From NCBI GenBank assembly GCA_017893485.1, contig CM030368.1, positions 173,692,004-173,756,003 on the forward strand: 64,000 nucleotides of DNA, given 5' to 3'. The notes beneath the pieces are model-generated. The model did not search any database and had not been told where the DNA came from. It was given only the letters and a program-made list of their open reading frames with translations. How positions within the stretch are numbered: position 1 is the stretch's first letter; each line of letters starts with the position of its first letter. Shown piece by piece: positions 1 to 64,000 of the stretch. The translations under genes and the position numbers were made by a program. The DNA comes from Hemerocallis citrina. Lineage: Eukaryota; Streptophyta; Magnoliopsida; Asparagales; Asphodelaceae.

Positions 1-324
1 ATCCATCCACACCAGAAAGTAGAGATTTGTTCTTATCTTGAAATGGATCCCTAAGGCGACTATAAAAACACCTCTCCCTCCACCGTAAGAAGGTAATCAA
101 TATTATTCAACATAAAACTCTTTCTTAATCTTTCTGATTACTGACAAGAGCGTCGGAGGATGCGTCGCCGGGATCCATCCCGGTGTATCGCACTTTTTGC
201 AGGTTTGCGGAAACGGCAAGAAACAAGTCAACACGATGGTGAAGGTCAACAGGTTTGCCTTATTCGTTTTCTCAAGAATCCACAAATTCATCTGTTTGTA
301 TCCACACCAAAATCAACAGCAACA
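1..324 (+). repeat. 3' part of an LTR, gypsy element A
   Basis: The left edge of the window lies inside an LTR that ends in ...GCAACA at 324, just before a primer-binding site. It shares blocks with the LTRs of element C (41,192-41,791), including 'GAGCGTCGGAGG' and 'TCGCACTTTTTGCAGG', so A and C belong to one Tat-type family. The LTR start lies outside the window. Confidence 0.85.
61..68 (+). promoter_or_regulatory. TATA box of the element A LTR
   Basis: TATAAAAA follows 'GGCGAC', exactly as TATAAATA does in the LTRs of element C. It is the probable start site region for the element's genomic RNA. Confidence 0.5.
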
Positions 325-327
325 GAT

Positions 328-345
328 TGGCAGCATCTATGGGAA
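328..345 (+). other. Primer-binding site, element A
   Basis: TGGCAGCATCTATGGGAA lies 3 bases after the LTR end. It is a diverged form of the element C site TGGCACCGTCTGTGGGAA, the usual primer-site type in plant Tat-lineage gypsy elements. I did not assign the tRNA. Confidence 0.75.
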
Positions 346-394
346 CCGAAATAGCAATCCATCCTAACTTCATAAGCGAGATTAGTTTCAAGCC

Positions 395-2302
395 ATGCGT
401 CAAAAAGAGAAGGGGAAGGCAGCGGTCTCCAGCCGAAGAACCACTCCTCTTCCTCCTCCTCATCCTCCTCCAGCTCAAGGTGTTCTTCCTCAATAGCCTC
501 CTCCTCAACAGGCCCCTCCAGGGTCTCGGGGGGCTGCCCAGGCAGGCTCCCGTCGGAGTCGTCCAAAGCAACATCCTCCTCATAACCATATCGCGGTTCC
601 CAATCCTCTAGTTGACTCTATGGCTTCTCAAAGCCCCCCCGAGCAGGATCTCCGTCAAGTGATTGTCAACCACCAAAAGGTGGTCGACCTCCGAACTTGC
701 CTGAATGGATGGCAAGCCCTTGGAGGAGTCCATCAACCTGAGCATCCAGGGGTCTCCAGAGTCCGGACCCCCCGCAAACCGAGAACCAGAATATCCCCTC
801 CACTGAGAAGGCGAAGAGAGTCCCCTCAACGTCATTGGCAGAAAAGTAATACTCCAGTAAGACGAACCACACATAGGGACCGCCAATCTGGAGAGGCACC
901 AGTCATAAGGGCGGAGTTCCAAGATTTTCAAGAGGCCGTTCTGCGGGTCCTCAACGTCGCTCCCAACCACGAGCAACGGGCACCTAGTCCTCAACCAACC
1001 CCAAGCCATCACCACCGCACTCCTAGTCCCCTTTCGCATGGAAAAGAGTCTAGAGGCTCGAAAGGATATGACCGAAGGGAAGACTCAGTCTACCGCCGTC
1101 TCCATGAAATGGAGATGCGCTTTAGCCGACTTGATAGAGAAGAGGAACAATGGGCGAGGAATTTCTGCCCGAGCAGGCCCCCGTTCTCCTGAGCCATCAT
1201 GGAAGTCCCGGTCCCGCAAAACTTCAAGCCCCCTAACTTTGAGTCATACAACGGGGAGTCGGGCCCTACCGACCACATCAAGAGTTTTAAAACTCTCATG
1301 ATGATCCACCAGGCTTCGGATGCGCTCCTTTGCAACACCTTCCCTACCACGTTGAAGGGGTCTACGAGAGAATGGTACTCTTAACTCGCCCCGGCCTACA
1401 TCTTCTCATTCGATTAGTTCGAAGGGCTCTTCCTTACTCATTTTGTGAGTAGCTGCCCAGCCGAGAAAACAAGTGTATCTTTGGTGACCCTCAACCAAAG
1501 AAAGGGTGAACGCCTAAGAGATTACGTTCGGTGCTTCACCGCCGAAGCCCAGTCTATTGTCTCCCTCAACCAATCCGTAGCCTCTGTGGCATTCCGGCAC
1601 AACGTCACTAACGCCGAACTCAAGGCATTCCTTGCCAAGAAGCCTCCTCGAAACTTCTCAGAACTCCTGCTTAAAAGTGAGAAGTACATTCGAGTGGAAG
1701 AGGCTCTCAACCCCCCCAGTCTTGAGGAACCATCTTCCGGGAATAAACGGAAAAATACGAGCGAAGAAGGGTCCCAAAAATTCCAGAGGGACGACAATAG
1801 CCAACGCCGCCCAGCTCTTCGTTTTGAGAAGTTCACCCCCCTCAATGCTAGTATATCAGCAGTTCTTATGGGGGTGGACAAGGAAGGGCTACTCCGCGCT
1901 CCCCCTAGAATGAATACCCCTGACAAGAAAAGAAACAGGGATAAGTGGTGCCACTTTTACAGGGACCACGGCCCCGACACGAATGATTGTCGGGCTCTTA
2001 AGGAGAAGATCGAAGAACTCATACAGCGAGGACACCTGGCCAAGTTCGTCCGAAGAGACGGGGCCAATCCTCCACCCCGAGGAGCCTACAAGCGAACAGA
2101 GAGGTTCGCCGAGTTCCAAGTTTCCGAACCTAGGACCGTTATCCACTTTATCCATGGAGGTCCAATGGGGGAGAACCAAACTCCTCCCAAGAAACCCTCA
2201 CCCTATCGTAGAAGTAGGTTTTCAGTTTTCAATAAGGTCGATTCTTGTAACACGGCTAAGAAGTATGTAATAATGGCTCGCCCAATTGAAGCGGCCACTT
2301 AG
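395..2302 (+). pseudogene. gag: gag of gypsy element A, broken by stops
   Basis: One reading frame runs from the ATG at 395 to the stop at 2302, with in-frame stops at 494, 1190, 1382 and 1415 and no frameshift. The start is basic and proline-rich. Next comes a retrotransposon gag core around 1200-1700 (motif REWYS near 1370, then a KPPRNFSELL-like segment). A C-terminal zinc-knuckle-like region near 1950-2010 has WCHFYRDHGPDTNDC. It aligns along its length with gag of element C (41,856-43,654). The stops fit single C-to-T changes of CAG, CAA or CGA codons. After about 2220 the gag-protease linker is followed almost at once by sequence that lies downstream of pol in C, so protease to integrase are missing. 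Family: capsid/nucleocapsid protein of Ty3/gypsy Tat elements. Confidence 0.9.
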
Positions 2303-3300
2303 TTCATCTCAATAAAACCTGGCTTTTTTCTATTGAAAATTATTGTACTTGCCTCACTTCTATCTCCATGAGTCATGTCTATGACTTGTCAAACGGTAAG
2401 TTCGGAGCCCAGTCGGTCCTACAGAGCTGTTCCCACAACTTACTAAGCTTAAAGACGAGTTTGGAGTCCAACACTTTGTTCGACGTTGCCTTAGCAGCTT
2501 GCAAACAAGCAAGTGCGGAGCAACTCACCATACGGAATTGCTCCTACAACTCGTTAACTCTCTTAACAACAAGTTCTGAGTCCAACACTTTGTTCGACGT
2601 TGCTTTAGCCGCTTGCAAACAAGCAAGTGCGGGGCAGCTCACCATTCGGAATTGCTCCCACAACTGTTGAACCTCTTCTCAACAAGTTCAAAGCTAAAAC
2701 TCTTCTCTAGAGTTGCTCCTCAAACTTGCCTCCCAAACGGCTCTCTCCTAGAGCCAGGCTCTCCGCACTGCTCGCCTCTAGAGCAGACCTCTTCTCAACA
2801 AGTTCATAGCTAAAACTCTCTCCTAGAGTCGCTCTTCAAACTTGTCTCTCAAACGGCTCTCTCCTAGAGCCAAGCTCTTTGCTCCGCTCACCTCTAGAGC
2901 AGACCTCTTTTAAACAACTAGTTCGGAGCTCAACTCTCCCCTAGAGTTGCTCCTCAAACTTGTCTCCTAAATGACTCTCTCCTAGGACCAAGCTCTCCGC
3001 TCTACTCGCCTCCGGGGTGGACCTCTTCTCAACGAGTTCGGAGCATAACTCTCTCCCAGAGTTGCTCTTCAAACTTGTCTCCCAAAACGGCTCTCTCCTA
3101 GAGCCAAGCTCTTTGCTCCGCTCCCTTCCCGAGCAGCCTTCTTCTCAACGAGTTCGAAGCTAAAACTCTCTCCAAGAGTTGCTCCTCAAACTCATCTCCA
3201 AGAATGAATCTTCCCAAGAGCCATACAAAGCACTTCTCAACTTCATGAAGACAAGTATGTTGCGGGACAATTTTGACCATGAAGAATTATAATTCTTCGA
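2263..3300 (+). repeat. Post-pol tandem repeats of element A
   Basis: The start (TATGTAATAATGGCTCG ... GAAGCGGCC) matches the sequence after the integrase stop of element C near 47,685. Two to three units of about 115 bp follow (2400-2690, 'GAGTCCAACACTTTG'), related to the 113-bp array of C. Then come about five units of about 117 bp (2690-3240, 'CTCTCTCCTAGAG...TTGCTC'). No coding region is supported. No 3' LTR of element A is visible after this. Confidence 0.75.
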
Positions 3301-3369
3301 CTTATCACTAAAGAGAACTTGTAGATCTTCAAGATAGCTTCAAAACAAGGAGTCACACACCCCGATCTG

Positions 3370-3660
3370 ACCTCCGTAGCCCCGAAAAAGTGAGTTGCAA
3401 CACAACCGCTTGCCAAGCTCGCCGCAGATGTCGAACAGGCATGTTTCCGAGGTGAAAATAGGCAAAATGACGTTGACCAGTCAACGCTCGCCTATCGTTC
3501 ACCACTTTCGACACATAGCTCCCTGTGCCCACCGCAAATGTCATATAGACGTGTTTCCAAACTGAAAATAGGCAAAATCGCATTGACCAGTCAATGCTCA
3601 CCTATCGTTCGCCGCGTCCGCCACAACAAGCCGAACAGAGCTGTTTTCGAATGAAAAATG
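3370..3660 (+). repeat. ~120-bp tandem repeat, about 2.5 copies
   Basis: Two units about 120 bp apart share 'TGAAAATAGGCAAAAT' and a palindrome (GTTGACCAGTCAAC / ATTGACCAGTCAAT), followed by 'CGCCTATCGTTC'. A third unit near 3652 is shortened. Origin unknown; it could be the tail of element A. Confidence 0.6.
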
Positions 3661-4432
3661 AGAAAAAAAATTCTCCCCGCAATCTGCGCTCAAACCAAGA
3701 TCTGTTCGAATTATGAGAAGTACAGGATGATGAACCCTCTAAGCAGTCATGTCAAAAGACAAATAAGTAACCCAAGCACTGGAGTAGTAATCAACTAATA
3801 AAAAATGTAGTGAAGAGTAAGATATGAGAAAAAGCATACAATCTACATGGTATAGTATGATCACACAATTTCCTCTCATATTTCTTTACTACTTTTTCCC
3901 AAGCCCTGCCATTCATAGACAGACACAGGCTAAATTCTAATACATGTCTTACTTATCTTTAGACTTTTTTATCTTTACACAAAATTCTAAAGATTATACA
4001 AAAGATTATACAAAATTCTACAAAATTCTAACAACAGACTTCTCATCTTTAGACCATTCATCTTAACAAAAGGGCTTCATCTTTAGACATGATTAAGCTT
4101 TCCTGGAAGGCAGCCAACAAAAATTGACCAAGAAAATGCAATCTTTACTCAACTTGATGCATAGCTACAATTTAAAATGTATCGATGAATGGTGACCACG
4201 GAAGGTTGGAGATGGAGAGAGGCTCGGGGGGCGTCGAAGGACTTTCGAAGGATGGAGAGCTAGGGTTTGGGTTTCGAAGATTGAGGAAGTTGGAGAGAGA
4301 TGCGTTGAAGGGATTTCGAGAGCGTCGAGGGGATTTCGAAAACTGATCGAAGAGTGAAGAAGATGAAAGAGAATTCCAAGGGTGCCAAGGGATTTCGAGG
4401 GCGGTGAGGTTTCGAATTTGGGAACGTAAGAG
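3661..4432. other. Unassigned intergenic sequence
   Basis: AT-rich to about 4170, with several 'ACAAAATTCTA' repeats near 3980-4030. From 4190 to 4430 it is purine-rich and resembles a plant 5' UTR read in reverse. No supported gene. Confidence 0.4.
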
Positions 4433-5297
4433 AGAAAATTTTGCCGTACTGACCCACTTTTTGAAAATATTTGGCACTCTGACCCACTTTCGAAAATAAT
4501 TAGCGATCTGACTCAGTTTTGGACACGTCAGCAAAAACAGTTATTGGAAAAAACGGCATAGATTATTTACATGCCGTTTTTCCCAATAATGGCATCTACA
4601 TTTAAAAAAAGTGTCATGCTGTTATTTGGAGTAACGGCATATGTTATTTTGTTTTTCGACAGCTTGTAGTCTCCATTTAGAGAAAAAATTGCAAGTGTGA
4701 AAACCTTTTAACAGATGTCGTTATTTCTAATAACGGTATTCTCAATACTGATGCTGTTATTTGGAATAACGGCATCAGTTATAAATTTTTTATATAAAAA
4801 GTAACTTATTATTCATCATCTCTGAATAATAAGTTAATTTTTTTTATAAAAAAAAAATTATAACTGATGCCGTTATTCCAAATAACGACATCAGTTATAT
4901 ATATTTTTTTACCTATCTGTTTTCAAACAACGGCAACAGTTCATTTATACATAACTGATGTTGTTATCTCCAATAACGGCATCAGTCATTCGAATGCCGT
5001 TATTGGGGATAACGACATCATTTATAAAAAAATTTCACACTTAGAATTTTTTTAAGTTACAAGATTTACACTTGTAAGAGAAATATACTGATGCTGTTAT
5101 TACAAATAACGGCATGGTAAAAAAATGTAAAATAGATGCTGTTATTGGAAATAACGGCACGTAAATAACGTATGCTGTTATTTTCAATAACGGTTTATGC
5201 TGACGTGTTCAAAATTGTGTCAGATCACTAATTGTTTTCGAAAGTGGATCAGACCCCCAAATATTTTCAAAAAGTGGGTCAGTACAACAAAAAATTC
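4433..5297. mobile_element. Foldback element with two long inverted arms
   Basis: The left arm begins near 4433 (GTACTGACCCACTTTTTGAA...). The right arm ends near 5297 with its reverse complement (...TTCAAAAAGTGGGTCAGTAC). Homology continues inward through 'CACGTCAGC' and repeated 'ATAACGGCATCAGTTAT' modules to a centre near 4860, so nearly the whole ~860 bp can fold into a hairpin. Both ends give the same apparent peptide when read outward, but this mirrors the repeat and is not evidence of a gene. Flanking target duplication not resolved. Confidence 0.7.
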
Positions 5298-5498
5298 CAT
5301 AAGAGAGGAGCTCAGTGTGAGAAGGGAATGGAGACAGAGAGAGAGTGAAATGAGAGAGGGGATATTACGAAAATACCCTTTTGATCCGTTCTCAATTACT
5401 AGCCGTCAGATTTTCATCGTGCGATCTAATGGCTCGTGCAGAAGATCGCTACTGATTAGGTGTGACCTAATCGGTCCTCTCTTTCTCTCTCTCTATAT

Positions 5499-5850
5499 GG
5501 AAAGCTTCGGTTGTGCACTCCTCTAGTGCACACGGCGTGTGCACTAGGCCTTCGGGCGTTCATATCGACAATCCGAACCGTTCACATTGATCTACACATC
5601 TAGATTAGGTGTAAATATGTAAAATCAAATCATTTGAAATTCATTTGCCCATCCATCATGTGACTATAAAAAACAATGATTTTCAGCCATACAATTTTGT
5701 AACACTTCAATGGAAGGGTAAATGAATTTCAAATGATTTAATTTTACACATTTAGACTAATTTAGATGTGTAGCTCAATGTGAATGGTTCGGATCGTCGA
5801 TATGTACGCCCGAAGGCCTAGTGTACACGCCGTGTGCAACCGAAGCTTTC

Positions 5851-5852
<2 letters not shown>
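5499..5852. mobile_element. MITE, first copy, ~350 bp
   Basis: Terminal inverted repeats (GGAAAGCTTCGGTTG at the left; its complement at the right, ending AAGCTTTCC). The inner part is self-complementary ('AAATGAATTTCAAATGATTTAATTTTAC' split across both arms). It sits between TATAT on the left and a long (AT)n tract on the right. A relative lies at 19,010-19,362. No coding capacity. Confidence 0.75.

Positions 5853-5909
<57 letters not shown>
5853..5909. repeat. (AT)n microsatellite
   Basis: Almost pure AT dinucleotide tract between two transposons. A similar tract lies at 11,997-12,036, at the other end of the large hairpin element. Confidence 0.95.
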
Positions 5910-5912
<3 letters not shown>

Positions 5913-6068
5913 AAAGGCTTCGTTGCACACTGGGCTAGTGTGCAAGCCCGTGCGCACTCGCTGTGGGCCATCCGATTCGAATTGGAGATCAAGATCAAAT
6001 CCAGCGGTTGATCTTCATTCCGCTGCTTTGCCTAATATGGGGGGGTATAATCGTAATTTCCCCCCCCC

Positions 6069-6305
6069 CACTCTCTATCTCACTCTGGCCCTCTCTCTCC
6101 CGCTCATCTCTTCCGCTCCCTTTCAAGTCGAAAAAGAAGAAACCCTAACCCTAGCCCCCTTTCTCCGATCGATCACTCATCTGCTCCCCCCCACTCTCTA
6201 TCTCACTCTGGCCCTCTCTCTCCCGCTCATCTCTTCCGCTCCCTTTCAAGTCGAAAAAGAAAAAACCCTAACCCTAGCCCCCTTTCTCCGATCGATCGCT
6301 CATCT
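6069..6305 (+). repeat. ~120-bp CT-rich tandem duplication
   Basis: Two nearly identical ~120-bp units, each running from 'CACTCTCTATCTCACTCTGG' to 'CTCCGATCGATC'. The right arm of the hairpin has only one such block, so the duplication arose after the arms formed. Confidence 0.8.
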
Positions 6306-7890
6306 GCTCCAACTCCAGCCTTCGTTTCTCAGCCGTCGATCGCTCATCTGCTCTCTCTCCCGCTCATCTCAAACCCTGGGCTGCGAAACCTTAAAGAAAA
6401 AACTCTAGCCCCCTTTTCCCCGATCGCTCAGCTGCTCTCCCCCTTTGTGTGCCGATCCCGTTCTTGAGGCTCTTATCTTTCTCGATTATGAGAATCATCA
6501 CTGAAGGTAACTTTTTTTTTTAATTTTTTTTATTTTTTGGGTTTTTTTTTTGTTTTTTTTGTTGTGGGTTAATTTTATTTTGCACAAATTGCTACTTTCG
6601 ATCTTGCTACTTTCGATGTTGTTCCTACCGTCGAATTTGCTAATTTCAAATTTTTGCTCCCAACGATTTTTCTTCACTCTTGTATTCCTCCTTGATTATT
6701 ATTTTTTCATCAAAATATTGTATTTCATAATGAGTTAATTTTTTAGGAGTACTGCATAATGACTTAATTTTCCTTCATCTTTTCGATGGCAGGAGTGCAT
6801 TCAATGAAGAGGAGGTGAATTCCTCTACTGAAGATAGTACCGAGTACGGTGACGAGATTATATGAACTGAGGGAAGTATTTGTTTCATGAAATTTGTTAA
6901 ATATGATGCCTTACTGTATTTTATTTTGGGGATGAATTGATAGGCAATGATGAGTGCATGGAACATCAGGTTTAATTTATTGTTCCCCCCCACTACCAAG
7001 TCAAATATGTTCTTTCCTTCTCTGTTTTTAGGTAGTTACTGGGCTGATGTACACACTTGATTTGGTCATGGCATATACTTGATTTTGGCTGATACTTGAC
7101 TTTTTTTTGGAGTGCCAGATACTTTGTATGCTTTGTATGTTCACTTCTATTGACTTGATCATTGCATATGCTTGATTTTGGCTGATACAATTGATTTTTT
7201 CTGATACAATAAAGTGATTGTTTCTGATACAATTACCCTTCTTTGAGCTGATGCACACAGCTGTGTAGCTGTATTTACACTTCAGATCTGTTTCACATGA
7301 GCTCTGTTGGTTTTTTGAGGATGACAGTTGGGATTTGTTTACAATTGACTGAATTGAGCTGTGTTATTATTTCAGAGCTCTGTTTAAATTGTGAACTTTG
7401 GAAAAAATATGTGAGCTATGATTATACTGTATTGGTGATTTTTGAAGGAATGCATATATTTGATTTTGGAAGAGGTGGGGGTTTGTGATGGTTGCAGCAA
7501 TTTGGGCGTGGCAATCTACTGCAGCCATAGTGCTAGACCAATACACGTATGCTTGATACATTTATGCTCCCCCAGTCAAAATGCTTTTAAAGATCATTTC
7601 AGAGCCTTGTCTTGTGAATTCATGTGATTTCTGAGCCTACTTTAGTTCATGTCATGAACATAATCATCCTCTCTGTTATCTTTGCTTCATGTTATCTAAT
7701 AAATCTGATGTAAATTCATCTAACTTTATGTATTTTTTTCCAGTGAGCTCTGTACAAACTCATATGAAGAGATGCAACAGTAGAATGTTCATTACATGAA
7801 AGTGAGAACCTCTTGTTAGATGCAGAGATGCAGCAAATGGCACCTGATAATGGCATATACTTGATTTTGGCTCATAGTTGATTTTTTCTT

Positions 7891-9391
7891 TGGAGTGCCA
7901 GATACTTTGTATGCATTGTATATTCACTTCAATTGACTTGATCATGGCATATATTTGATTTTGGCTGATAGCATTTTTTTTCTTTGGGAGTGCAAGATAC
8001 TTTGTATGCTTTGTATATTCACTTCAATTGACTTGATCATGGCTTGTATTTGATTTTGGCTGATATATAAAGCTCAGTTTTGTATTCTTTTGGGTTATGC
8101 TTTGTTTATTCACATGTGATTTCTGATGTGTATGCTATAGTTGGTGATTTTGGCTGATATATGTGCTTTGTATATTCACATGTGATTTCTGAGCATACTT
8201 TATATATCAATCTATCATAACATATAAAGCTCAGTTTTGTTTATTCTACTTTGTGATGTTCAATTATAAGTGAATTTGTCGTGGGTATGAATTTTGTATT
8301 GCCTATTTCAAATTTGCATCAGTGGCATCAGCAATATAGTTTTCAGGAAATGTAGTTTTCAGAAAATGTAGCATCAGTGGCATCAGCAACTTATTCTTAA
8401 AAAAATTGGCATCAGCAACTTATTCTTAATGCTCAAAAACTTAAATTAACTTCGGATTTGGAAAATTCAGTTTTTGTTATGCTGTTGAATAATTTTGATT
8501 ATGTTATGATTTGAGACTGGAATCTCAAATTGGGTTATAGCTTGTCATTGGTTTGTGTGGAGTGAGGTGGAGTATTATGTGTATAATTAAATTCTATGGA
8601 TTTTTTGCACTATTGCTGTTGGATTTATAGGTTTTTATTCGTTTTAATTTTTTGGATTTTGATTTCATAGTATCTTTACTTTATGAATTCTTTGAAAATC
8701 CTGAATTATTTTAACACGTTGAATAAGGGAAAAAGATGAAGGTTGTCGTTAATTCGACTGCTACAGAGATTAATGCATATATAGAAAATCCTACGTTCTT
8801 CCCATATCTAGGCCCTTCACGATTTTTGATCCTTGAGAGTCACAGAATTTTGGTTTATAACTTGGCTTTCACAGTTATGCAGTGCTTCCAATGCCCATCA
8901 ATTTTAAACTAAAACTCAAGTAATAGCATGCTTCCCTATTATGTACAGACACAAACATTGACATCAACTCAAAAACAACTGGACAAGCATAGGTATGGAC
9001 CTTTTTTTAGAAGTAAACAGCCAGAAATTCTGGGCATTCAAATTATGGACAAACAAAGGCATGGACATACAAAAAAGAAAAAGAAAAAGGAACAGACATG
9101 GTAGTGGAAATGTTAATACAGACACTATAAGCTTAAACATGGTATCTAAAATAGTATATGTGAAGTACCGATAGCACTATAAGATACGCAATCAGAATAT
9201 CCGATACATGCTCGACACTAACGTAAAACTTTATTGTTTTACTACATAATGTATTTGCTTCATAACTTATACAAGACATTCAATCACTTGCAAATAAATT
9301 GTCCGAATAAGATCAGATCTTTTGCCATCACTTGCAATTGATGTTTCATACACAGCCTTCGACGAGGCAAAGAAAAGTAAATATCTTGTAC
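7891..9391. other. Spacer (loop) of the large hairpin element
   Basis: AT-rich. It begins with imperfect ~90-bp repeats carrying 'GACTTGATCATGGC' and 'TTTGATTTTGGCTGATA', which also occur in the left arm near 7050-7200. No coding region supported. Confidence 0.5.
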
Positions 9392-9957
9392 AGAAAAAAT
9401 CAACTATGAGCCAAAATCAAGTATATGCCATTATCAGGTGCCATTTGCTGCATCTCTGCATCTAACAAGAGGTTCTCACACTTTCATGTAACGAACATTC
9501 TACTGTTGCATCTCTTCATATGAGTACAGAGCTCACTGGAAAAAATACATAAAGTTAGATGAATTTACATCAGATTTATTAGATAACATGAAGCAAAGAT
9601 AACAGAGAGGATGATTATGTTCATGACATGAACTAAAGTAGGCTCAGAAATCACATGAATTCACAAGACAAGGCTCTGAAATGATCTTTCAAAGCATTTT
9701 GACTGGGGGAGCATAAATGTATCAAGCATACGTGTATTGGTCTAGCACTATGGCTGCAGTAGATTGCCACGCCCAAATTGCTACAACCATCACAAACCCC
9801 CACCTCTTCCAAAATCAAATATATGCATTCCTTCAAAAATCACCAATACAGTATAATCATAGCTCACATATTTTTTCCAAAGTTCACAATTTAAACAGAG
9901 CTCTGAAATAATAACACAGCTCAATTGTAAACAAATCCCAACTGTCATCCTCAAAAA

Positions 9958-10310
9958 AGCAACAGCTTGAAGATTTTTTTTACCATAATCTAAAAAAGCT
10001 GCAAATTAGTTTCTCTAATCTATCTCCCAATCTCATGATCAGACTAAACCAGTTTTGATCGTGATCTCCCATATCTATTTTATACCCCCCCCCCCCCCCC
10101 CCATATTAGGCAGAGCAGCGGAATGTTTCTCAACCGCTGGATTTTGATCTTGATCTCCAATTCGAATCGGACGGCCCACAGCGAGTGCGCACGGGCTTGC
10201 ACACTAGCCCAGTGTGCAACGGAGCCTTTCCTTATATATGAGAGAGGCTACAAAGCATACAAATCTCATTCCGCTGCTCTGCTGTGGGCCGTCCCTTTAT
10301 TGTATCGGAA
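9958..10310 (-). mobile_element. Third, truncated copy of the hairpin element's end
   Basis: Inside the right arm, 10,101-10,232 repeats the 5910-type terminus in the same orientation as the right end. It is preceded by a C-run and by a copy (9963-10,055) of the segment at 10,935-11,022. The left arm lacks it, so it is a later insertion or local rearrangement of a deletion derivative. Confidence 0.6.
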
Positions 10311-11993
10311 AAAATCAATTGTATCAGCCAAAATCAAGCATATGCAATGATCAAGTCAATAGAAGTGAATATACAAAGCATACAAAGTATCTGGCACTCC
10401 AAAAAAAAGTCAAGTATCAGCCAAAATCAAGTATATGCCATGACCAAATCAAGTGTGTACATCAGCCCAGTAACTACCTAAAAATAGAGAAGGAAAGAAC
10501 ATATTTGACTTGGTAGTGGGGGAAACAATAAATTAAACCTGATGTTCCATGCACTCATCATTGCCTATCAATTCATCCCCAAAATAAAATACAGTAAGGC
10601 ATCATATTTACCAAATTTCATGAAACAAATACTTCCCTCAGTTCATATAATCTCGTCACCGTACTTGGTACTATCTTCAGTAGAGGAATTCACCGCCTCT
10701 TCATTGAATGCACTCCTGCCATCGAAAAGATGAAGCAAAATTAACTCATTATGAAATACAATATTTTGATGAAAAAATAATAATCAAGGAGGAAACAAGA
10801 GTGAAGAAAAATCTTAATTTTGGCTGATACACTTGATTATTATTTTTTAGGAGGAATACAAATTAATATCTTATTTACAAATCAAATATCTATCACAGTA
10901 TATAATCAAATAGCTATCTAATAAAACATCACCTGCTTCAAGATTTTTTTTACCATAATCTAAAAAAGCTGCAAATTAGTTTCTCTAATCTATCTCCCAA
11001 TCTCATGATCAGACTAAACCAAGTTTTGTCACATTCATTGGCAGTATCTCATTAACTTCAGGATAATCAATCATTTCTTATAGTAATCCAAAATGGTAGA
11101 CTATTATTATGCCAAAGCAATGCTCTTTTTAGTTAATTAATTAGTAAAAAATTAAGAAGATCAGAGAACACAAATTTGAATTGGAAACTTTGGTGGATAG
11201 GTCCACAAAATCCTCAATTAATTCTAACTTCGCCATTAGCAAAGATTACATTGTTATTCATTTCCACCTGTATGAAACGTGTTTTTAATGGTAGTTGATT
11301 GAGCCTCTCATTTTTCAATTGATTGATTTATGACTATCTTAAAATGTTTTAAAATTATTTTTTGATTTCTCAAACACGGCCAAGAAATAAAATTGAAATA
11401 AAGATACAGAGAAAGTTTACTAATTTCTTTGTATCTTCGAGCTATTCTCACAAAAAAAAATCACCAAAAAAAAAATATGAAAAAAATAAAATAAAAAATA
11501 ATACCTTCACTGAAGATTGGGTGCCTTCGATTCCAATATGAAATGAGCCTCAAGAACGGGATCGTCACGCGACGGGGGAGAGCAGCTGAGCTATCGGGGA
11601 AAAGGGGGCTAGGGTTTTTTCTTTAGGGTTTCGCAGCTAGGGTTTCAGAGGAGCGGGAGAGAGAGCAGATGAGCGATCGACGAGATTGAAACGAAGGCTG
11701 GAGTTGGAGCAGATGAGCGATCGATCGGGAGTTGGAGCAGATGAGCAAGGGGGCTAGGTTTTTTTTCTTTTCGACTTTGGCGGAAGAGATGAGCGGGAGA
11801 GAGGGGGCCAGAGTGAGATAGAGAGTTGGGGGGGGGGGGGGGGGGGAATTACGATTATACCCCCCCCATATTAGGCAAAGCAGCGGAATGAAGATCAACC
11901 GCTATATTTGATCTGGATCTCCAATTCGAATCGGACGGCCCACAGCGAGTGCGCACGGGCTTGCACACTAGCCCAGTGTGCAACGGAGCCTTT

Positions 11994-11996
<3 letters not shown>

Positions 11997-12036
<40 letters not shown>
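11997..12036. repeat. (TA)n microsatellite
   Basis: TA tract directly right of the hairpin element; with 5853-5909 it suggests insertion into one original TA tract. Confidence 0.9.
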
Positions 12037-12038
<2 letters not shown>

Positions 12039-12041
12039 TTA

Positions 12042-12215
12042 CGGGTAAAAGGGATATGAGCAACTTGCTCATTTAATAAATAAGCAATTGATGATGTGGC
12101 ATGCATGTGAATGGAAAATGCTTAAAAGGATTAGTTGTCCAATATATCACATGCATGCCACATAATCACTTCTTCATTTATTAAATGAACAAGTTGCTGA
12201 TATTCCTTTTACCCA
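12042..12215. mobile_element. 174-bp MITE with 7-bp target duplication
   Basis: Ends are CGGGTAAAAGG... and ...CCTTTTACCCA; inverted homology extends about 80 bp inward, nearly to the centre. TAAGTTA stands on both sides (12,035-12,041 and 12,216-12,222). It belongs to a different family from the MITEs at 5.5 and 19.0 kb. Confidence 0.85.
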
Positions 12216-12443
12216 TAAGTTATAAGAAGCTTCTCATTCACTCAAGTGAAACGAACGAAATTCTTCTATGGTTTTGAATTCCGCCATTATCCACTTCTCA
12301 ATTCCCCAAACCCTAGCTATCAATATCTCACCATTCTCCATTACTCGCATGGACCAAATTCCCAGTCAAATTCGCAGTAAAAATGGTGGTGAAACCCTAA
12401 CCCTTGAATCAACAAGATTCGGAAAAAGATCCGAAGCTCATCA

Positions 12444-13455
12444 ATGGCATCCTCGCTACAGTTCAGGTACCTCAGCTTGCTCTCATCCATCTTCTTGGTC
12501 TCCTCTCTAGCTGCTGGAACCGAATCGGTCGAAAAGGTCCCACCTTTTTCCTTCTCCTTCGAAAAATTCAGCGAAAATGATGGTTAGGAATTCTAAAGTT
12601 CTGGGTCCCACCTTTTTTCAACGATGCGGAGGTTAGGAATTCTAAAGTTCAAATTATTGGGGGGAGGGAAGATGGTTTTGAGGAAACCCATTAGATTTGT
12701 TGGGACAAATCTCGAGTTTTCGACAGATTTGTCATTCTCGATCTCGGAAGGAAGTAAAAGGAGCTTAGATTTCCTCATGGCGATTAGTAATGTTACTGGA
12801 ATTATAGCTGTTAAGTTTGGGGAGTATTTGGGGATTGAATTTGGAGATGGGATTTCTATTAACATGAGTAATTTGGTTTTGAGTAGTGGGGGAAAGGTGC
12901 ATTCTTGGATCGCTTATGACGGGGGTTTGAAGAGGACTGAAGTGAGGGTTGGGAATTTTAGAGATTTGAGACCGGAGGATACGTTGCTTTCGTTTGGGAT
13001 TGATTACTTCGAATGTATTGTTGAATGATGAAATGTGGGTTAGTTTGAGGTCTTGGAGTTGGAATTCCACTTAGAGGAGTGAGGTGTATTCATGGAGCTT
13101 TGTGGTTATGCATGGAGCACCTTATCTGATGCATTCGGAGCCGTTGGATCCCGAATCGTTCTCCAGTCAATCTCATCAAGATCGTTCCAATTGTGGAGGC
13201 AATAACTTTACTTGGAAAATGCTCATTGCGTTGTTGCTTGGTGTTTGTTTTGGGGCATTGGTTGCAGTCATGGTGTTCTGGAGGTCTAAATTCGTTAAGA
13301 GGCATCCGGTTGCACCTGTAGAATATACCCCATGCTTTCGATGGATGCTAAGTGTGAAAATGGTGTACTGGATGGAATCAAGGTTGTGGAATCTGGTGCG
13401 AAATAGAAAGGTGGAGGTGAGTGTTCTTCGTTGTTGTACATCTGTGTCTCTTTAA
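12444..13455 (+). pseudogene. L-type lectin-domain protein, degenerate
   Basis: The ATG at 12,444 opens a signal-peptide-like start (MASSLQFRYLSLLSSIFLVS), then a legume-lectin strand (FSFSFEKFSEN) and a stop. The stop lies beside a ~57-bp local duplication (GGTCCCACC ... GGAATTCTAAAGTTC occurs twice, 12,535-12,650). The lectin body resumes in another frame at 12,680-13,025 (KPIRFV, ISEGSKRSLDFLM, VHSWIAYDGG). Another fragment (13,084-13,455) has the end of the lectin domain (YSWSF, MHSEPLDPESF), a hydrophobic transmembrane segment (LIALLLGVCFGALVAVMVF) and a short basic tail. This matches plant membrane-anchored L-type lectin proteins, which usually bind glycans at the cell surface. No kinase domain follows. 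Frameshifts and stops make it a pseudogene. Confidence 0.75.
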
Positions 13456-13804
13456 AATATCTTGTACTTTGATGTCTTGTAAGCTGATGGAAAGTTTAGC
13501 TTTAGTGCCCAAACTTCACACAAATGCAAGGCTTACCATCAAGTATAGTAACTTGTTATAATTATTAGTATGCTTAAGGCCTGAAGAAGATGTCATTTTT
13601 ATTCTAAGAGACTATCAACCCAAAACTATTATTAGCATATATAAGTGGACTCATACTGGACATCAACTTATAATTGCATTGTATCTTATATCATTCACCA
13701 TGATCCCATGTATAACCAAATGTAGGTTGCAATACTTAATTTAGTTTGCCATTCAAAGAACTAAGCATTATTAAGATTTCTCTCTTTATAAACGAATTGT
13801 GCAG
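13456..13804 (+). other. Unassigned sequence between lectin and DXR fragments
   Basis: AT-rich, intron-like; ends in the polypyrimidine-AG acceptor that precedes the DXR exon. No other feature seen. Confidence 0.4.
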
Positions 13805-13951
13805 GCTAGGGTCTTTGACATTTAAGGCCCCTGATAATGTGAAATACCCATCCATGGTTCTTGCCTATGCTGCAGGCAGGGCTGGAGGAACCCTGACTGG
13901 AGTGCTTAGTGCTGCAAATGAGAAGGCAGTGGAGTTGTTCATTGATGAAAA
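13805..13951 (+). pseudogene. DXR: Isolated exon of DXR (DXP reductoisomerase)
   Basis: The 147-base exon is bounded by CAG at its left and a GT at 13,952. It encodes [39 protein letters not shown] and FIDEK, the highly conserved C-terminal segment of plant 1-deoxy-D-xylulose 5-phosphate reductoisomerase, the plastid enzyme that makes MEP from DXP in isoprenoid synthesis. Phases at both splice sites fit the family. No neighbouring DXR exon is visible within several kb on either side, so this is a gene fragment, not a working gene. It may have been moved by a transposon or left by a partial duplication. Confidence 0.85.
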
Positions 13952-14159
13952 GTACAAATTTTTATCTTCTCTGCATCTCTTTTATAATCCTAAATTCCTA
14001 ATTTCTTATATCAAATCTCAGAATATTAATATTGTGCTCATAAATTTTTTGACAGATTGGATTATCAAATAAATTTTGTTATATTATTTATTGTGTATGC
14101 ACTTGTGCTTCCTGCGTTCTGAATTTAACTCGCAAAATGCTATTCTAGATAGGATAAAC

Positions 14160-14370
14160 TCTGAAAATTTTATGTTTGATATCTTAATTCCTATCCGTTA
14201 TCCGGTAGACCGTATTCGATTCACATCCGTATCCGAAATTTACGAATACGGATAAGAATATTTTTTCTGAGTCATATCTGTATTCGTATCCGAAATCATC
14301 TTTGGAATGCAGATACAAATGTTGATATAACCAATATCTGATTCATATCCGATCCGAAAGCATCCCTATT
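14160..14370. repeat. TATCCG-rich subterminal-type repeat
   Basis: Many TATCCG/CGGATA words in both orientations, ending in 'GATCCGAAAGCATCCCT'. Clustered short motifs of this kind are typical near DNA transposon ends. A second end was not found. Confidence 0.35.
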
Positions 14371-14762
14371 TATAATGGTCACAACTACTCAATACAGGTT
14401 TTAACAGGTTCACTGTTTCAACTATAACAATAGATTTATAAGGAGAATATAAGTAATTGTTATTGATGTACTTGTAGTTCTTTATAATTGTTAGAGTTGT
14501 GGCCAATTTAGACAAAGTAGAAAGGCCACATAAAAAGAAAATTTTGCTGGAAAATTAATTAAGTAAATATTTGCCTATAAAGTAAATATAAAAGATAAAA
14601 GAAATAATGGAAATATTAAATCAAATAATAGAGCAGATAGTTTTTTTTATGTAGTACCATTGATATATGTTAATCTCTGGTGAGTAGAAAGATTTAGAAG
14701 AGAAATCATGATCTCTGCAAGATAGATAAGAACGATGAGTCAGCTTCCGGTGAAGAAGGGAG
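14371..14762. other. Unassigned AT-rich sequence
   Basis: No coding region or repeat recognised. The part from about 14,690 may already belong to the element B LTR, whose start is not fixed. Confidence 0.3.
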
Positions 14763-15287
14763 CTGATGCAGGTAAAGATCTGGGCTAATCTCCCCGGTTC
14801 GATTATTGCACGGATCATGAGGTAGATAGCTCATGGGCCTTCCATAAGCCCACTAGTCCAGCTCGGCCCACCAAGGAGGATCATCTAGTTAGTTACGGAA
14901 CAATCAAATCCCCCTAAGATCAGGGGATAAATCAGCTCTCTGAGATCCCTAATCATGGACTCTATTTAGGCAGTTGGGAATCCCTCCCTAACAGATTCCC
15001 ACTGACCTATAAATACAGGCCCACCAACACTCTTAGGAGGTAATCGCATTTTTACTACATATTCCCTTTTTAACAGATGTCGATTGACATGAGCGTCGGA
15101 GAGTCTATCGTCGGAAATTATCCTGATGTTTCAGACTTTTTCGTTGGTCCGCGGCAGTCGTCGTGTCCACACACCCCACTGATACTAGCCTCACATCAGG
15201 AATAGATCGGCGGCTATGTTCTATTCTCCCCATCCATCAAAAGAACTCACTATTTGTTGCTCCCACACCAGAAAAATAGTAGCATCA
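14763..15287 (+). repeat. 5' LTR of gypsy element B
   Basis: The end (…AGCATCA at 15,287) is set by the primer site that follows. The start is uncertain; TGATGCAGG at 14,763 is my best guess. 'GAGCGTCGGAGAG' and 'CCCACACCAGA' match the LTRs of A and C. No right-hand LTR for B is present, because B stops at the receptor-kinase fragment near 40,250. Confidence 0.65.
15008..15015 (+). promoter_or_regulatory. TATA box of the element B LTR
   Basis: TATAAATA at the position equivalent to the element C TATA box, about 280 bases before the LTR end. Confidence 0.5.
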
Positions 15288-15290
15288 GAT

Positions 15291-15308
15291 TGACGTTGTC
15301 GGTGGGAA
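15291..15308 (+). other. Primer-binding site, element B
   Basis: TGACGTTGTCGGTGGGAA directly follows the LTR end plus GAT, as in A and C. It is mutated compared with the C site. Confidence 0.65.
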
Positions 15309-15362
15309 ACATCACAGATCCAATCGCCGACCCAGATTCCATTTTCGTAGGTTTCTTCTTCC

Positions 15363-16975
15363 ATGGCTCCCAGGGCCAAGAAGACCATTATTGTGGGTCG
15401 CCAAACTGACCGTCCAGTTTCTCCTCTACGTCCTTCCCGAAGCCGAGTTGTTACCCAGGGGTCCCAGCAACGGCGAGCGAAACAACTGCGGGGGCCGGCC
15501 CCGAGCACCTCACGCTCGGTTGTGAGAGAGTCCAAGGTCTGGTGATTCCTGACCGCCGAAATGTCATCAACAACCGAGTGAATGAGGATGACCTCCGAAG
15601 TCATCTCAGTCGCTTCTGAGGAGAGAGGGAACCCTCTGACCACTGTCTGGGCCAAAGCCGCCACTCCTCTCGCAGGGAGGAGAGGGGACGCAGTCGCTCC
15701 TCCAGAGATCGCCAACCCCCAAACAACCACGGAGAGGGAGGCCACGTGACTAGGGCCGAATTCCAAAAGTTCTTAGATGAGTTCCTCTAGGCCCTCCGAG
15801 GCAGAGCTCGAAGCGAACACACTCAAAGCCATCGTGTAGGAGGAGCCGAGAATCAAGAGTCCCACGGGATGACCCGATCCGAGAGACGCGAAGATGCCGT
15901 CCTCAAACTGCTGCAGGAGATGGCGGGTTGCCTCGTCCGGATCGCAGAAGGCAAGAGGCAACCAAATTGGGGGATCGCCCGGTTTAACCCCTTTGTTCCC
16001 AGATCCTGGAGGTCCTGATCTCAAGGAATTTCAAGCCTCTTCCCTTCGAGACATACAACGAAGAGTCGGATTTGGCTGCTCAAATGGAGGGCTTCAAAAT
16101 CCTCATGATGATTCACAGCGCATCGAATGCCCTCATATGCCGTGCATTTCACGCCACGCTATGGGGATCGACACGGGAGTGGTTCTCTGGACTTGCTCCA
16201 AACTTTTTTTCTCCTTCAACCAGCTTGAGAAAAATTATCTCGCTCACTTCATGACCAGCCGCAAGGCTGAGAAGACGAGCCCTTCTTTGCTCGACTGGAA
16301 GCAGAAGGACGGCGAGTCCCTTCGGGAATACGTTCAACAGTTTACAGTCGAGGCTAGGTCGATATCCTCCCTCGACGCTGGGGTTGCTGCCGCTGCCTTC
16401 CGACATAATGTCCGACACGACCTGTCGAAGACATCCTTGGCAAAAAACCACCCACTGATTTCTCTGACCTTCTTCACCGAAGCGAGAAGTATATCCGAGC
16501 CAAAGAAGCCTTGCACCCATGCGGTCGGAAAGAGTTCCTGGCAAAGGCAAGAGAAAGGCGGGGAACGCCAAAACTCCGAAGCTCCGAAGAAAGCTCAGGA
16601 CTCCTCCGGGCAGAGGTGCCCCCTCTAGTGCCCTGGTTCGATAAATTCCTCAATGCGAGCATTTCTGCCATCTTCATGGAGATCGAGGGTGATGGCGTGC
16701 TCCAGTACCCCCTCGTTCTAACGACGGAAACAAGAAGAGAAACCAGAGATTCTATTGCCGGTTCCACAGAAACCATGGCCACGAGACCGACAACTGTCAT
16801 GATCTCAAAGATAAGATCGAGGCCCTCATCCTCTAAGGGTACCTGTCCAAGTTCACCTGGGATGGTCCGAGAACCTCCCCTCCCCGGGGTGCAATCAAAC
16901 GTCCGGAAGTGGAGTCCGACCATCAGGGCTCCGAGGGGATGGCCATCATCCACTGTGTACATAGGACTCGTCCCA
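15363..16975 (+). pseudogene. gag: gag of gypsy element B, degenerate
   Basis: The ATG at 15,363 starts a basic N-terminus (MAPRAKKTIIVGRQ). Several frames follow. The gag core is readable at 16,200-16,500 (FNQLEKNYLAHFM, LREYVQQFTVEARSISSLD, AAAFRHNV) and aligns with gag of A and C. A zinc-knuckle region (FYCRFHRNHGHETDNCHDL) lies near 16,755-16,810. Stops and frameshifts throughout rule out a functional protein. Confidence 0.8.
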
Positions 16976-17039
16976 TAGAGCATTCATCCGTGAAGTCAAT
17001 TCGGTCCACAACTGTCCCCTCATAGGACACGAACTGTCA

Positions 17040-17500
17040 GTCTCCTTCTCGACAAAGACCTTGAAGGCGTCAGAGTCCTTCATTGCGACGCTTTAGTCAT
17101 TAACCTTGGATTGGCCAATTATGAAGTTTGCCGTATCCTCGTTGATAATGGTGCTCAGTTAATATCCCATTTTTTGCAGCCTTCGAAGGACTGAAACACT
17201 CGTGGGAGACTGTAGCCTGCGTGGTACACACTCCACGGCTTCTCATGCGCCCCAGTCCAGATCGAGGGGATCATCACCTTCGACGTCACAGCCGGAAAAG
17301 CCCCAACCTCCCGCACCGAGGCAATCGACTTCATGGTAGTCAACATCAAGGCCGCCTACAATGCCATCCTCGGGTAGGTCGTGCCTTCTACTTACCACAT
17401 GGGGATGGAGTTTCCGACCAGGTCCGGGGTCGAGGGTGTCAAGGGCAACCATGAAGCCGCTCGAGCCTGTTACATGGCCACAGGGGCTCAGTCCTACCAC
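17040..17500 (+). pseudogene. pro: Retropepsin-like protease remnant, element B
   Basis: A frame near 17,080-17,165 reads LGLANYEVCRILVDNGAQ, equivalent to the active-site motif of the Tat protease. The Asp is kept, but the usual Gly-Ser-Ser is Gly-Ala-Gln. Downstream, ITFDVTAGKAPTSRTE-like sequence follows in other frames. Broken. Confidence 0.65.
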
Positions 17501-17699
17501 TCGACGCGGTCGAGCTCCTTTCCGAGCGGAGCTCAACCGACACTGAGCTAGTTGACGAACTAGAGGAGTTCCCTTTCTCTGGAGCAGACAGAACCAAATG
17601 ATTCCAAGTAAGCAAAGCCCTACCCTCTGACCTCAGGGAAGATATCGTCGATTGCATCTGACGCAACCGAGACTTGTTCCCCTGGACCCCCTCAGACAT

Positions 17700-18655
17700 G
17701 TCCGGGATTTCTAAGGACCTCGTCGTGCATAAACTGAGCGTCCACCTAGACTCCCAGTCAGTTTAGCAGAGGCGCCGAAAGTTTGCCACAGAGATGTAAC
17801 AAGCGATAAGGAGGAGGTCGATAAGCTCCTCTCTGCTTATTTCATCCAGGAAGTCAACTACCCAAGTGGTTTGCCAACGTCGTCATGGTCAAGAAGTTGA
17901 AGGCAAGTGGCGGATTTGCATCGACTTCACCGACCTCAACAAGACTTGCCCTAAATACCTTTTCCCTCTCCCGAGCAACGACACCCTCATTGATGCAACG
18001 TCCGGGCACGAGCTCTTCAACATCATGAATGCTTTCTCGGATTACAACCAAATCAAATGTCCCCCCCGAACATCCCAAAAATACCCTTCGTGACGGACCA
18101 AGGGCTTTATTGCTACCAGATCATGTCTTTCGGCTTGAAGAACGCCTGTGCCACATATCAAAGACTCGTCAATCGGGTCTTTAAGGAGCAAATAGGCTGA
18201 AACATGGAGGTCTATGTCAATGACATGCTTGTCAAAAGCCTGAAGGGAGAAGACCATGTGAAGGACCTGTAGGAGGCCTTCGGGGGTCCTCATGACGCAC
18301 AACATGAGGCTCAATCCATCAAAGTGCGCCTTTGGTGTAACGTCGAGGAAATTTCTCGGTTTCATGGTGAGCCAACAAGGAATAGAGGCAAACCCTGAAA
18401 AGATTCAAGTCATATTGGACATGGCCCCGCCGAAGAATGTCAAAGAGGTCCAGAGACTCACAGGCCGGTTGGCCACCATTGGACTCTTCCTTTCAAAGTC
18501 GGGGGAAAAGTCGCTACTTTTTTTCAAGGCCTTTCGGGGGATGAAGAGCTTTGAGTGGGGAGAGCCTCAGCAACGAGCCTTCGACCAGTTGAAAGGGTAC
18601 CTAGCCAATCCCCCACTCAGCAAACTAGAGTCGGGTGAGGTTCTGTATGTAATAC
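17700..18655 (+). pseudogene. pol: Reverse transcriptase part, element B
   Basis: RT blocks are readable across several frames: WRICIDFTDLNKTCPK (17,909-17,955), a DAFSDYNQI-like block near 18,030, a SFGLKNACATYQRLV-like block near 18,130, and the catalytic box as YVND at 18,213-18,224 (normally YVDD). The connection domain follows ([41 protein letters not shown]). Coding stops after SGEVLY at 18,655, where the solo-LTR insertion begins; the next residues (LYLYLPASE) resume at 32,704. Stops such as TAG near 18,270 fit CAG changes. Confidence 0.85.
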
Positions 18656-19009
18656 CCCGCAAAATAGTATATTACTATTTTGTTCATTAATCCGCGCACA
18701 TTTAAGAGTCACACAAATTAATAGATTTTTTAATTTTAATTGGAAAGTATTGGAACATATTAATTAATCTATTTTGAACCCGACAAAGATGTATTCATTG
18801 AACCGGAGTTGGGGTATTTTATCAATTAAATTGTATGTTGTCTTAACTATAGTTGAGATAGAATGTAGTGTTTCAGTGATAATTAGTAATTATTTTTGTA
18901 TAACACTATTTTATATATAATTGTCTTAATTAATTATGTGTACAACTTGTCATGTGTATGACAGACAGACAGACACACACACACACACTGATATATATAG
19001 TCTAATAAT

Positions 19010-19362
19010 CCCCTTCCGTTGTGCACTAAGCCTCCGTGTGCACTCGTGTACACTCAGCCTTCCCGCCTTCGTAATGATGATTCGAACCGTTCACATTGAT
19101 CTACGCATCTAAATTAGTCTAAATATGTAAAATTAAATCATTTGAAATTCATTTGCCCGTCTATTGAAGTGTTACAAAATTGTATGGTTGAAAATCGTTG
19201 TTTTTTTTAGTCACATGATGGACGGGCAAATGAATTTCAAATAATTTGGTTTTACATATTTAGACTAATTTAGATGTGTAGATCAATGTGAACGGTTTGG
19301 ATCGTCAATACGAAGGCGGAAAGGTCGAGTGCACACGGAGGCCTAGTGCACAATGGAAGGGG
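19010..19362. mobile_element. MITE, second copy, ~353 bp
   Basis: Ends CCCCTTCC(G/A)TTGTGCACTA on both sides, with ~37 bp of near-perfect terminal inverted repeat. The interior is the same as the MITE at 5499-5852 (AATGAATTTCAAATGATTT, TCTAGATGTG-type arms, central ACAATTTTGTAACACTTCAA). It sits between TATATATAG and a CT/TA-rich stretch. Confidence 0.85.
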
Positions 19363-19408
19363 ACTCTCTCTCTTCTCTCTTTAAATATATATATATATAT
19401 GTAAGCCC

Positions 19409-19811
19409 ATTATGAGCTGGTGAGCTCAGATCCTTATCGTGAGCTGGAGATCTGGGCCCTTTAATTTCGATCCAACGCACCTTATCGACTCTGCCCAAAT
19501 AAAATTTAATAGATGGGCATTCTGGTAATTTTTCAATGATCCCGAAAATCGATCCAACGCACCAGATCGATCTCCTCTTCTCAAAAATCGATCCCCAACT
19601 TGAGCTCCCCCAAAATCGTAACCCTAAGTTCCTTTTCTTCACTTCGGCCTCTCCCCTAATGCCTAATCCACCCGCATCCTCGCCGCTGAATCTCCCAAAT
19701 TGACCCTGAGGAGCATCGACGCAACCCCTTTCCATCTCCTCCATGCCCCTCTACATCTGCAATGGCACGGTTTGCACGCGGTGGTGGGAAGCTGTGGGTG
19801 AGAGTGATACC
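19409..19811 (+). repeat. Left TIR of the MULE
   Basis: Inverted copy of 28,841-29,264. The inner end is GGGAAGCTGTGGGTGAGAGT, matched by ACTCTCACCCACAACTTCCC on the right. Confidence 0.9.
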
Positions 19812-19894
19812 GGCAAATCAAATTTGATGCAACCCATGAGGAATTGCAACTACAACCCATGATTTCAATCGAATCCCAACAAACCCAGATCGAC

Positions 19895-20208
19895 TGATAC
19901 AGTTCTTAGAACTGTATCTTTTTAGCGTATCAGTCCTCGAGGAATTCTCTTTAAGGGGTTTATTCGCAAAGTTCGTGGTTTTTTGTAATAAAGTCCACGG
20001 GCTTGCATGTGCTAGTGTTTTCTTCTTCCTCCATTCTCTTTATATTGAGATGGGGCTTTTTGTATGAGGTTTATGTTGAATGAATTTAAATTAAAATCTT
20101 AGTTTTCTTTTCCTTTTTGTTCTGCTTTTGTTTGGTTTCATGGTGGCCACTGCCGGTGCCTTCCAAAGTTACAACGATCCACCACTGGGTTGGATCGGGT
20201 CTGTAACA
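19895..20208 (+). repeat. 5' LTR of the gene-capturing element
   Basis: 314 bp, TGATACAG...GTAACA. It ends directly before the primer site. Confidence 0.9.
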
Positions 20209-20222
20209 ATAGTATCAGAGCT
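20209..20222 (+). other. Primer-binding site (initiator Met tRNA type)
   Basis: ATAGTATCAGAGCT, one base from the usual TGGTATCAGAGC complement of the initiator Met tRNA 3' end. Confidence 0.85.
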
Positions 20223-20402
20223 CTTTTCCTCCCCACCGCTGCCATCTCGAAACCTTACCTCCGACGTCCGCCAATGCAATCCCTCCTCTCTTCATTGTCA
20301 ACCTCATAAACCCTCAAAACCCCCAAACCCATCTTCCCACCTCTGCTAACCACTGCCAAAATCATCCTCAAAACCCACAAATCCAAACTTCAACTATCGA
20401 CA

Positions 20403-20489
20403 ATGTCGGTGTTCGTCGGCGTCCTCATCTCCGACCACTGGCTCCAGGACCAGTTCACCCAAGTTGAGCTTTGCAACCTAAACGCCCTC
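20403..20489 (+). pseudogene. Captured N-terminus of a plant fimbrin
   Basis: An ATG opens 29 codons, MSVFVGVLISDHWLQDQFTQ then VEL, closely resembling the conserved start of plant fimbrins (actin-bundling proteins). A TGA follows at 20,490, where family similarity stops. It includes the presumed start codon, so capture took in the 5' end of the transcript. Confidence 0.75.
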
Positions 20490-20820
20490 TGACACGCCGA
20501 TCTCACCTCCCCTATCTCCACCCTCATATCCGATGCTCACCCCCTCAAGTCATCTTCCCAAAATGCCCCCCACTTCGCCGGCTCCACTTCTCCCCACATC
20601 CACAGCGACTGCCTCTTCCAAATATGCAGTACTTGCTCCTGCTACTGCTGCCCCCTATCCGCTATGTGGCTCCACCTCATTTGTTCGACGAAATTCTCCA
20701 GAGAAATAGGAAGTCAACTCCTCAAACATCAACCCTACTTCCTCAAGCTCCAACCGCTCACCAGGTATTCGACCAAATGCTCCTTCAATTCCATCAAACC
20801 AGATCGCCCATGAACTTGTG
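20490..20820 (+). other. Proline-rich unassigned segment
   Basis: Low-complexity, C-rich sequence with several open frames but no recognised family. It lies between the fimbrin and ZZ pieces and may be another captured fragment, perhaps a proline-rich N-terminus. Confidence 0.35.
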
Positions 20821-21358
20821 TTAGAGTACTATTACAATCTTTGTCTTGCTAATTGTACCTACAAACGGTACCAATGCAACACTTTGCGAGATTATGATTT
20901 GTGCCTCGATTGTTTCACTCGTGAAGGATTGGAGTTGAGATCGACTCCATTGAACTTCAGTAGTTATATAGAGGATGAGGAAAGGGAATTTGATGTGCTA
21001 GAATATTGGTGCAATCGTTGTTTCGCTATTTGTACCGACGAGCACTACCGCTGCATTAAATTCCTTAGCTGCTATTTGTGCCCCGCTTGTGTGACTAATG
21101 AAGAATTTGAATTGGGTTCGACTCCGAGAGACCTTGTAAAGATGTTGGGTAGTCAAGGAGTTTCACCTACACAAGTTGATGTTATTTCTGAAAATATAGT
21201 TCAAGTGTTGGAAGATGTGAGAACCCAAATTGATCGAAGGGTAGTTGACAGAACGGAATTTAGTATGCAGTATGATACTACGCAAAGTGATTCTAGATTT
21301 CATTTGAGTGATAAAGAGCGAGCTAATACTTCAGGAAGTCATGTTGAGATCAAAGAGT
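20821..21358 (+). pseudogene. Captured ZZ zinc fingers, SWI3D-like, in tandem
   Basis: Two related ZZ-type units: LEYYYNLCLANCTYKRYQCN with DYDLCLDCF (20,821-20,960), and LEYWCNRCFAICTDEHYRC with CYLCPACV (20,998-21,100). Spacing of the Cys pairs and the trailing 'F/L-x-STP' stretch resemble the ZZ finger of plant SWI3D, a SWI/SNF chromatin subunit. A charged tail (VISENIVQVLEDV) follows to a stop at 21,358. The source gene for the tail is not recognised. Whether the two units came from duplication inside the element or two captures is open. Confidence 0.6.
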
Positions 21359-21659
21359 AGAATCCAGAACCGAAAAGAAACTTCCCCACAGATTGATGAA
21401 ACCCAAATTGGCATTAGTGGAAGCTTCCAGGGTGATTCTAGCTCTGCATTAGAATCAGTACGTGAAGATGAAGATTCAGATCTTGCAACTGATCCAGCTG
21501 CTACAGAAGTCACCGACGATGTTTCTACTGTGGAACACTTGAAGCATCCACTATATATTTCAGCAGGGTCATATACAAACATCAAGGTATCAGCACTCAC
21601 TGAACATATCACGGTGCCAGAAACTGGAACAAATGCTGATGTGGATGGTGTGCATGTTG

Positions 21660-22290
21660 GTGTGTTGATGGATAATGCATCTCCTCAGCCCGTGCCACTT
21701 TCTTCGGGTTCAATTCTGCCAACATCATCTCCACCTTTTCATTTGGATGGGTCTGCGGAGATACCAATGCAACAATTGTCGATCATCGATGAATTGGCTT
21801 ATGAATCTCCGTATGCGCACTTTTCTGCTTATAAGGTATTGAAACGTAAGAAGCTAGCATATGTCTCAAGCTTGGGATTTGGAGCATTGATCTCTACTGG
21901 GAGAGAGGTAGTACCTGGTCCTGAGGTAGTACAACGTGATCCTCATCGCTACAAGAATTGTAGAGCTTACGTAAATTCATATAGTGAGATTTTACTGGGT
22001 TCCGGTCAATGGCAATGTGTAATTTGCAAGAAACTCAACAAAAGCGATGAAGAATGTGTAGCATCTAGCAAGGAATATCTTCTCCGACATTGGCCAGAAC
22101 TAGCAGTTTCAGCTATTGGTTATGTTTAGACTGGGAATAAACGGCCAGTGTTTATGCCTGTCTCTGATTTAAGAATGTCAGCACCTATATTTCTCTTCAT
22201 TGATGAGTGCTTAGATGAAGCCCATCTTCAACACTTACAAGGCTCTTTGCATGCTTTCTTCGATTCATTTCCCCCTACTACTAGAATTGG
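21660..22290 (+). pseudogene. Captured SEC23 N-terminal fragment
   Basis: About 200 codons without introns match the N-terminal half of plant SEC23, the COPII coat GTPase-activating subunit: SAYKVLKRKKLA, SLGFGALIS, the zinc-finger segment LLGSGQWQCVICKKLN, TGNKRPVFMPVSDLRMSAPI, DECLDEAHLQHLQ, SFPPTTRIG. The frame opens upstream at 21,308. One in-frame TAG (22,127) stands where Gln is expected before TGNKRP. First-pair Cys residues of the zinc finger are altered (KNCRAYVNSYS). At TRIG the sequence passes directly, in frame, into the Spinster fragment. Confidence 0.88.
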
Positions 22291-22810
22291 TGTTGGTGAG
22301 GCTTCTTTCATTAGTCTTGTAGCCCCATTTATTGATGATAATGCCCCTGTAGCTCAGAAAACAGTTTGGCTTGCACTCTCCTACATGTGTATACCTACTG
22401 GCATTGCACTTGGTTATGTATATGGTCGACTGGTTGGGAGTCCTCTCTGCTGGTGCTATGCATTTTTGGGGGAGTCAATTATGATGCTCCCTTTTTCTAT
22501 TCTAGGCTTTGTATGAAGCCTTTGCAACTAAAATGTTTTGCTTCATCAGCAGCTAAAAAGGGGAAAGAACGTGGGGAAACTACTGTTCCTGGTACTCAAG
22601 CAATTAAGCATATCGCTATTTAGATGATGGGAACTCTAAAATTGAGGCATCACCTGGGGAGAAAAGTGATGAAGCACCAAAAGGAGGTGGTGCTGTTCAA
22701 AAGGTTCTTGCTCATGTTGCAAGTTTTTAAAAAGACATTAAGCTCCTTTTGGCTGAGAGGATGTATGTCATAAATGTTCTAGGCTATATTGCATACAACT
22801 TTGTTACAGG
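22290..22810 (+). pseudogene. Captured Spinster-like transporter fragment
   Basis: VGEASFISLVAPFIDDNAPV, YMCIPTGIALGYVYGRLVGS and ESIMMLPFSILGFV match plant Spinster-homolog (SPNS) major-facilitator transporters. After a 1-base loss at about 22,515, MKPLQLK resumes in another frame. LLAERMYVINVLGYIAYNF (22,745-22,805) is the next transmembrane block. No introns are seen. The piece is joined in frame to SEC23 upstream and, after a short linker, to the eIF5-mimic piece downstream. Confidence 0.85.
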
Positions 22811-22849
22811 AACTATATCTTGCATGGCATCACTTCTGAATACTTACAG

Positions 22850-23333
22850 TACTTCCAAGGATAATCTCCTTGACTTCTTTCCAAGTTCGGAGCACTCTGC
22901 AGAAGGTTTCTCTGAGCATTTCACCAAGGAAGGATTGGTATCTCTGGTTGAGTACAATGAGAAGAAAATGTTTGTGGTGAAGCTAAAGGAGATGAAATCT
23001 GCATTTACTACTCAAATCGCGAAAGAGACTGATATTTCTGAAGTCATCGAGACAGTTAAGCAGCGAGTTAAAGATGCAAAGGTTTCTGATATTGAGGTAG
23101 TGCGCATCTTGTGGGATGCACTAATGGGTGCTGTTCAGTGATCTGGCAAGAATCAACAGCAAGATGCAAATGCTGTACTTCACCAGGTGAAAACATGGGC
23201 TGAATTTTTGAATGTATTTTGTCCGAGCGGGAAGCTGGAACTTGAACTCATGTACAAGGTTCAGATTCAGTGCCACGAGGATGCCAATTTATTGAAGTTA
23301 TTCCCGGAGATTGTCAGGTTTCTATATGATCAG
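22850..23333 (+). pseudogene. Captured eIF5-mimic (BZW/W2-domain) fragment
   Basis: DNLLDFFPSSEHSAEGFSEH, EGLVSLVEYNEKK, KEMKSAFTTQIA, DISEVIETVKQRVKDAK, VEVVRILWD-type and LKLFPEIVRFLYDQ blocks match plant eIF5-mimic proteins, whose W2 HEAT-like domain binds translation initiation factors. One reading frame runs from 22,749 to 23,492 with a single TGA at 23,139-23,141, where Trp (TGG) is expected. About 160 codons are intronless. The catalogue of joins suggests cDNA origin. Confidence 0.88.
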
Positions 23334-23471
23334 CTGAGGTCAGCAACTGAGGCAAGACACTTCACTTTTGATCCAGGAGGATGGAGGCACATGGTCGCGT
23401 ATTTGGGGATGTTTTGGGAGGGGTCTTTTAAGGTTGAAAAAGATCGTCACATTGACCTTGAGGACAAGGTC
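23334..23471 (+). other. Unassigned coding-like tail before the polypurine tract
   Basis: The frame continues after the eIF5-mimic piece (LRSATEARHFTFDPGGWRHM ... RHIDLEDKV). No family recognised. It may be the only remnant of the original element's protein, or a sixth capture. Confidence 0.3.
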
Positions 23472-23489
23472 AAATTAAGGGGGAAGGAT
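23472..23489 (+). other. Polypurine tract
   Basis: AAATTAAGGGGGAAGGAT directly before the 3' LTR. Confidence 0.8.
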
Positions 23490-23814
23490 TGATACAGTTC
23501 TTAGAAGTTAGAACTGTATCTTTTGTGCGTATCCGTCCTCGAGGAATTTTCTCTCTTTTAGGGGTTTATTTGTAAAGTTTGTGGTTTTTTTGTAATAAAG
23601 CCCACGGGCTTGCACGTGCTAGTGTTTTCTTCTTCTTCCATTCTCTTTATATTGAGATGGAGCTTTTTGTATGAGGTTTATGTTGAATGAATTGAAATTA
23701 AAATCTTAGTTTTCTTTTCCTTTTTGTTCTGCTTTTGTTTGGTTTCATGGTGGCCACTGCCGGTGCCTTCCAAAGTTACAACGATCCACCACTGGGTTGG
23801 ATCGGGTTGTAACA
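23490..23814 (+). repeat. 3' LTR of the gene-capturing element
   Basis: 325 bp, TGATACAG...GTAACA, followed by TCGAC, which repeats the five bases before the 5' LTR. Confidence 0.9.
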
Positions 23815-23853
23815 TCGACCCACAAGAATTGACATGGAATCAATGGCCAAAAT

Positions 23854-25320
23854 TTGGGCACGAATCTCGATGCATCAATGGGAGAGTCGGATGAGCCGGT
23901 GGTTCCCATGGAGGGACAAGAACCTGTTCTTGGGATGGAATTCGATACCCCGGATGCTGCACGGAGGTTTTATTCGGCCTATGCGGAAAGGATTGGATTT
24001 AGGGTGAAGAATAGTAAGTTGTTCACTTCGCGGGTGGATGACACTGTGATCACGAGGAGGTTCGTGTGCTTGAAGCATGGGAGGCCGACAAAGAAAGACC
24101 CATTTGATTTGAGTAAGAAGAGGAGGAATAGGGTTTCATCGCAGGAGGGGTGCAAGGCTATGATGCAGGTGAGGGGTTAGAATGTGATTTGAATTGAATG
24201 ATATTGTCGAATTATTCATGAGCATATTGAAACTTCGTATGTTGTAGGAATTATTAGAGAGTAGTGCTCATTTTTGTTATAATTGCAATGGTTTGCTTGG
24301 ATGAGTAGTTACTCTTATCTTTAATGAATTTCTTTAAACTTTCGTCGTGAATTTTCTCTAAAATCTTCACATGTTGTTGCTATCATGTGAATTACTTGAT
24401 GGTTAACTAGACATCTCTTGATCCTAGTGAAAAAAGATGAACATCTGGAAAATTTGAGAAGCTTGTTTAGTCATAGCTGGACATTTTTATTGTGATGAAT
24501 GAATCACTGAATTATGTTATTATTCATTTGATTATGAGCCGTTAGAAGCTCATTTTATTGTTAAGAATTAGTCATAATACGTACTCGAAATTTAACCTTG
24601 TTATCTGATTATAAAAGACTTGATTGATAGTGTCTTCAGCGCAGTATGTCTTGGTCTAAGTGATGTCTATTTTCTCCTGTCCAGTGAACATAACTAGATG
24701 ACAAGCATGTGTTATGCATGTATGTTATTCATCTACAATGGTTTTTTGAGTAACATTCTCATAATATTTGTTAAATATTTGTGAATGAATTATGATCATA
24801 TGAGTGCATGATGCATTTAGCGATGTTAGTCATTTTTCAAGGTTGGCTTCACATACTCTACAGGCTTCAGACACCCTATAGGTTGGCTTCCCACATGAAT
24901 TGGAGTTATCATAGTAAGGGTGTAGTATTTGTACTTTTTTTTTCATCCATATATTTTATTGCCAGTTTCTACTTTGCTTTAATATTTACCTTTTTAAAAA
25001 ATAATTCAGATACTGGCTTATAGCTGTAGTTTTCTTACTTTCATATTTGTTACTATGTTGCAGGTCAACTGCCGTAAGAATGGTCGATGGGTTGTCTCAA
25101 GATGCGCTATTGAGCACTGCCATCCTCTTGGTGTTGTTCTCAGGCTTCCCTTGCAGATAAACCTTGGGAACTCATTGTTCCAACTAGCACTGCAGACTCA
25201 CAGCAAAATGGTCTGGGACCTGGTGGTGGTGTAGCCCAGAGTCTTTTTTGGAGTATTTTAAGAAAATGCAAGCAGAAAATCCCGCATTTTTCTATGCAAT
25301 TCAACTTGACAGAAACAACT
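23854..25320 (+). pseudogene. FAR1/FRS gene fragment with intron, inside the MULE
   Basis: Exon 1 (about 23,854-24,168) encodes the FAR1 DNA-binding domain: VLGMEFDTPDAARRFYSAYA, ERIGFRVKNSKLF, RRFVCLKHG, EGCKAMMQ, followed by GT at 24,169. Exon 2 starts at 25,064 after CAG and continues VNCRKNGRWVVSRC, HCHPLGVV (the WRKY-GCM1-type zinc-binding Cys and His). A frame change follows. [20 protein letters not shown] (about 25,246-25,305) is the start of the transposase-like domain of FRS proteins, after which similarity ends. FRS proteins are transcription factors derived from MULE transposases. The start is cut by the nested LTR element. The retained 895-bp intron means genomic, not cDNA, capture. 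It could also be the MULE's own decayed transposase. Confidence 0.8.
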
Positions 25321-26289
25321 GTGTAGCAACTAGATGAGAGTAGTACTGTAGTAGTTTAAATGAATGGTTTGCAATGAAATGGCATATATGGATGAGAGTA
25401 GTACTGTTCTTCTGGTTTGCTCTATGTTGTTCCAAATATGGCAAGTGCAGCAACTCTCAGTTTTCCTTTCTAAAGCCCCAAACTTGAAGATTCGATGGAC
25501 CCAAACTTGTGTAAAAACTTCTGTAAATTTACAAGGCTGCCAATTCATTCCTCATTAAGAGCCAGAACTCTATCCTTATACTGATCAATTCCTCATTAAG
25601 AGCCAGAACTCTATCTTCGAAAGCCCTAAACTTGAAGATTCGAAGGCTGCCAATTCATTCAAATATACAAATTTTGTACGTTGAAGATGCTGATAAGTAA
25701 TAATACAAACATTAGTAGCAGACTGATGCATATATAATCTCCATTGCTGCAAAAACAGCAGCAAATGTATGAATACAAACATCAAGCAATCCCTCATTCA
25801 TAACATCAAGCAATCTCACAAATGAAGCACTAAAAAAAACTTGTGTAAAAACTTGTTTAAAATTACAAACACTAATAAGAGGAACTGTATCTGCTAACAT
25901 TTTGTATCTTTACAGTTGGACGAAAGAAATATTACAGAACCAACAAGCTCCGATCCTATTAGCTCGTGCATATCATATACGAATGGGGGTACACTGCAGT
26001 AAGATGCTTGATACAATTCAAGCCATTCACACTGCAACGTGATCTTCTATTAGCAATGTGAAGCTTACTGAGTTCATGACAAACAATTTTCAATCTCAGA
26101 CACCAATGTGGAGCTTTTCAGGTTCTAAACAGGATTCCGACGCTTAAATCATGTGCTGAATAACAGACCTACATTCAAAACAAAATTTTCATCACGATCT
26201 TTCCAATTTCGATAACACCATTACCTCAACACAGAGAATCAAACATGGTCATTTTCACCCCAAAAAACAACAAAATTTGAGCTCTTAGT
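25321..26289. other. Unassigned MULE interior
   Basis: AT-rich. Local duplications: 'GATGAGAGTAGTACTGT' twice near 25,335-25,400, and 'CTCATTAAGAGCCAGAACTCTATC' in parts near 25,550-25,615. No supported gene. Confidence 0.45.
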
Positions 26290-26414
26290 CACCTTCTCTA
26301 GCAACCAAGCCAAAATGGCAGCACGCAAAAATGCCTCCCTAGCAACCTTATCAGTCACACCGCCAATCTCACAGATGATCCTCCCCGGCTTAACGCAGCC
26401 CACCATAAACGCAA
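26290..26414 (-). pseudogene. Ribosomal protein uL16 (L16)-like fragment
   Basis: About 42 codons on the minus strand read VKPGRIICEIGGVTDKVARE, then AFLRAA. This resembles the C-terminal part of bacterial/organelle-type L16 (VKPGR-I-x-E-GGV-x-AR). Next to it, 'GGCTTAACGCAGCCCACCAT' is duplicated. Only a scrap; the source (nuclear or organelle-derived) is open. Confidence 0.45.
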
Positions 26415-26439
26415 CGGCTTAACGCAGCCCACCATAAAC

Positions 26440-28398
26440 CCAGCTTGCAGCCACCACCTCAATCAATCACCAAGATCATCCACATGACAACATGAAAAAC
26501 TTTAACATTCACTAGTTCAGAATTTCCATCATCCCACATAGACTTAGCATATATACATAACCAGATTTGAGAGTTTTGATCTACCATAATATTGCTAATC
26601 ACACGCATTCTATTAGGATAGTTTCATTATGTACTTTTGTAAAAAAAAAAAATTCTAGCTTCTTATTTACATCAAAATTACTATCAACCATGACCTGCAC
26701 TCAGTTTCTTAACATTAGCATGAACCTCCAACGACATACTATCTTGATCAATTTGGTTTTTTGTAGAAGGGATACTTTTTGGGTACCACCATCATAGCCA
26801 CAACCATCTGTAATGGTAACGTTGTTGTTTTAGCTAGCGACACAAGAATAAAAGATAAGGATAAGTTATTTGGCTTATTCTCCTCATTACTGTAAGAAGT
26901 TATATATAGTTAAAATTATTACTTCGTTGCAGATCACAATTTAATTACCGATGGATGCAATAACAAGATAAAGTCTGTTGTAGATGATATGATAAATGTT
27001 GCTGGCTCTGACAATGTGAGTTTCTTTTATTAAAATTAAATGTTTGAATTATGCTCATACCTAATAAATATTCATTTTTAAAAATTAAAAAAAAAATTGT
27101 TTTGAATAGATGGATGACTATTCAGCTTTATTAGGGGATGCTGTCACTTGTAATACTCAAATCTTCATTTCTTCAGAGTTTTTGATTTAAATTTAAATAT
27201 TTTATAAAGTGATAAATCTATATATTTTTTATTTGATAATAGCTATCGAGGAATTAGGATAGAAGAAGTTGTCAGACGGTTTCGAGAAAAGATGGGACAA
27301 GTATCGTTTTCAAACAATTTCTTTAGAAAGTCCATTAATGTGGCCCACTAACATACAATTGTAATAAATAACCCAGCTTGCAGCCACCACCTCAATCGAT
27401 AACCCAGATCATCCACATAACAACATGAAAAACTTTCAAAAGCAGGCGCAATGGAACCAAAGATGCAGTCAGATAAAAGTAGACACAAATACACATCCAA
27501 CAGGAGCATTCATAAAGAAATCCAGCATCATAAGGAGAACAACCATAACATTCACTAGTTTAGAATTTCCATCATCCCACATAGACTTAGCATATATACA
27601 TAACCAGATTCGAGAGTTATTTATTACAATTGTATGTTAATGGACCACATTAATGGACTTTCTAAAGAAACTGTTTGAAAACGATACTTGTCCCATCTTT
27701 TCTCGAAACCGTCTGACAACTTTTTCTATCATAATCGTCGATAGCTATTTTCAAATAAAAAATATATAGATTTATCACTTTATAAAATATTTAAATTTAA
27801 ATCAAAAACTCTGAAGAAAAAAAAATTTAAGTATTACAAGTGATACTCTCTATTGACAGCATCCACTAATAAAGCAGCTGAATAGTCATCCATCTATTCA
27901 AAACAATTTTTTTTTTAATTTTTAAAAATAAATATTTATTAGGTATGAGCATAATTCAAACATATACTTTTAATAAAAGAAACTTACATTGCCAGAGTCA
28001 GCAACATATATCATATCATCTACAAAAGACTTTATCTTTATTGTACCCATCAGTAATTAAATTGTGCTCTGCAACGAAATAATAATTTTAACTATATATA
28101 ACTTCTTACAGTAATGAGAAAAATAAGCCAAATACTTCTCCTTTATCTGTTAGTCTTGTGTCGCTAGCTAAAACAACTCCGTTACCATTACAGATGGTTG
28201 CGGCAATGATGGTGGTACCCAAAAAGTATCCTTTTTAAAAAAAATCATATTAATCAAGATCGTATATCAATGGAGGTTCATGCTAATGTTAATAAACTGG
28301 GTGCAGTCATGGTAGTAATCTTGATGTAAATAAGAAGCTAGAAACTTTTTTTGTTACAAAAGTACATAATGAAACTATCCTAATAGAATGCATGTGAT
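26440..28398. repeat. Direct-plus-inverted repeat block inside the MULE
   Basis: Order: D1 (about 26,440-26,590), arm A (26,593-27,362), D2 (27,363-27,618, a direct copy of D1 with ~100 extra bases), arm A' (27,619-28,398, inverted A). The arms pair for ~770 bp ('GTCAGACGGTTTCGAGAAAA', 'GTTTCATTATGTACTTTTGT'). It would form a long hairpin RNA if transcribed. No coding region. Confidence 0.75.
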
Positions 28399-28840
28399 AT
28401 ACACCAAAAGTATAGTAGACTTCACTCTCCCTAAAAGAGTCCACCAAACTACATCGCCTGTATCTAGTTCCCCTCCCCTGCATTTTGTTCTTTCTTTGTC
28501 TTCTCTACTCGTCCACATCCTCGTTCTCCCTATCCTCTCGAATCACCAATGTGTTCGTCCTTCTCTTCTTCTTTGCTACTGCAGTCCCTGCCCAAACATC
28601 CACGAAGTTTATTATGAGTCTCATAATAGCCGACTATCATCAAATTCTAAAGTTGATAGATAAAACCAGCAAATTATATTCCCAGGAAAATATAGATAAC
28701 AATAAGGATGATTGACGGAATATCTAATACAAACCAATTAGTACTCTTCACAAGATAATGTCTCTTAAATGCTTATATTTCAGTTCCGTATTTGCTGACT
28801 TTGCACACTCTGTCAAGCCTTTATCCAAGAGCATCTTTAG
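28399..28840. other. Unassigned sequence before the right TIR
   Basis: A CT-rich stretch (28,440-28,600) and an AT-rich stretch. Short open frames only, with no recognised family. Confidence 0.4.
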
Positions 28841-29264
28841 GATATCACTCTCACCCACAACTTCCCACCACCGCGTGCATACCGTGCCATTGCAAATGGA
28901 GAGGGGCATGGAGGAGATGGAGAGGGGTGGAGAGAGGTTGCGTCGACGCTTCTCAGGGTCGATTTCGGAGATTCAGCGGCGAGGATGCGGGGTGGATTGG
29001 GCGTCAGGGGAGAGGCCGAAGTGCAGAAGAGGAACTTAGGGTTTCGATTTTGGGCGAGCTCAAGTTGGGGATCAATTTTTTGAGAAGAGGAGGAGATTGA
29101 TCTGGTGCGTTGGATCGATTTTCTGAGTGGGGTTCATTGAAAAATTACCATAATGCCCCTCTATTAAGTTTTATTTGGGCGGAATCGATCTGATGCGTTG
29201 GATCAAAATCGAAGGGCGCAGATCTCTAGCTCACGATAAGGATCTGAGCTCACCAGGTCATAAT
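28841..29264 (-). repeat. Right TIR of the MULE
   Basis: Inverted copy of 19,409-19,811, ending ...GAGCTCACCAGGTCATAAT. Confidence 0.9.
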
Positions 29265-32200
29265 AGACTAATTCCAAAATATGATTATGCAGAACACAAT
29301 GCAACTCAACCTATCCCATCTCACATTCTTTTGAGGCTTGTGGCCGGCCATTAAAGAAGAGGGGATGCTCATTTGCGTCAAATTGCTCATAGGTCATCTC
29401 TTTTCAAATTGCCTCATTTTCACTTCATCTACTTATCAAACAATCGCACATTCTCAAAACACCCTTCCATTTCCTAAGCTACTGATTTGAGACAAGAGAA
29501 AGAGACAAGGAGAAGGACAAGGAACAAAGATGAAGAAGAAGCTAGCAAGGAGGTGGATTCACAACTTGTCTTCAACCGAGGTGGGTGTTCCCAACCGTCA
29601 TCCGTGTTTTAAAGTGAGTAGTCTAGTCTCTTTTCATGATATGGATTGCATGCAAATTTTATAGGTATGTGGATGATTGATAATAATAACGTGTGTAAAT
29701 TGTGGTAGAATAACTTGGAAATGTACTCTTGTTTATGTCCTGAAGATTAGGTCTCACTCCGAAAACCATAAATCCTCGACTAGATAGAATTTGGGGCTGA
29801 AATTTTTGTAAGAGAATCTCATGCATGTCTATAATATCTCCACAAATTTTCATAATTAATTTTTGGAATACAATTGATATTTTATTAAAATCCAAACTCA
29901 CTGTTGGTTAGAAATGGAAACAGAGCCTATGCTAATTTTGTCCTGATGTTTACACCAAATTCTAAAAATTTATTCTCTTTGAATATAAGGATTTTTTAGC
30001 TAAAATTTTTATATGTGATTTTAGTATGTGTCTAGAGCATGTGCACCAAATTTAATAAATTTTGGTCATCGTTTGATATTTTAAAATAATCTTGAACTCC
30101 TGACTAGTTGGCAGCTTGTTAGTTTCTGGAGATTTTGTATACTTCTTAGTTATTGATAATTTTAGCATCTTAAATGAAATAATTTGAAGGAACCTTTCAA
30201 CTAAGAAATTGAAGTAGACTTACTAATCTTTCTGTAAAACCTAAGAAACTGAAATTTCATGAAGTATGTAATTATTAGTGATTTTTGCAAGTATCAAGAA
30301 TTGCATGTTAAATTCTTTTGCTCACTGTTTAGATGTATATAAGTTACCATCAACCTAGCACCTTTTAACAGACTTAGAAATGTTGATTATTAACTCATAA
30401 ATCATGTTATGGGTTGTGCAAGTATATATTTTAAATTGCATGTTGATAGAGTAGCCATGTTAGTTCATTTTTTAAAATGAGTGAAACTTGCTCACTATTG
30501 AGTTGTAAATTAATTTTGTGATTAGAGTGTTATTTACATGATTATAATTATTGATTTGGGAATGAGATTATACCCAATTTGTGCATTAGTTGGATGTGCA
30601 TGTTGTGTAGGAATATGGGGCTCATCCGAATTCGTTTATTCCTCGAAACGGGGCCAGAAAGAACCTTATAACGGTAGTTTTTTAGCCGACTATACTTGTT
30701 GTTTAAAATTTTAATTTCAATCTTTTAGGACTTTAGATCAATTCTTTTACATGAATATCATGGGAGTAGAATTCCTATAGTGTTGTGCTAGTATATGGTC
30801 ACTTAGATGGTGATTTTGTTCACTGATCCCTGTTGGCTGATTTTGTTCGCGGTTGTGAGCACTTTTGTACACCCGAACAGTGGGCAAAAGACACTTATGA
30901 AGACTTTAACTTGATGTTAACTAGGGTAGTAATATGAACCCTAGGCCCTAATTGGCAATACATGATTAATTTTATAGAATAGGAGCCTGTATCACCTCGA
31001 ACGTGACAGCAGTTGACTGCTGTCACGTTCCGGTTTGTTCGTTGTCCATGGAAGATTCCACTTGCTGGTTTGGGAGCTACCACTCGTCGGGAGGACCGTG
31101 GAGGTGTGGAAATAAGAGGGACTCAAGAAGAGTTTGGTCGCAGCCCGAAAACGTGTTTGAACTTTAAGCGAAGAGGGCAGAACGGCAGTCGAGGGGAGCT
31201 CGACTTGCTGTTCGTGTGGGCCCGAATCGGGCCGTGTTTGATCAACTCTTGGGCCTAAGTTGGAGGCCAAGTTGGACCATATTTGGGTTGGGTTTAATCA
31301 TAATTAAAATGTCTAAGATTATCTAACAATAAGGGACTAGATAAGAGTAATCTACGGATAAATATTCATTTGATATTAATAAAGAGATTTGACTAGTTGT
31401 CTAACTTAGAATGGATGAATAAATTCAAAGTTAGGATTCTATAATTAGAATGGTAGATTGATTGATAATTGGACTCTTGTAATAGTCATGTTTTAAATCA
31501 TTAGATGGGTTTTGTGCTCTATAGGTGTGCGATTCTAGAGGCTAGGCGGGACCCAAATCGCAGGTAATGTTGATGAGTTGTACCTTCCGGGGAAAAGAAA
31601 TGGATTAATTAGCAAGATTTTTATTATGAAGTAAGGCCGGTATGGTACGCTAACTCTACGCTAACTCTGGGTCATATTATTATTGTCGGGTGTTGTACTC
31701 ATCTGTCAAGGTAACAAATGCGGCACCGTCTCACCTGTCAAGGGGACACGGACAGCGTAGTATCGTCTGTTAATTTTCGGGGTCTAGTGGTAAGAATGGG
31801 AGGCACGTGCTGCAATTTTCTGTCGGAAGTTGGGGCATAGACCCTAAGAATCTGTCAAGTTCTATGTTGTTTAATACGGACATGGAGAGAGTGTAAGACT
31901 CCAAGTCGAACTCTCAGTCTCTCGATGAGCGGAGTTACTGCAGGGCCACCTTTATGTTCGTAACAACTTTTGGGTGTGGTCTGGAGCTGTGGTACCGCAG
32001 GGACCGGGCTTAGGTGGTACCACAGGGACCGGGCATAGTGGAAAACATAGACACCACTACTGACTGCAAAGGCAGAATTGGACCGAATGACTGCAACCTC
32101 ATCAGTCACTAGATGAATGTTAGGAACGAGAAAGAGTACAATAGTAGAATACATGGCGAGGGATCGAACCCTGCAATCAGAAGAACATAAGCTTGATTGG

Positions 32201-32703
32201 GAAGTATGTAGTATGGGATGCATATGTTTCCAATCTAGTGTGCATTAGAATAAGTGCATCGTGTGCATTTGAGTTGTGCATTAGTTGCTAGGTCATGGCA
32301 TACACCGACACTTCTGTTGTGACTTGCATATTTTCTTTCTGCATTAATATTGATTGTTGAGGATTTTGGAGATCGCTGGTTTTATTAGCAAAGAGTTAGT
32401 TGCAATCAACTGACATGACCACAGTTGGTTAGTGTGCAGGACCTGCTGATCGTGGGAGCAGTTGACTCGAGTTGTGTGGAGCATCCAAGTGGAGGATATA
32501 GATTTTGTACAATGTATTTTTGATGTAATTCATGATGTAATTTTTATGTAAGATTATATTGTACAATGTAATATTCTGGGATGTAATAAAAGTTTTCAAT
32601 TTCCTGTAATTTTTACTATGTTATGTGCTCGTTTGAAGTAAAAGATTCTGGATTGTGTAACGAATTTCCCGTGATAGGAAATTGGGGAGCTGCACTATAC
32701 CTC
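29265..32703 (+). repeat. Right-hand part of the solo LTR
   Basis: Non-coding. It contains a 'GTGACAGCAGTTGACTGCTGTCAC' type palindrome near 31,003, short repeats 'GTACCACAGGGACCGGGC' near 32,015, and 'GATGTAAT' runs near 32,520-32,590. It ends GGGGAGCTGCA, after which element B coding resumes. Confidence 0.55.
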
Positions 32704-33640
32704 TACCTACCGGCATCCGAGCATGCGCTAAGCACCGTTCTTATCCGAGAAGACAATGGGATCCAGAGACCTGTCTACTATGTTAGTAAGGTCCTCCGTG
32801 ATGCCACACTCCGATACACTAAGACGGAGAAAATGGCCTACGCCCTTGTCTTGGCACCCCGAAAACTCCACCCTTATTTTCAAGCCCATTCCATTCAGGT
32901 GCTAACGGACCAGCCCCTTAAGCAGGTCCTCAACAAACCGGAGAACTCTGGTTGACTAATCAAGTGGTCTCTCGAGCTGACCCAGCACGATATCAATTAC
33001 AAGCCAAGGACCGCCATCAAGAGGCAATCCCTCGTCGAGTTCATAACAGAGTGCACCATTCTCGAGGCACTTGAGGTCCGAGAGGATGAGCCAATGTGGG
33101 AGCTCTATGTAGATGGCTCGTCCTGCGAAGAAGGGAGCGAGGCTGGAGTCATATTAAGTGGCCCGGACAGCTTCATCCTTCAATACTCCCTATGCTTCAG
33201 CTTTAAAGCATCAATAATGAAGCAGGGAATGAGGCCTTAATCACTGGACACCTCCTGGCTCAGAAGGCTGGAGCCAAGTGCGTTAAAGCATTCGGCGATA
33301 CCCAGCTCATTGTCAACCAAGTAAGTGGAGAGTATGAAGCTTGCGATACCAGGATGGTCCAATACTTGGCACATGTCAGGCTTCTCTTGGCAGACTTCGA
33401 AGATACTACCATTATCAGAATACCCCGAGAGCAGAACAACCAGGCTGACGCCCTGTCCAAGCTAGCGTCATCCTCCTTTGAAGGCCTCAACTGCACAGTC
33501 CTGGTAGAGGTCCTCCTCCGACCTAGCATCAAGAATCCTGAAGTTCCCTGCCCTGATTCGCCCTTACAGGAAGCATCGTGGATGAATCCAATTTTGAAAT
33601 TCTTAAGAAACAATGAATTTTCTTAGGATCTGTCCAAAGC
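32704..33640 (+). pseudogene. pol: RNase H region of element B (two RNase H domains)
   Basis: It resumes the pol frame cut at 18,655: LYLYLPASEHALSTVLIRED, VYYVSKVLRDATLRY, MAYALVLAPRKLHPYF, VLTDQPLKQVLNKPE (gypsy RNase H). A second, archaeal-type RNase H follows near 33,090-33,460 (ELYVDGSSCEEGSEAG, ILQYSLCF, RIPREQNNQADALSKLASS in another frame). Two RNase H domains in series are a mark of the Tat lineage. A TGA near 32,953 and frameshifts break it. Confidence 0.85.
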
Positions 33641-34800
33641 AAGAAAGGTCTGGGTCAAGGCCGAAAGGTTCGTGCTCGTAGACGACATGCTCTTCAAGCG
33701 CTCGTACACCAAGGTTGATAGGAGATCCTACCTCCGTTGCCTGAACCCAGAGGAGGCTGAGTACGCACTCGAATAGATGCATGAGGGAATCGGTAGCTGC
33801 CATATGAGCAGCAGGACACTCGCAAGGAAGGTGCTCAGTCATGGTTACTATTGGCCGACCTTCCTCTAAGATGCTCAGAACCTTACTAAGAAATGTGGTC
33901 CATGCCAAAGGTTCTCTTTGGTCAGACACGTCTCCAAGCCTAGCTCAAGTTCTTACAAGTCCGACAACCTTTGCCATGTGGGGGGTGGATTTGATTGGCC
34001 CTTTCCCTAAGGCAACGGGTCAGAGACGATTCCTGATTATGACTATCGACTACTTTACGAAATGGGTCGAAGCAGAGACCCTGACCACCATCACCAAGCA
34101 TTGGGCCATGTAATTCTTTTGGAAACACATCGTCTGCCGGTTCAGGATTCTATGGATTCTCGTGATCGACAATGGCACCCAGTTCGCTGACAAGAATTTT
34201 TTCAAGTTTTGTGAAGACCTGGGGATTAAAGAAAGTTTCTCGTTCTTCTCGTGCCCCCAAACAAATGGCCAAGTCGAGAATGACAACCGACAAATCCTTG
34301 ACGGCCTTAAGAAAAGGTTAGACAAGTCCTTCAAGGGGTTGTGGGTCGATGAACTCCCCAGCGTGATGTTGTCCTATCGAATGACCAAGAGAATTCCTAC
34401 GAGCGAGTCGCCCTTCAACTTGACCTTCGGGTCTAAAGCAGTAATCCCCCTAGAAGTCAGACTGCCATCTCCACGGGTTTTGAGCTTTGACAAGAATTCA
34501 AACTCAGATTGACCTCATCGACGAACTCCGCAAGAGGTCAGCTAGCAGAATAAATGTCTACTAGCAGCGAATAGAACATTTCTACAATAAAAGGGTCCAA
34601 CCAACCAACATCAAAGAGGGAGACCTAGTGCTGCTTAGACTCGATATCTCCATGTCAAACAAAAGGGGAAGCTGACTCCAACTAGGAAGGCTCGTATAGG
34701 GTTTCCATAGTGGTACACCCAGGCACCTACTGACTTGAAGACCCAAGGGGCAGGGTAGTCAAGAGGATGTCGAATGCGGAACACTTAATGAAATTCCATG
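33641..34800 (+). pseudogene. pol: Integrase of element B, broken
   Basis: The HHCC zinc-binding part (HEGIGSCH ... CGPCQ-type) is at about 33,780-33,915. The catalytic core has MWGVDLIGPFP (33,976), VIDNGTQFADKN (34,165) and NGQVENDN (34,264), so all three DDE residues are kept. A TAA-containing break and several shifts separate the blocks. The C-terminal part continues to about 34,800. Confidence 0.85.
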
Positions 34801-36270
34801 AGGGCCCCTAACGGTTCATACTTGTAATGAGGCTCGAGAAGCCAGCAAATGTAATAAGCATACGTTTCTCGACAACCCATGAATAAAAGTTAAATTCTCA
34901 AATTTCTTTTTCAAAATGGCTTTCGTCTGAGGTACCTCGAAATGGCTTCCCGATCTCGATGCCATTGCATATTTCTCTGAAAACATGGCCCAAGTCATAG
35001 CGCCTCAAAATGGTGCTCTGACTCCGAGCATCGCAGATTTCTCCACAGTCAAAGCTCGCCCTAAAATGCATCGAAATGGCGCTCTGACCCTGAGGCTATT
35101 GCGGACTTCTACGCCAAAATTGCTTAGTCTCGCACCTCGGAAGGATCGGTCCGGTAGCAAGTTTCCAAGGCTACCCATCTCAAGTCTTTTCACCTAGGAA
35201 GGCACTCTGGCCTTGACCCCATCAAAGAAGCATTAAACTTCATCCTGAAAGGTCGAATCAACCTGCCATATGAGTCCTAATTCAGTATACAAGTAGACAA
35301 AAAGAGAAATATACTTTTTATTGAATAAAATATAATTCTATGATGGGCAGTGGCCAATCCGAATTTGGCAAATCAAAAAACACAAATGAGATACCTATGC
35401 CTACAAAATCCCGAAGTTGCTTCTTATTTCAGTACTAGTTATCGTGGACCAGCCACGAGCAGAAGAGGCATCATACACGAGCCTCGAGGACAAAGTGAAG
35501 GTTGGCCGACCCGGCCTCAAGGCACTAGAGCACCAGAACAAACATGGCTCAAGAGTCCCTTGAGAATCTCTGACCCAACAGTGAGACCCAGTGCTCTGGA
35601 AACCACATCAGTGTACATGAAGTATGAGGATGAAGAGTCCTCTGATGAAGGGTACTCTTCAACCTCAACCACCGGCTCCCGAATGAGGATATCAGATCTC
35701 AAAATCGGGATTACTTTATGCCGTTCAATAGGGGTTACCCCAATCCTCTTTGGGTCCCTTCAGAACATCACCATCTAGACACAATCCCTAAGCTGGAAGA
35801 TCCAACCAAGTCCCTGCATAAGGGCACAAGCAAGGAAGAAAGCACTTCTCAGAACTTGGTCAACAAAACTGCAAATCTTGGTACCCGGGATAAGCAACCC
35901 GGAGCGACACGTCCAGAAACTGATCCCCTCTGTGTCGAAGGCTCGAGCAGCAAGGCAAGTACGCTCCAACCATGCTTTAAAAGACCTATACATAGCGGTG
36001 CCGACCCTCGAACTGCCATTCGAGGCGCCCATCGAGGTAGCCCTCAAAACCTCAGTCATGGGAAGAATAACAATAGTTTGTGGGCCAAATGCATGTAAGT
36101 GGGGGAATTTATATGCGTTAATAGCAACTATCGCATTTATTGCTTCCAACTAGTCAACATCTCGATTTCCAAAGATCTATAGTCTCACTAATTCCCACGA
36201 AGAATGACGTGAGCAAGCCTACGTGGTAACCCATATGGCCACACGAAGGGAATTTCACAACTGAGATCTC
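34801..36270. repeat. Post-pol non-coding region of element B
   Basis: It holds loose repeats with 'CGAAATGGC(G/T)(C/T)T...GACTCCGA' (34,930-35,120), then 'ATTGAATAAAATATAATTCTATGATGGGCAGTGGCCAATCCG'-type text in parts, like the start of the antisense modules of element C near 50,100. No plus-strand gene supported. Confidence 0.5.
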
Positions 36271-36279
36271 AGACCCATG

Positions 36280-38780
36280 CCCTCATGGACAAAGCTCGAG
36301 ACGGTCAGCCTATGGTTCACCAGAGAGACCAGATGCAACAAATCAATACGAAAAAAAGTAAGGGTGTTCGAACACATTTTATTCATTAATGAAATCGAGT
36401 ACATAACGCGGAGACCAGCCGACAAGAAGGCAAAATTACAAACAACCTATATGCGCTACTTGGAAGAGGACCCCTTCCCCAGGACCGGAGTGGGAGGATC
36501 TCTACTAAGCCCAACAGTAGAGCTGGCCGGCATGTTAATGGCCGGAGCCTCCCCCTCGACAGCTCGAACGAGTTCGCTATCTTTACATCGACTGCCATGC
36601 CTCTGACATTGAGATTCGGGCACCTGGTCTTGACATGTTCGAGGGAAGGCCACACCCTTCATCTTAGGCTCCAATCACTACAGTGCATTCTCATCAAGCT
36701 CTTTCCGTAAAATCATCTCTAGTGCCTGCCACGCTAACTTCTCCTCACTAAGCCTATCTTTCTCTGCCAAAAGCTCCTCCTGAGCTTTCTTCTCCCTTGC
36801 CAGCTCATCCCTCACCTCCTTCACGGTTTGCCATACATTAGTTTTCTGACACAGTACCTCCTTCTATCCCACCTCGGCCTTCTCTGCCCGACTGAGAAGC
36901 TTCCCAAGCCGCCACTTTAGCTCTGCCCCGCTGATGGTAGCCTACAAGGAGATGGGAACACGTTAGAAAAAAAACCGAGGAAACAAATCCATCTGCAACA
37001 TAAACCCCTCACCAGGACGAAAGCCTGAGCCCAACGAACGTAAACCTCCTCATCGGACTCCTTCGTCAAAGTTGCCCTGTCTTAGGGAGTGGCGAGGTGG
37101 TCAACTACTTGTAGAGCATTTAGGTGGTCGGTCGACAAGTCTGCCTCCGTGATAGACCAAGGGGTATCCACAACTTCTCCGGTGAAGGCGGTTTCGTGGC
37201 TGCCTCGACATCCTATTTTGGGGTCTCCTTGGTAACGGCCCCATGCGCCTTGGATCTCGAAGGACCGACACCTTTTTTTTTTCTTCTATGCAGAGGCTCT
37301 TCCAAGGTTGGGGAATGGAGGCACACCTTTGGCCCGATTTTTGCCTCCGCCCTCACCTTCTCTTCTGCCTCTACCTTTGCCTTAACCTCCGCCTCAGCGG
37401 CCTCTCGCATGCCTAGCCCTCAAGAATATTTCAGAACCCATGATTGCAGGATGGGGGAGCAAGACCAAAAAAAAATAACACTGAAGGCAGGAGTGAAGAA
37501 AATCAAGTGAATTAGAGAAAGGAGCAGGGGGAAACAATATATAGGCGAAGGGAAGGCATTGAACACTACAGACGCACGTGACGGCACATGAGCACACATG
37601 GAATGCGAGATCTTTAGTATTCCCATCATCTGGGCCCTTCGAAATGGTGCCCCGACTCCGATAACCTCACGGACTTCTCCATAATCAAAAGATTAGCCAT
37701 CACGGGATTTGTCCAAAAACGTAACTCAGACTAGCCGCTAACAAAACATTCATTGAAGAGAAACATGTTATATTATCCGAGATTACATGGACTCTTACAG
37801 ACTCGGGGCCCAGGGCCCTCACTTTCGGGGTGCCCTTCGGCAGTCCCCAATCCTAGACCTACAAAATCTCTCACTGAGAGACAAGTTCATAACCATGATA
37901 ATTCGAGGCCACCTCGAACACAGGCAACGTTGGAAGACCCGGCTACTCCACTTTGGGCATCCACGGGCACTCCCGTTTGTGGACGGATCTTTGGATAAGG
38001 CTCCCTCCACGAATATGGACTCCAAAAGTTGGAGGTCGGACTTACCTCTCCGAGCTTAACCCTCAACCGGTATATCTCCAATTCCTTTTCCTCCAGTATC
38101 CACCTGAAGATGGAGTCTGAGGACTGCCGATCGACCGGACCAAAGAGCATGATACCCTCAGCATGGGCGAGAACCAAATTAACATGGGGGATAGAGACCT
38201 TCAAGCGAGCCAACTCTTTCACCACCTCCTGCGATCCTCTCTGTCACTTGCTTCCTTCCGAAGACAGACAATGACCTCCTTAGCTTCAACATCCAAAGGC
38301 AATTCTGCGCTGTCCTGAACCACGGGTAACTCTTCTGGAGTGAGAGGGGTATTGTCGAGCCCCGGCTCAAAAGATAGGCAACTGAGGTCAATGTCGGGGT
38401 ATCTCCTTCTTACATGTTCAGTGGCTTGCTCATAGACCTAGTCCTTTCCCGCAAAGATCTGGTCTGTAACACCCATGAGCTCCAACCTCACCTTTACCAG
38501 ATCCCTCTCCAACTCCACCTTCTCGGCCATCACGACCCCCTGGTGGAAGGACCCGTCCTCAAAGTCGGTCTCCAACTTCTTCACTTTCTTCTCCAGAGCC
38601 TTCAAGTGATCCTTCTCATCCTGCCACTTCCGTTTGAGTCACTCCGTCTTCTGATCCGCGCTCTTGAGTAAGTGCTCATACTGCCTCTTCACTTTAGCTC
38701 CATAAAGCATGGCCTACGGAAATAAAACACTTAGAAAATTGTCAGACTTGAAAGTGCAAAACACATACTACCGTGACTGA
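36280..38780 (-). pseudogene. Antisense coiled-coil ORF remnants, element B
   Basis: Minus-strand frames are rich in Glu, Lys, Ala and Leu. Examples are REAAEAEVKAKVEAEEKVRA (37,410-37,350) and the region 38,730-38,500, which encodes a coiled coil antisense to 'CTTCTCCAGAGCC'. By position and composition they correspond to the antisense ORFs at 49,324-51,002 of element C. Many stops. Confidence 0.5.
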
Positions 38781-39252
38781 ACCTTGGGAAAACCTAAGAT
38801 AGCTCGAAGCGGTGGTCATCCTAGTAAGAGCTCTCTTGTCCCTCGGCGAAGCGATATTGTACACCACTTCAAGGGCTACGTGAGACTCCATCATAGAATC
38901 AAGCACCTTCAAGGATCATTCATACTTGAAGGTCTCGTGTCTGGTTCGGTGGAAGGGCTTGGAGTCTGGTGGAAGGGCAGAAGCAGAGAGTCGGCCAACT
39001 TCGTGGCCTTCAACGACCTTTCACTAGGCTGGTCTCTCGGAGACTCCTCCAGGTCAATGGTCAGGGACTTGGACTTTTTCATTTTGATCAGCTGCTCCTA
39101 TCAAGATGCCTCGGCCACCCTATTTCCTTTATGATCTACGGCTGCTACCTCCCCTGACTCTGGTGGTATCATGGCTGCTACATCGTCAACCACCACTGCA
39201 AGGAAACAAACATTGTCAAGTCCGGGAATATATATGAAAAAGAAACATTTAA

Positions 39253-40245
39253 CTATGAGGTAGAAGGAAAAAACTTATAAGGGACAAAGGGGCTCAAACC
39301 ACTCTCCGCCAGCAGACCTCCTATCACTTGTGTCCAATCAACACTGATACCACATTCAAACAGCCTCGAAAACTTGACCTGCTCCTCCAAAATCAAGTCC
39401 CGAACCTTCGAGTTCTTCTTCGGCGGGAGACAGTACGACCACCTGGTAGGTATGTCCCATGCCTCGGGACTATAAACGATGAAATACTTGGTCTTCCACT
39501 CCTTAATGGAGTTGGGGTGGCAATGCACCACCCGGTATCCCTAGCGAGGGGAGATATACCACTGATTTTGAAAGTCTGGGAGGGACCTCAACCTTAGGCA
39601 TATCCAAAAATACTTGAGGTTCAAAGGAACTTCCTTCTCATTGCAAAGCATGATGAAGCTCGTCAATTGCTTCCACAAGTTCGGCCCATACTGCGTTGGG
39701 CTCATCCCCGCCCAATACAAAACCTTTTTTATGAATGTGTGGAGAGTGAGACATAACCCCGAAGTAACTGCATCAGAATTGAATATACAGAACCAATCAG
39801 GGAGAATGTCGATCGGACGAACATCAGCATTGGAACTGTACAACTCAAATTGTTGGGGAATGCGGTACACTGCTCGGTGCAGATCGAGGTCGCCACCCAC
39901 CATGACGTTCTTCATCTGGTTCGCATCGATTTTTGACTTATTCGGCAACAACTGTAGAACACCGAAACAGAGCTCACCCAATAAATCGTCTGGACACATC
40001 TAGATGGGTTCTGTGTGCATGGACAGCCAGGACGGGTTCACGTTGTGCTCGTACGCCATCGGCTTGTGCTCCTTGCTGGGGGGGAAAGATAGTCTTTCCT
40101 TTTCCTCGTAGCTCGCCTCTCTCGAGGAGGTGGGACCGCCAAGATGTCGCCTAATGATGGGGTCTTTGCCCCCCGGATACGGTGGACACTCTCTTGCTGA
40201 GCTCCAGACGTTCCCATCGATGACTCCCTTCGGCTTCTTCTCCAT
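39253..40245 (-). pseudogene. Antisense ORF (putative gypsy transposon domain), element B
   Basis: Minus strand from ATG at 40,245 (MEKKPKGVIDGNVW). After a stop it continues with YGPNLWKQLTSFIMLCNEKE, NQWYISPR, VVHCHPNSIKEWKTKYFIVY and WDIPTRWSY. This matches, block by block, the antisense ORF of element C (WRHVNAFLLQCRNAEVEP, RYYLSPRKG, SIKGWKEKFFLL, IPTWWKVE). The family is the plant 'putative gypsy-type transposon' domain found as additional ORFs in Tat elements; function unknown. Directly beyond its start codon the receptor-kinase sequence begins, so the element's 3' LTR is missing. Confidence 0.75.
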
Positions 40246-40251
40246 CCCCTA

Positions 40252-41191
40252 GCACAAGATTGTCTTACATATTCAGCATCTGAATTACAGAGGAAAGGTT
40301 TTGGTGGCATCACCAAAGAATTGACACAGCTTCTAGCATCTCTATAACCCTACTCATGGATGGACGGTTAGACGGCCTCATCTGAATGCACCACAAACCA
40401 ACTTTACTCAGCTTTTTTTCCATGTCATCAATTATAAAAGAATTGCTAATCCCAATCAGTTTGCCTTGCTTGAGTCGGTTGTAGATCCAAGATGGATAGT
40501 AAATTTGGCTAGGACTTTGTGCATTGTTGTTGACATTCCTCATACCGCCTGCCATTTCCATTAACAGCATGCCGAAGCTATATACATCCGACTTGCTACT
40601 TTGCTAGAAATGACACCAAAGCTTCTAGACACCATTTCAGGAGCTATATACCTGATCGTACCTCTTGCAGCACTGAAGGACACTAGACTATAGTCCTTGG
40701 GATAAAGCTTTGCACGTCCAAAATCAGACACTTTTGGGTTGAAATTTCGATCCAAGAGGATATTGGGTGGTTTGATGTCAAAATGTAAGATGCTCATGTC
40801 GCAAACCATGTGTAAATAATCAATTCCTCGAGTGACACCTAATGCTATCTCATTCAGTTTCTCCAAACTTATGGTGTGCCCCATTTGAAGAGAAAATGTA
40901 CTTGTCTAATGATCCATTAGGCATAAACTCATAGATCAGAGCGCTCTTCGAACCCTCTGAGCAAAAGCCAACATGCCAAACAACATTGATGTGGTGAATC
41001 CTGCCAATAGTAGCCACTTCGTTAATAAAGTCTTCTCCGTTGCACTTGGAGTTCCCCAACATCTTGACAGCGACTAAAAGACGCCCACCGAGAAGCTCCC
41101 CTTTGAAAACTGATCCAAAGCCTCCTTGGCCTAATTTCTCTTTGAAGTTGTTTGTCATTGCAATGATATCAGTGTAGGTATACCTTGTGGG
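40252..41191 (-). pseudogene. Kinase half of an Lr10-type receptor-like kinase
   Basis: From the junction with element C, the minus strand reads [20 protein letters not shown], then the glycine loop [15 protein letters not shown] (catalytic Lys), LHFDIKPPNILLD (catalytic loop, non-RD type with HFD), DFGRAKL, GTIRYIAPEMVSRSFG, and the C-lobe SYPSWIYN-type and WCIQMRPSNRPSM blocks. This is the intracellular kinase of LRK10L / rust-resistance-kinase-Lr10-like proteins, membrane Ser/Thr kinases. Frameshifts near 40,880, 40,600 and 40,335 break it. The 5' part of the gene lies beyond element C at 55,109-55,428. The 3' end abuts element B near 40,250. Confidence 0.88.
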
Positions 41192-41791
41192 TGTAAATCA
41201 GAACCGTCCAAATCGTGCACGAATCTTGAAGTCTAGGGGTAAAATGGTAATTTCACTTACAACCAGGTCTGAGACGGGTACTGGATCTCCTCCCCAAAGA
41301 TCCAATAACCCGCGAACGGATCTGCCTCAACTGGGTACGGGTCCCAACCCGAAACGAACCCAGTCCAGCAGGATAGAATTAGGGTCTCTGATCCAGCCAG
41401 ATCAACGGCCCTGATTCGCATCTATCCTTTCACCGGGAATCAAGGATCACATTCCTTATCTGGTTGCGAGGATTTTATTCCTTAATAGATTCACAGGGAT
41501 TACATTCCTAACCTGATCCCTAAAGGCGACTATAAATACCCCCATCCACCACCGTTATGAGGTAATCAATCTTTTGCCAATTTACGCTCTTTCATAATCA
41601 TTCCTGATTACTGACTTGAGCGTCGGAGGGTGCATCACCGGGATCTGCCCCGGTGTCTCGCACTTTTTGCAGGTGAATGGCGGGAGTCAGCGGTCAAACT
41701 CCGGCGGAACAGGTTCAGGTTTGCTATTCAAAGTTTTCCAAGAATCCACAAATACTGTCTGTTTACCCCCACACCAGATTTAGCGGTAACA
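41192..41791 (+). repeat. 5' LTR of element C
   Basis: Ends ...GGTAACA at 41,791. Compared with the 3' LTR (start TGATATGGCTAAAAATGGGG), the outer ~20 bases are missing and receptor-kinase codons (CCCACAAGG on the minus strand) stand directly beside the remaining LTR. Confidence 0.88.
41531..41538 (+). promoter_or_regulatory. TATA box of element C 5' LTR
   Basis: TATAAATA, conserved at 54,848-54,855 in the 3' LTR. Confidence 0.6.
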
Positions 41792-41794
41792 GAT

Positions 41795-41812
41795 TGGCAC
41801 CGTCTGTGGGAA
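41795..41812 (+). other. Primer-binding site, element C
   Basis: TGGCACCGTCTGTGGGAA, 3 bases after the LTR end; the common primer-site form of plant Tat elements. Confidence 0.85.
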
Positions 41813-41855
41813 ATAGCAGCCTTCCCTCTTCCCGTTGGTCAGATCTTCTCCAACC

Positions 41856-43654
41856 ATGCTGCCTAGAAAGGTAAGATCCAGGGGGTCCAACCGTGGACCC
41901 AACCCCGATCAGCAACAGGAAGTCCCCATCCAACCCGCTCAGCAGCAGGGGCAACTTCCGCCTCAAGCCAAGGACCAGCCTCCTCTTCAAAATCAACAAC
42001 CTCCTAATGGTCCCCCCATTCCTCAAAATGCCAGTGCAGGGGTCTCGCATCCCAACCCGCAGAAACAAGCTCTCCATCCGGACCACGTCTCCATCCATAA
42101 TGCCTCTTCGGGTTCTATGGCCTCCCACAATCCTTGAGTTTCCGACCTTCGCAACATCGTTCTCAATCGGCAGAAGGATGAGGATCTTCGCCGCTGCCTG
42201 GATGAGAAGCGGGCCCGAGAGGGAGTCTCCCACCAACAATATCCGGGTGAGTGATCTCCTCATTACCGAGATTGCAGAAGGTCCCCTAACCGAAGGGGGT
42301 GGAGAGGGTCCCCCGAGCATCATAGGAGAAGACCCCATTCTCCTGCTGGTCGGCAATATCCAATGAATGATGAGGCACCCATCACTCGTGCCGAGTTCCA
42401 GCAATTCCAAGCAACGGTATTGCAAGCTCTCAACCTCCGGCCCAACAACAATAATGCCCAAAAGGTTCCTATACCCCCACGGGTCCCAAGTCCTCGCCAT
42501 TGGTCCGTAACTCCTCCTCTGGCTCCAAGTCACCAACAACACAATCCTAGTCCTCGCCGCTCCCAGGGCTACCGTCGCCGTAGTCCCCGCTCTCCTTCCT
42601 ATGAAGACGAGTCCAGAGGCTCGTTTGACTATCACCGGAGGGACGATGCTCTCTACCGCCGTCTCCACGAGATGGAGAGGTGCATCGGCCGGATGGACAA
42701 GGAGGAAGAGTCAAGAGGAAGGACTATCCGTCCCAACAGACCTCCCTTCTCCCGGACCATCATGGAGGCTCCCATCCCAAGAGGTTTCAAGCCTCCACAG
42801 TTTGAAACTTACTCGGGGGAGTCGGACCCCGTTGACCACGTCGAAAGCTTCAAGACCCTGATGCTTATCCACCAAGCTTCCGATGCCTTGTTTTGCCCCC
42901 CGCCACTCTTAAGGGTTCGGCTCGGGAATGGTACTCCCGCCTCGCCCCGTCTTCCATTTTCTCTTTCGAGCAGTTTGAAATCCTCTTCATAACCCACTTC
43001 GTGAGTAGCAGATGCACGGAGAAGACCAGCATCTCGTTACTCCACCTCCGTCAGGAGAGGGGAGAAAAGTTGAGGGACTATGTGAGGAGGTTTACTGCAG
43101 AGGTCAGATCTATCTCCTCCCTCGACCAATCAGTTGCAACCGTCGCGTTCCAATCCAACATCCTCAATTCTAACCTTCGCTCGTCCCTCGCTAAAAAGCC
43201 CCCGCATAACTTTGCCGACCTCCTTCTTAGGTGCGAGAAGTATATTCGGGCTGAGGAAGCCGAATATCTCCCGGGCTTTGGAGGATCTGCCTCCGGGACA
43301 AAAAGAAAGACAACAGAAGAGGAAGGGGCCAAGAAGCTTCAGAAGGATACTAGCGGTCAGTGCCGCCCTCCCCCCAGCTTCGAGAAATTTACTCCTCTCA
43401 CTACCAATGTCTCCACCATTCTTATGGAGGTTGAGAAGGAAGGGGTCATACCTCCTGTTCCGAGGATGAACACCCCATCCAAGAAGAGGAACAAGGAGAA
43501 GTGGTGCCGCTACCACCAGGATCATGGCCACGACACCAACGACTGTCGGGCGCTGAAGAACGAGATAGAGGCCCTCATCCAGAGGGGGCAGTTGGCCAAA
43601 TTTGTAAGAACAAATGATCGAACCGATCTCCCCACCTCCGCCTCAGGGGGCTAA
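41856..43654 (+). pseudogene. gag: gag of element C, broken
   Basis: ATG at 41,856 (MLPRKVRSRGSNRG), then a Gln/Pro-rich N-terminus. Stops occur near 42,135 and 42,252. A frameshift near 42,895 splits the gag core: YSGESDPVDHVESFKTLMLI before it, LKGSAREWYSRLAPSSIFSF after it. Then come the ERGEKLRDYVRRFTAEVRSI block, KKPPHNFADLLLRCEKYIRA, and a zinc-knuckle-like WCRYHQDHGHDTNDC. It ends with a stop at 43,654, overlapping the next frame, which carries protease and pol from about 43,614. Confidence 0.88.
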
Positions 43655-43799
43655 CAAGCGTTCCGAGCGACGCGATGAAACCCCCGATTTCGAGGAGGAG
43701 CGCATTCTGCATCTTATCCATGGAGGCCCCATGGGAGGCTCTTCCAACTCCTCTCGAAAGGCATTCATCCGAGAGGTCAATTCAGTTCACGGCGCCCCT

Positions 43800-44300
43800 T
43801 CCCCCAAAGGCCTCGGTGTCCCGGTCACATTCTCAGATGAAGATCTCGAGGGGGTTAGGACTCCCCATTGTGACGCACTTGTTATCGACCTTCGTATGGC
43901 AAACTTCAAAGTGCAGAGGATCCTAGTAAACAACGGAAGCTCCGTGAACATTCTCTTCCTCTCAGCCTTCCGAGGTCTTCAGCTATCCCGGGACCGTCTC
44001 ACACCGGCCGGCTACACTCTCCACGGGTTCACGGGAGTGCCAGTAACTATCGAAGGGGTAATCACCCTCGACGTAACTGCTGGCAAAACTCCTACCACCC
44101 GGACGGAGCCGATGGACTTTATGGTCGTTGATATCCCAGCTGCATACAATGTCATCCTGGGCCGGCCCGGCCTAGCTGCCCTCGAAGCCATTCCTTCGGC
44201 ATACCACCTCAAGATGAAATTCCCTATCCGGGAAGGAGTGGGGGAGGTCAAGGGCAACCAAGAGATGGCCCGGAAGTGCTACATGACTTCCACCGGAGGT
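43800..44300 (+). pseudogene. pro: Protease of element C, catalytic Asp changed
   Basis: Pepsin-like protease domain in the pol frame: VIDLRMANFKVQRILVNNGS, SVNILF, GFTGVPVTIEGVITLDVTAG, and FMVVDIPAAYNVILGRPGL. The motif normally reads LVDNGSS. Here the codon at 43,929-43,931 is AAC (Asn), a single G-to-A change, which should abolish activity. The frame itself is open. Confidence 0.85.
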
Positions 44301-44559
44301 CCGGTCCTCTCCCTCGAAACTTTAGAGATCCCCCAGGAAAGTGTTCGACCAACGTCCGAGCCGGTGGATGAATTGGAGGATGTGCTATTCTCAGAGGAGG
44401 ACCCGAGCCGAAAGTTCTTCATTAACAAGACCCTCCCGTCCGCCCTATGCTCCGACATAGTGCAGTGCATTCGACGAAACCGCGACCTTTTTGCCTGGTC
44501 CGCCGCCGACATGCCGGGAATCTCCGAGGAGCTTTTTGTCCACCACCTCAGCATTGAAC

Positions 44560-45407
44560 CGGGGTCCAAACCGGTCCAACAGAAGAGGCGCAAGTTCGCT
44601 CCCGAGCGACAGCACGCCATCAAAGAAGAGGTAGACAAGCTTCTAAAGGCTCAGTTTATACAGGAGGTGAACTACCCGGAATGGCTTTCCAATGTGGTCA
44701 TGGTAAAGAAGTCGAATGGAACCTGGAGGATATGTATCGACTTCATTGATCTGAACAAGGCATGTCCCAAAGACCCGTTCCCCCTTCTGAGCATCGACAC
44801 CCTCATCGACGCCACTTCGGGCCATGAGCTCCTTAGCTTCATGGACGCTTTCTCTGGCTACAACCAAATCCGAATGTTTTCCTCGGACATCCCGAAGACT
44901 TCCTTTATTACCGACCAGGGCCACTACTGCTATAGGGTGATGCCGTTCGGACTGAAGAACGCTGGTGCCACTTACCAGCGCCTTGTTAACAAAGTCTTTC
45001 AGAGCCAGATAGGTCGTAATATGGAAGTGTATGTCGACGACATGCTTGTAAAAAGAATCCGAGGGGTCAATCACGTCACCGACCTACAGGAGGCGTTCGA
45101 TGTACTGAGAAAGAACAACATGAGGCTCAATCTGAACAAGTGTGCGTTCGGAGTCTCGTCAGGAAAGTTCCTCGACTTCATGGTCAGCCAACGAGGAATC
45201 AAAGCTAATCCTGAGAAAATCAAGGCCATATTAGACATGGCCCCTCCCAAGAACGTTAAGAAAGTTCAGAGGCTAACAGGCCGTCTAGCCGCTATAGGGC
45301 ATTTCCTCTCGAAGTCCGGGGAGAAGTGCCTCCCCTTCTTCAAGGCCCTCAGGGGACTAAAGGTTTCGAATGGGGTCAGCAGCAGCAGGAGTCGTTCAAC
45401 CAGCTGA
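44560..45407 (+). pseudogene. pol: Reverse transcriptase of element C
   Basis: RT domain: SNVVMVKKSNGTWRICIDFI, LNKACPKDPFPL, LLSFMDAFSGYNQI, SFITDQGHYCYRVMPFGLKN, AGATYQRLVNKVF, catalytic YVDD at 45,030-45,041, MRLNLNKCAFGV and [21 protein letters not shown] frameshift at about 45,355-45,360, after 'KALRG', moves the rest of pol (FEWGQQQQESFNQ) into another frame. Catalytic Asp residues are kept. Confidence 0.9.
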
Positions 45408-46260
45408 AGGCTTATCTCGTCAACCCTCCTCTACTCAGCAAGCCCGTTCCAGGCGAAACCCTATACCTCTACTTAGCTGCTTCCGAGCAGACCCTTAACG
45501 CCATTTTAGTAAGGGAAGAAGACCAGGCTCAAAGGCCCATCTACTATGTGAGCAAGGTACTTCGCGATGCCGAGCTCCGCTACCCAAAGATGGAAAAGAT
45601 GGCGTACGCCCTGATCATGGCGGCGAGAAAGCTTCGCCCCTACTTCCAGTCCCATTCGGTGGTCGTCCTTACCGACCAACCACTAAAGCAAGTCCTCCAC
45701 AAACCTGAGACCTCCGGCCGCCTTATGAAATGGTCCATCGAGCTAAGCCAGCACGACATCTCATACCAGCCTCGGACTGCGATCAAGGCTCAAGCCTTAG
45801 CAGAATTTATCGTCGAGAGCACCATTCCCGAGGTCAGCCAGGCGACGAACGAACCTCCTATCTGGTCGGTTTTCGTGGACGGTTCCTCTTGCAACGAGGG
45901 GAGCAGAGCCGGGATCATTCTGACAGGCCCAGATGATTTCGTCCTCCAGTACGCCCTCTGCATCAACTTCAAGGCCTCAAACAACGAAGCAGAGTATGAG
46001 GCACTAATTGCCGGTGTCGGACTGGCCCGAAGTGTAGGGGCGCAGCACCTCCGAATCTATAGTGACTCTCAACTAGTGGTAAATCAAGTCTTGGGCGAGT
46101 ATGAGGCACGAGACGATCGGATGGCGAAGTGTCTCGCTAAAGTCCAAGCTCTCATGGCCCAGTTCGAAGAAGTGCTCATCCAGCGGATCCCCCGAGAAGA
46201 GAATTCCCAGGCCGATGCCCTCTCCAAGCTAGCCTCCTCCTCCCTCCAAGGTCTCGAGCA
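45360..46260 (+). CDS. pol: Dual RNase H region of element C
   Basis: An open stretch within the frame 45,326-46,717. It holds first the gypsy RNase H (LYLYLAASEQTLNAILVREE, PIYYVSKVLRDAELRYPKME, YFQSHSVVVLTDQPLKQVL), then an archaeal-type RNase H (WSVFVDGSSCNEGSRAGIIL, NNEAEYEALIAGVGLARSVG, IYSDSQLVVNQV, EENSQADALSKLAS), with its Asp-Glu-Asp-Asp pattern visible. The second domain is diagnostic of the Tat group and is thought to have been gained from host-like RNase H. Confidence 0.85.
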
Positions 46261-46429
46261 GACCGTCTTGATCGAGGTTCTCTTGAAACCAAGTATAGAA
46301 GACGAAACCCTCGACTCAGTGGAGTCGCTGCCGGTCCTACTGCAAGATAACTGGATGAAATCATTGGTGGAATTCCTAAGGGATGGGCTCCTCCCTGAAG
46401 ACCCTAAGGAAGCTCGCCGAATAAGAACC

Positions 46430-47621
46430 AGAGCAGAGCGGTACACCCTAGTCGAGGGGATCTTGTACAAATGCTCCTTCTTGCAGGTGGACGGCAAGCC
46501 ATACTTGAGATGCCTCTCCCCAGAACAAGCCGACTACACCTTACAGGAGCTCCACGAAGGCATCGGCGGGGCACATTCAGGGTCCAGATCCCTAGCTCGG
46601 AAGGTATTGAATTACGGTTACTTCTGGCCTACTATCCTCCAAGACGCCGAGCGACACGTTCGGCAATGCGACTCTTGTCAGAAGTATTCAAACATTCGTC
46701 GCCTCCCACAAGCTTAGCTCACCTCCCTGTCAAGTCCTATCCCCTTCGCTATGTGGGGGATGGATTTACTAGGGCCGTTCCCTCCAGCTCCAGGCCAGTT
46801 CAAGTTCTTAGTCGTGGCGATCGACTATTTCTCGAAGTGGATAGAGGCCGAGCCCCTGGCAACAATCACAGAGAACAAGGTGCTTCAGTTCTTCTGGAAG
46901 AACGTCATCTGCCGATTCGGTGTCCCTCGAGTCCTCATAACAGACAACGGAACCCAATTTACTGGGGCTGCGTTCCGAGCTCTGTGTGAAGACCTCGCCA
47001 TCCAGCAACGTTTCTCCTCCGTCTCCCATCCGCAGTCGAATGGCCAAGTGGAAAATGCTAACTGGCAGATTCTCTCCGGTATTAAGAAGAGGTTGAATAA
47101 GTGCTCCAAAGATTTATGGGTCGATCAGCTCCCCAACGTGCTGTGAAACTACTCCACCATGGACCCCCACAGGAGAGTCCCCATTCAACCTCACCTATGG
47201 GTCCGAGGTTGTGATTCCTCTTGAAGTCGGAATACCTTCTCCTCGCCTTGCAGCCTACAACGAAGAAAAGAACGCCAGAGACCTTCGGGCAAGCTTAGAC
47301 CTGATAGACGAGCTAAGGGAAAGAGCATCAATCCACCAACAGAGTTATCGGAGGAGGATCGAGTTGGCATACAATAAGAAGGTCCGACCTACCGATCTCA
47401 AAGAAGGGGACCTAGTCCTCAGAAAGCTAGCTGTCTCCTTCCCTAGTCAGAAGAGTAAGCTAGCTCCAAATTGGGATGGACCTTATAAGATCACGAAAGT
47501 AGTTCAGCCTGGAGCTTATCGTCTCGAAGACCTCGAAGACCTCGAAGGCAAAGAAATTCCTAGGACCTGGAATGCCGACCATCTTTTAAAATACCAAGAA
47601 AGTGCCCTGGCACCTCTCTAA
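46430..47621 (+). pseudogene. pol: Integrase of element C, two stops
   Basis: The HHCC part (HEGIGGAH ... CDSCQKYS) lies at 46,550-46,690. A TAG stop at 46,715 follows (probable CAG change). The core has MWGMDLLGPFP (Asp codon 46,763), LITDNGTQFTG (Asp 46,943) and NGQVENANW (Glu 47,051). A TGA at 47,144 (Trp expected) and a small frameshift follow. The C-terminal domain is at 47,200-47,621 (KEGDLVLRKLAVSF, GPYKITKVVQPGAYRLEDLE, NADHLLKY). All DDE residues are present. Confidence 0.9.
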
Positions 47622-47789
47622 GTATTCCGGGATGTCGAACCGTTCCTCTCCTATCCCTTGTATCTTCCCTCTTTATTTCTCATATGTAATAACGGCTCGC
47701 AACTCAGAAGCGGCCGACTAATAGTCTTCAATAAATAAAGTTTTTTCATATTTTACTTGTGCAAATATCTCTCTGCTCTTTGCTCTTCA

Positions 47790-48820
47790 CCCTAACGATG
47801 GTTCGGAGTCCAACACTTGGCTCGATTCTACTTCGCAAGCTCGCTCTTAAGCGAGCTAGAAGTAGTTCGCTATTCAGAACTGCTCCCACAACCGTTGAAC
47901 AACTGTAACGATGATTCGGAGTCCAACACTTGGCTCGATTCTACTTTGCAAGCTCGCTCTTAAGCGAGCTAAAAGTAGTTCGCCATTCGGAATTGCTCCC
48001 ACAACCGTTGAACAGCTCTAACGATGATTCGGAGTCCAACACTTGGCTCGATTCTACTTTGCAAGCTCGTTCTTAAGCAAGCTAAAAGTAGTTCGCCATT
48101 CGGAACTGCTCCCACAACCGTTGAACAGTCCTAACGATGGTTCGGAGTCCAACACTTGGCTAGATTCTACTTTGCAAGCTCGCTCTTAAGCGAGCTAGAA
48201 GTAGTTCGCCATTCGGAACTGCTCCCACAACCGTTGAACAGCCCTAACGATGGTTCGGAGTCCAACACTTGGCTCGATTCTACTTTGCAAGCTCGCTCTT
48301 AAGCAAGCTAGAAGTAGTTCGCTATTCGGAACTGCTCCCACAACCGTTGAACAACTCTAATGATGGTTTGGAGTCCAACACTTGGCTCGATTCTACTTTG
48401 CAAACTCGCTCTTAAGCGAGCTAGAAGTAGTTCACCATTCGGAACTGCTCCCACAATCGTTGAACAACCCTAACGATGGTTCGGAGTCCAACACTTGGCT
48501 CGATTCTACTTTACAAGCTCGCTCTTAAGCGAGCTAGAAGTAGTTCGCCATTCGGAACTGCTTCCACAACCGTTGAACAACCCTAACGATGGTTCGGAGT
48601 CCAATGCTTGGCTTGATTCTACTTTGCAAGCTCGTTCTTAAGCGAGCTAAAAGTAGTTCGCCATTCGGAACTGCTCCCACAACCATTGAACAACTCCAAC
48701 GATGGTTCGGAGTCCAACGTTCGGCTCGACTGCACCCCCTCAGTATCCCGAACCGAGCAGATGAGGAACCGACCTCCACATATGGAGAAAAATTCCACCG
48801 AACCAATTTCACCATTGGAT
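47790..48820 (+). repeat. 113-bp tandem array, ~9 copies
   Basis: The anchor TTCGGAGTCCAACACTTGGC starts at 47,802, 47,915, 48,028, 48,141, 48,254, 48,367, 48,480, 48,593 and 48,706: every step is exactly 113 bases. Each unit also has a short hairpin (GCTCGCTCTTAAGCGAGC) and 'CCCACAACCGTTGAACA'. Non-coding. Related to the ~115-bp units of element A. Confidence 0.95.
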
Positions 48821-49110
48821 CGTCTCAAAATGCGTACTAGAACATGATGAACGGATCAGATCGTGCCACATATCCACAAAACAACAAGATAGCATTTTCT
48901 CGAAACTCGAGCCTCCCACCTCGTGATTCGTGCCATGATCGTGATCGGCCATCCAGATTGAGCCACGTGCTAACGGCGAGTTCGGAGTCCTACGCTCGGC
49001 TTGACTGCACTCCCTCAGTATCCCGAACCGAGTGGCCGAGGAACCGACCTCCACATTTTGGATCGTCACAAGATGCGTACTACCGAAGTGTAAGGTTGCC
49101 TTGGTATACC
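48740..49110 (+). repeat. Two diverged copies of the ~255-bp module
   Basis: 'CTCAGTATCCCGAACCGAG...GACCTCCACAT' occurs twice, and 'CAAAACAACAAGATAGCATTTTCTCG' is also found in the 52.7-54.0 kb array, so the same module stands on both sides of the antisense ORFs. Confidence 0.75.
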
Positions 49111-49320
49111 CCAAGCAAAAGCTAAAGTTCTACAGCTAAGGCAAGAGTTCTATGGTTAGAACGCTCGAAGAAGCTAACTATTGGTTCTTATGGTTCGTTT
49201 CAATAGTAAGGCAACTACGGTACAACAATGAGCAGACGAACTTCGATTTCATTTAAAACAACTTGATGAATGTACAAGGCAAGAAGTTACAACAAAAAAG
49301 ACGATGCAAGAAATCAAAAG
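49111..49320. other. Spacer before the antisense ORFs
   Basis: Short 'AGTTCTA(C/T)(A/G)G' repeats; no gene seen. Confidence 0.4.
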
Positions 49321-49323
49321 AAG

Positions 49324-50145
49324 TTACAACTTGTTCAGCGCCTCCTCGGAATGGGGACATTCCGATTCAGAGACACTCGGAGTTTTCATCGCTTCATCTC
49401 TGAGCTTGTCTCTAGGCCGATGCTCGCCACTAACTCTAACAGTGGCTTCGGCCGAGGCTCCGCTCGAGCTAACAGCTACACCGCTTTGGGCATCGGCCGC
49501 AGTCCGACCAACGACGGGAGCACGAGTCGCTAGCTCGTAAAAGGAGATCCCTCGCTCGCTCTCCTCGCGAGTGCACGAGGTGCTGTGGACGTTAGTCCTC
49601 ACTGGCTGAGGCTTCAGACGAGCCACTTCCTCCTCGAGCTCGATGATCCTGCTTTTCAAAGTGTCGTCCTTAACCAGAATCTTGAATCGAGGGAGCTTCG
49701 TCGAACCCGGGTGCTCAGCACTATCAGATATAATGCGACGCAAATTGGTCACCTCGATGCTCTTGTCGACCGTGACCCTCTGCAACTGCTCGACCTTCTT
49801 CACGAGCTCGTCTCGCTCGGCCAACGCCGAGGCCAGCTCTTCCTCCTTCGTCGAGAGCTCCTCCTCGACTATCTGCAAGTGGTGTACCTCGGCCAGCAGC
49901 TCGCTATTCTGCTTCTCCACATTGAACAACACTCTCCGGATCAGCTCGATCTCGCCCTCGAGGCGAGCCTCGCGAGACTGCTTAAATAGTTCTGCACGAC
50001 ACCGAGCTGCTGCGGTATCTAGAGCATGTTCGAAGATATGAAAGACGAGAACATCACATTGAAAGACTAAAGTCCGAGCCAAACACTTAGACAAATTTGA
50101 AATAAGATTTTCATTCATAAAGAAGAGGCGGTGGCCAGTCCGCAA
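49324..50145 (-). CDS. Antisense coiled-coil ORF, element C
   Basis: An open minus-strand frame of 273 codons. From about residue 55 to 180 it has heptad-rich, acidic/basic sequence (LEGEIELIRRVLFNVEKQNS, EEELASALAERDELVKKVEQ, KSRIIELEEEVARLK), predicted as a long coiled coil. The C-terminus is Ser/Ala-rich. The first ~50 residues look intron-like, with a CAG acceptor near 50,020; the true exon probably starts there. It may be a downstream exon of the ORF at 50,217-52,261. Function unknown. Confidence 0.55.
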   Translation of the reverse strand: MRTGHRLFFMNENLISNLSKCLARTLVFQCDVLVFHIFEHALDTAAARCRAELFKQSREARLEGEIELIRRVLFNVEKQNSELLAEVHHLQIVEEELSTKEEELASALAERDELVKKVEQLQRVTVDKSIEVTNLRRIISDSAEHPGSTKLPRFKILVKDDTLKSRIIELEEEVARLKPQPVRTNVHSTSCTREESERGISFYELATRAPVVGRTAADAQSGVAVSSSGASAEATVRVSGEHRPRDKLRDEAMKTPSVSESECPHSEEALNKL

Positions 50146-50216
50146 AAAGGCGTTACATTCTAAAAAGGAAAAACAAAATTACAAAAGACGAGGAGATCAG
50201 GGGTCCACCTATGTCA

Positions 50217-51218
50217 TCAACTCGACCACAGGCGCCTCGCCAGACGGCCCCTCATTCCCCGTTGCCCCGGCCTGGGGGTCGACCACCACGGTCTCAGGGT
50301 CGGCAGGCATTTCCTCGTCCCGCTGTCCCGCCTCCTCCTCGTCGCCTTCCTCCTCTTCGCCTTCCGCCTCTTCGCCCTCTGCCACAGTCGGTATCCAACC
50401 CGCTGAAAGCCGGGGATGCGGTCTTGGACATGGTCGAGCACCCTCTCGTAGGACTTCTCCATGTTGGAGGCCATGTGTGCCTTTGCCTCGGCCTCGACTT
50501 CGGCCCTGATCACCGCCGCCACGGCATCCTTCTCCGCCTTCGCCTCCGCCAGAGCCTTCGCCGATGCCGCCAGCTCCTCGGCAGCCTTGGTGACTTTGGC
50601 AACCTCCTCAACGAGCCGCCCCTTCCCTCGCTCCAGGTCCGCTTCGAGGTCGGCGACTCGGACCACCAAGCCGTCCGAACATCGCTGCTCCACCTCGAGC
50701 TGCCGAACCGCCCTTGCCTTCTCCACCCTGTCCTTGTTGCTAGCGGCCTTCAATTCCCTCTCCTGTTCGGCGAACTCCTGAATGAGGTGGCCGAAGTGAC
50801 AGGTGGCCTGCCGAAGAAAAAGGAGAGTAAGAACAAAGCAAAAGTCGAACATCAAACTTAAGAAATTCTCAAAAACAATGAATGCAAAGCTTACCGACAC
50901 AAGCGACCGAGAGACTTCGTAGGTGTCATCGCCAGTCGTCCCCGCCTTCAGTGCGGCTCGATCCTTCGGGGTCGTTAAGTGCTTAACGGCCTGCATGCAC
51001 ATCTACGAGTCCCCGAGGAAGCCGTCATGGTTCTTCACTCGCCAGTTGGGGACGGACAGCTTCTTATGCTGCTCGGTCAGGATCTCTTCGGCCTGAATGG
51101 TCAGGGGCGGAGCCTCGAGCGACAGCACCGCCGAAACGTTGAAGGCCTCACCAGCCGTGGCAGACGCAGCAGGAGCCGAGGGGTCGGCCGAGACGACCAC
51201 TGCTGGCGAGGGGGCCAC
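50217..51218 (-). CDS. Antisense ORF, middle part, with an intron
   Basis: Minus strand. Exons read ILTEQHKKLSVPNWRVKNHD, KAGTTGDDTYEVSRSLVS, then after an intron ATCHFGHLIQEFAEQERELK and a coiled coil (VRVADLEADLERGKGRLVEE, AAEELAASAKALAEAKAEKD). A stop lies near 51,005. It links the main antisense ORF upstream to the coiled-coil ORF downstream, so one spliced antisense gene is plausible. Protein family beyond 'coiled coil' not recognised. Confidence 0.55.
50808..50894 (-). other. Probable 87-nt intron in the antisense ORF
   Basis: On the minus strand it begins GTAAGC and ends TTCTTCGGCAG, with a T-rich 3' end; skipping it joins SRSLVS to ATCHFGHL. Consensus splice sites and plant-like intron size. 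Confidence 0.65.
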
Positions 51219-51299
51219 AGGAACGGCAGTAGGCGGAGCAACTGCCGAAGGAGCCTTAGAGGGTCGGCCGAACGAAGTTGCCGAAGGAGCGTACTCGGG

Positions 51300-52261
51300 T
51301 CGATCAGACTAAGGCCCGACCCGTGTAGCACCTCCTCGGTCATTTCTCTCCAGCTCAACATTGGGAGAGCCATGATCTTCCCCGCCACTTCCTCCTCGGC
51401 CGCTGTCAGTACTGGGTCGACCCTTGCAAACTTCGGCACCTCTACTTTCCACCAAGTCGGAATCTTCAGCATCGAGGGCTCCCTCAACAAAAAAAATTTC
51501 TCCTTCCAACCTTTTATCGAGTCCGGATTCTCTATAAGCCTAACGCCTTTCCGGGGTGACAGGTAGTAGCGATGCTCGGTCTTGTGCATTCGGTGAATCC
51601 GATACATGCTCCGAAGGATCGTCATGTCTGGCTCGACCTCGGCGTTGCGGCACTGCAGCAAGAAGGCATTCACGTGGCGCCAGGTGTTCGGCATAAATTG
51701 GGTCGGTGCTAGGCAGTACCACTGGAGGACCTCTAACACAAAGGGGTGCAGAGGAAAGCGCAATCCGGCGTTCAGCGAGTCGTAGTCGAACATACACATA
51801 TCCGACGACGATAGTTTGGAGTTCGCTCGCATTCTAGGGCCGGGGAGGATCAGCTTGTACTCCAGAGGGATGGCGAACCCTTTTCTGATCCGGAGCAGGT
51901 CCTTCTCAGATAAAACCGATGCAATCTCGTCCACCTCGGTGGTCTGAACCGGGTTGTTCTCCTCGTAGACTGCCAACCGACCTATGATCGCCTTCTTCAT
52001 AAGGTCGCCCTCGTATTGTCTGACTCTGGCATGGCCGGACAGTACACTGGGGTACTGGCCCGATTCAGGGGCTCGCCTCTCGGCGTCCACGATCTCCTTG
52101 ACTACAGGAGATCGGGCAACTGCCTTCTTCTTCTTCTTCACATCGGCCACGGACGACCCGGCCACCTCCTTTCCCTTTCTTCGGATCTCCATTCGCCTCC
52201 TCTCCTCGGCGCCGCTATCGCCCGAGGACGAGGCCTCACTCCCCGAGTCTACCCTTGACAT
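51300..52261 (-). CDS. Antisense ORF with putative gypsy-transposon domain, element C
   Basis: ATG at 52,261 (minus strand). N-terminus: SGSEASSSGDSGAEERRRME and a basic patch. The conserved domain follows: IRKGFAIPLEYKLILPGPRM, LNAGLRFPLHPFVLEVLQWY, LAPTQFMPNTWRHVNAFLLQ, YRIHRMHKTEHRYYLSP, SIKGWKEKFFLLREPSML and IPTWWKVEVPKF. This is the plant 'putative gypsy type transposon' family known as additional ORFs of Tat elements. It is open for over 300 codons, then shifts frame near 51,290. The same gene is present, broken, in element B (39,253-40,245). Role unknown. Confidence 0.75.
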
Positions 52262-52739
52262 CTCTAAAAAAGCTAAGGCAAATAAACTGACCTTGATGTG
52301 ACGTTCACGGTCGGAATTAGCTTGCCGGAAATTGCCTGGCCCACGCGACAGCTAACGCAACCGCCTTGTAGCTAAAATAGCCGCTAGCAGAGCACACAGA
52401 GAGTAAAAGTAAAAACTTGGAATGAAAAGTGAGAAATGAGCTCTGAGGTGGGGGAGTGAGAATTTATAACCCCAAAGCAACGTTTGGGCTTCCTTGAGCA
52501 TTTAAATGCCCACTAAGAGAAGGCAAAACGCCAAAACAGAGAGTTACGACTCTTCAAATCACTCAAATCACCCGGCCACCCGTGTGCATAGCCGAGCTAT
52601 CGAACAGCTTGGTTAAGCAACCGAGCTACTGGGTCGGAGGACGGCGACGGACCAAGACAAGGACTCTTCAGAACACCTAACTCCATCTCTCGGCAATCAA
52701 CACCTCGACGCACCATTGAACAGCCGTTCTAACTGAACC
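52262..52739. promoter_or_regulatory. Possible promoter region of the antisense gene
   Basis: It lies directly upstream of the antisense ATG. A minus-strand TATA-like TTATAAATTCTC is at about 52,461-52,472 (plus strand GAGAATTTATAA), about 200 bases from the ATG. No other features. Confidence 0.35.
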
Positions 52740-54060
52740 GAGGTGCTGAAGGATCGACCCCCACATATGGAGAAACATTCTGCCGAGGTCGAATCACCGT
52801 CGGATCGTCCCAAAATTTGTGTCAAAACTTGATGGGCGGTTCAGATAGCGCCACGCTCACAAAATGACAAGATAACGTTTTCTCGTGATCTGAACCCCGT
52901 CCTCGTGATTCACGCCGTGATGGACGCTCAGGATCGCGCCACATGGCTCGGTAGCCCCTGAGGCCCCGAGCCGAGCTGCAGAGGGGGCCGAACCGAGGTG
53001 CCGAGGGACCGACCCCCACATATGGAGAAAAATTCTGCCAAGCTCGAATCACCGTCGGATCATCTCAAAATTCGTGTCAAAACTTGATGGACGGTTCAGA
53101 TAGCGCCACGCCCACAAAACGACAAGATAACGTTTTCTCGTGATCTGAACCCCGTCCTCGTGATCCACACCATGATGGATGCTCAGGATCGTGCCACGTG
53201 GCTCGGCAGATCCTGAGGCTCCGAGCCAAACTGTAGAAGGAGCCGAACTGAGGTGCCGAGGTACCGACCCCCACATATGGAGAAAAATTCTGCCGACCAT
53301 CCTCGGCCGTTGGATCTTGACAAAAAACGTGCTCGACGTGATAGACGGCTCAGATCTTGCCACGTTCACTAAACGACAAGATAGCATTTTTTGGGGATCC
53401 GCACTGAGATGGACGCTCAGGATCGTGCCACGTAGCTCGGAAGATCCCAACGCACCGAACCGAGCTACCGAACGGCCAGGTTGGACCACCAAGCCACTAA
53501 CACAGTAGACAAGGAATTCAGCCACCGGAGCGCTTAGCCGAGCTACCGAACAGCCGGGCTGGACCACCAAGCCACTAACACAGTAGACAAGGAATTCAGC
53601 CACTGGAGCGCTTAGCCGAGCTACCGAACAGCTTGGTCGAGCCTTCGAGCTACTAGATCGAACCAAACATCCTGTCGGAGCACTTATTCGGCCTACAATG
53701 CCGAACTGCCGAGCCGAGGGGACGAGGGACCGACCTCCACATATGGAGAAAAAAGAGTCTGACCCTCCTCAGCCGTTGGATCTTGTCAAAAAACGTGCTC
53801 AAACGTGATGGACGGCCCAGATCTTGCCACGTTCACTAAATGACAAGATAGCATTTTTTTGGGATTTGCGCTGAGATGGACGCTCAGGATCGTGCCACGT
53901 AACTCGGCAGATCCAGAGGCTCCGAGCCGATCTGCCGAGCCGAGGAGCCGAGCTACCGACCCTCTCATACGGAGAAACTATCTGTCGAGGAATATGGGTC
54001 GTCCGATCGCCCAGAAGATCGCGTTCGACGCTGATGGAGGGCTCAGATCGCGACACGTCA
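52740..54060 (+). repeat. ~255-bp tandem array, about five diverged copies
   Basis: Anchor 'CCACATATGGAGAAA' recurs near 52,760, 53,014, 53,270 and 53,738, and as 'CTCATACGGAGAAAC' near 53,965. Each unit also has 'GATGGACGCTCAGGATCG' and 'GACAAGATA(A/G)C(G/A)TTTT'. Near 53,455-53,630 a ~75-bp piece (AACAGCCGGGCTGGACCACC type) is itself duplicated. Apparent reading frames across it are repetitive and not genes. Confidence 0.85.
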
Positions 54061-54473
54061 TAAATCGGTATTAAAAACTGGTTTTTATTTATTTAAATCG
54101 TTTTATTTATTTAAAAATTGCGAAAAAATTACTAAAAATTCGGAAAAATTAACTAAAAATTCTAGGAAATAATTGTAAATTTGGGGGTATATTTTTGAGC
54201 CCCTGAACGAACAATTGTTGCCTGGAACGTGTTGTTAAGACCCCCGAACGACTGGTTAACACTTCGCAAAATTAAATACATAATCCGAAAAAATAGATAA
54301 AAATTATCAAACATCTAGAAAAGCTCAAGAACAACTTAGAGTGCAACCAACTTGAAAAATCACCACATTACCTCCTTCAAAGATTCAAAACCTTCCATTT
54401 GGACTCTGATACAACTCTGCCTGCCATTATAACAGTAAAACTACACCTCAAAGGCTGATCAAACTCAGTCTTC
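54061..54473. other. AT-rich spacer before the 3' LTR
   Basis: AT-rich with 'AAAAATT' runs; no gene seen. Confidence 0.5.
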
Positions 54474-54489
54474 GGAAGTGGGGGGCTCG
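54474..54489 (+). other. Polypurine tract, element C
   Basis: GGAAGTGGGGGGCTCG directly before the 3' LTR start TGATATGG. Confidence 0.7.
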
Positions 54490-55108
54490 TGATATGGCTA
54501 AAAATGGGGTTAAATCGGAACCGTCCAAATCGGGCACGAATCTTGAAACCTAGGGGTAAAACGGTAATTTCACTTACAACCGGGTCTGAGACGGGTACTG
54601 GATCTCCTCCCCAAAGATCCAATAACCCACGAACGGATCCACCTCAACTGGGTACGGGTCCCAACCCGAAACGAACCCAGTCCAGCAGGATAGAATTAGG
54701 GTCTCTGATCCAGCCAGATCAACGGCCCTGATTCGCATCTATCCTTTCACCGGGAATCAGGGATCACATTCCTTATCTGGTTGTGAGGATTTTATTCCTT
54801 AATAGATTCACTGGGATTACATTCCAAACCTGATCCCTAAAGGCGACTATAAATACCCCCATCCACCACCGTTATGAGGTAATCAATCTTTTGCCAATTT
54901 ACGCTCTTTCATAACCATTCCTGATTACTGACTTGAGCGTCGGAGGGTGCGTCGCTGGGATCAACCCCGGTGTCTCGCACTTTTTGCAGGTGAACGGCGG
55001 GAGTCAGCGGTCAAACTCCAGCGGAACAGGTTCAGGTTTGCTATTCAAAGTTTTCCAAGAATCCACAAATACTGTCTGTTTACCCCCACACCAGATTTAG
55101 CGGTAACA
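54490..55108 (+). repeat. 3' LTR of element C
   Basis: 619 bp, TGATATGG...GGTAACA, with TATA box at 54,848. It is followed by GTTGA and receptor-kinase sequence. Confidence 0.9.
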
Positions 55109-55428
55109 GTTGATTTTGTAAAAAATTCTCTATAGCATCAAGAGGAGCAATCATTTTCCAATATTCATAGGCGAGAAACACATAAATACACAATGGGGCT
55201 ATTACGAACCTTGCAATGGCCGCAATTACTGCACAAAGGAGAGTGTGTGAGAAAATATTATAGCGGAAAAAAATGAGAAACTGAATAAACGATTCTGTAA
55301 TCTGAAGAAGTAAATGGTACCTACCTAGTAGAACTATTACAATATCCAAGCACACAGCCAAAGGTACAGTACGATTGTAACGTTCTTTGTCATATTTAGA
55401 TGGTCTAGCATTGTAAAGAAACTATGAA
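55109..55428 (-). pseudogene. Transmembrane part of the split receptor-like kinase
   Basis: Minus strand. An exon at about 55,428-55,325 reads YDKERYNRTVPLAVCLDIVI and VLL. It is followed by a 96-nt intron (GTAGGT ... GTGCAG, 55,324-55,229) and an exon at 55,228-55,109: VIAAIARFVIAPLCIYVFLA (membrane segment), YEYWKMIAPLDAIENFLQNQ (juxtamembrane). The next codons, PTRYTYTD, lie 14 kb away at 41,191, on the other side of element C. Splice phases match. The extracellular exons were not recognised further right. Confidence 0.8.
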
Positions 55429-55850
55429 TTTAGCTTGAAATTGAAAAGGATAGAGAAACCAAATAAGAGTTCCATTTCGCTGCTGATTATCCTCTCTAAT
55501 ATTTCTGCATTGCAAACTAAAAAACTAGCTGTAAACAAATAATACAAGTTAAACAAATATACCAGAATTTAAATGAACAATTACTGTCATGCGATGCAAG
55601 TAAACTTTACAGGTTGAGCTAATACTTGTGAATATATAATGTACCTATATATATAGAATGGACTGAAAAGTCAATTATTTGAACTTCCTAGATATTTTCA
55701 TATTTTAGTAATCTGTAAAGATACAACGGTTACTCTATTCTAGATATTTTCATATTGTTGACTGATAAATTAGTTTTGGAATTGGAAACTATATGTAAAG
55801 CATTGTTGATTGATAAATTAATTTTGGAAAGAATATAAATTGAAATCGCC
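55429..55850. other. Unassigned AT-rich sequence
   Basis: May be intron or upstream sequence of the receptor kinase. 'TCCTAGATATTTTCATATT' occurs twice (55,686 and 55,739) within a short duplication. No gene supported. Confidence 0.35.
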
Positions 55851-56270
55851 AAATAAAAGTCGAATCTGTACGACAGCGGTCGACCGCATGAAATGACAGT
55901 CAACCGTTACCACAGTCAACCGCTCATCTATGTGGAAAAGATGAGTTAGTCGACCGGTCATCGCTCGACTTATGAGTTGAACGGTTGACTGTTCATCATT
56001 GCGGTCGACCGTCCAAGTGCAGACCTGACTATTTCGGAAATATCTTTTCATTTTCAGAAAGATACATTTTCCCACTCTATAAATAGAGGCGAATTCACTA
56101 TGTATTCTTCACCCCTTGCAATCATAACTCTTCTGATCTAATCATTTTATCAACAATTTGAGTGTGAGAGATTTATTGTACGAGAACAAAACACCAATTC
56201 AAGTGTGAGAGATTTTCAAAGGAAGCTTGTACGAGAATAAACGAGTTGTACAAGAAGATACTTGCCTGAT
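55851..56270 (+). repeat. LTR-like fragment rich in GGTCGACC
   Basis: Repeated GGTCGACC/GTCAACCG words, a TATA box (CTATAAATAG near 56,080) and a repeated 'AAGTGTGAGAGATTT...TACGAGAA' leader (56,160 and 56,199) resemble the 3' half of a copia LTR in plus orientation. No partner LTR seen. Confidence 0.45.
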
Positions 56271-57200
56271 AACCAACGACGATACAAAACACCAAACACC
56301 GGATCGAATCAAAACACCAAACACCAAATTGGGATCCCCTCCGCACAAAACACCAAACAGTGAAGAGCAAATCAAGCAATACTCCAAACAACCAGCAACT
56401 GGATCTCTTATTGTCCAAACAGCAAACAGGGATCGGGATCTACTGTGCCCAGAACACCAAACAGCGAAACAGACCAATCGCTTTTTGTCTCCCACCTTCG
56501 ACAGAGAGAGAAAAGAGAGAGAACGGGCGGGGCTCAGCGACGACTGGCGACGTGGCTTGCGATGCTGGCGGCGATGACCACGGCAAGGCGGCGACATGAC
56601 GGCAGCGGTGTTGCGGTCGGGAAGCGACCACAACGGCAAGGTGACGGTGAGAGTGCGCCTCGGTTTTTGCTCGGAATCAGGGGACGACGCATGGAATGAT
56701 GGCAATGGCAGGAGTGGGTTCGATGAGGAAGATGACGTGACGGTGGTGACGGCGAGGCTGTACGGGGCTTCGAGCGGAGGAAGATGACGATTCGAGTGGT
56801 TGAGGGGCTCTGCAGCAATGGCAGAATGGTGGAGGAGGAGCGAGGGCTGGCGGAGGTGCGAGGCGATGAGACGGTGGGTCGACAATGGCGTAGGTCGGAG
56901 GTGAGGGGTTCGACTGGCAATGGTGGCAACAACGGGGTGATGAGGGCAGAGCGGGACGGTGAGGACTGGTGGAGGGTGCTTTGGCGGTGATGGGTGGAGA
57001 CGAGGAGGCGAAATTAGGTTTGAGAGGCGAACGGGGAAGGGAGGGGAGAGGGAGAAGAAGGAAGACGGGTTGTCTGTTCTGGGTCTCTGTTTTGGGTTGG
57101 AAACAGAGGACTGAGAGAGCGGGAGAAAGAAGGAGACAGAGGAGGGAGAGAGAACGAGTTAGAGAGAGAGAGAACAAGCGCGGGGGGGGGGGGGGGGGGG
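56271..57200. other. Strand-biased GC-rich block, unassigned
   Basis: 56,280-56,470 has about six copies of AACACCAAACA-type words. 56,500-57,180 is GC-rich and purine-biased on the plus strand. It ends in a run of about 20 G (57,182-57,200). Many overlapping open frames exist on both strands, but all are compositional. It may be the leader region of an unrecognised retroelement on the minus strand. Confidence 0.35.
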
Positions 57201-58011
57201 TTAATATATAATAATATAATGGATATGGTTAGTGGTAATTTATTAGGAGTTAGTGGGTAGATGTCGGTTAGGAAATGAAGGGGTGGATTAGTGGGGTGAT
57301 TAGTTAGTTTAATGGGGTAGGTTATGGGAATGAGAAGGGATTGTGCTGACATGTTTCTTTTTATTTATTTGGGTCTTGGATTAGATGAGTTGCGCTAGAA
57401 ATTGTATTGGAGAAATGGGCTTACAAATTAAATAGTTAATCAAATCATAGAATAGATCGGGCTCAATAAATAATATATATAAAAGATGATTTAGAATAGG
57501 ACTTGGTTTGGGCTATAAGATTGGGCTTCATATAAAATAAAATAGTCATTAGTAATAATATGATACAATGGCTTTGTTGGCTTCAAAGAACATAATAATT
57601 TATAGAAGAAATTGAAATACAAAAATACAGAAAATAAGAATCTGTATACTCGGGAACAGGGGTTACAACTCCACCTCTTGATTATCAGTCCCCTCTCAAG
57701 CTCCCCTTATTCACTGATCTCTCCCTAATCTTTCTTCAAATCTCTAGATCTTCAACCCCCCCCCCCCCCCACGTCCTCGGTCCATTTTCTTCTCATTCTT
57801 CCTCCTTTTCTCCTTCTTTCCTCCCAGCTATTCTTCCACGCCTTCCTTGGTAGCTTCTCCACTTTTTTTATCCACATAATCCCTAAATCTAATCCTCTTT
57901 CATTCCTGCCTCTTTCCTTCACGCCGTTTGGTTCTTGTTCTAGATCTGGATCTTCCAGATCTGTTGTTTGGAAAATTCAGTGTGTGCTTTCTCCTCCTCT
58001 GGCGTTGTTTG
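57201..58011. other. Unassigned sequence left of copia G
   Basis: AT-rich, then a C-run (57,755-57,769) and a CT-rich stretch. The last part may be the outer end of copia H's LTR, since it is continuous with 61,594 once copia G and its GTTTG duplication are removed. Confidence 0.35.
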
Positions 58012-58757
58012 TGTTGAGATTGAGGCGTTAACAAACACCTGTTGTCGCAGCAGAAGTAAATAGAGCAATGAGGAAGTCGAAAAAGATGAGACGAGTCAAT
58101 TGAACAAACAAGTAGATCCACAAATCCAACACAAACACAACGAGAATTTATCTCGGTTTGCTTTCGCTTAATCCAGAGGGAAATATGGAGAGATCTGATA
58201 TTCAACTAGAAAAGATTACAAGGAGTTACTGATTCACTCAATACAAGTAATTACACTCACTCACCAAGAACTATCTCTCTCTCAAGCCTCTCTTTACAAT
58301 GGAGAAAATAATCTATGAAGTACTATTTCTCATATTGGAGAAGTTTACAATATATATAGAAGAATAAAGAGAACCCTAAGCTTAATCTCGATTCTCAGTC
58401 ATCCGATATAACCTATAGAAGAAGTAACTGAATAGGATTCGTACGATGTAACTTGGAGTTGAAAATTGGGCTGAAACGACCTAACAAATCGAGGCTCAAA
58501 ACGAACATAGCGCCGCGGTCAGTCGACCGTTCAACAAGACCGGTCGACCATCCTCCTCTTGGCCGAACCCTGTACAACTGCGGTCGGGTGTGCGGTCAGT
58601 GGTGCGGTCGACCATCTCCTAGGACAGTCGACCCATTACTCTGCTAGCACCTTGCTGCTATTGTTTTTCCTTCTACTTTCTTCGACGCTTCGACCTCCGT
58701 ACTTCATCTTACTTTCTTCTAATCTGAACCACGAGTATTCAAGACAAAATCATAACA
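58012..58757 (-). repeat. 3' LTR of copia G
   Basis: 746 bp; contains GGTCGACC words as in the 5' LTR. It is flanked inside by the polypurine stretch CAAGGTGGAGAT (minus strand, 58,758-58,769). Confidence 0.88.
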
Positions 58758-59170
58758 ATCTCCACCTTGGATTGCATACGAGTGCTATCACATGATGTGA
58801 TTCTTCATCTCCAAACTCTAATGAACTCCACTTGCAAAAAAACACTTAAAACTATAGTTTCTTCTTCTAGTTGAACAAATCTCTACCTAATCTCACCAAT
58901 TAGTATACCCCCTCAAAGGCACACCTCCGTAGGTATTATCACAGAGTTGCCAACCTCCGCACGAATTTTACCTACATCATGACACTCTCCACCCCTTAAC
59001 GTTGTTCGAAAGTCATAGTCTCGCTTCGATGCTGCTAGTTGCGGCAAACTAGATGAGCTTGCGGGAATACGAAAAAAGAAGTAACAACACTTGCGCAGGT
59101 GTTTCAGATTCTCCAAAGCTTGTATAGATTGTTTTGTCTTGGTCTAACCATTCTCATACCTTTAATCACC

Positions 59171-59416
59171 TTATGACGACCCTGAAAAAATAGACAGAAC
59201 CCTACCTCGAGCTGTGTACCTACAACCTCGTGCATCAAGAGTTTCTAAGGAAATCAGATTCCGTTTCAACAGAGGAATATGCAAAACATTCCTTAAAGTG
59301 AACATATTTAGACCTGGTATCTTCAACTCAACTGTCTCCTCGCCTACTACTTCACAAATCTCTCCAGTTCCTGTTCTCACACAACGTCCTGTAGTAGACT
59401 TATAAGTAGAAAACAA
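59171..59416 (-). pseudogene. pol: GAG-pre-integrase fragment, copia G
   Basis: Minus strand. TGEICEVVGEETVELKIPGL, FTLRNVLHIPLLKRNLISLE and LDARGCRY match the segment before the integrase zinc finger in plant copia polyproteins. The following integrase and RT are absent. Confidence 0.8.
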
Positions 59417-59529
59417 CTTCCTCTCGGAGCAAATACGAGAAAAACTCTTTGAGTCAAGAAATTAACTAGAATCCACTTCTAAAGAATTTGAAATAAGAAG
59501 ACACGAATCACCTGAATCTTAAGCACTAA

Positions 59530-60110
59530 CCACATTTGCGGTAGGATTCCCATCCCCGGCGCTCTTTTAATTCTGCAATTTCCAACTGTCTTTCTTGATA
59601 TGTTTTGGCCTCTTGCAATATCGGCAACAGATCGAATTCTTTTGTATAGCACTTTGTTTTCCCCCTGAATGACTATTCACTGCTAGACAACTTGTAGGAA
59701 TAGACGATGATTTATGAGTCTCCTTTCTAAGTTAATTTCCCTTCAATGCTTTGATTACACCATCTACCGAAAATACTCTCCTTGTCAGATCTACTGTGTA
59801 GCATGGCAGTGATCAAAAGCTCGTACAAATCCAACAGTGAATATATCAGGTTGAAAGCTTGATCTTTCTTACACACATTCGCGTTGATCGCCTGAATTTC
59901 AGATAATACCTTATTGAACTCTGTAATGTGGTCTTGGAGATCGGTACTTTTCTTCATAGATAAATGAAATAACTTCATCTTCCAATGAATCCAATCTAAT
60001 AACGACGAACCAGAGTAGTAAGCTACGAGTTTTTCCCACAAACTCGCCGCTTCAGTTTCATCAAGAAATCTGCACTTGACCTCGTCCGCCAATGATAGTC
60101 AGATTAGACT
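59530..60110 (-). pseudogene. gag: gag (UBN2-type) of copia G
   Basis: Minus strand. EAASLWEKLVAYYSGSSL, KMKLFHLSMKKSTDLQDHIT, FNKVLSEIQAINANV and LLDLYELLITAML match the copia gag UBN2 family. The zinc knuckle near 59,640-59,585 reads CRYCKRPKHIKKDS, with the last Cys replaced by Ser. A frameshift or stop separates it from the core. Confidence 0.82.
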
Positions 60111-60314
60111 TATGGCCCTTTCATGAATATCTTCTCAAACATCCTCCTTCATATCGGATGACTTTTCTTTTTTCTTAACGGCTAACTACAAACGTTCTTG
60201 AACAATGACATCATACATGCCAACCTTCTAAAGATTGAAATTAATCTTTCCATCGAACTGCTTAATCTTCAAAAGACTCTAACCTGTCATCTTAACCATG
60301 GGACTCAACAACCT

Positions 60315-60331
60315 GAAGCTCTGATACCCGT
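60315..60331 (-). other. Primer-binding site, copia G
   Basis: Minus strand GGGTATCAGAGCTTC next to the LTR end, matching the initiator Met tRNA complement. Confidence 0.8.
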
Positions 60332-61211
60332 TGTTGGGATTAGGGTGTTAACAAATACTCGTTGTCGCAGCGGACTAAATAGAGCAATGAGAAAGTCGAA
60401 GTAGATGGGACAAATCAGTTGAGCAAGTAAGTAGATCCACTAATCTAATACAAACATAACGAGAATTTATCCCGGTTAGCTTTCGCTTAATCTCGGGGGA
60501 AATATAGGGAGATCTAATATTCAAATAGAAGATATTACAAGGATTTCCTGATTCACTCAATACAAGGAATTAAACTCACTCGCCAAGAACTATCTCTCTC
60601 TCAAGCCTTTCTTTGCAATAGAGAAAATAATCTATGAAGTAGTATCTCGTATTGGAGAAGTTTACAATATATATAGAAGAATAAAGAGAACCCTAGGCTT
60701 AATTTAGATTCTCAATCGTCCGATATAACATGTAGAAGAAGTAACTGAATAGGAGTCGTACGATCTAACTTGGAGTTGAACATTGGGTTGAAACGATCTA
60801 ACAAATCGAGGACCAAAACGAAAAAAGCACCGCGATCGGTCGACCGTCCAACAAGACCGGTTGACCATCCTTCTCTCGGCCAAACCCTGTACAACTGCGG
60901 TCAAGTGTGCAATCGGCAGTGCGGTCAGGGGTGCAGTCGACCGTCTCCCATGACAATCGACCCGTCACTCTGCCAACACCTTGCTGCTGCTATTTTTCCT
61001 TCCACTCTCTTTGACGGTTCATCTCTTACTGAACTGAACTAAGAGCGCTTTCTTATGACAAGAGATTGTAAAGAAAAAAATTTGTTTTTGTACCTCCAAT
61101 GCGTCATTGGTCTGCAAAAATAAAGGGAAAGAAAGATTATGATCGATTTTCATCGATCTTACTCAATTTATTATTTATTCCTTGTTACTACCCATAGGAA
61201 AAGTAATAGGT

Positions 61212-61283
61212 AGGGATGACAGGATTTGAACCTGTGAAATTTTGTACCAAAACAAAAGCACTACCAAGCTGCGCTACATCCCT
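61212..61283 (-). tRNA. trnP-UGG: Plastid trnP-UGG copy in nuclear DNA
   Basis: Complement of AGGGATGTAGCGCAGCTTGG with matching acceptor (AGGGATG/CATCCCT) and T-arm (GGTTCAAATCC). The anticodon-loop region reads TTTTGGTACA, one G shorter than usual. Not expected to work in the nucleus. Confidence 0.8.
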
Positions 61284-61521
61284 TTAAAAATTGTTGTACA
61301 ATGTCATTGTACAAAATCCATGTCTTGTTTTCCACATTGTTATTTCCTCCTCTATCTATATACAATATACAATTATAAATTCTAAGAAATTCTAAAATTA
61401 TATACAATTATACATATACAATTTTCTTTTCATTCATTCTTTTGGGTTTCATCAAAAAAATATATGATCTTGAACTACAACATCTGACCATATGTATTAC
61501 AATAAAGAAGGAGAATTTTCA

Positions 61522-61546
61522 ATGCGAGATATAAAAACATATCTCT
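61522..61546 (+). pseudogene. psaJ: First codons of plastid psaJ
   Basis: Encodes MRDIKTYLS, the start of photosystem I subunit J, then breaks into LTR sequence. The usual second codon group is MRDLKTYLS. Confidence 0.8.
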
Positions 61547-61593
61547 CTTCTAATCTAAACCATGAGCATTCAAGACATAATCCTAACAGTTTG

Positions 61594-63191
61594 GTGGTGG
61601 TCAGATTTACTCCGCCTTCATACTCGCCCCTCTCCTTTGAAAGGTTTCGAGCACATAAACGCAGCGGAATAAGCGTGAAAAATAAATAAAATCGAAACCC
61701 TCCGCAGGATTCATGCAAAAACACAAGATTTAATTCGAAGATTAAGAATAAATACCTTAAGAAGCTTTAACAATTTAATAAGGGAGAATTAAAGAGGTCC
61801 AAGCTTCTTGAATCACCACGCATCCCGCTCTCGCAATCTACGCTCTACCGGTATCCACACGAACGCTTGATCTTTGAAGGAGCGATGTACTAGCATCCGA
61901 AAACCAACTTCTCTCTATCTCCATCTTCATCTCTCAAACGGCTAGGGTTTTTCTCTTAAACCTTTAACCCTAATTTTGAGAGTTTAAGATGTTTATATAG
62001 AGAGAAAAATCTGTTTTCTAAAGCCCAATCCCATTGGGCTTTTATTAAAATTAGAATTCTTAATTAAATAATTAATTAAGTCAAACTTAATTAATATTCT
62101 AATATAATTCTAATTCTAATAATTAGTAAATTTGAAATTCTATTTAATTAATTAATTAAGTCACACTTAATTAATATTATAAATAAAATCAAATTACTAT
62201 TTAATTTAAATTCATAATTTAAATTAAATCTCCTTCAAGCGTTCTTGTGTATGACCCTGTAGGTTATTATTACGTTGGCAATAATTTTATTATTCAATAA
62301 AATTATAAACAATGAGCGGCATCTAGTAATACATCATTGCTACCCAAGTAATAATAATAAATCGGTGATTCGATTAAACCTTTCGTGACTAATGTTCCAT
62401 GTAATATAATCCTTTTAACCTTGATATTATAGATTAAACTTGAGGCATGGTTTGTGTCATTCTCTTCATAATTTAATCTTTATTTTCTTGATCGATGAGT
62501 AGACTATTCAAACAAATCAATATTTGAGCATGGCCATGCATTTCATAGTCTCACTCAAACAAGAGGCCAATAATATCACTCCTATAAATAGGAGGGTTAA
62601 ATCCCATCTAGATCATTCATATCTCTCACATGATTCATAATATACCCAACAACCATCTTTATCATTACCCGGTTAAAGATAACTTTTGATGAAATCAAAG
62701 TATATTAATTCTCATGTAGAACTATAATGATTTCAGGTCTAAGGATCATTACACCATTATCACTGTGAGATTTCTTATGACACTATTTATAATCTTCCAT
62801 GTAGAATCTCACGGTGGGTCAGTCCAGTACACTGTACTCTTACATGTACCTATGCATTGACTTTAGCATCTCTATACTAATGACCAATGAGATATGGTCA
62901 TCAGTTAATCAACATACTAGTCTCGATGTATTATTATTGTCCTTATAATAATAATACTCGACTAGGGACATTTAAGAATATGATACTCTTAACATATATA
63001 ATCTCATGTTCAAATCTCATATTTGAATCTATATAATTTGTATCATATTCTAAGGACATTTATTATGCTAAGATTTATAACGCAGTAAATAAAGACATAA
63101 TAAACTTATATTTTAATAATCACTAAAACATAATGACATAATAGCGTTTCTAAAACTGTAATGTATTGTCTCTAGGGCACCTACACTAACA
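61594..63191 (-). repeat. 3' LTR of copia element H
   Basis: On the minus strand it begins TGTTAGTGTAGGTGCCCTAG at 63,191, directly after the polypurine stretch AGTGGGAGAT. A minus-strand TATATAAA lies at about 61,992-61,999. The far end has 'AACGCAGCGGAATAAGCGTG', common near the 3' end of such LTRs. The outer end is cut or moved by copia G, which sits inside or beside it. Very AT-rich at 62,040-62,230. Confidence 0.7.
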
Positions 63192-64000
63192 ATCTCCCAC
63201 TTGCACTAGAGCCAATCATCATGTATCCAATACCCATTGGACTAGTGTGACATTAAAGCTTTTACTGCGATAAAGGCTTTTGTCCGTGGGTCTGCAAAAT
63301 TATCATTTGTATGCACTTTACATATATTCATTGTAGAATCATCTACTATCTCTTGTTGTGAACCATTCCAACTTATAGCATCTCTATTTGGACAAAAACA
63401 CAAAACCAAACTTAGACATTACATTGTCCTTGTCTATCTAAAACTAGTACCAGTGTAACATTTTACTACTAGTTTCTCATTTTCTCCATACACCAAGAAT
63501 GTTCTTCAGTCTAGTACTTAAGAATATTCTTGACCGCTGTACAGTGACCTTCACATGGATTAGATTGGTATCTGTTCGTCATGCTAAAAGCATACGACAC
63601 ATCAGGACAAGTACATTTTATTGTACACATGATAGATCCAAATCTTACTCATGTGATCCGTATCATCTAATGATTGAAAATTATTTTTCACTTGAGATCG
63701 ATATCTCATGAGACATGGGGACGAATCCCCTTTAGTATCTTGCATCCTAAAATGATGCAGAACTTTATCAATGTATGTACTCTGACTTAGATCGATCAAT
63801 CTTCCTGATCTATCTCAATAGATTCTGATCCCTAATATGTGGGTCGCATCATCTAAGTCCTATATAGAGAAACTATTTCTCAACCAAGTCTTAACAGTCT
63901 GTAGAGAAGAAATGTCATTCCTATATCATCAACATAAAATACTAGGAATGCCATATGGCTCCCACTAACCTTCTTGTAAACACACGGTTCAACTTCATTT
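63192..64000 (-). pseudogene. pol: Copia H pol remnant (RT end and RNase H)
   Basis: Minus strand. LSQSTYIDKVLHHFRMQDTK (63,790-63,735) is the conserved copia RT tail. CKVHTNDNFADPRTKAF (about 63,300-63,250) is the end of copia RNase H. The middle has stops and frameshifts. The element continues beyond the window. Confidence 0.75.

What the first reader, a model, noticed from the sequence alone, without database searches (positions are those of the whole stretch)
19895..23814. LTR retrotransposon that carries pieces of at least five host genes
Seen: matching LTRs, initiator-Met-type primer site, polypurine tract and a perfect TCGAC duplication. The interior has no gag-pol but contains fimbrin, SWI3D-like ZZ, SEC23, Spinster and eIF5-mimic fragments, all in plus orientation and without introns. 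Known: maize Bs1 is an LTR element with several transduced cDNA pieces; such multi-gene cases are rare. Inference: template switching between packaged host mRNAs during reverse transcription built it.
Basis: partly seen in the sequence, partly recalled or inferred. Interest (0 to 1): 0.93.

Follow-up and report, generated by a model that had tools for sequence, protein, structure and literature searches.

The report
Jumping element stitched from plant genes
A small plant jumping element carries pieces of about six unrelated plant genes, at least two of them copied from spliced RNA, and relatives in the same genome carry pieces of other genes, so this family seems to shuffle host genes through RNA.

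Summary
The core observation holds. Window 19890-23819 holds a 3,920-bp LTR element: LTRs of 314 and 325 bp (12 substitutions in 313 aligned bases), perfect TCGAC duplication, tRNA-type primer site, polypurine tract; no gag-pol domain was found. The ZZ match is weak and need not be SWI3D; "fimbrin" rests on recall. In the same 3.78-Gb genome the SEC23 and 5MP parents have introns that the element lacks exactly at 3 of 3 tested joins, so these two pieces came through spliced RNA. The assembled unit moved: copies on C2 and C10 have their own perfect duplications. Relatives carry other cargo: PDCD2, DNAJC9, thymidylate synthase, Nrap, GAUT, MA3. One sibling keeps an 858-codon frame with one stop, but whole-frame dN/dS is about 1. 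Best reading: a non-autonomous family assembled by repeated template switching onto host mRNAs, like maize Bs1 but larger and modular. Spinster, MCT, fimbrin and ZZ parents and the autonomous partner were not found.

The parts
19890..19894 (.). target-site duplication, left copy (TCGAC)
   Evidence: read directly; equals 23815-23819
19895..20208 (+). 5' LTR, 314 bp, TGATACAG...GTAACA
   Evidence: further LTR places in the same genome
20210..20222 (+). primer-binding site TAGTATCAGAGCT; relatives on C2, C10 and C6 read TGGTATCAG there
   Evidence: complementarity to initiator-Met tRNA is recalled
20282..20526 (+). 5' module with a UTR-like stretch and the fimbrin-like start (20403-20489); shared with a C9 relative, not matched in the C1/C2/C10 siblings
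   Evidence: L023 93% over 20282-20526; fimbrin identity recalled only
20818..21126 (+). two tandem ZZ-like zinc-finger units, 177-nt period, in frame
   Evidence: (ZZ E 0.031, below cut-off)
21127..21499 (+). unidentified coding-like stretch; window copy lacks 80 nt at about 21359 that C1, C2 and two C10 siblings have
21500..21595 (+). fragment of plastid MCT/IspD (2-C-methyl-D-erythritol 4-phosphate cytidylyltransferase)
   Evidence: PDB 2ycm, 1w77; E 2e-8 to 4e-8
21676..22293 (+). SEC23/SEC24-family cDNA fragment
21835..21836 (+). exon-exon join where both SEC23 parents (C1, C2) have a 90-bp GT-AG intron
22286..22806 (+). Spinster-type (SPNS/MFS) transporter fragment with frame changes in the window copy
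   Evidence: 22286-22441 by PDB SPNS2 and Pfam OATP; the rest is my reading of frames
22858..23332 (+). eIF5-mimic protein (5MP) cDNA fragment; window copy lacks 114 nt at about 22858 that five relatives have, bounded by GGATAATCT repeats
22924..22925 (+). exon-exon join; parents have 1,256-bp (C4) and 1,022-bp (C5) GT-AG introns
23186..23187 (+). exon-exon join; parents have 1,943-bp (C4) and 1,144-bp (C5) GT-AG introns
23337..23489 (+). unidentified 3' tail, open in the 5MP frame up to the LTR, shared by relatives with other cargo; polypurine tract at about 23472-23489
23490..23814 (+). 3' LTR, 325 bp
23815..23819 (.). target-site duplication, right copy (TCGAC)

Best explanation
It is a non-autonomous LTR retrotransposon whose interior, in place of gag-pol, consists of cDNA pieces of about six unrelated host genes. 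Its RNA was packaged together with spliced host mRNAs, and the reverse transcriptase, supplied by an unknown autonomous partner, switched template repeatedly; each product kept the LTRs, primer site and 3' tail and so could be integrated and copied again. Repeating this gave a family with a common frame (LTR, leader, 3' tail, often 5MP) and exchanged host-gene middles. Shown: element anatomy, intron loss at exact splice sites for two genes, the same multi-piece unit at other sites with their own duplications, other cargo in relatives. Inferred: co-packaging, template switching, trans-mobilisation, order of captures.
For: Element anatomy with perfect duplication. Parents in the same genome have introns of 90 to 1,943 bp that the element lacks exactly at GT-AG sites, 3 of 3 joins (parents; one SEC23 parent shows zinc-finger, trunk, beta-sandwich and helical domains). 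Parents lie on C4 and C5 (5MP) and C1 and C2 (SEC23), the element on C11. The multi-piece unit recurs: C2 (GAATC) and C10 (CCTTG) copies have their own perfect duplications. Two relatives with LTR pairs and perfect duplications carry other cargo: L053 GAUT_1 5e-15, L052 MA3 1e-5; four relatives sharing the 5MP-tail-LTR end have other cargo upstream: PDCD2 and DNAJC9 in L017, Nrap in L014-L016, thymidylate synthase in L014 and L016. The 114-nt stretch missing from the window copy is bounded by a short repeat, as slippage in reverse transcription would leave.
Against: Template switching was not observed, and junction microhomology was not tested, since the Spinster and MCT parents were not found. 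No autonomous partner was found in a partial look (40 of 338 LTR candidates scored). Intron loss is shown for two of about six parents. Losses of 80, 114 and 162 nt between copies show rearrangement by other routes too. For L014-L017 no LTR pair was found in the fetched stretch, so their cargo is placed inside the element by the shared 3' end alone. Identities to parents are similar for SEC23 and 5MP (about 92% in the window copy), so stepwise capture cannot be told from one event by age.
Confidence: 0.85

Rival explanations
1. Gene pieces were captured at the DNA level, as by Pack-MULEs or Helitrons, and later enclosed by LTRs.
For: An inverted repeat pair of about 420 bp, 87% identical, flanks the region at 19409-19809 and 28843-29264, so a DNA-transposon-like structure is nearby.
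Against: Introns are missing exactly at three splice joins in two genes. The pieces lie between LTRs with a 5-bp duplication, and sibling units at other sites have their own LTRs and duplications. No 8-11 bp duplication with at most one mismatch was found at the ends of the inverted repeats.
Confidence: 0.04
2. Separate processed copies (LINE-type retroposition) of each gene inserted one after another into an LTR element.
For: Would also give intronless pieces.
Against: The identified pieces are all in sense orientation; the SEC23 and 5MP pieces start and end inside coding sequence and I saw no polyA run at their ends on reading. The same arrangement recurs on other contigs as a unit. Short duplications around single pieces were not searched for.
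Confidence: 0.05
3. Read-through transcription from an element copy next to host genes, with splicing, transduced the neighbours (classical transduction).
For: Accepted for some plant elements in the review PMC13317346 (passages).
Against: It needs the parents to be neighbours of element copies, each capture being a separate event; the SEC23 and 5MP parents are on different contigs. Whether element copies lie beside the parents was not tested.
Confidence: 0.06
4. The fused frame is a domesticated chimeric gene kept by selection, as claimed for maize Bs1.
For: A sibling on C1 has 858 codons in one frame with one stop across ZZ, MCT, SEC23, Spinster and most of 5MP; the 5MP-tail part alone gives dN/dS of 0.45 to 0.70 in four comparisons, one of them with an interval below 1 (0.21-0.98); ORF content exceeds 300 of 300 shuffles in 8 of 8 interiors tested.
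Against: Whole-frame dN/dS of the C1 copy is 0.83 to 1.11 against four siblings and 1.05 against the window copy without the 5MP end, with intervals that include 1; stop changes match neutral expectation, for instance 4 seen against 4.6 expected; of 25 changed positions in the window 5MP piece 12 are conserved ones, chance 10.9, against 0 to 5 in the seven homologues printed.
Confidence: 0.08

Closest known systems
Maize Bs1
   Same: LTR element with segments of several host genes joined into a fused frame; the review PMC13317346 gives three genes (passages)
   Different: Here about six pieces from other genes, in a family whose relatives carry different sets. The primary paper PMC2899935 was not held.
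Soybean TRIM element GmaRetroS15 (PMC4717578, passages)
   Same: LTR element with exon-only pieces of three host genes; 5-bp duplications are reported for such elements
   Different: The gene-carrying TRIMs there are 1,172-1,449 bp; this one is 3,920 bp with more pieces, and siblings have long fused frames and swapped cargo
Maize LTR elements with gene fragments (PMC2774510, passages)
   Same: Host gene fragments inside intact LTR elements
   Different: The paper reports 425 such elements and, under its conditions, no case with fragments from more than one standard nuclear gene
VejuL and BARE2 template-switch products (PMC1950507, passages)
   Same: Proposed mechanism: reverse transcriptase jumping between two packaged RNAs
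   Different: Not described there as joins to host mRNAs
Pack-MULEs and Helitrons (recalled; passages in PMC13317346, and PMC4717578)
   Same: Families that carry pieces of many host genes
   Different: DNA transposons; Pack-MULEs contain introns as well as exons; here introns are gone at the tested joins and the unit has LTRs

Membership tests
LTR retrotransposon | Paired LTRs with TG..CA ends and a 5-bp target duplication | tested here: met
LTR retrotransposon | tRNA primer site next to the 5' LTR and polypurine tract next to the 3' LTR | tested here: met
   (tRNA sequence recalled)
LTR retrotransposon | Own gag-pol (autonomous members) | tested here: not met
   no such Pfam match (plus-strand frames); hence filed as a non-autonomous derivative
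Bs1-like transducing element | Host gene segments without the parent introns | tested here: met
   3 of 3 joins in two genes; other parents not tested
Bs1-like transducing element | Segments from several host genes in one element | tested here: met
   four pieces tool-supported, two weak or recalled
Bs1-like transducing element | Fused frame expressed as protein | not testable with these tools
   no RNA or protein data; whole-frame dN/dS about 1
TRIM | Very small LTR element | tested here: not met
   3,920 bp with LTRs of 314-325 bp, above the 1,172-1,449 bp given for gene-carrying TRIMs in PMC4717578
Pack-MULE | Terminal inverted repeats with a 9-bp duplication enclosing the cargo, introns kept | tested here: not met
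   introns absent at three joins; no 8-11 bp duplication at the flanking inverted repeats

The most novel reading that the evidence does not exclude
This genome hosts a lineage of LTR elements that works as a standing RNA-level exon shuffler: a fixed frame of LTR, leader, primer site and 3' tail into which spliced host mRNA pieces are repeatedly exchanged, with successful progenitors being those whose whole interior stays one open frame (RNA-level selection, for instance escape from nonsense-mediated decay), so that it issues new in-frame multi-gene fusions.
Probability: 0.3. Interest if true: 0.92.

Novelty: new variant of a known kind. Interest (0 to 1): 0.8.

Why it matters
LTR elements that pick up host mRNA pieces are known, but multi-gene cases look few: three genes in Bs1 and in GmaRetroS15 (passages), none among 425 maize elements under that paper's conditions. 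Here one element holds about six, six more gene families above Pfam cut-offs turn up in its relatives, and two parents and several siblings sit in the same assembly. That makes open questions testable: how often reverse transcriptase jumps to host mRNA, whether short matches guide it, whether in-frame fusions are favoured, and how raw material for new genes arises.

Tried and rejected
Protein searches for the ZZ stretch found nothing. PDB and Pfam gave no identity for the 3' tail, the fimbrin-like start or the linker stretches. A text search for fimbrin peptides found nothing. Exact scans of viral and prokaryote contigs for one LTR stretch gave 0 matches. The flanking inverted repeats as a Pack-MULE were considered and rejected for want of a duplication. 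The extra stretches of 80 and 114 nt in siblings were first taken for possible introns and rejected on reading them: they are coding-like sequence missing from the window copy. My notes give 105 for the second; the recount gives 114. A domesticated gene was set aside on whole-frame dN/dS and stop counts; against this, the 5MP-tail part gave 0.45 to 0.70 in four comparisons, one interval below 1.

Rows dropped or invalid: the row '5MP_tail' for C1 against the window is misaligned by the 162-nt difference and its window total is inflated, so repeats that comparison without the 5MP end (641 codons, 1.05, interval 0.66-1.85); the ZZ row against C10b there is also inflated by a rearrangement in that copy, as is its substitution count. 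In one search codons with gaps or stops were left out. In one search, 10 of the 120 listed 5MP proteins were left out by length. The gag frame next to L017 belongs, on my reading, to a different Ty3-type element.

Not answered: the parent search for Spinster. Parents of MCT, fimbrin and ZZ were never searched for on their own; the whole-element DNA search scored only 40 of 964 candidates.
Full report
Anatomy. The element occupies 19895-23814. Its LTRs (19895-20208 and 23490-23814) differ at 12 of 313 aligned bases with four indels, K2P 0.039. With a recalled rate of about 1.3e-8 per site per year that is roughly 1.5 million years, with wide error. The differences are uneven: 2 of 12 lie in the right half (p 0.013). 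TCGAC flanks both sides, a tRNA-type primer site follows the 5' LTR and a purine tract precedes the 3' LTR. No gag, protease, integrase or reverse transcriptase domain was found in the plus-strand frames scanned.

Cargo. In order: a fimbrin-like start (recall only), a tandem pair of ZZ-like units (E 0.031), an unidentified stretch, a 32-residue MCT/IspD piece (E 2.1e-8), a SEC23/24-family piece, a Spinster piece, a 5MP piece (E 3.5e-81) and an unidentified tail ending at the LTR. The ZZ units differ at 42 of 132 bases with dN/dS 0.40 or 0.54 by two methods, which fits duplication in a parent gene rather than decay in the element; with 44 codons this is weak. So the single-ZZ SWI3D label (that SWI3D has one ZZ is recalled) is not supported. 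The best 5MP matches listed are monocots such as Asparagus, Iris and palms.

Parents and splice joins. The window lies at C11:173692004-173756003 of a 3.775-Gb assembly. Two SEC23-family genes (L027 on C1, L028 on C2) with long open exons have a 90-bp GT-AG intron exactly where the element reads straight through at 21835|21836; the 618-residue exon of L027 carries zinc-finger, trunk, beta-sandwich and helical domains. 5MP genes on C4 and C5 have introns at 22924|22925 (1,256 and 1,022 bp) and 23186|23187 (1,943 and 1,144 bp), absent from the element. The C4 gene is the closer parent (88-93% by exon, 92% overall, against 83%). Thus 3 of 3 tested joins show precise intron loss, in two genes.

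The unit moves. Copies with the same MCT-SEC23-Spinster-5MP order occur on C1, C2 and in a C10 cluster; the C10 copies may be local duplicates. Of 18 loci examined, six showed an LTR pair: four of these had perfect 5-bp duplications (GAATC on C2, CCTTG on C10, ATCAC on C2, CAATC on C6), one had one mismatch (L013), one none (L009). L013, about 240 kb from the window element, has TCAAC/TCGAC and, on my reading of its frames, a similar flank, so I take it for a segmental duplicate of the same insertion with a nested insert. The window copy lacks 80 nt at about 21359 that C1, C2 and two C10 siblings have, and 114 nt at about 22858 that these four and the C7 relative have; the latter is bounded by GGATAATCT. 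C1 and one C10 copy lack 162 nt at 22951-23112 relative to the window; C2 and another C10 copy lack about ten more.

A modular family. The window's 5' module (20282-20526) is shared with a C9 relative (93%) and, at 76%, with relatives on C664 and C10:232 Mb, while the C1, C2 and C10 siblings gave no match over about 20262-20520. L014-L016 (C5, C6) and L017 (C7) share the 5MP-tail-LTR end but have other cargo upstream: Nrap_D4 (7e-8 to 8.5e-7) in all three of L014-L016 and thymidylate synthase (1e-15, 1e-14) in L016 and L014; PDCD2_C 3e-22 and DNAJC9 HTH 2e-18 in L017. For these four no LTR pair was found in the fetched stretch. L052 and L053 have LTR pairs with perfect duplications around MA3 (1e-5) with weak TPR, and GAUT_1 (5e-15) with a sub-threshold HAD hydrolase match (7e-5); L053 ends in the same tail. 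Splice joins of these other cargoes were not tested.

Fused frames and selection. The C1 sibling has one frame of 858 codons with one stop from before ZZ into 5MP. Five-longest ORF sums exceed 300 of 300 shuffles in 8 of 8 interiors tested, two of them partial; pieces of coding genes would give much of this without selection. Whole-frame dN/dS of C1 against four siblings is 0.83 to 1.11, and 1.05 against the window without the 5MP end, with intervals that include 1. Against this stands the 5MP-tail part: 0.70, 0.45, 0.57 and 0.53, of which one interval (0.21-0.98) lies below 1. Stop changes equal neutral expectation (4 against 4.6, 5 against 3.4, 7 against 8.0, 4 against 3.6, 3 against 3.7), and the window 5MP piece changes conserved positions as often as chance (12 of 25, expected 10.9). 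So the copies look neutral since dispersal, with a hint of constraint at the 3' end, while most stops being private suggests that the progenitor had an open fused frame. Selection on progenitors for an open frame is possible but not shown; I did not count junction frames family-wide.

Mechanism. Intron loss means RNA. Sense orientation, SEC23 and 5MP borders inside coding sequence, common LTR ends and exchanged middles fit copy-choice between co-packaged RNAs, the model proposed for Triticeae elements in PMC1950507 (passages). Serial LINE insertions, DNA-level capture and neighbour read-through fit less well (see rivals). The reverse transcriptase must come from elsewhere; no partner was identified, and the LTR search scored only 40 of 338 candidates.

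Literature. Seen as passages: PMC13317346, PMC4717578, PMC3726574, PMC2774510, PMC1950507, PMC7264820. In the open-licence library, searches listed no paper that I recognised as describing an LTR element with more than three host genes; I judged by listings, and most subscription papers are missing.

Noticed in passing
window 19409-19809 and 28843-29264: Inverted repeat pair of about 420 bp, 87% identical, flanking the element and a FAR1-domain reading frame. No 8-11 bp duplication found.
   Followed up: partly
window 23833-24177: FAR1 DNA-binding domain frame (Pfam 5e-16) starting just after the 3' LTR; the element may sit in its upstream region.
   Followed up: partly
L013: Likely segmental duplicate of the window insertion about 240 kb away, with a nested insert of about 4.1 kb bounded by 183-bp repeats 97% alike.
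   Followed up: partly
window 19895-20208 against 23490-23814: LTR differences are concentrated in the left half (10 of 12), the right half is nearly identical.
   Followed up: no
L011, L012 and L018-L021, C10:227.24-227.41 Mb: A cluster of related copies on C10 within about 170 kb, perhaps a tandem or segmental array.
   Followed up: no
window 20818-21126: Tandem ZZ-like units with third codon positions changed most (9, 15 and 18 differences by position), from an unidentified parent gene.
   Followed up: partly
L017 3166-4293: Ty3-type gag frame (Ty3_capsid 1e-15), probably of another element, directly beside the C7 relative.
   Followed up: partly
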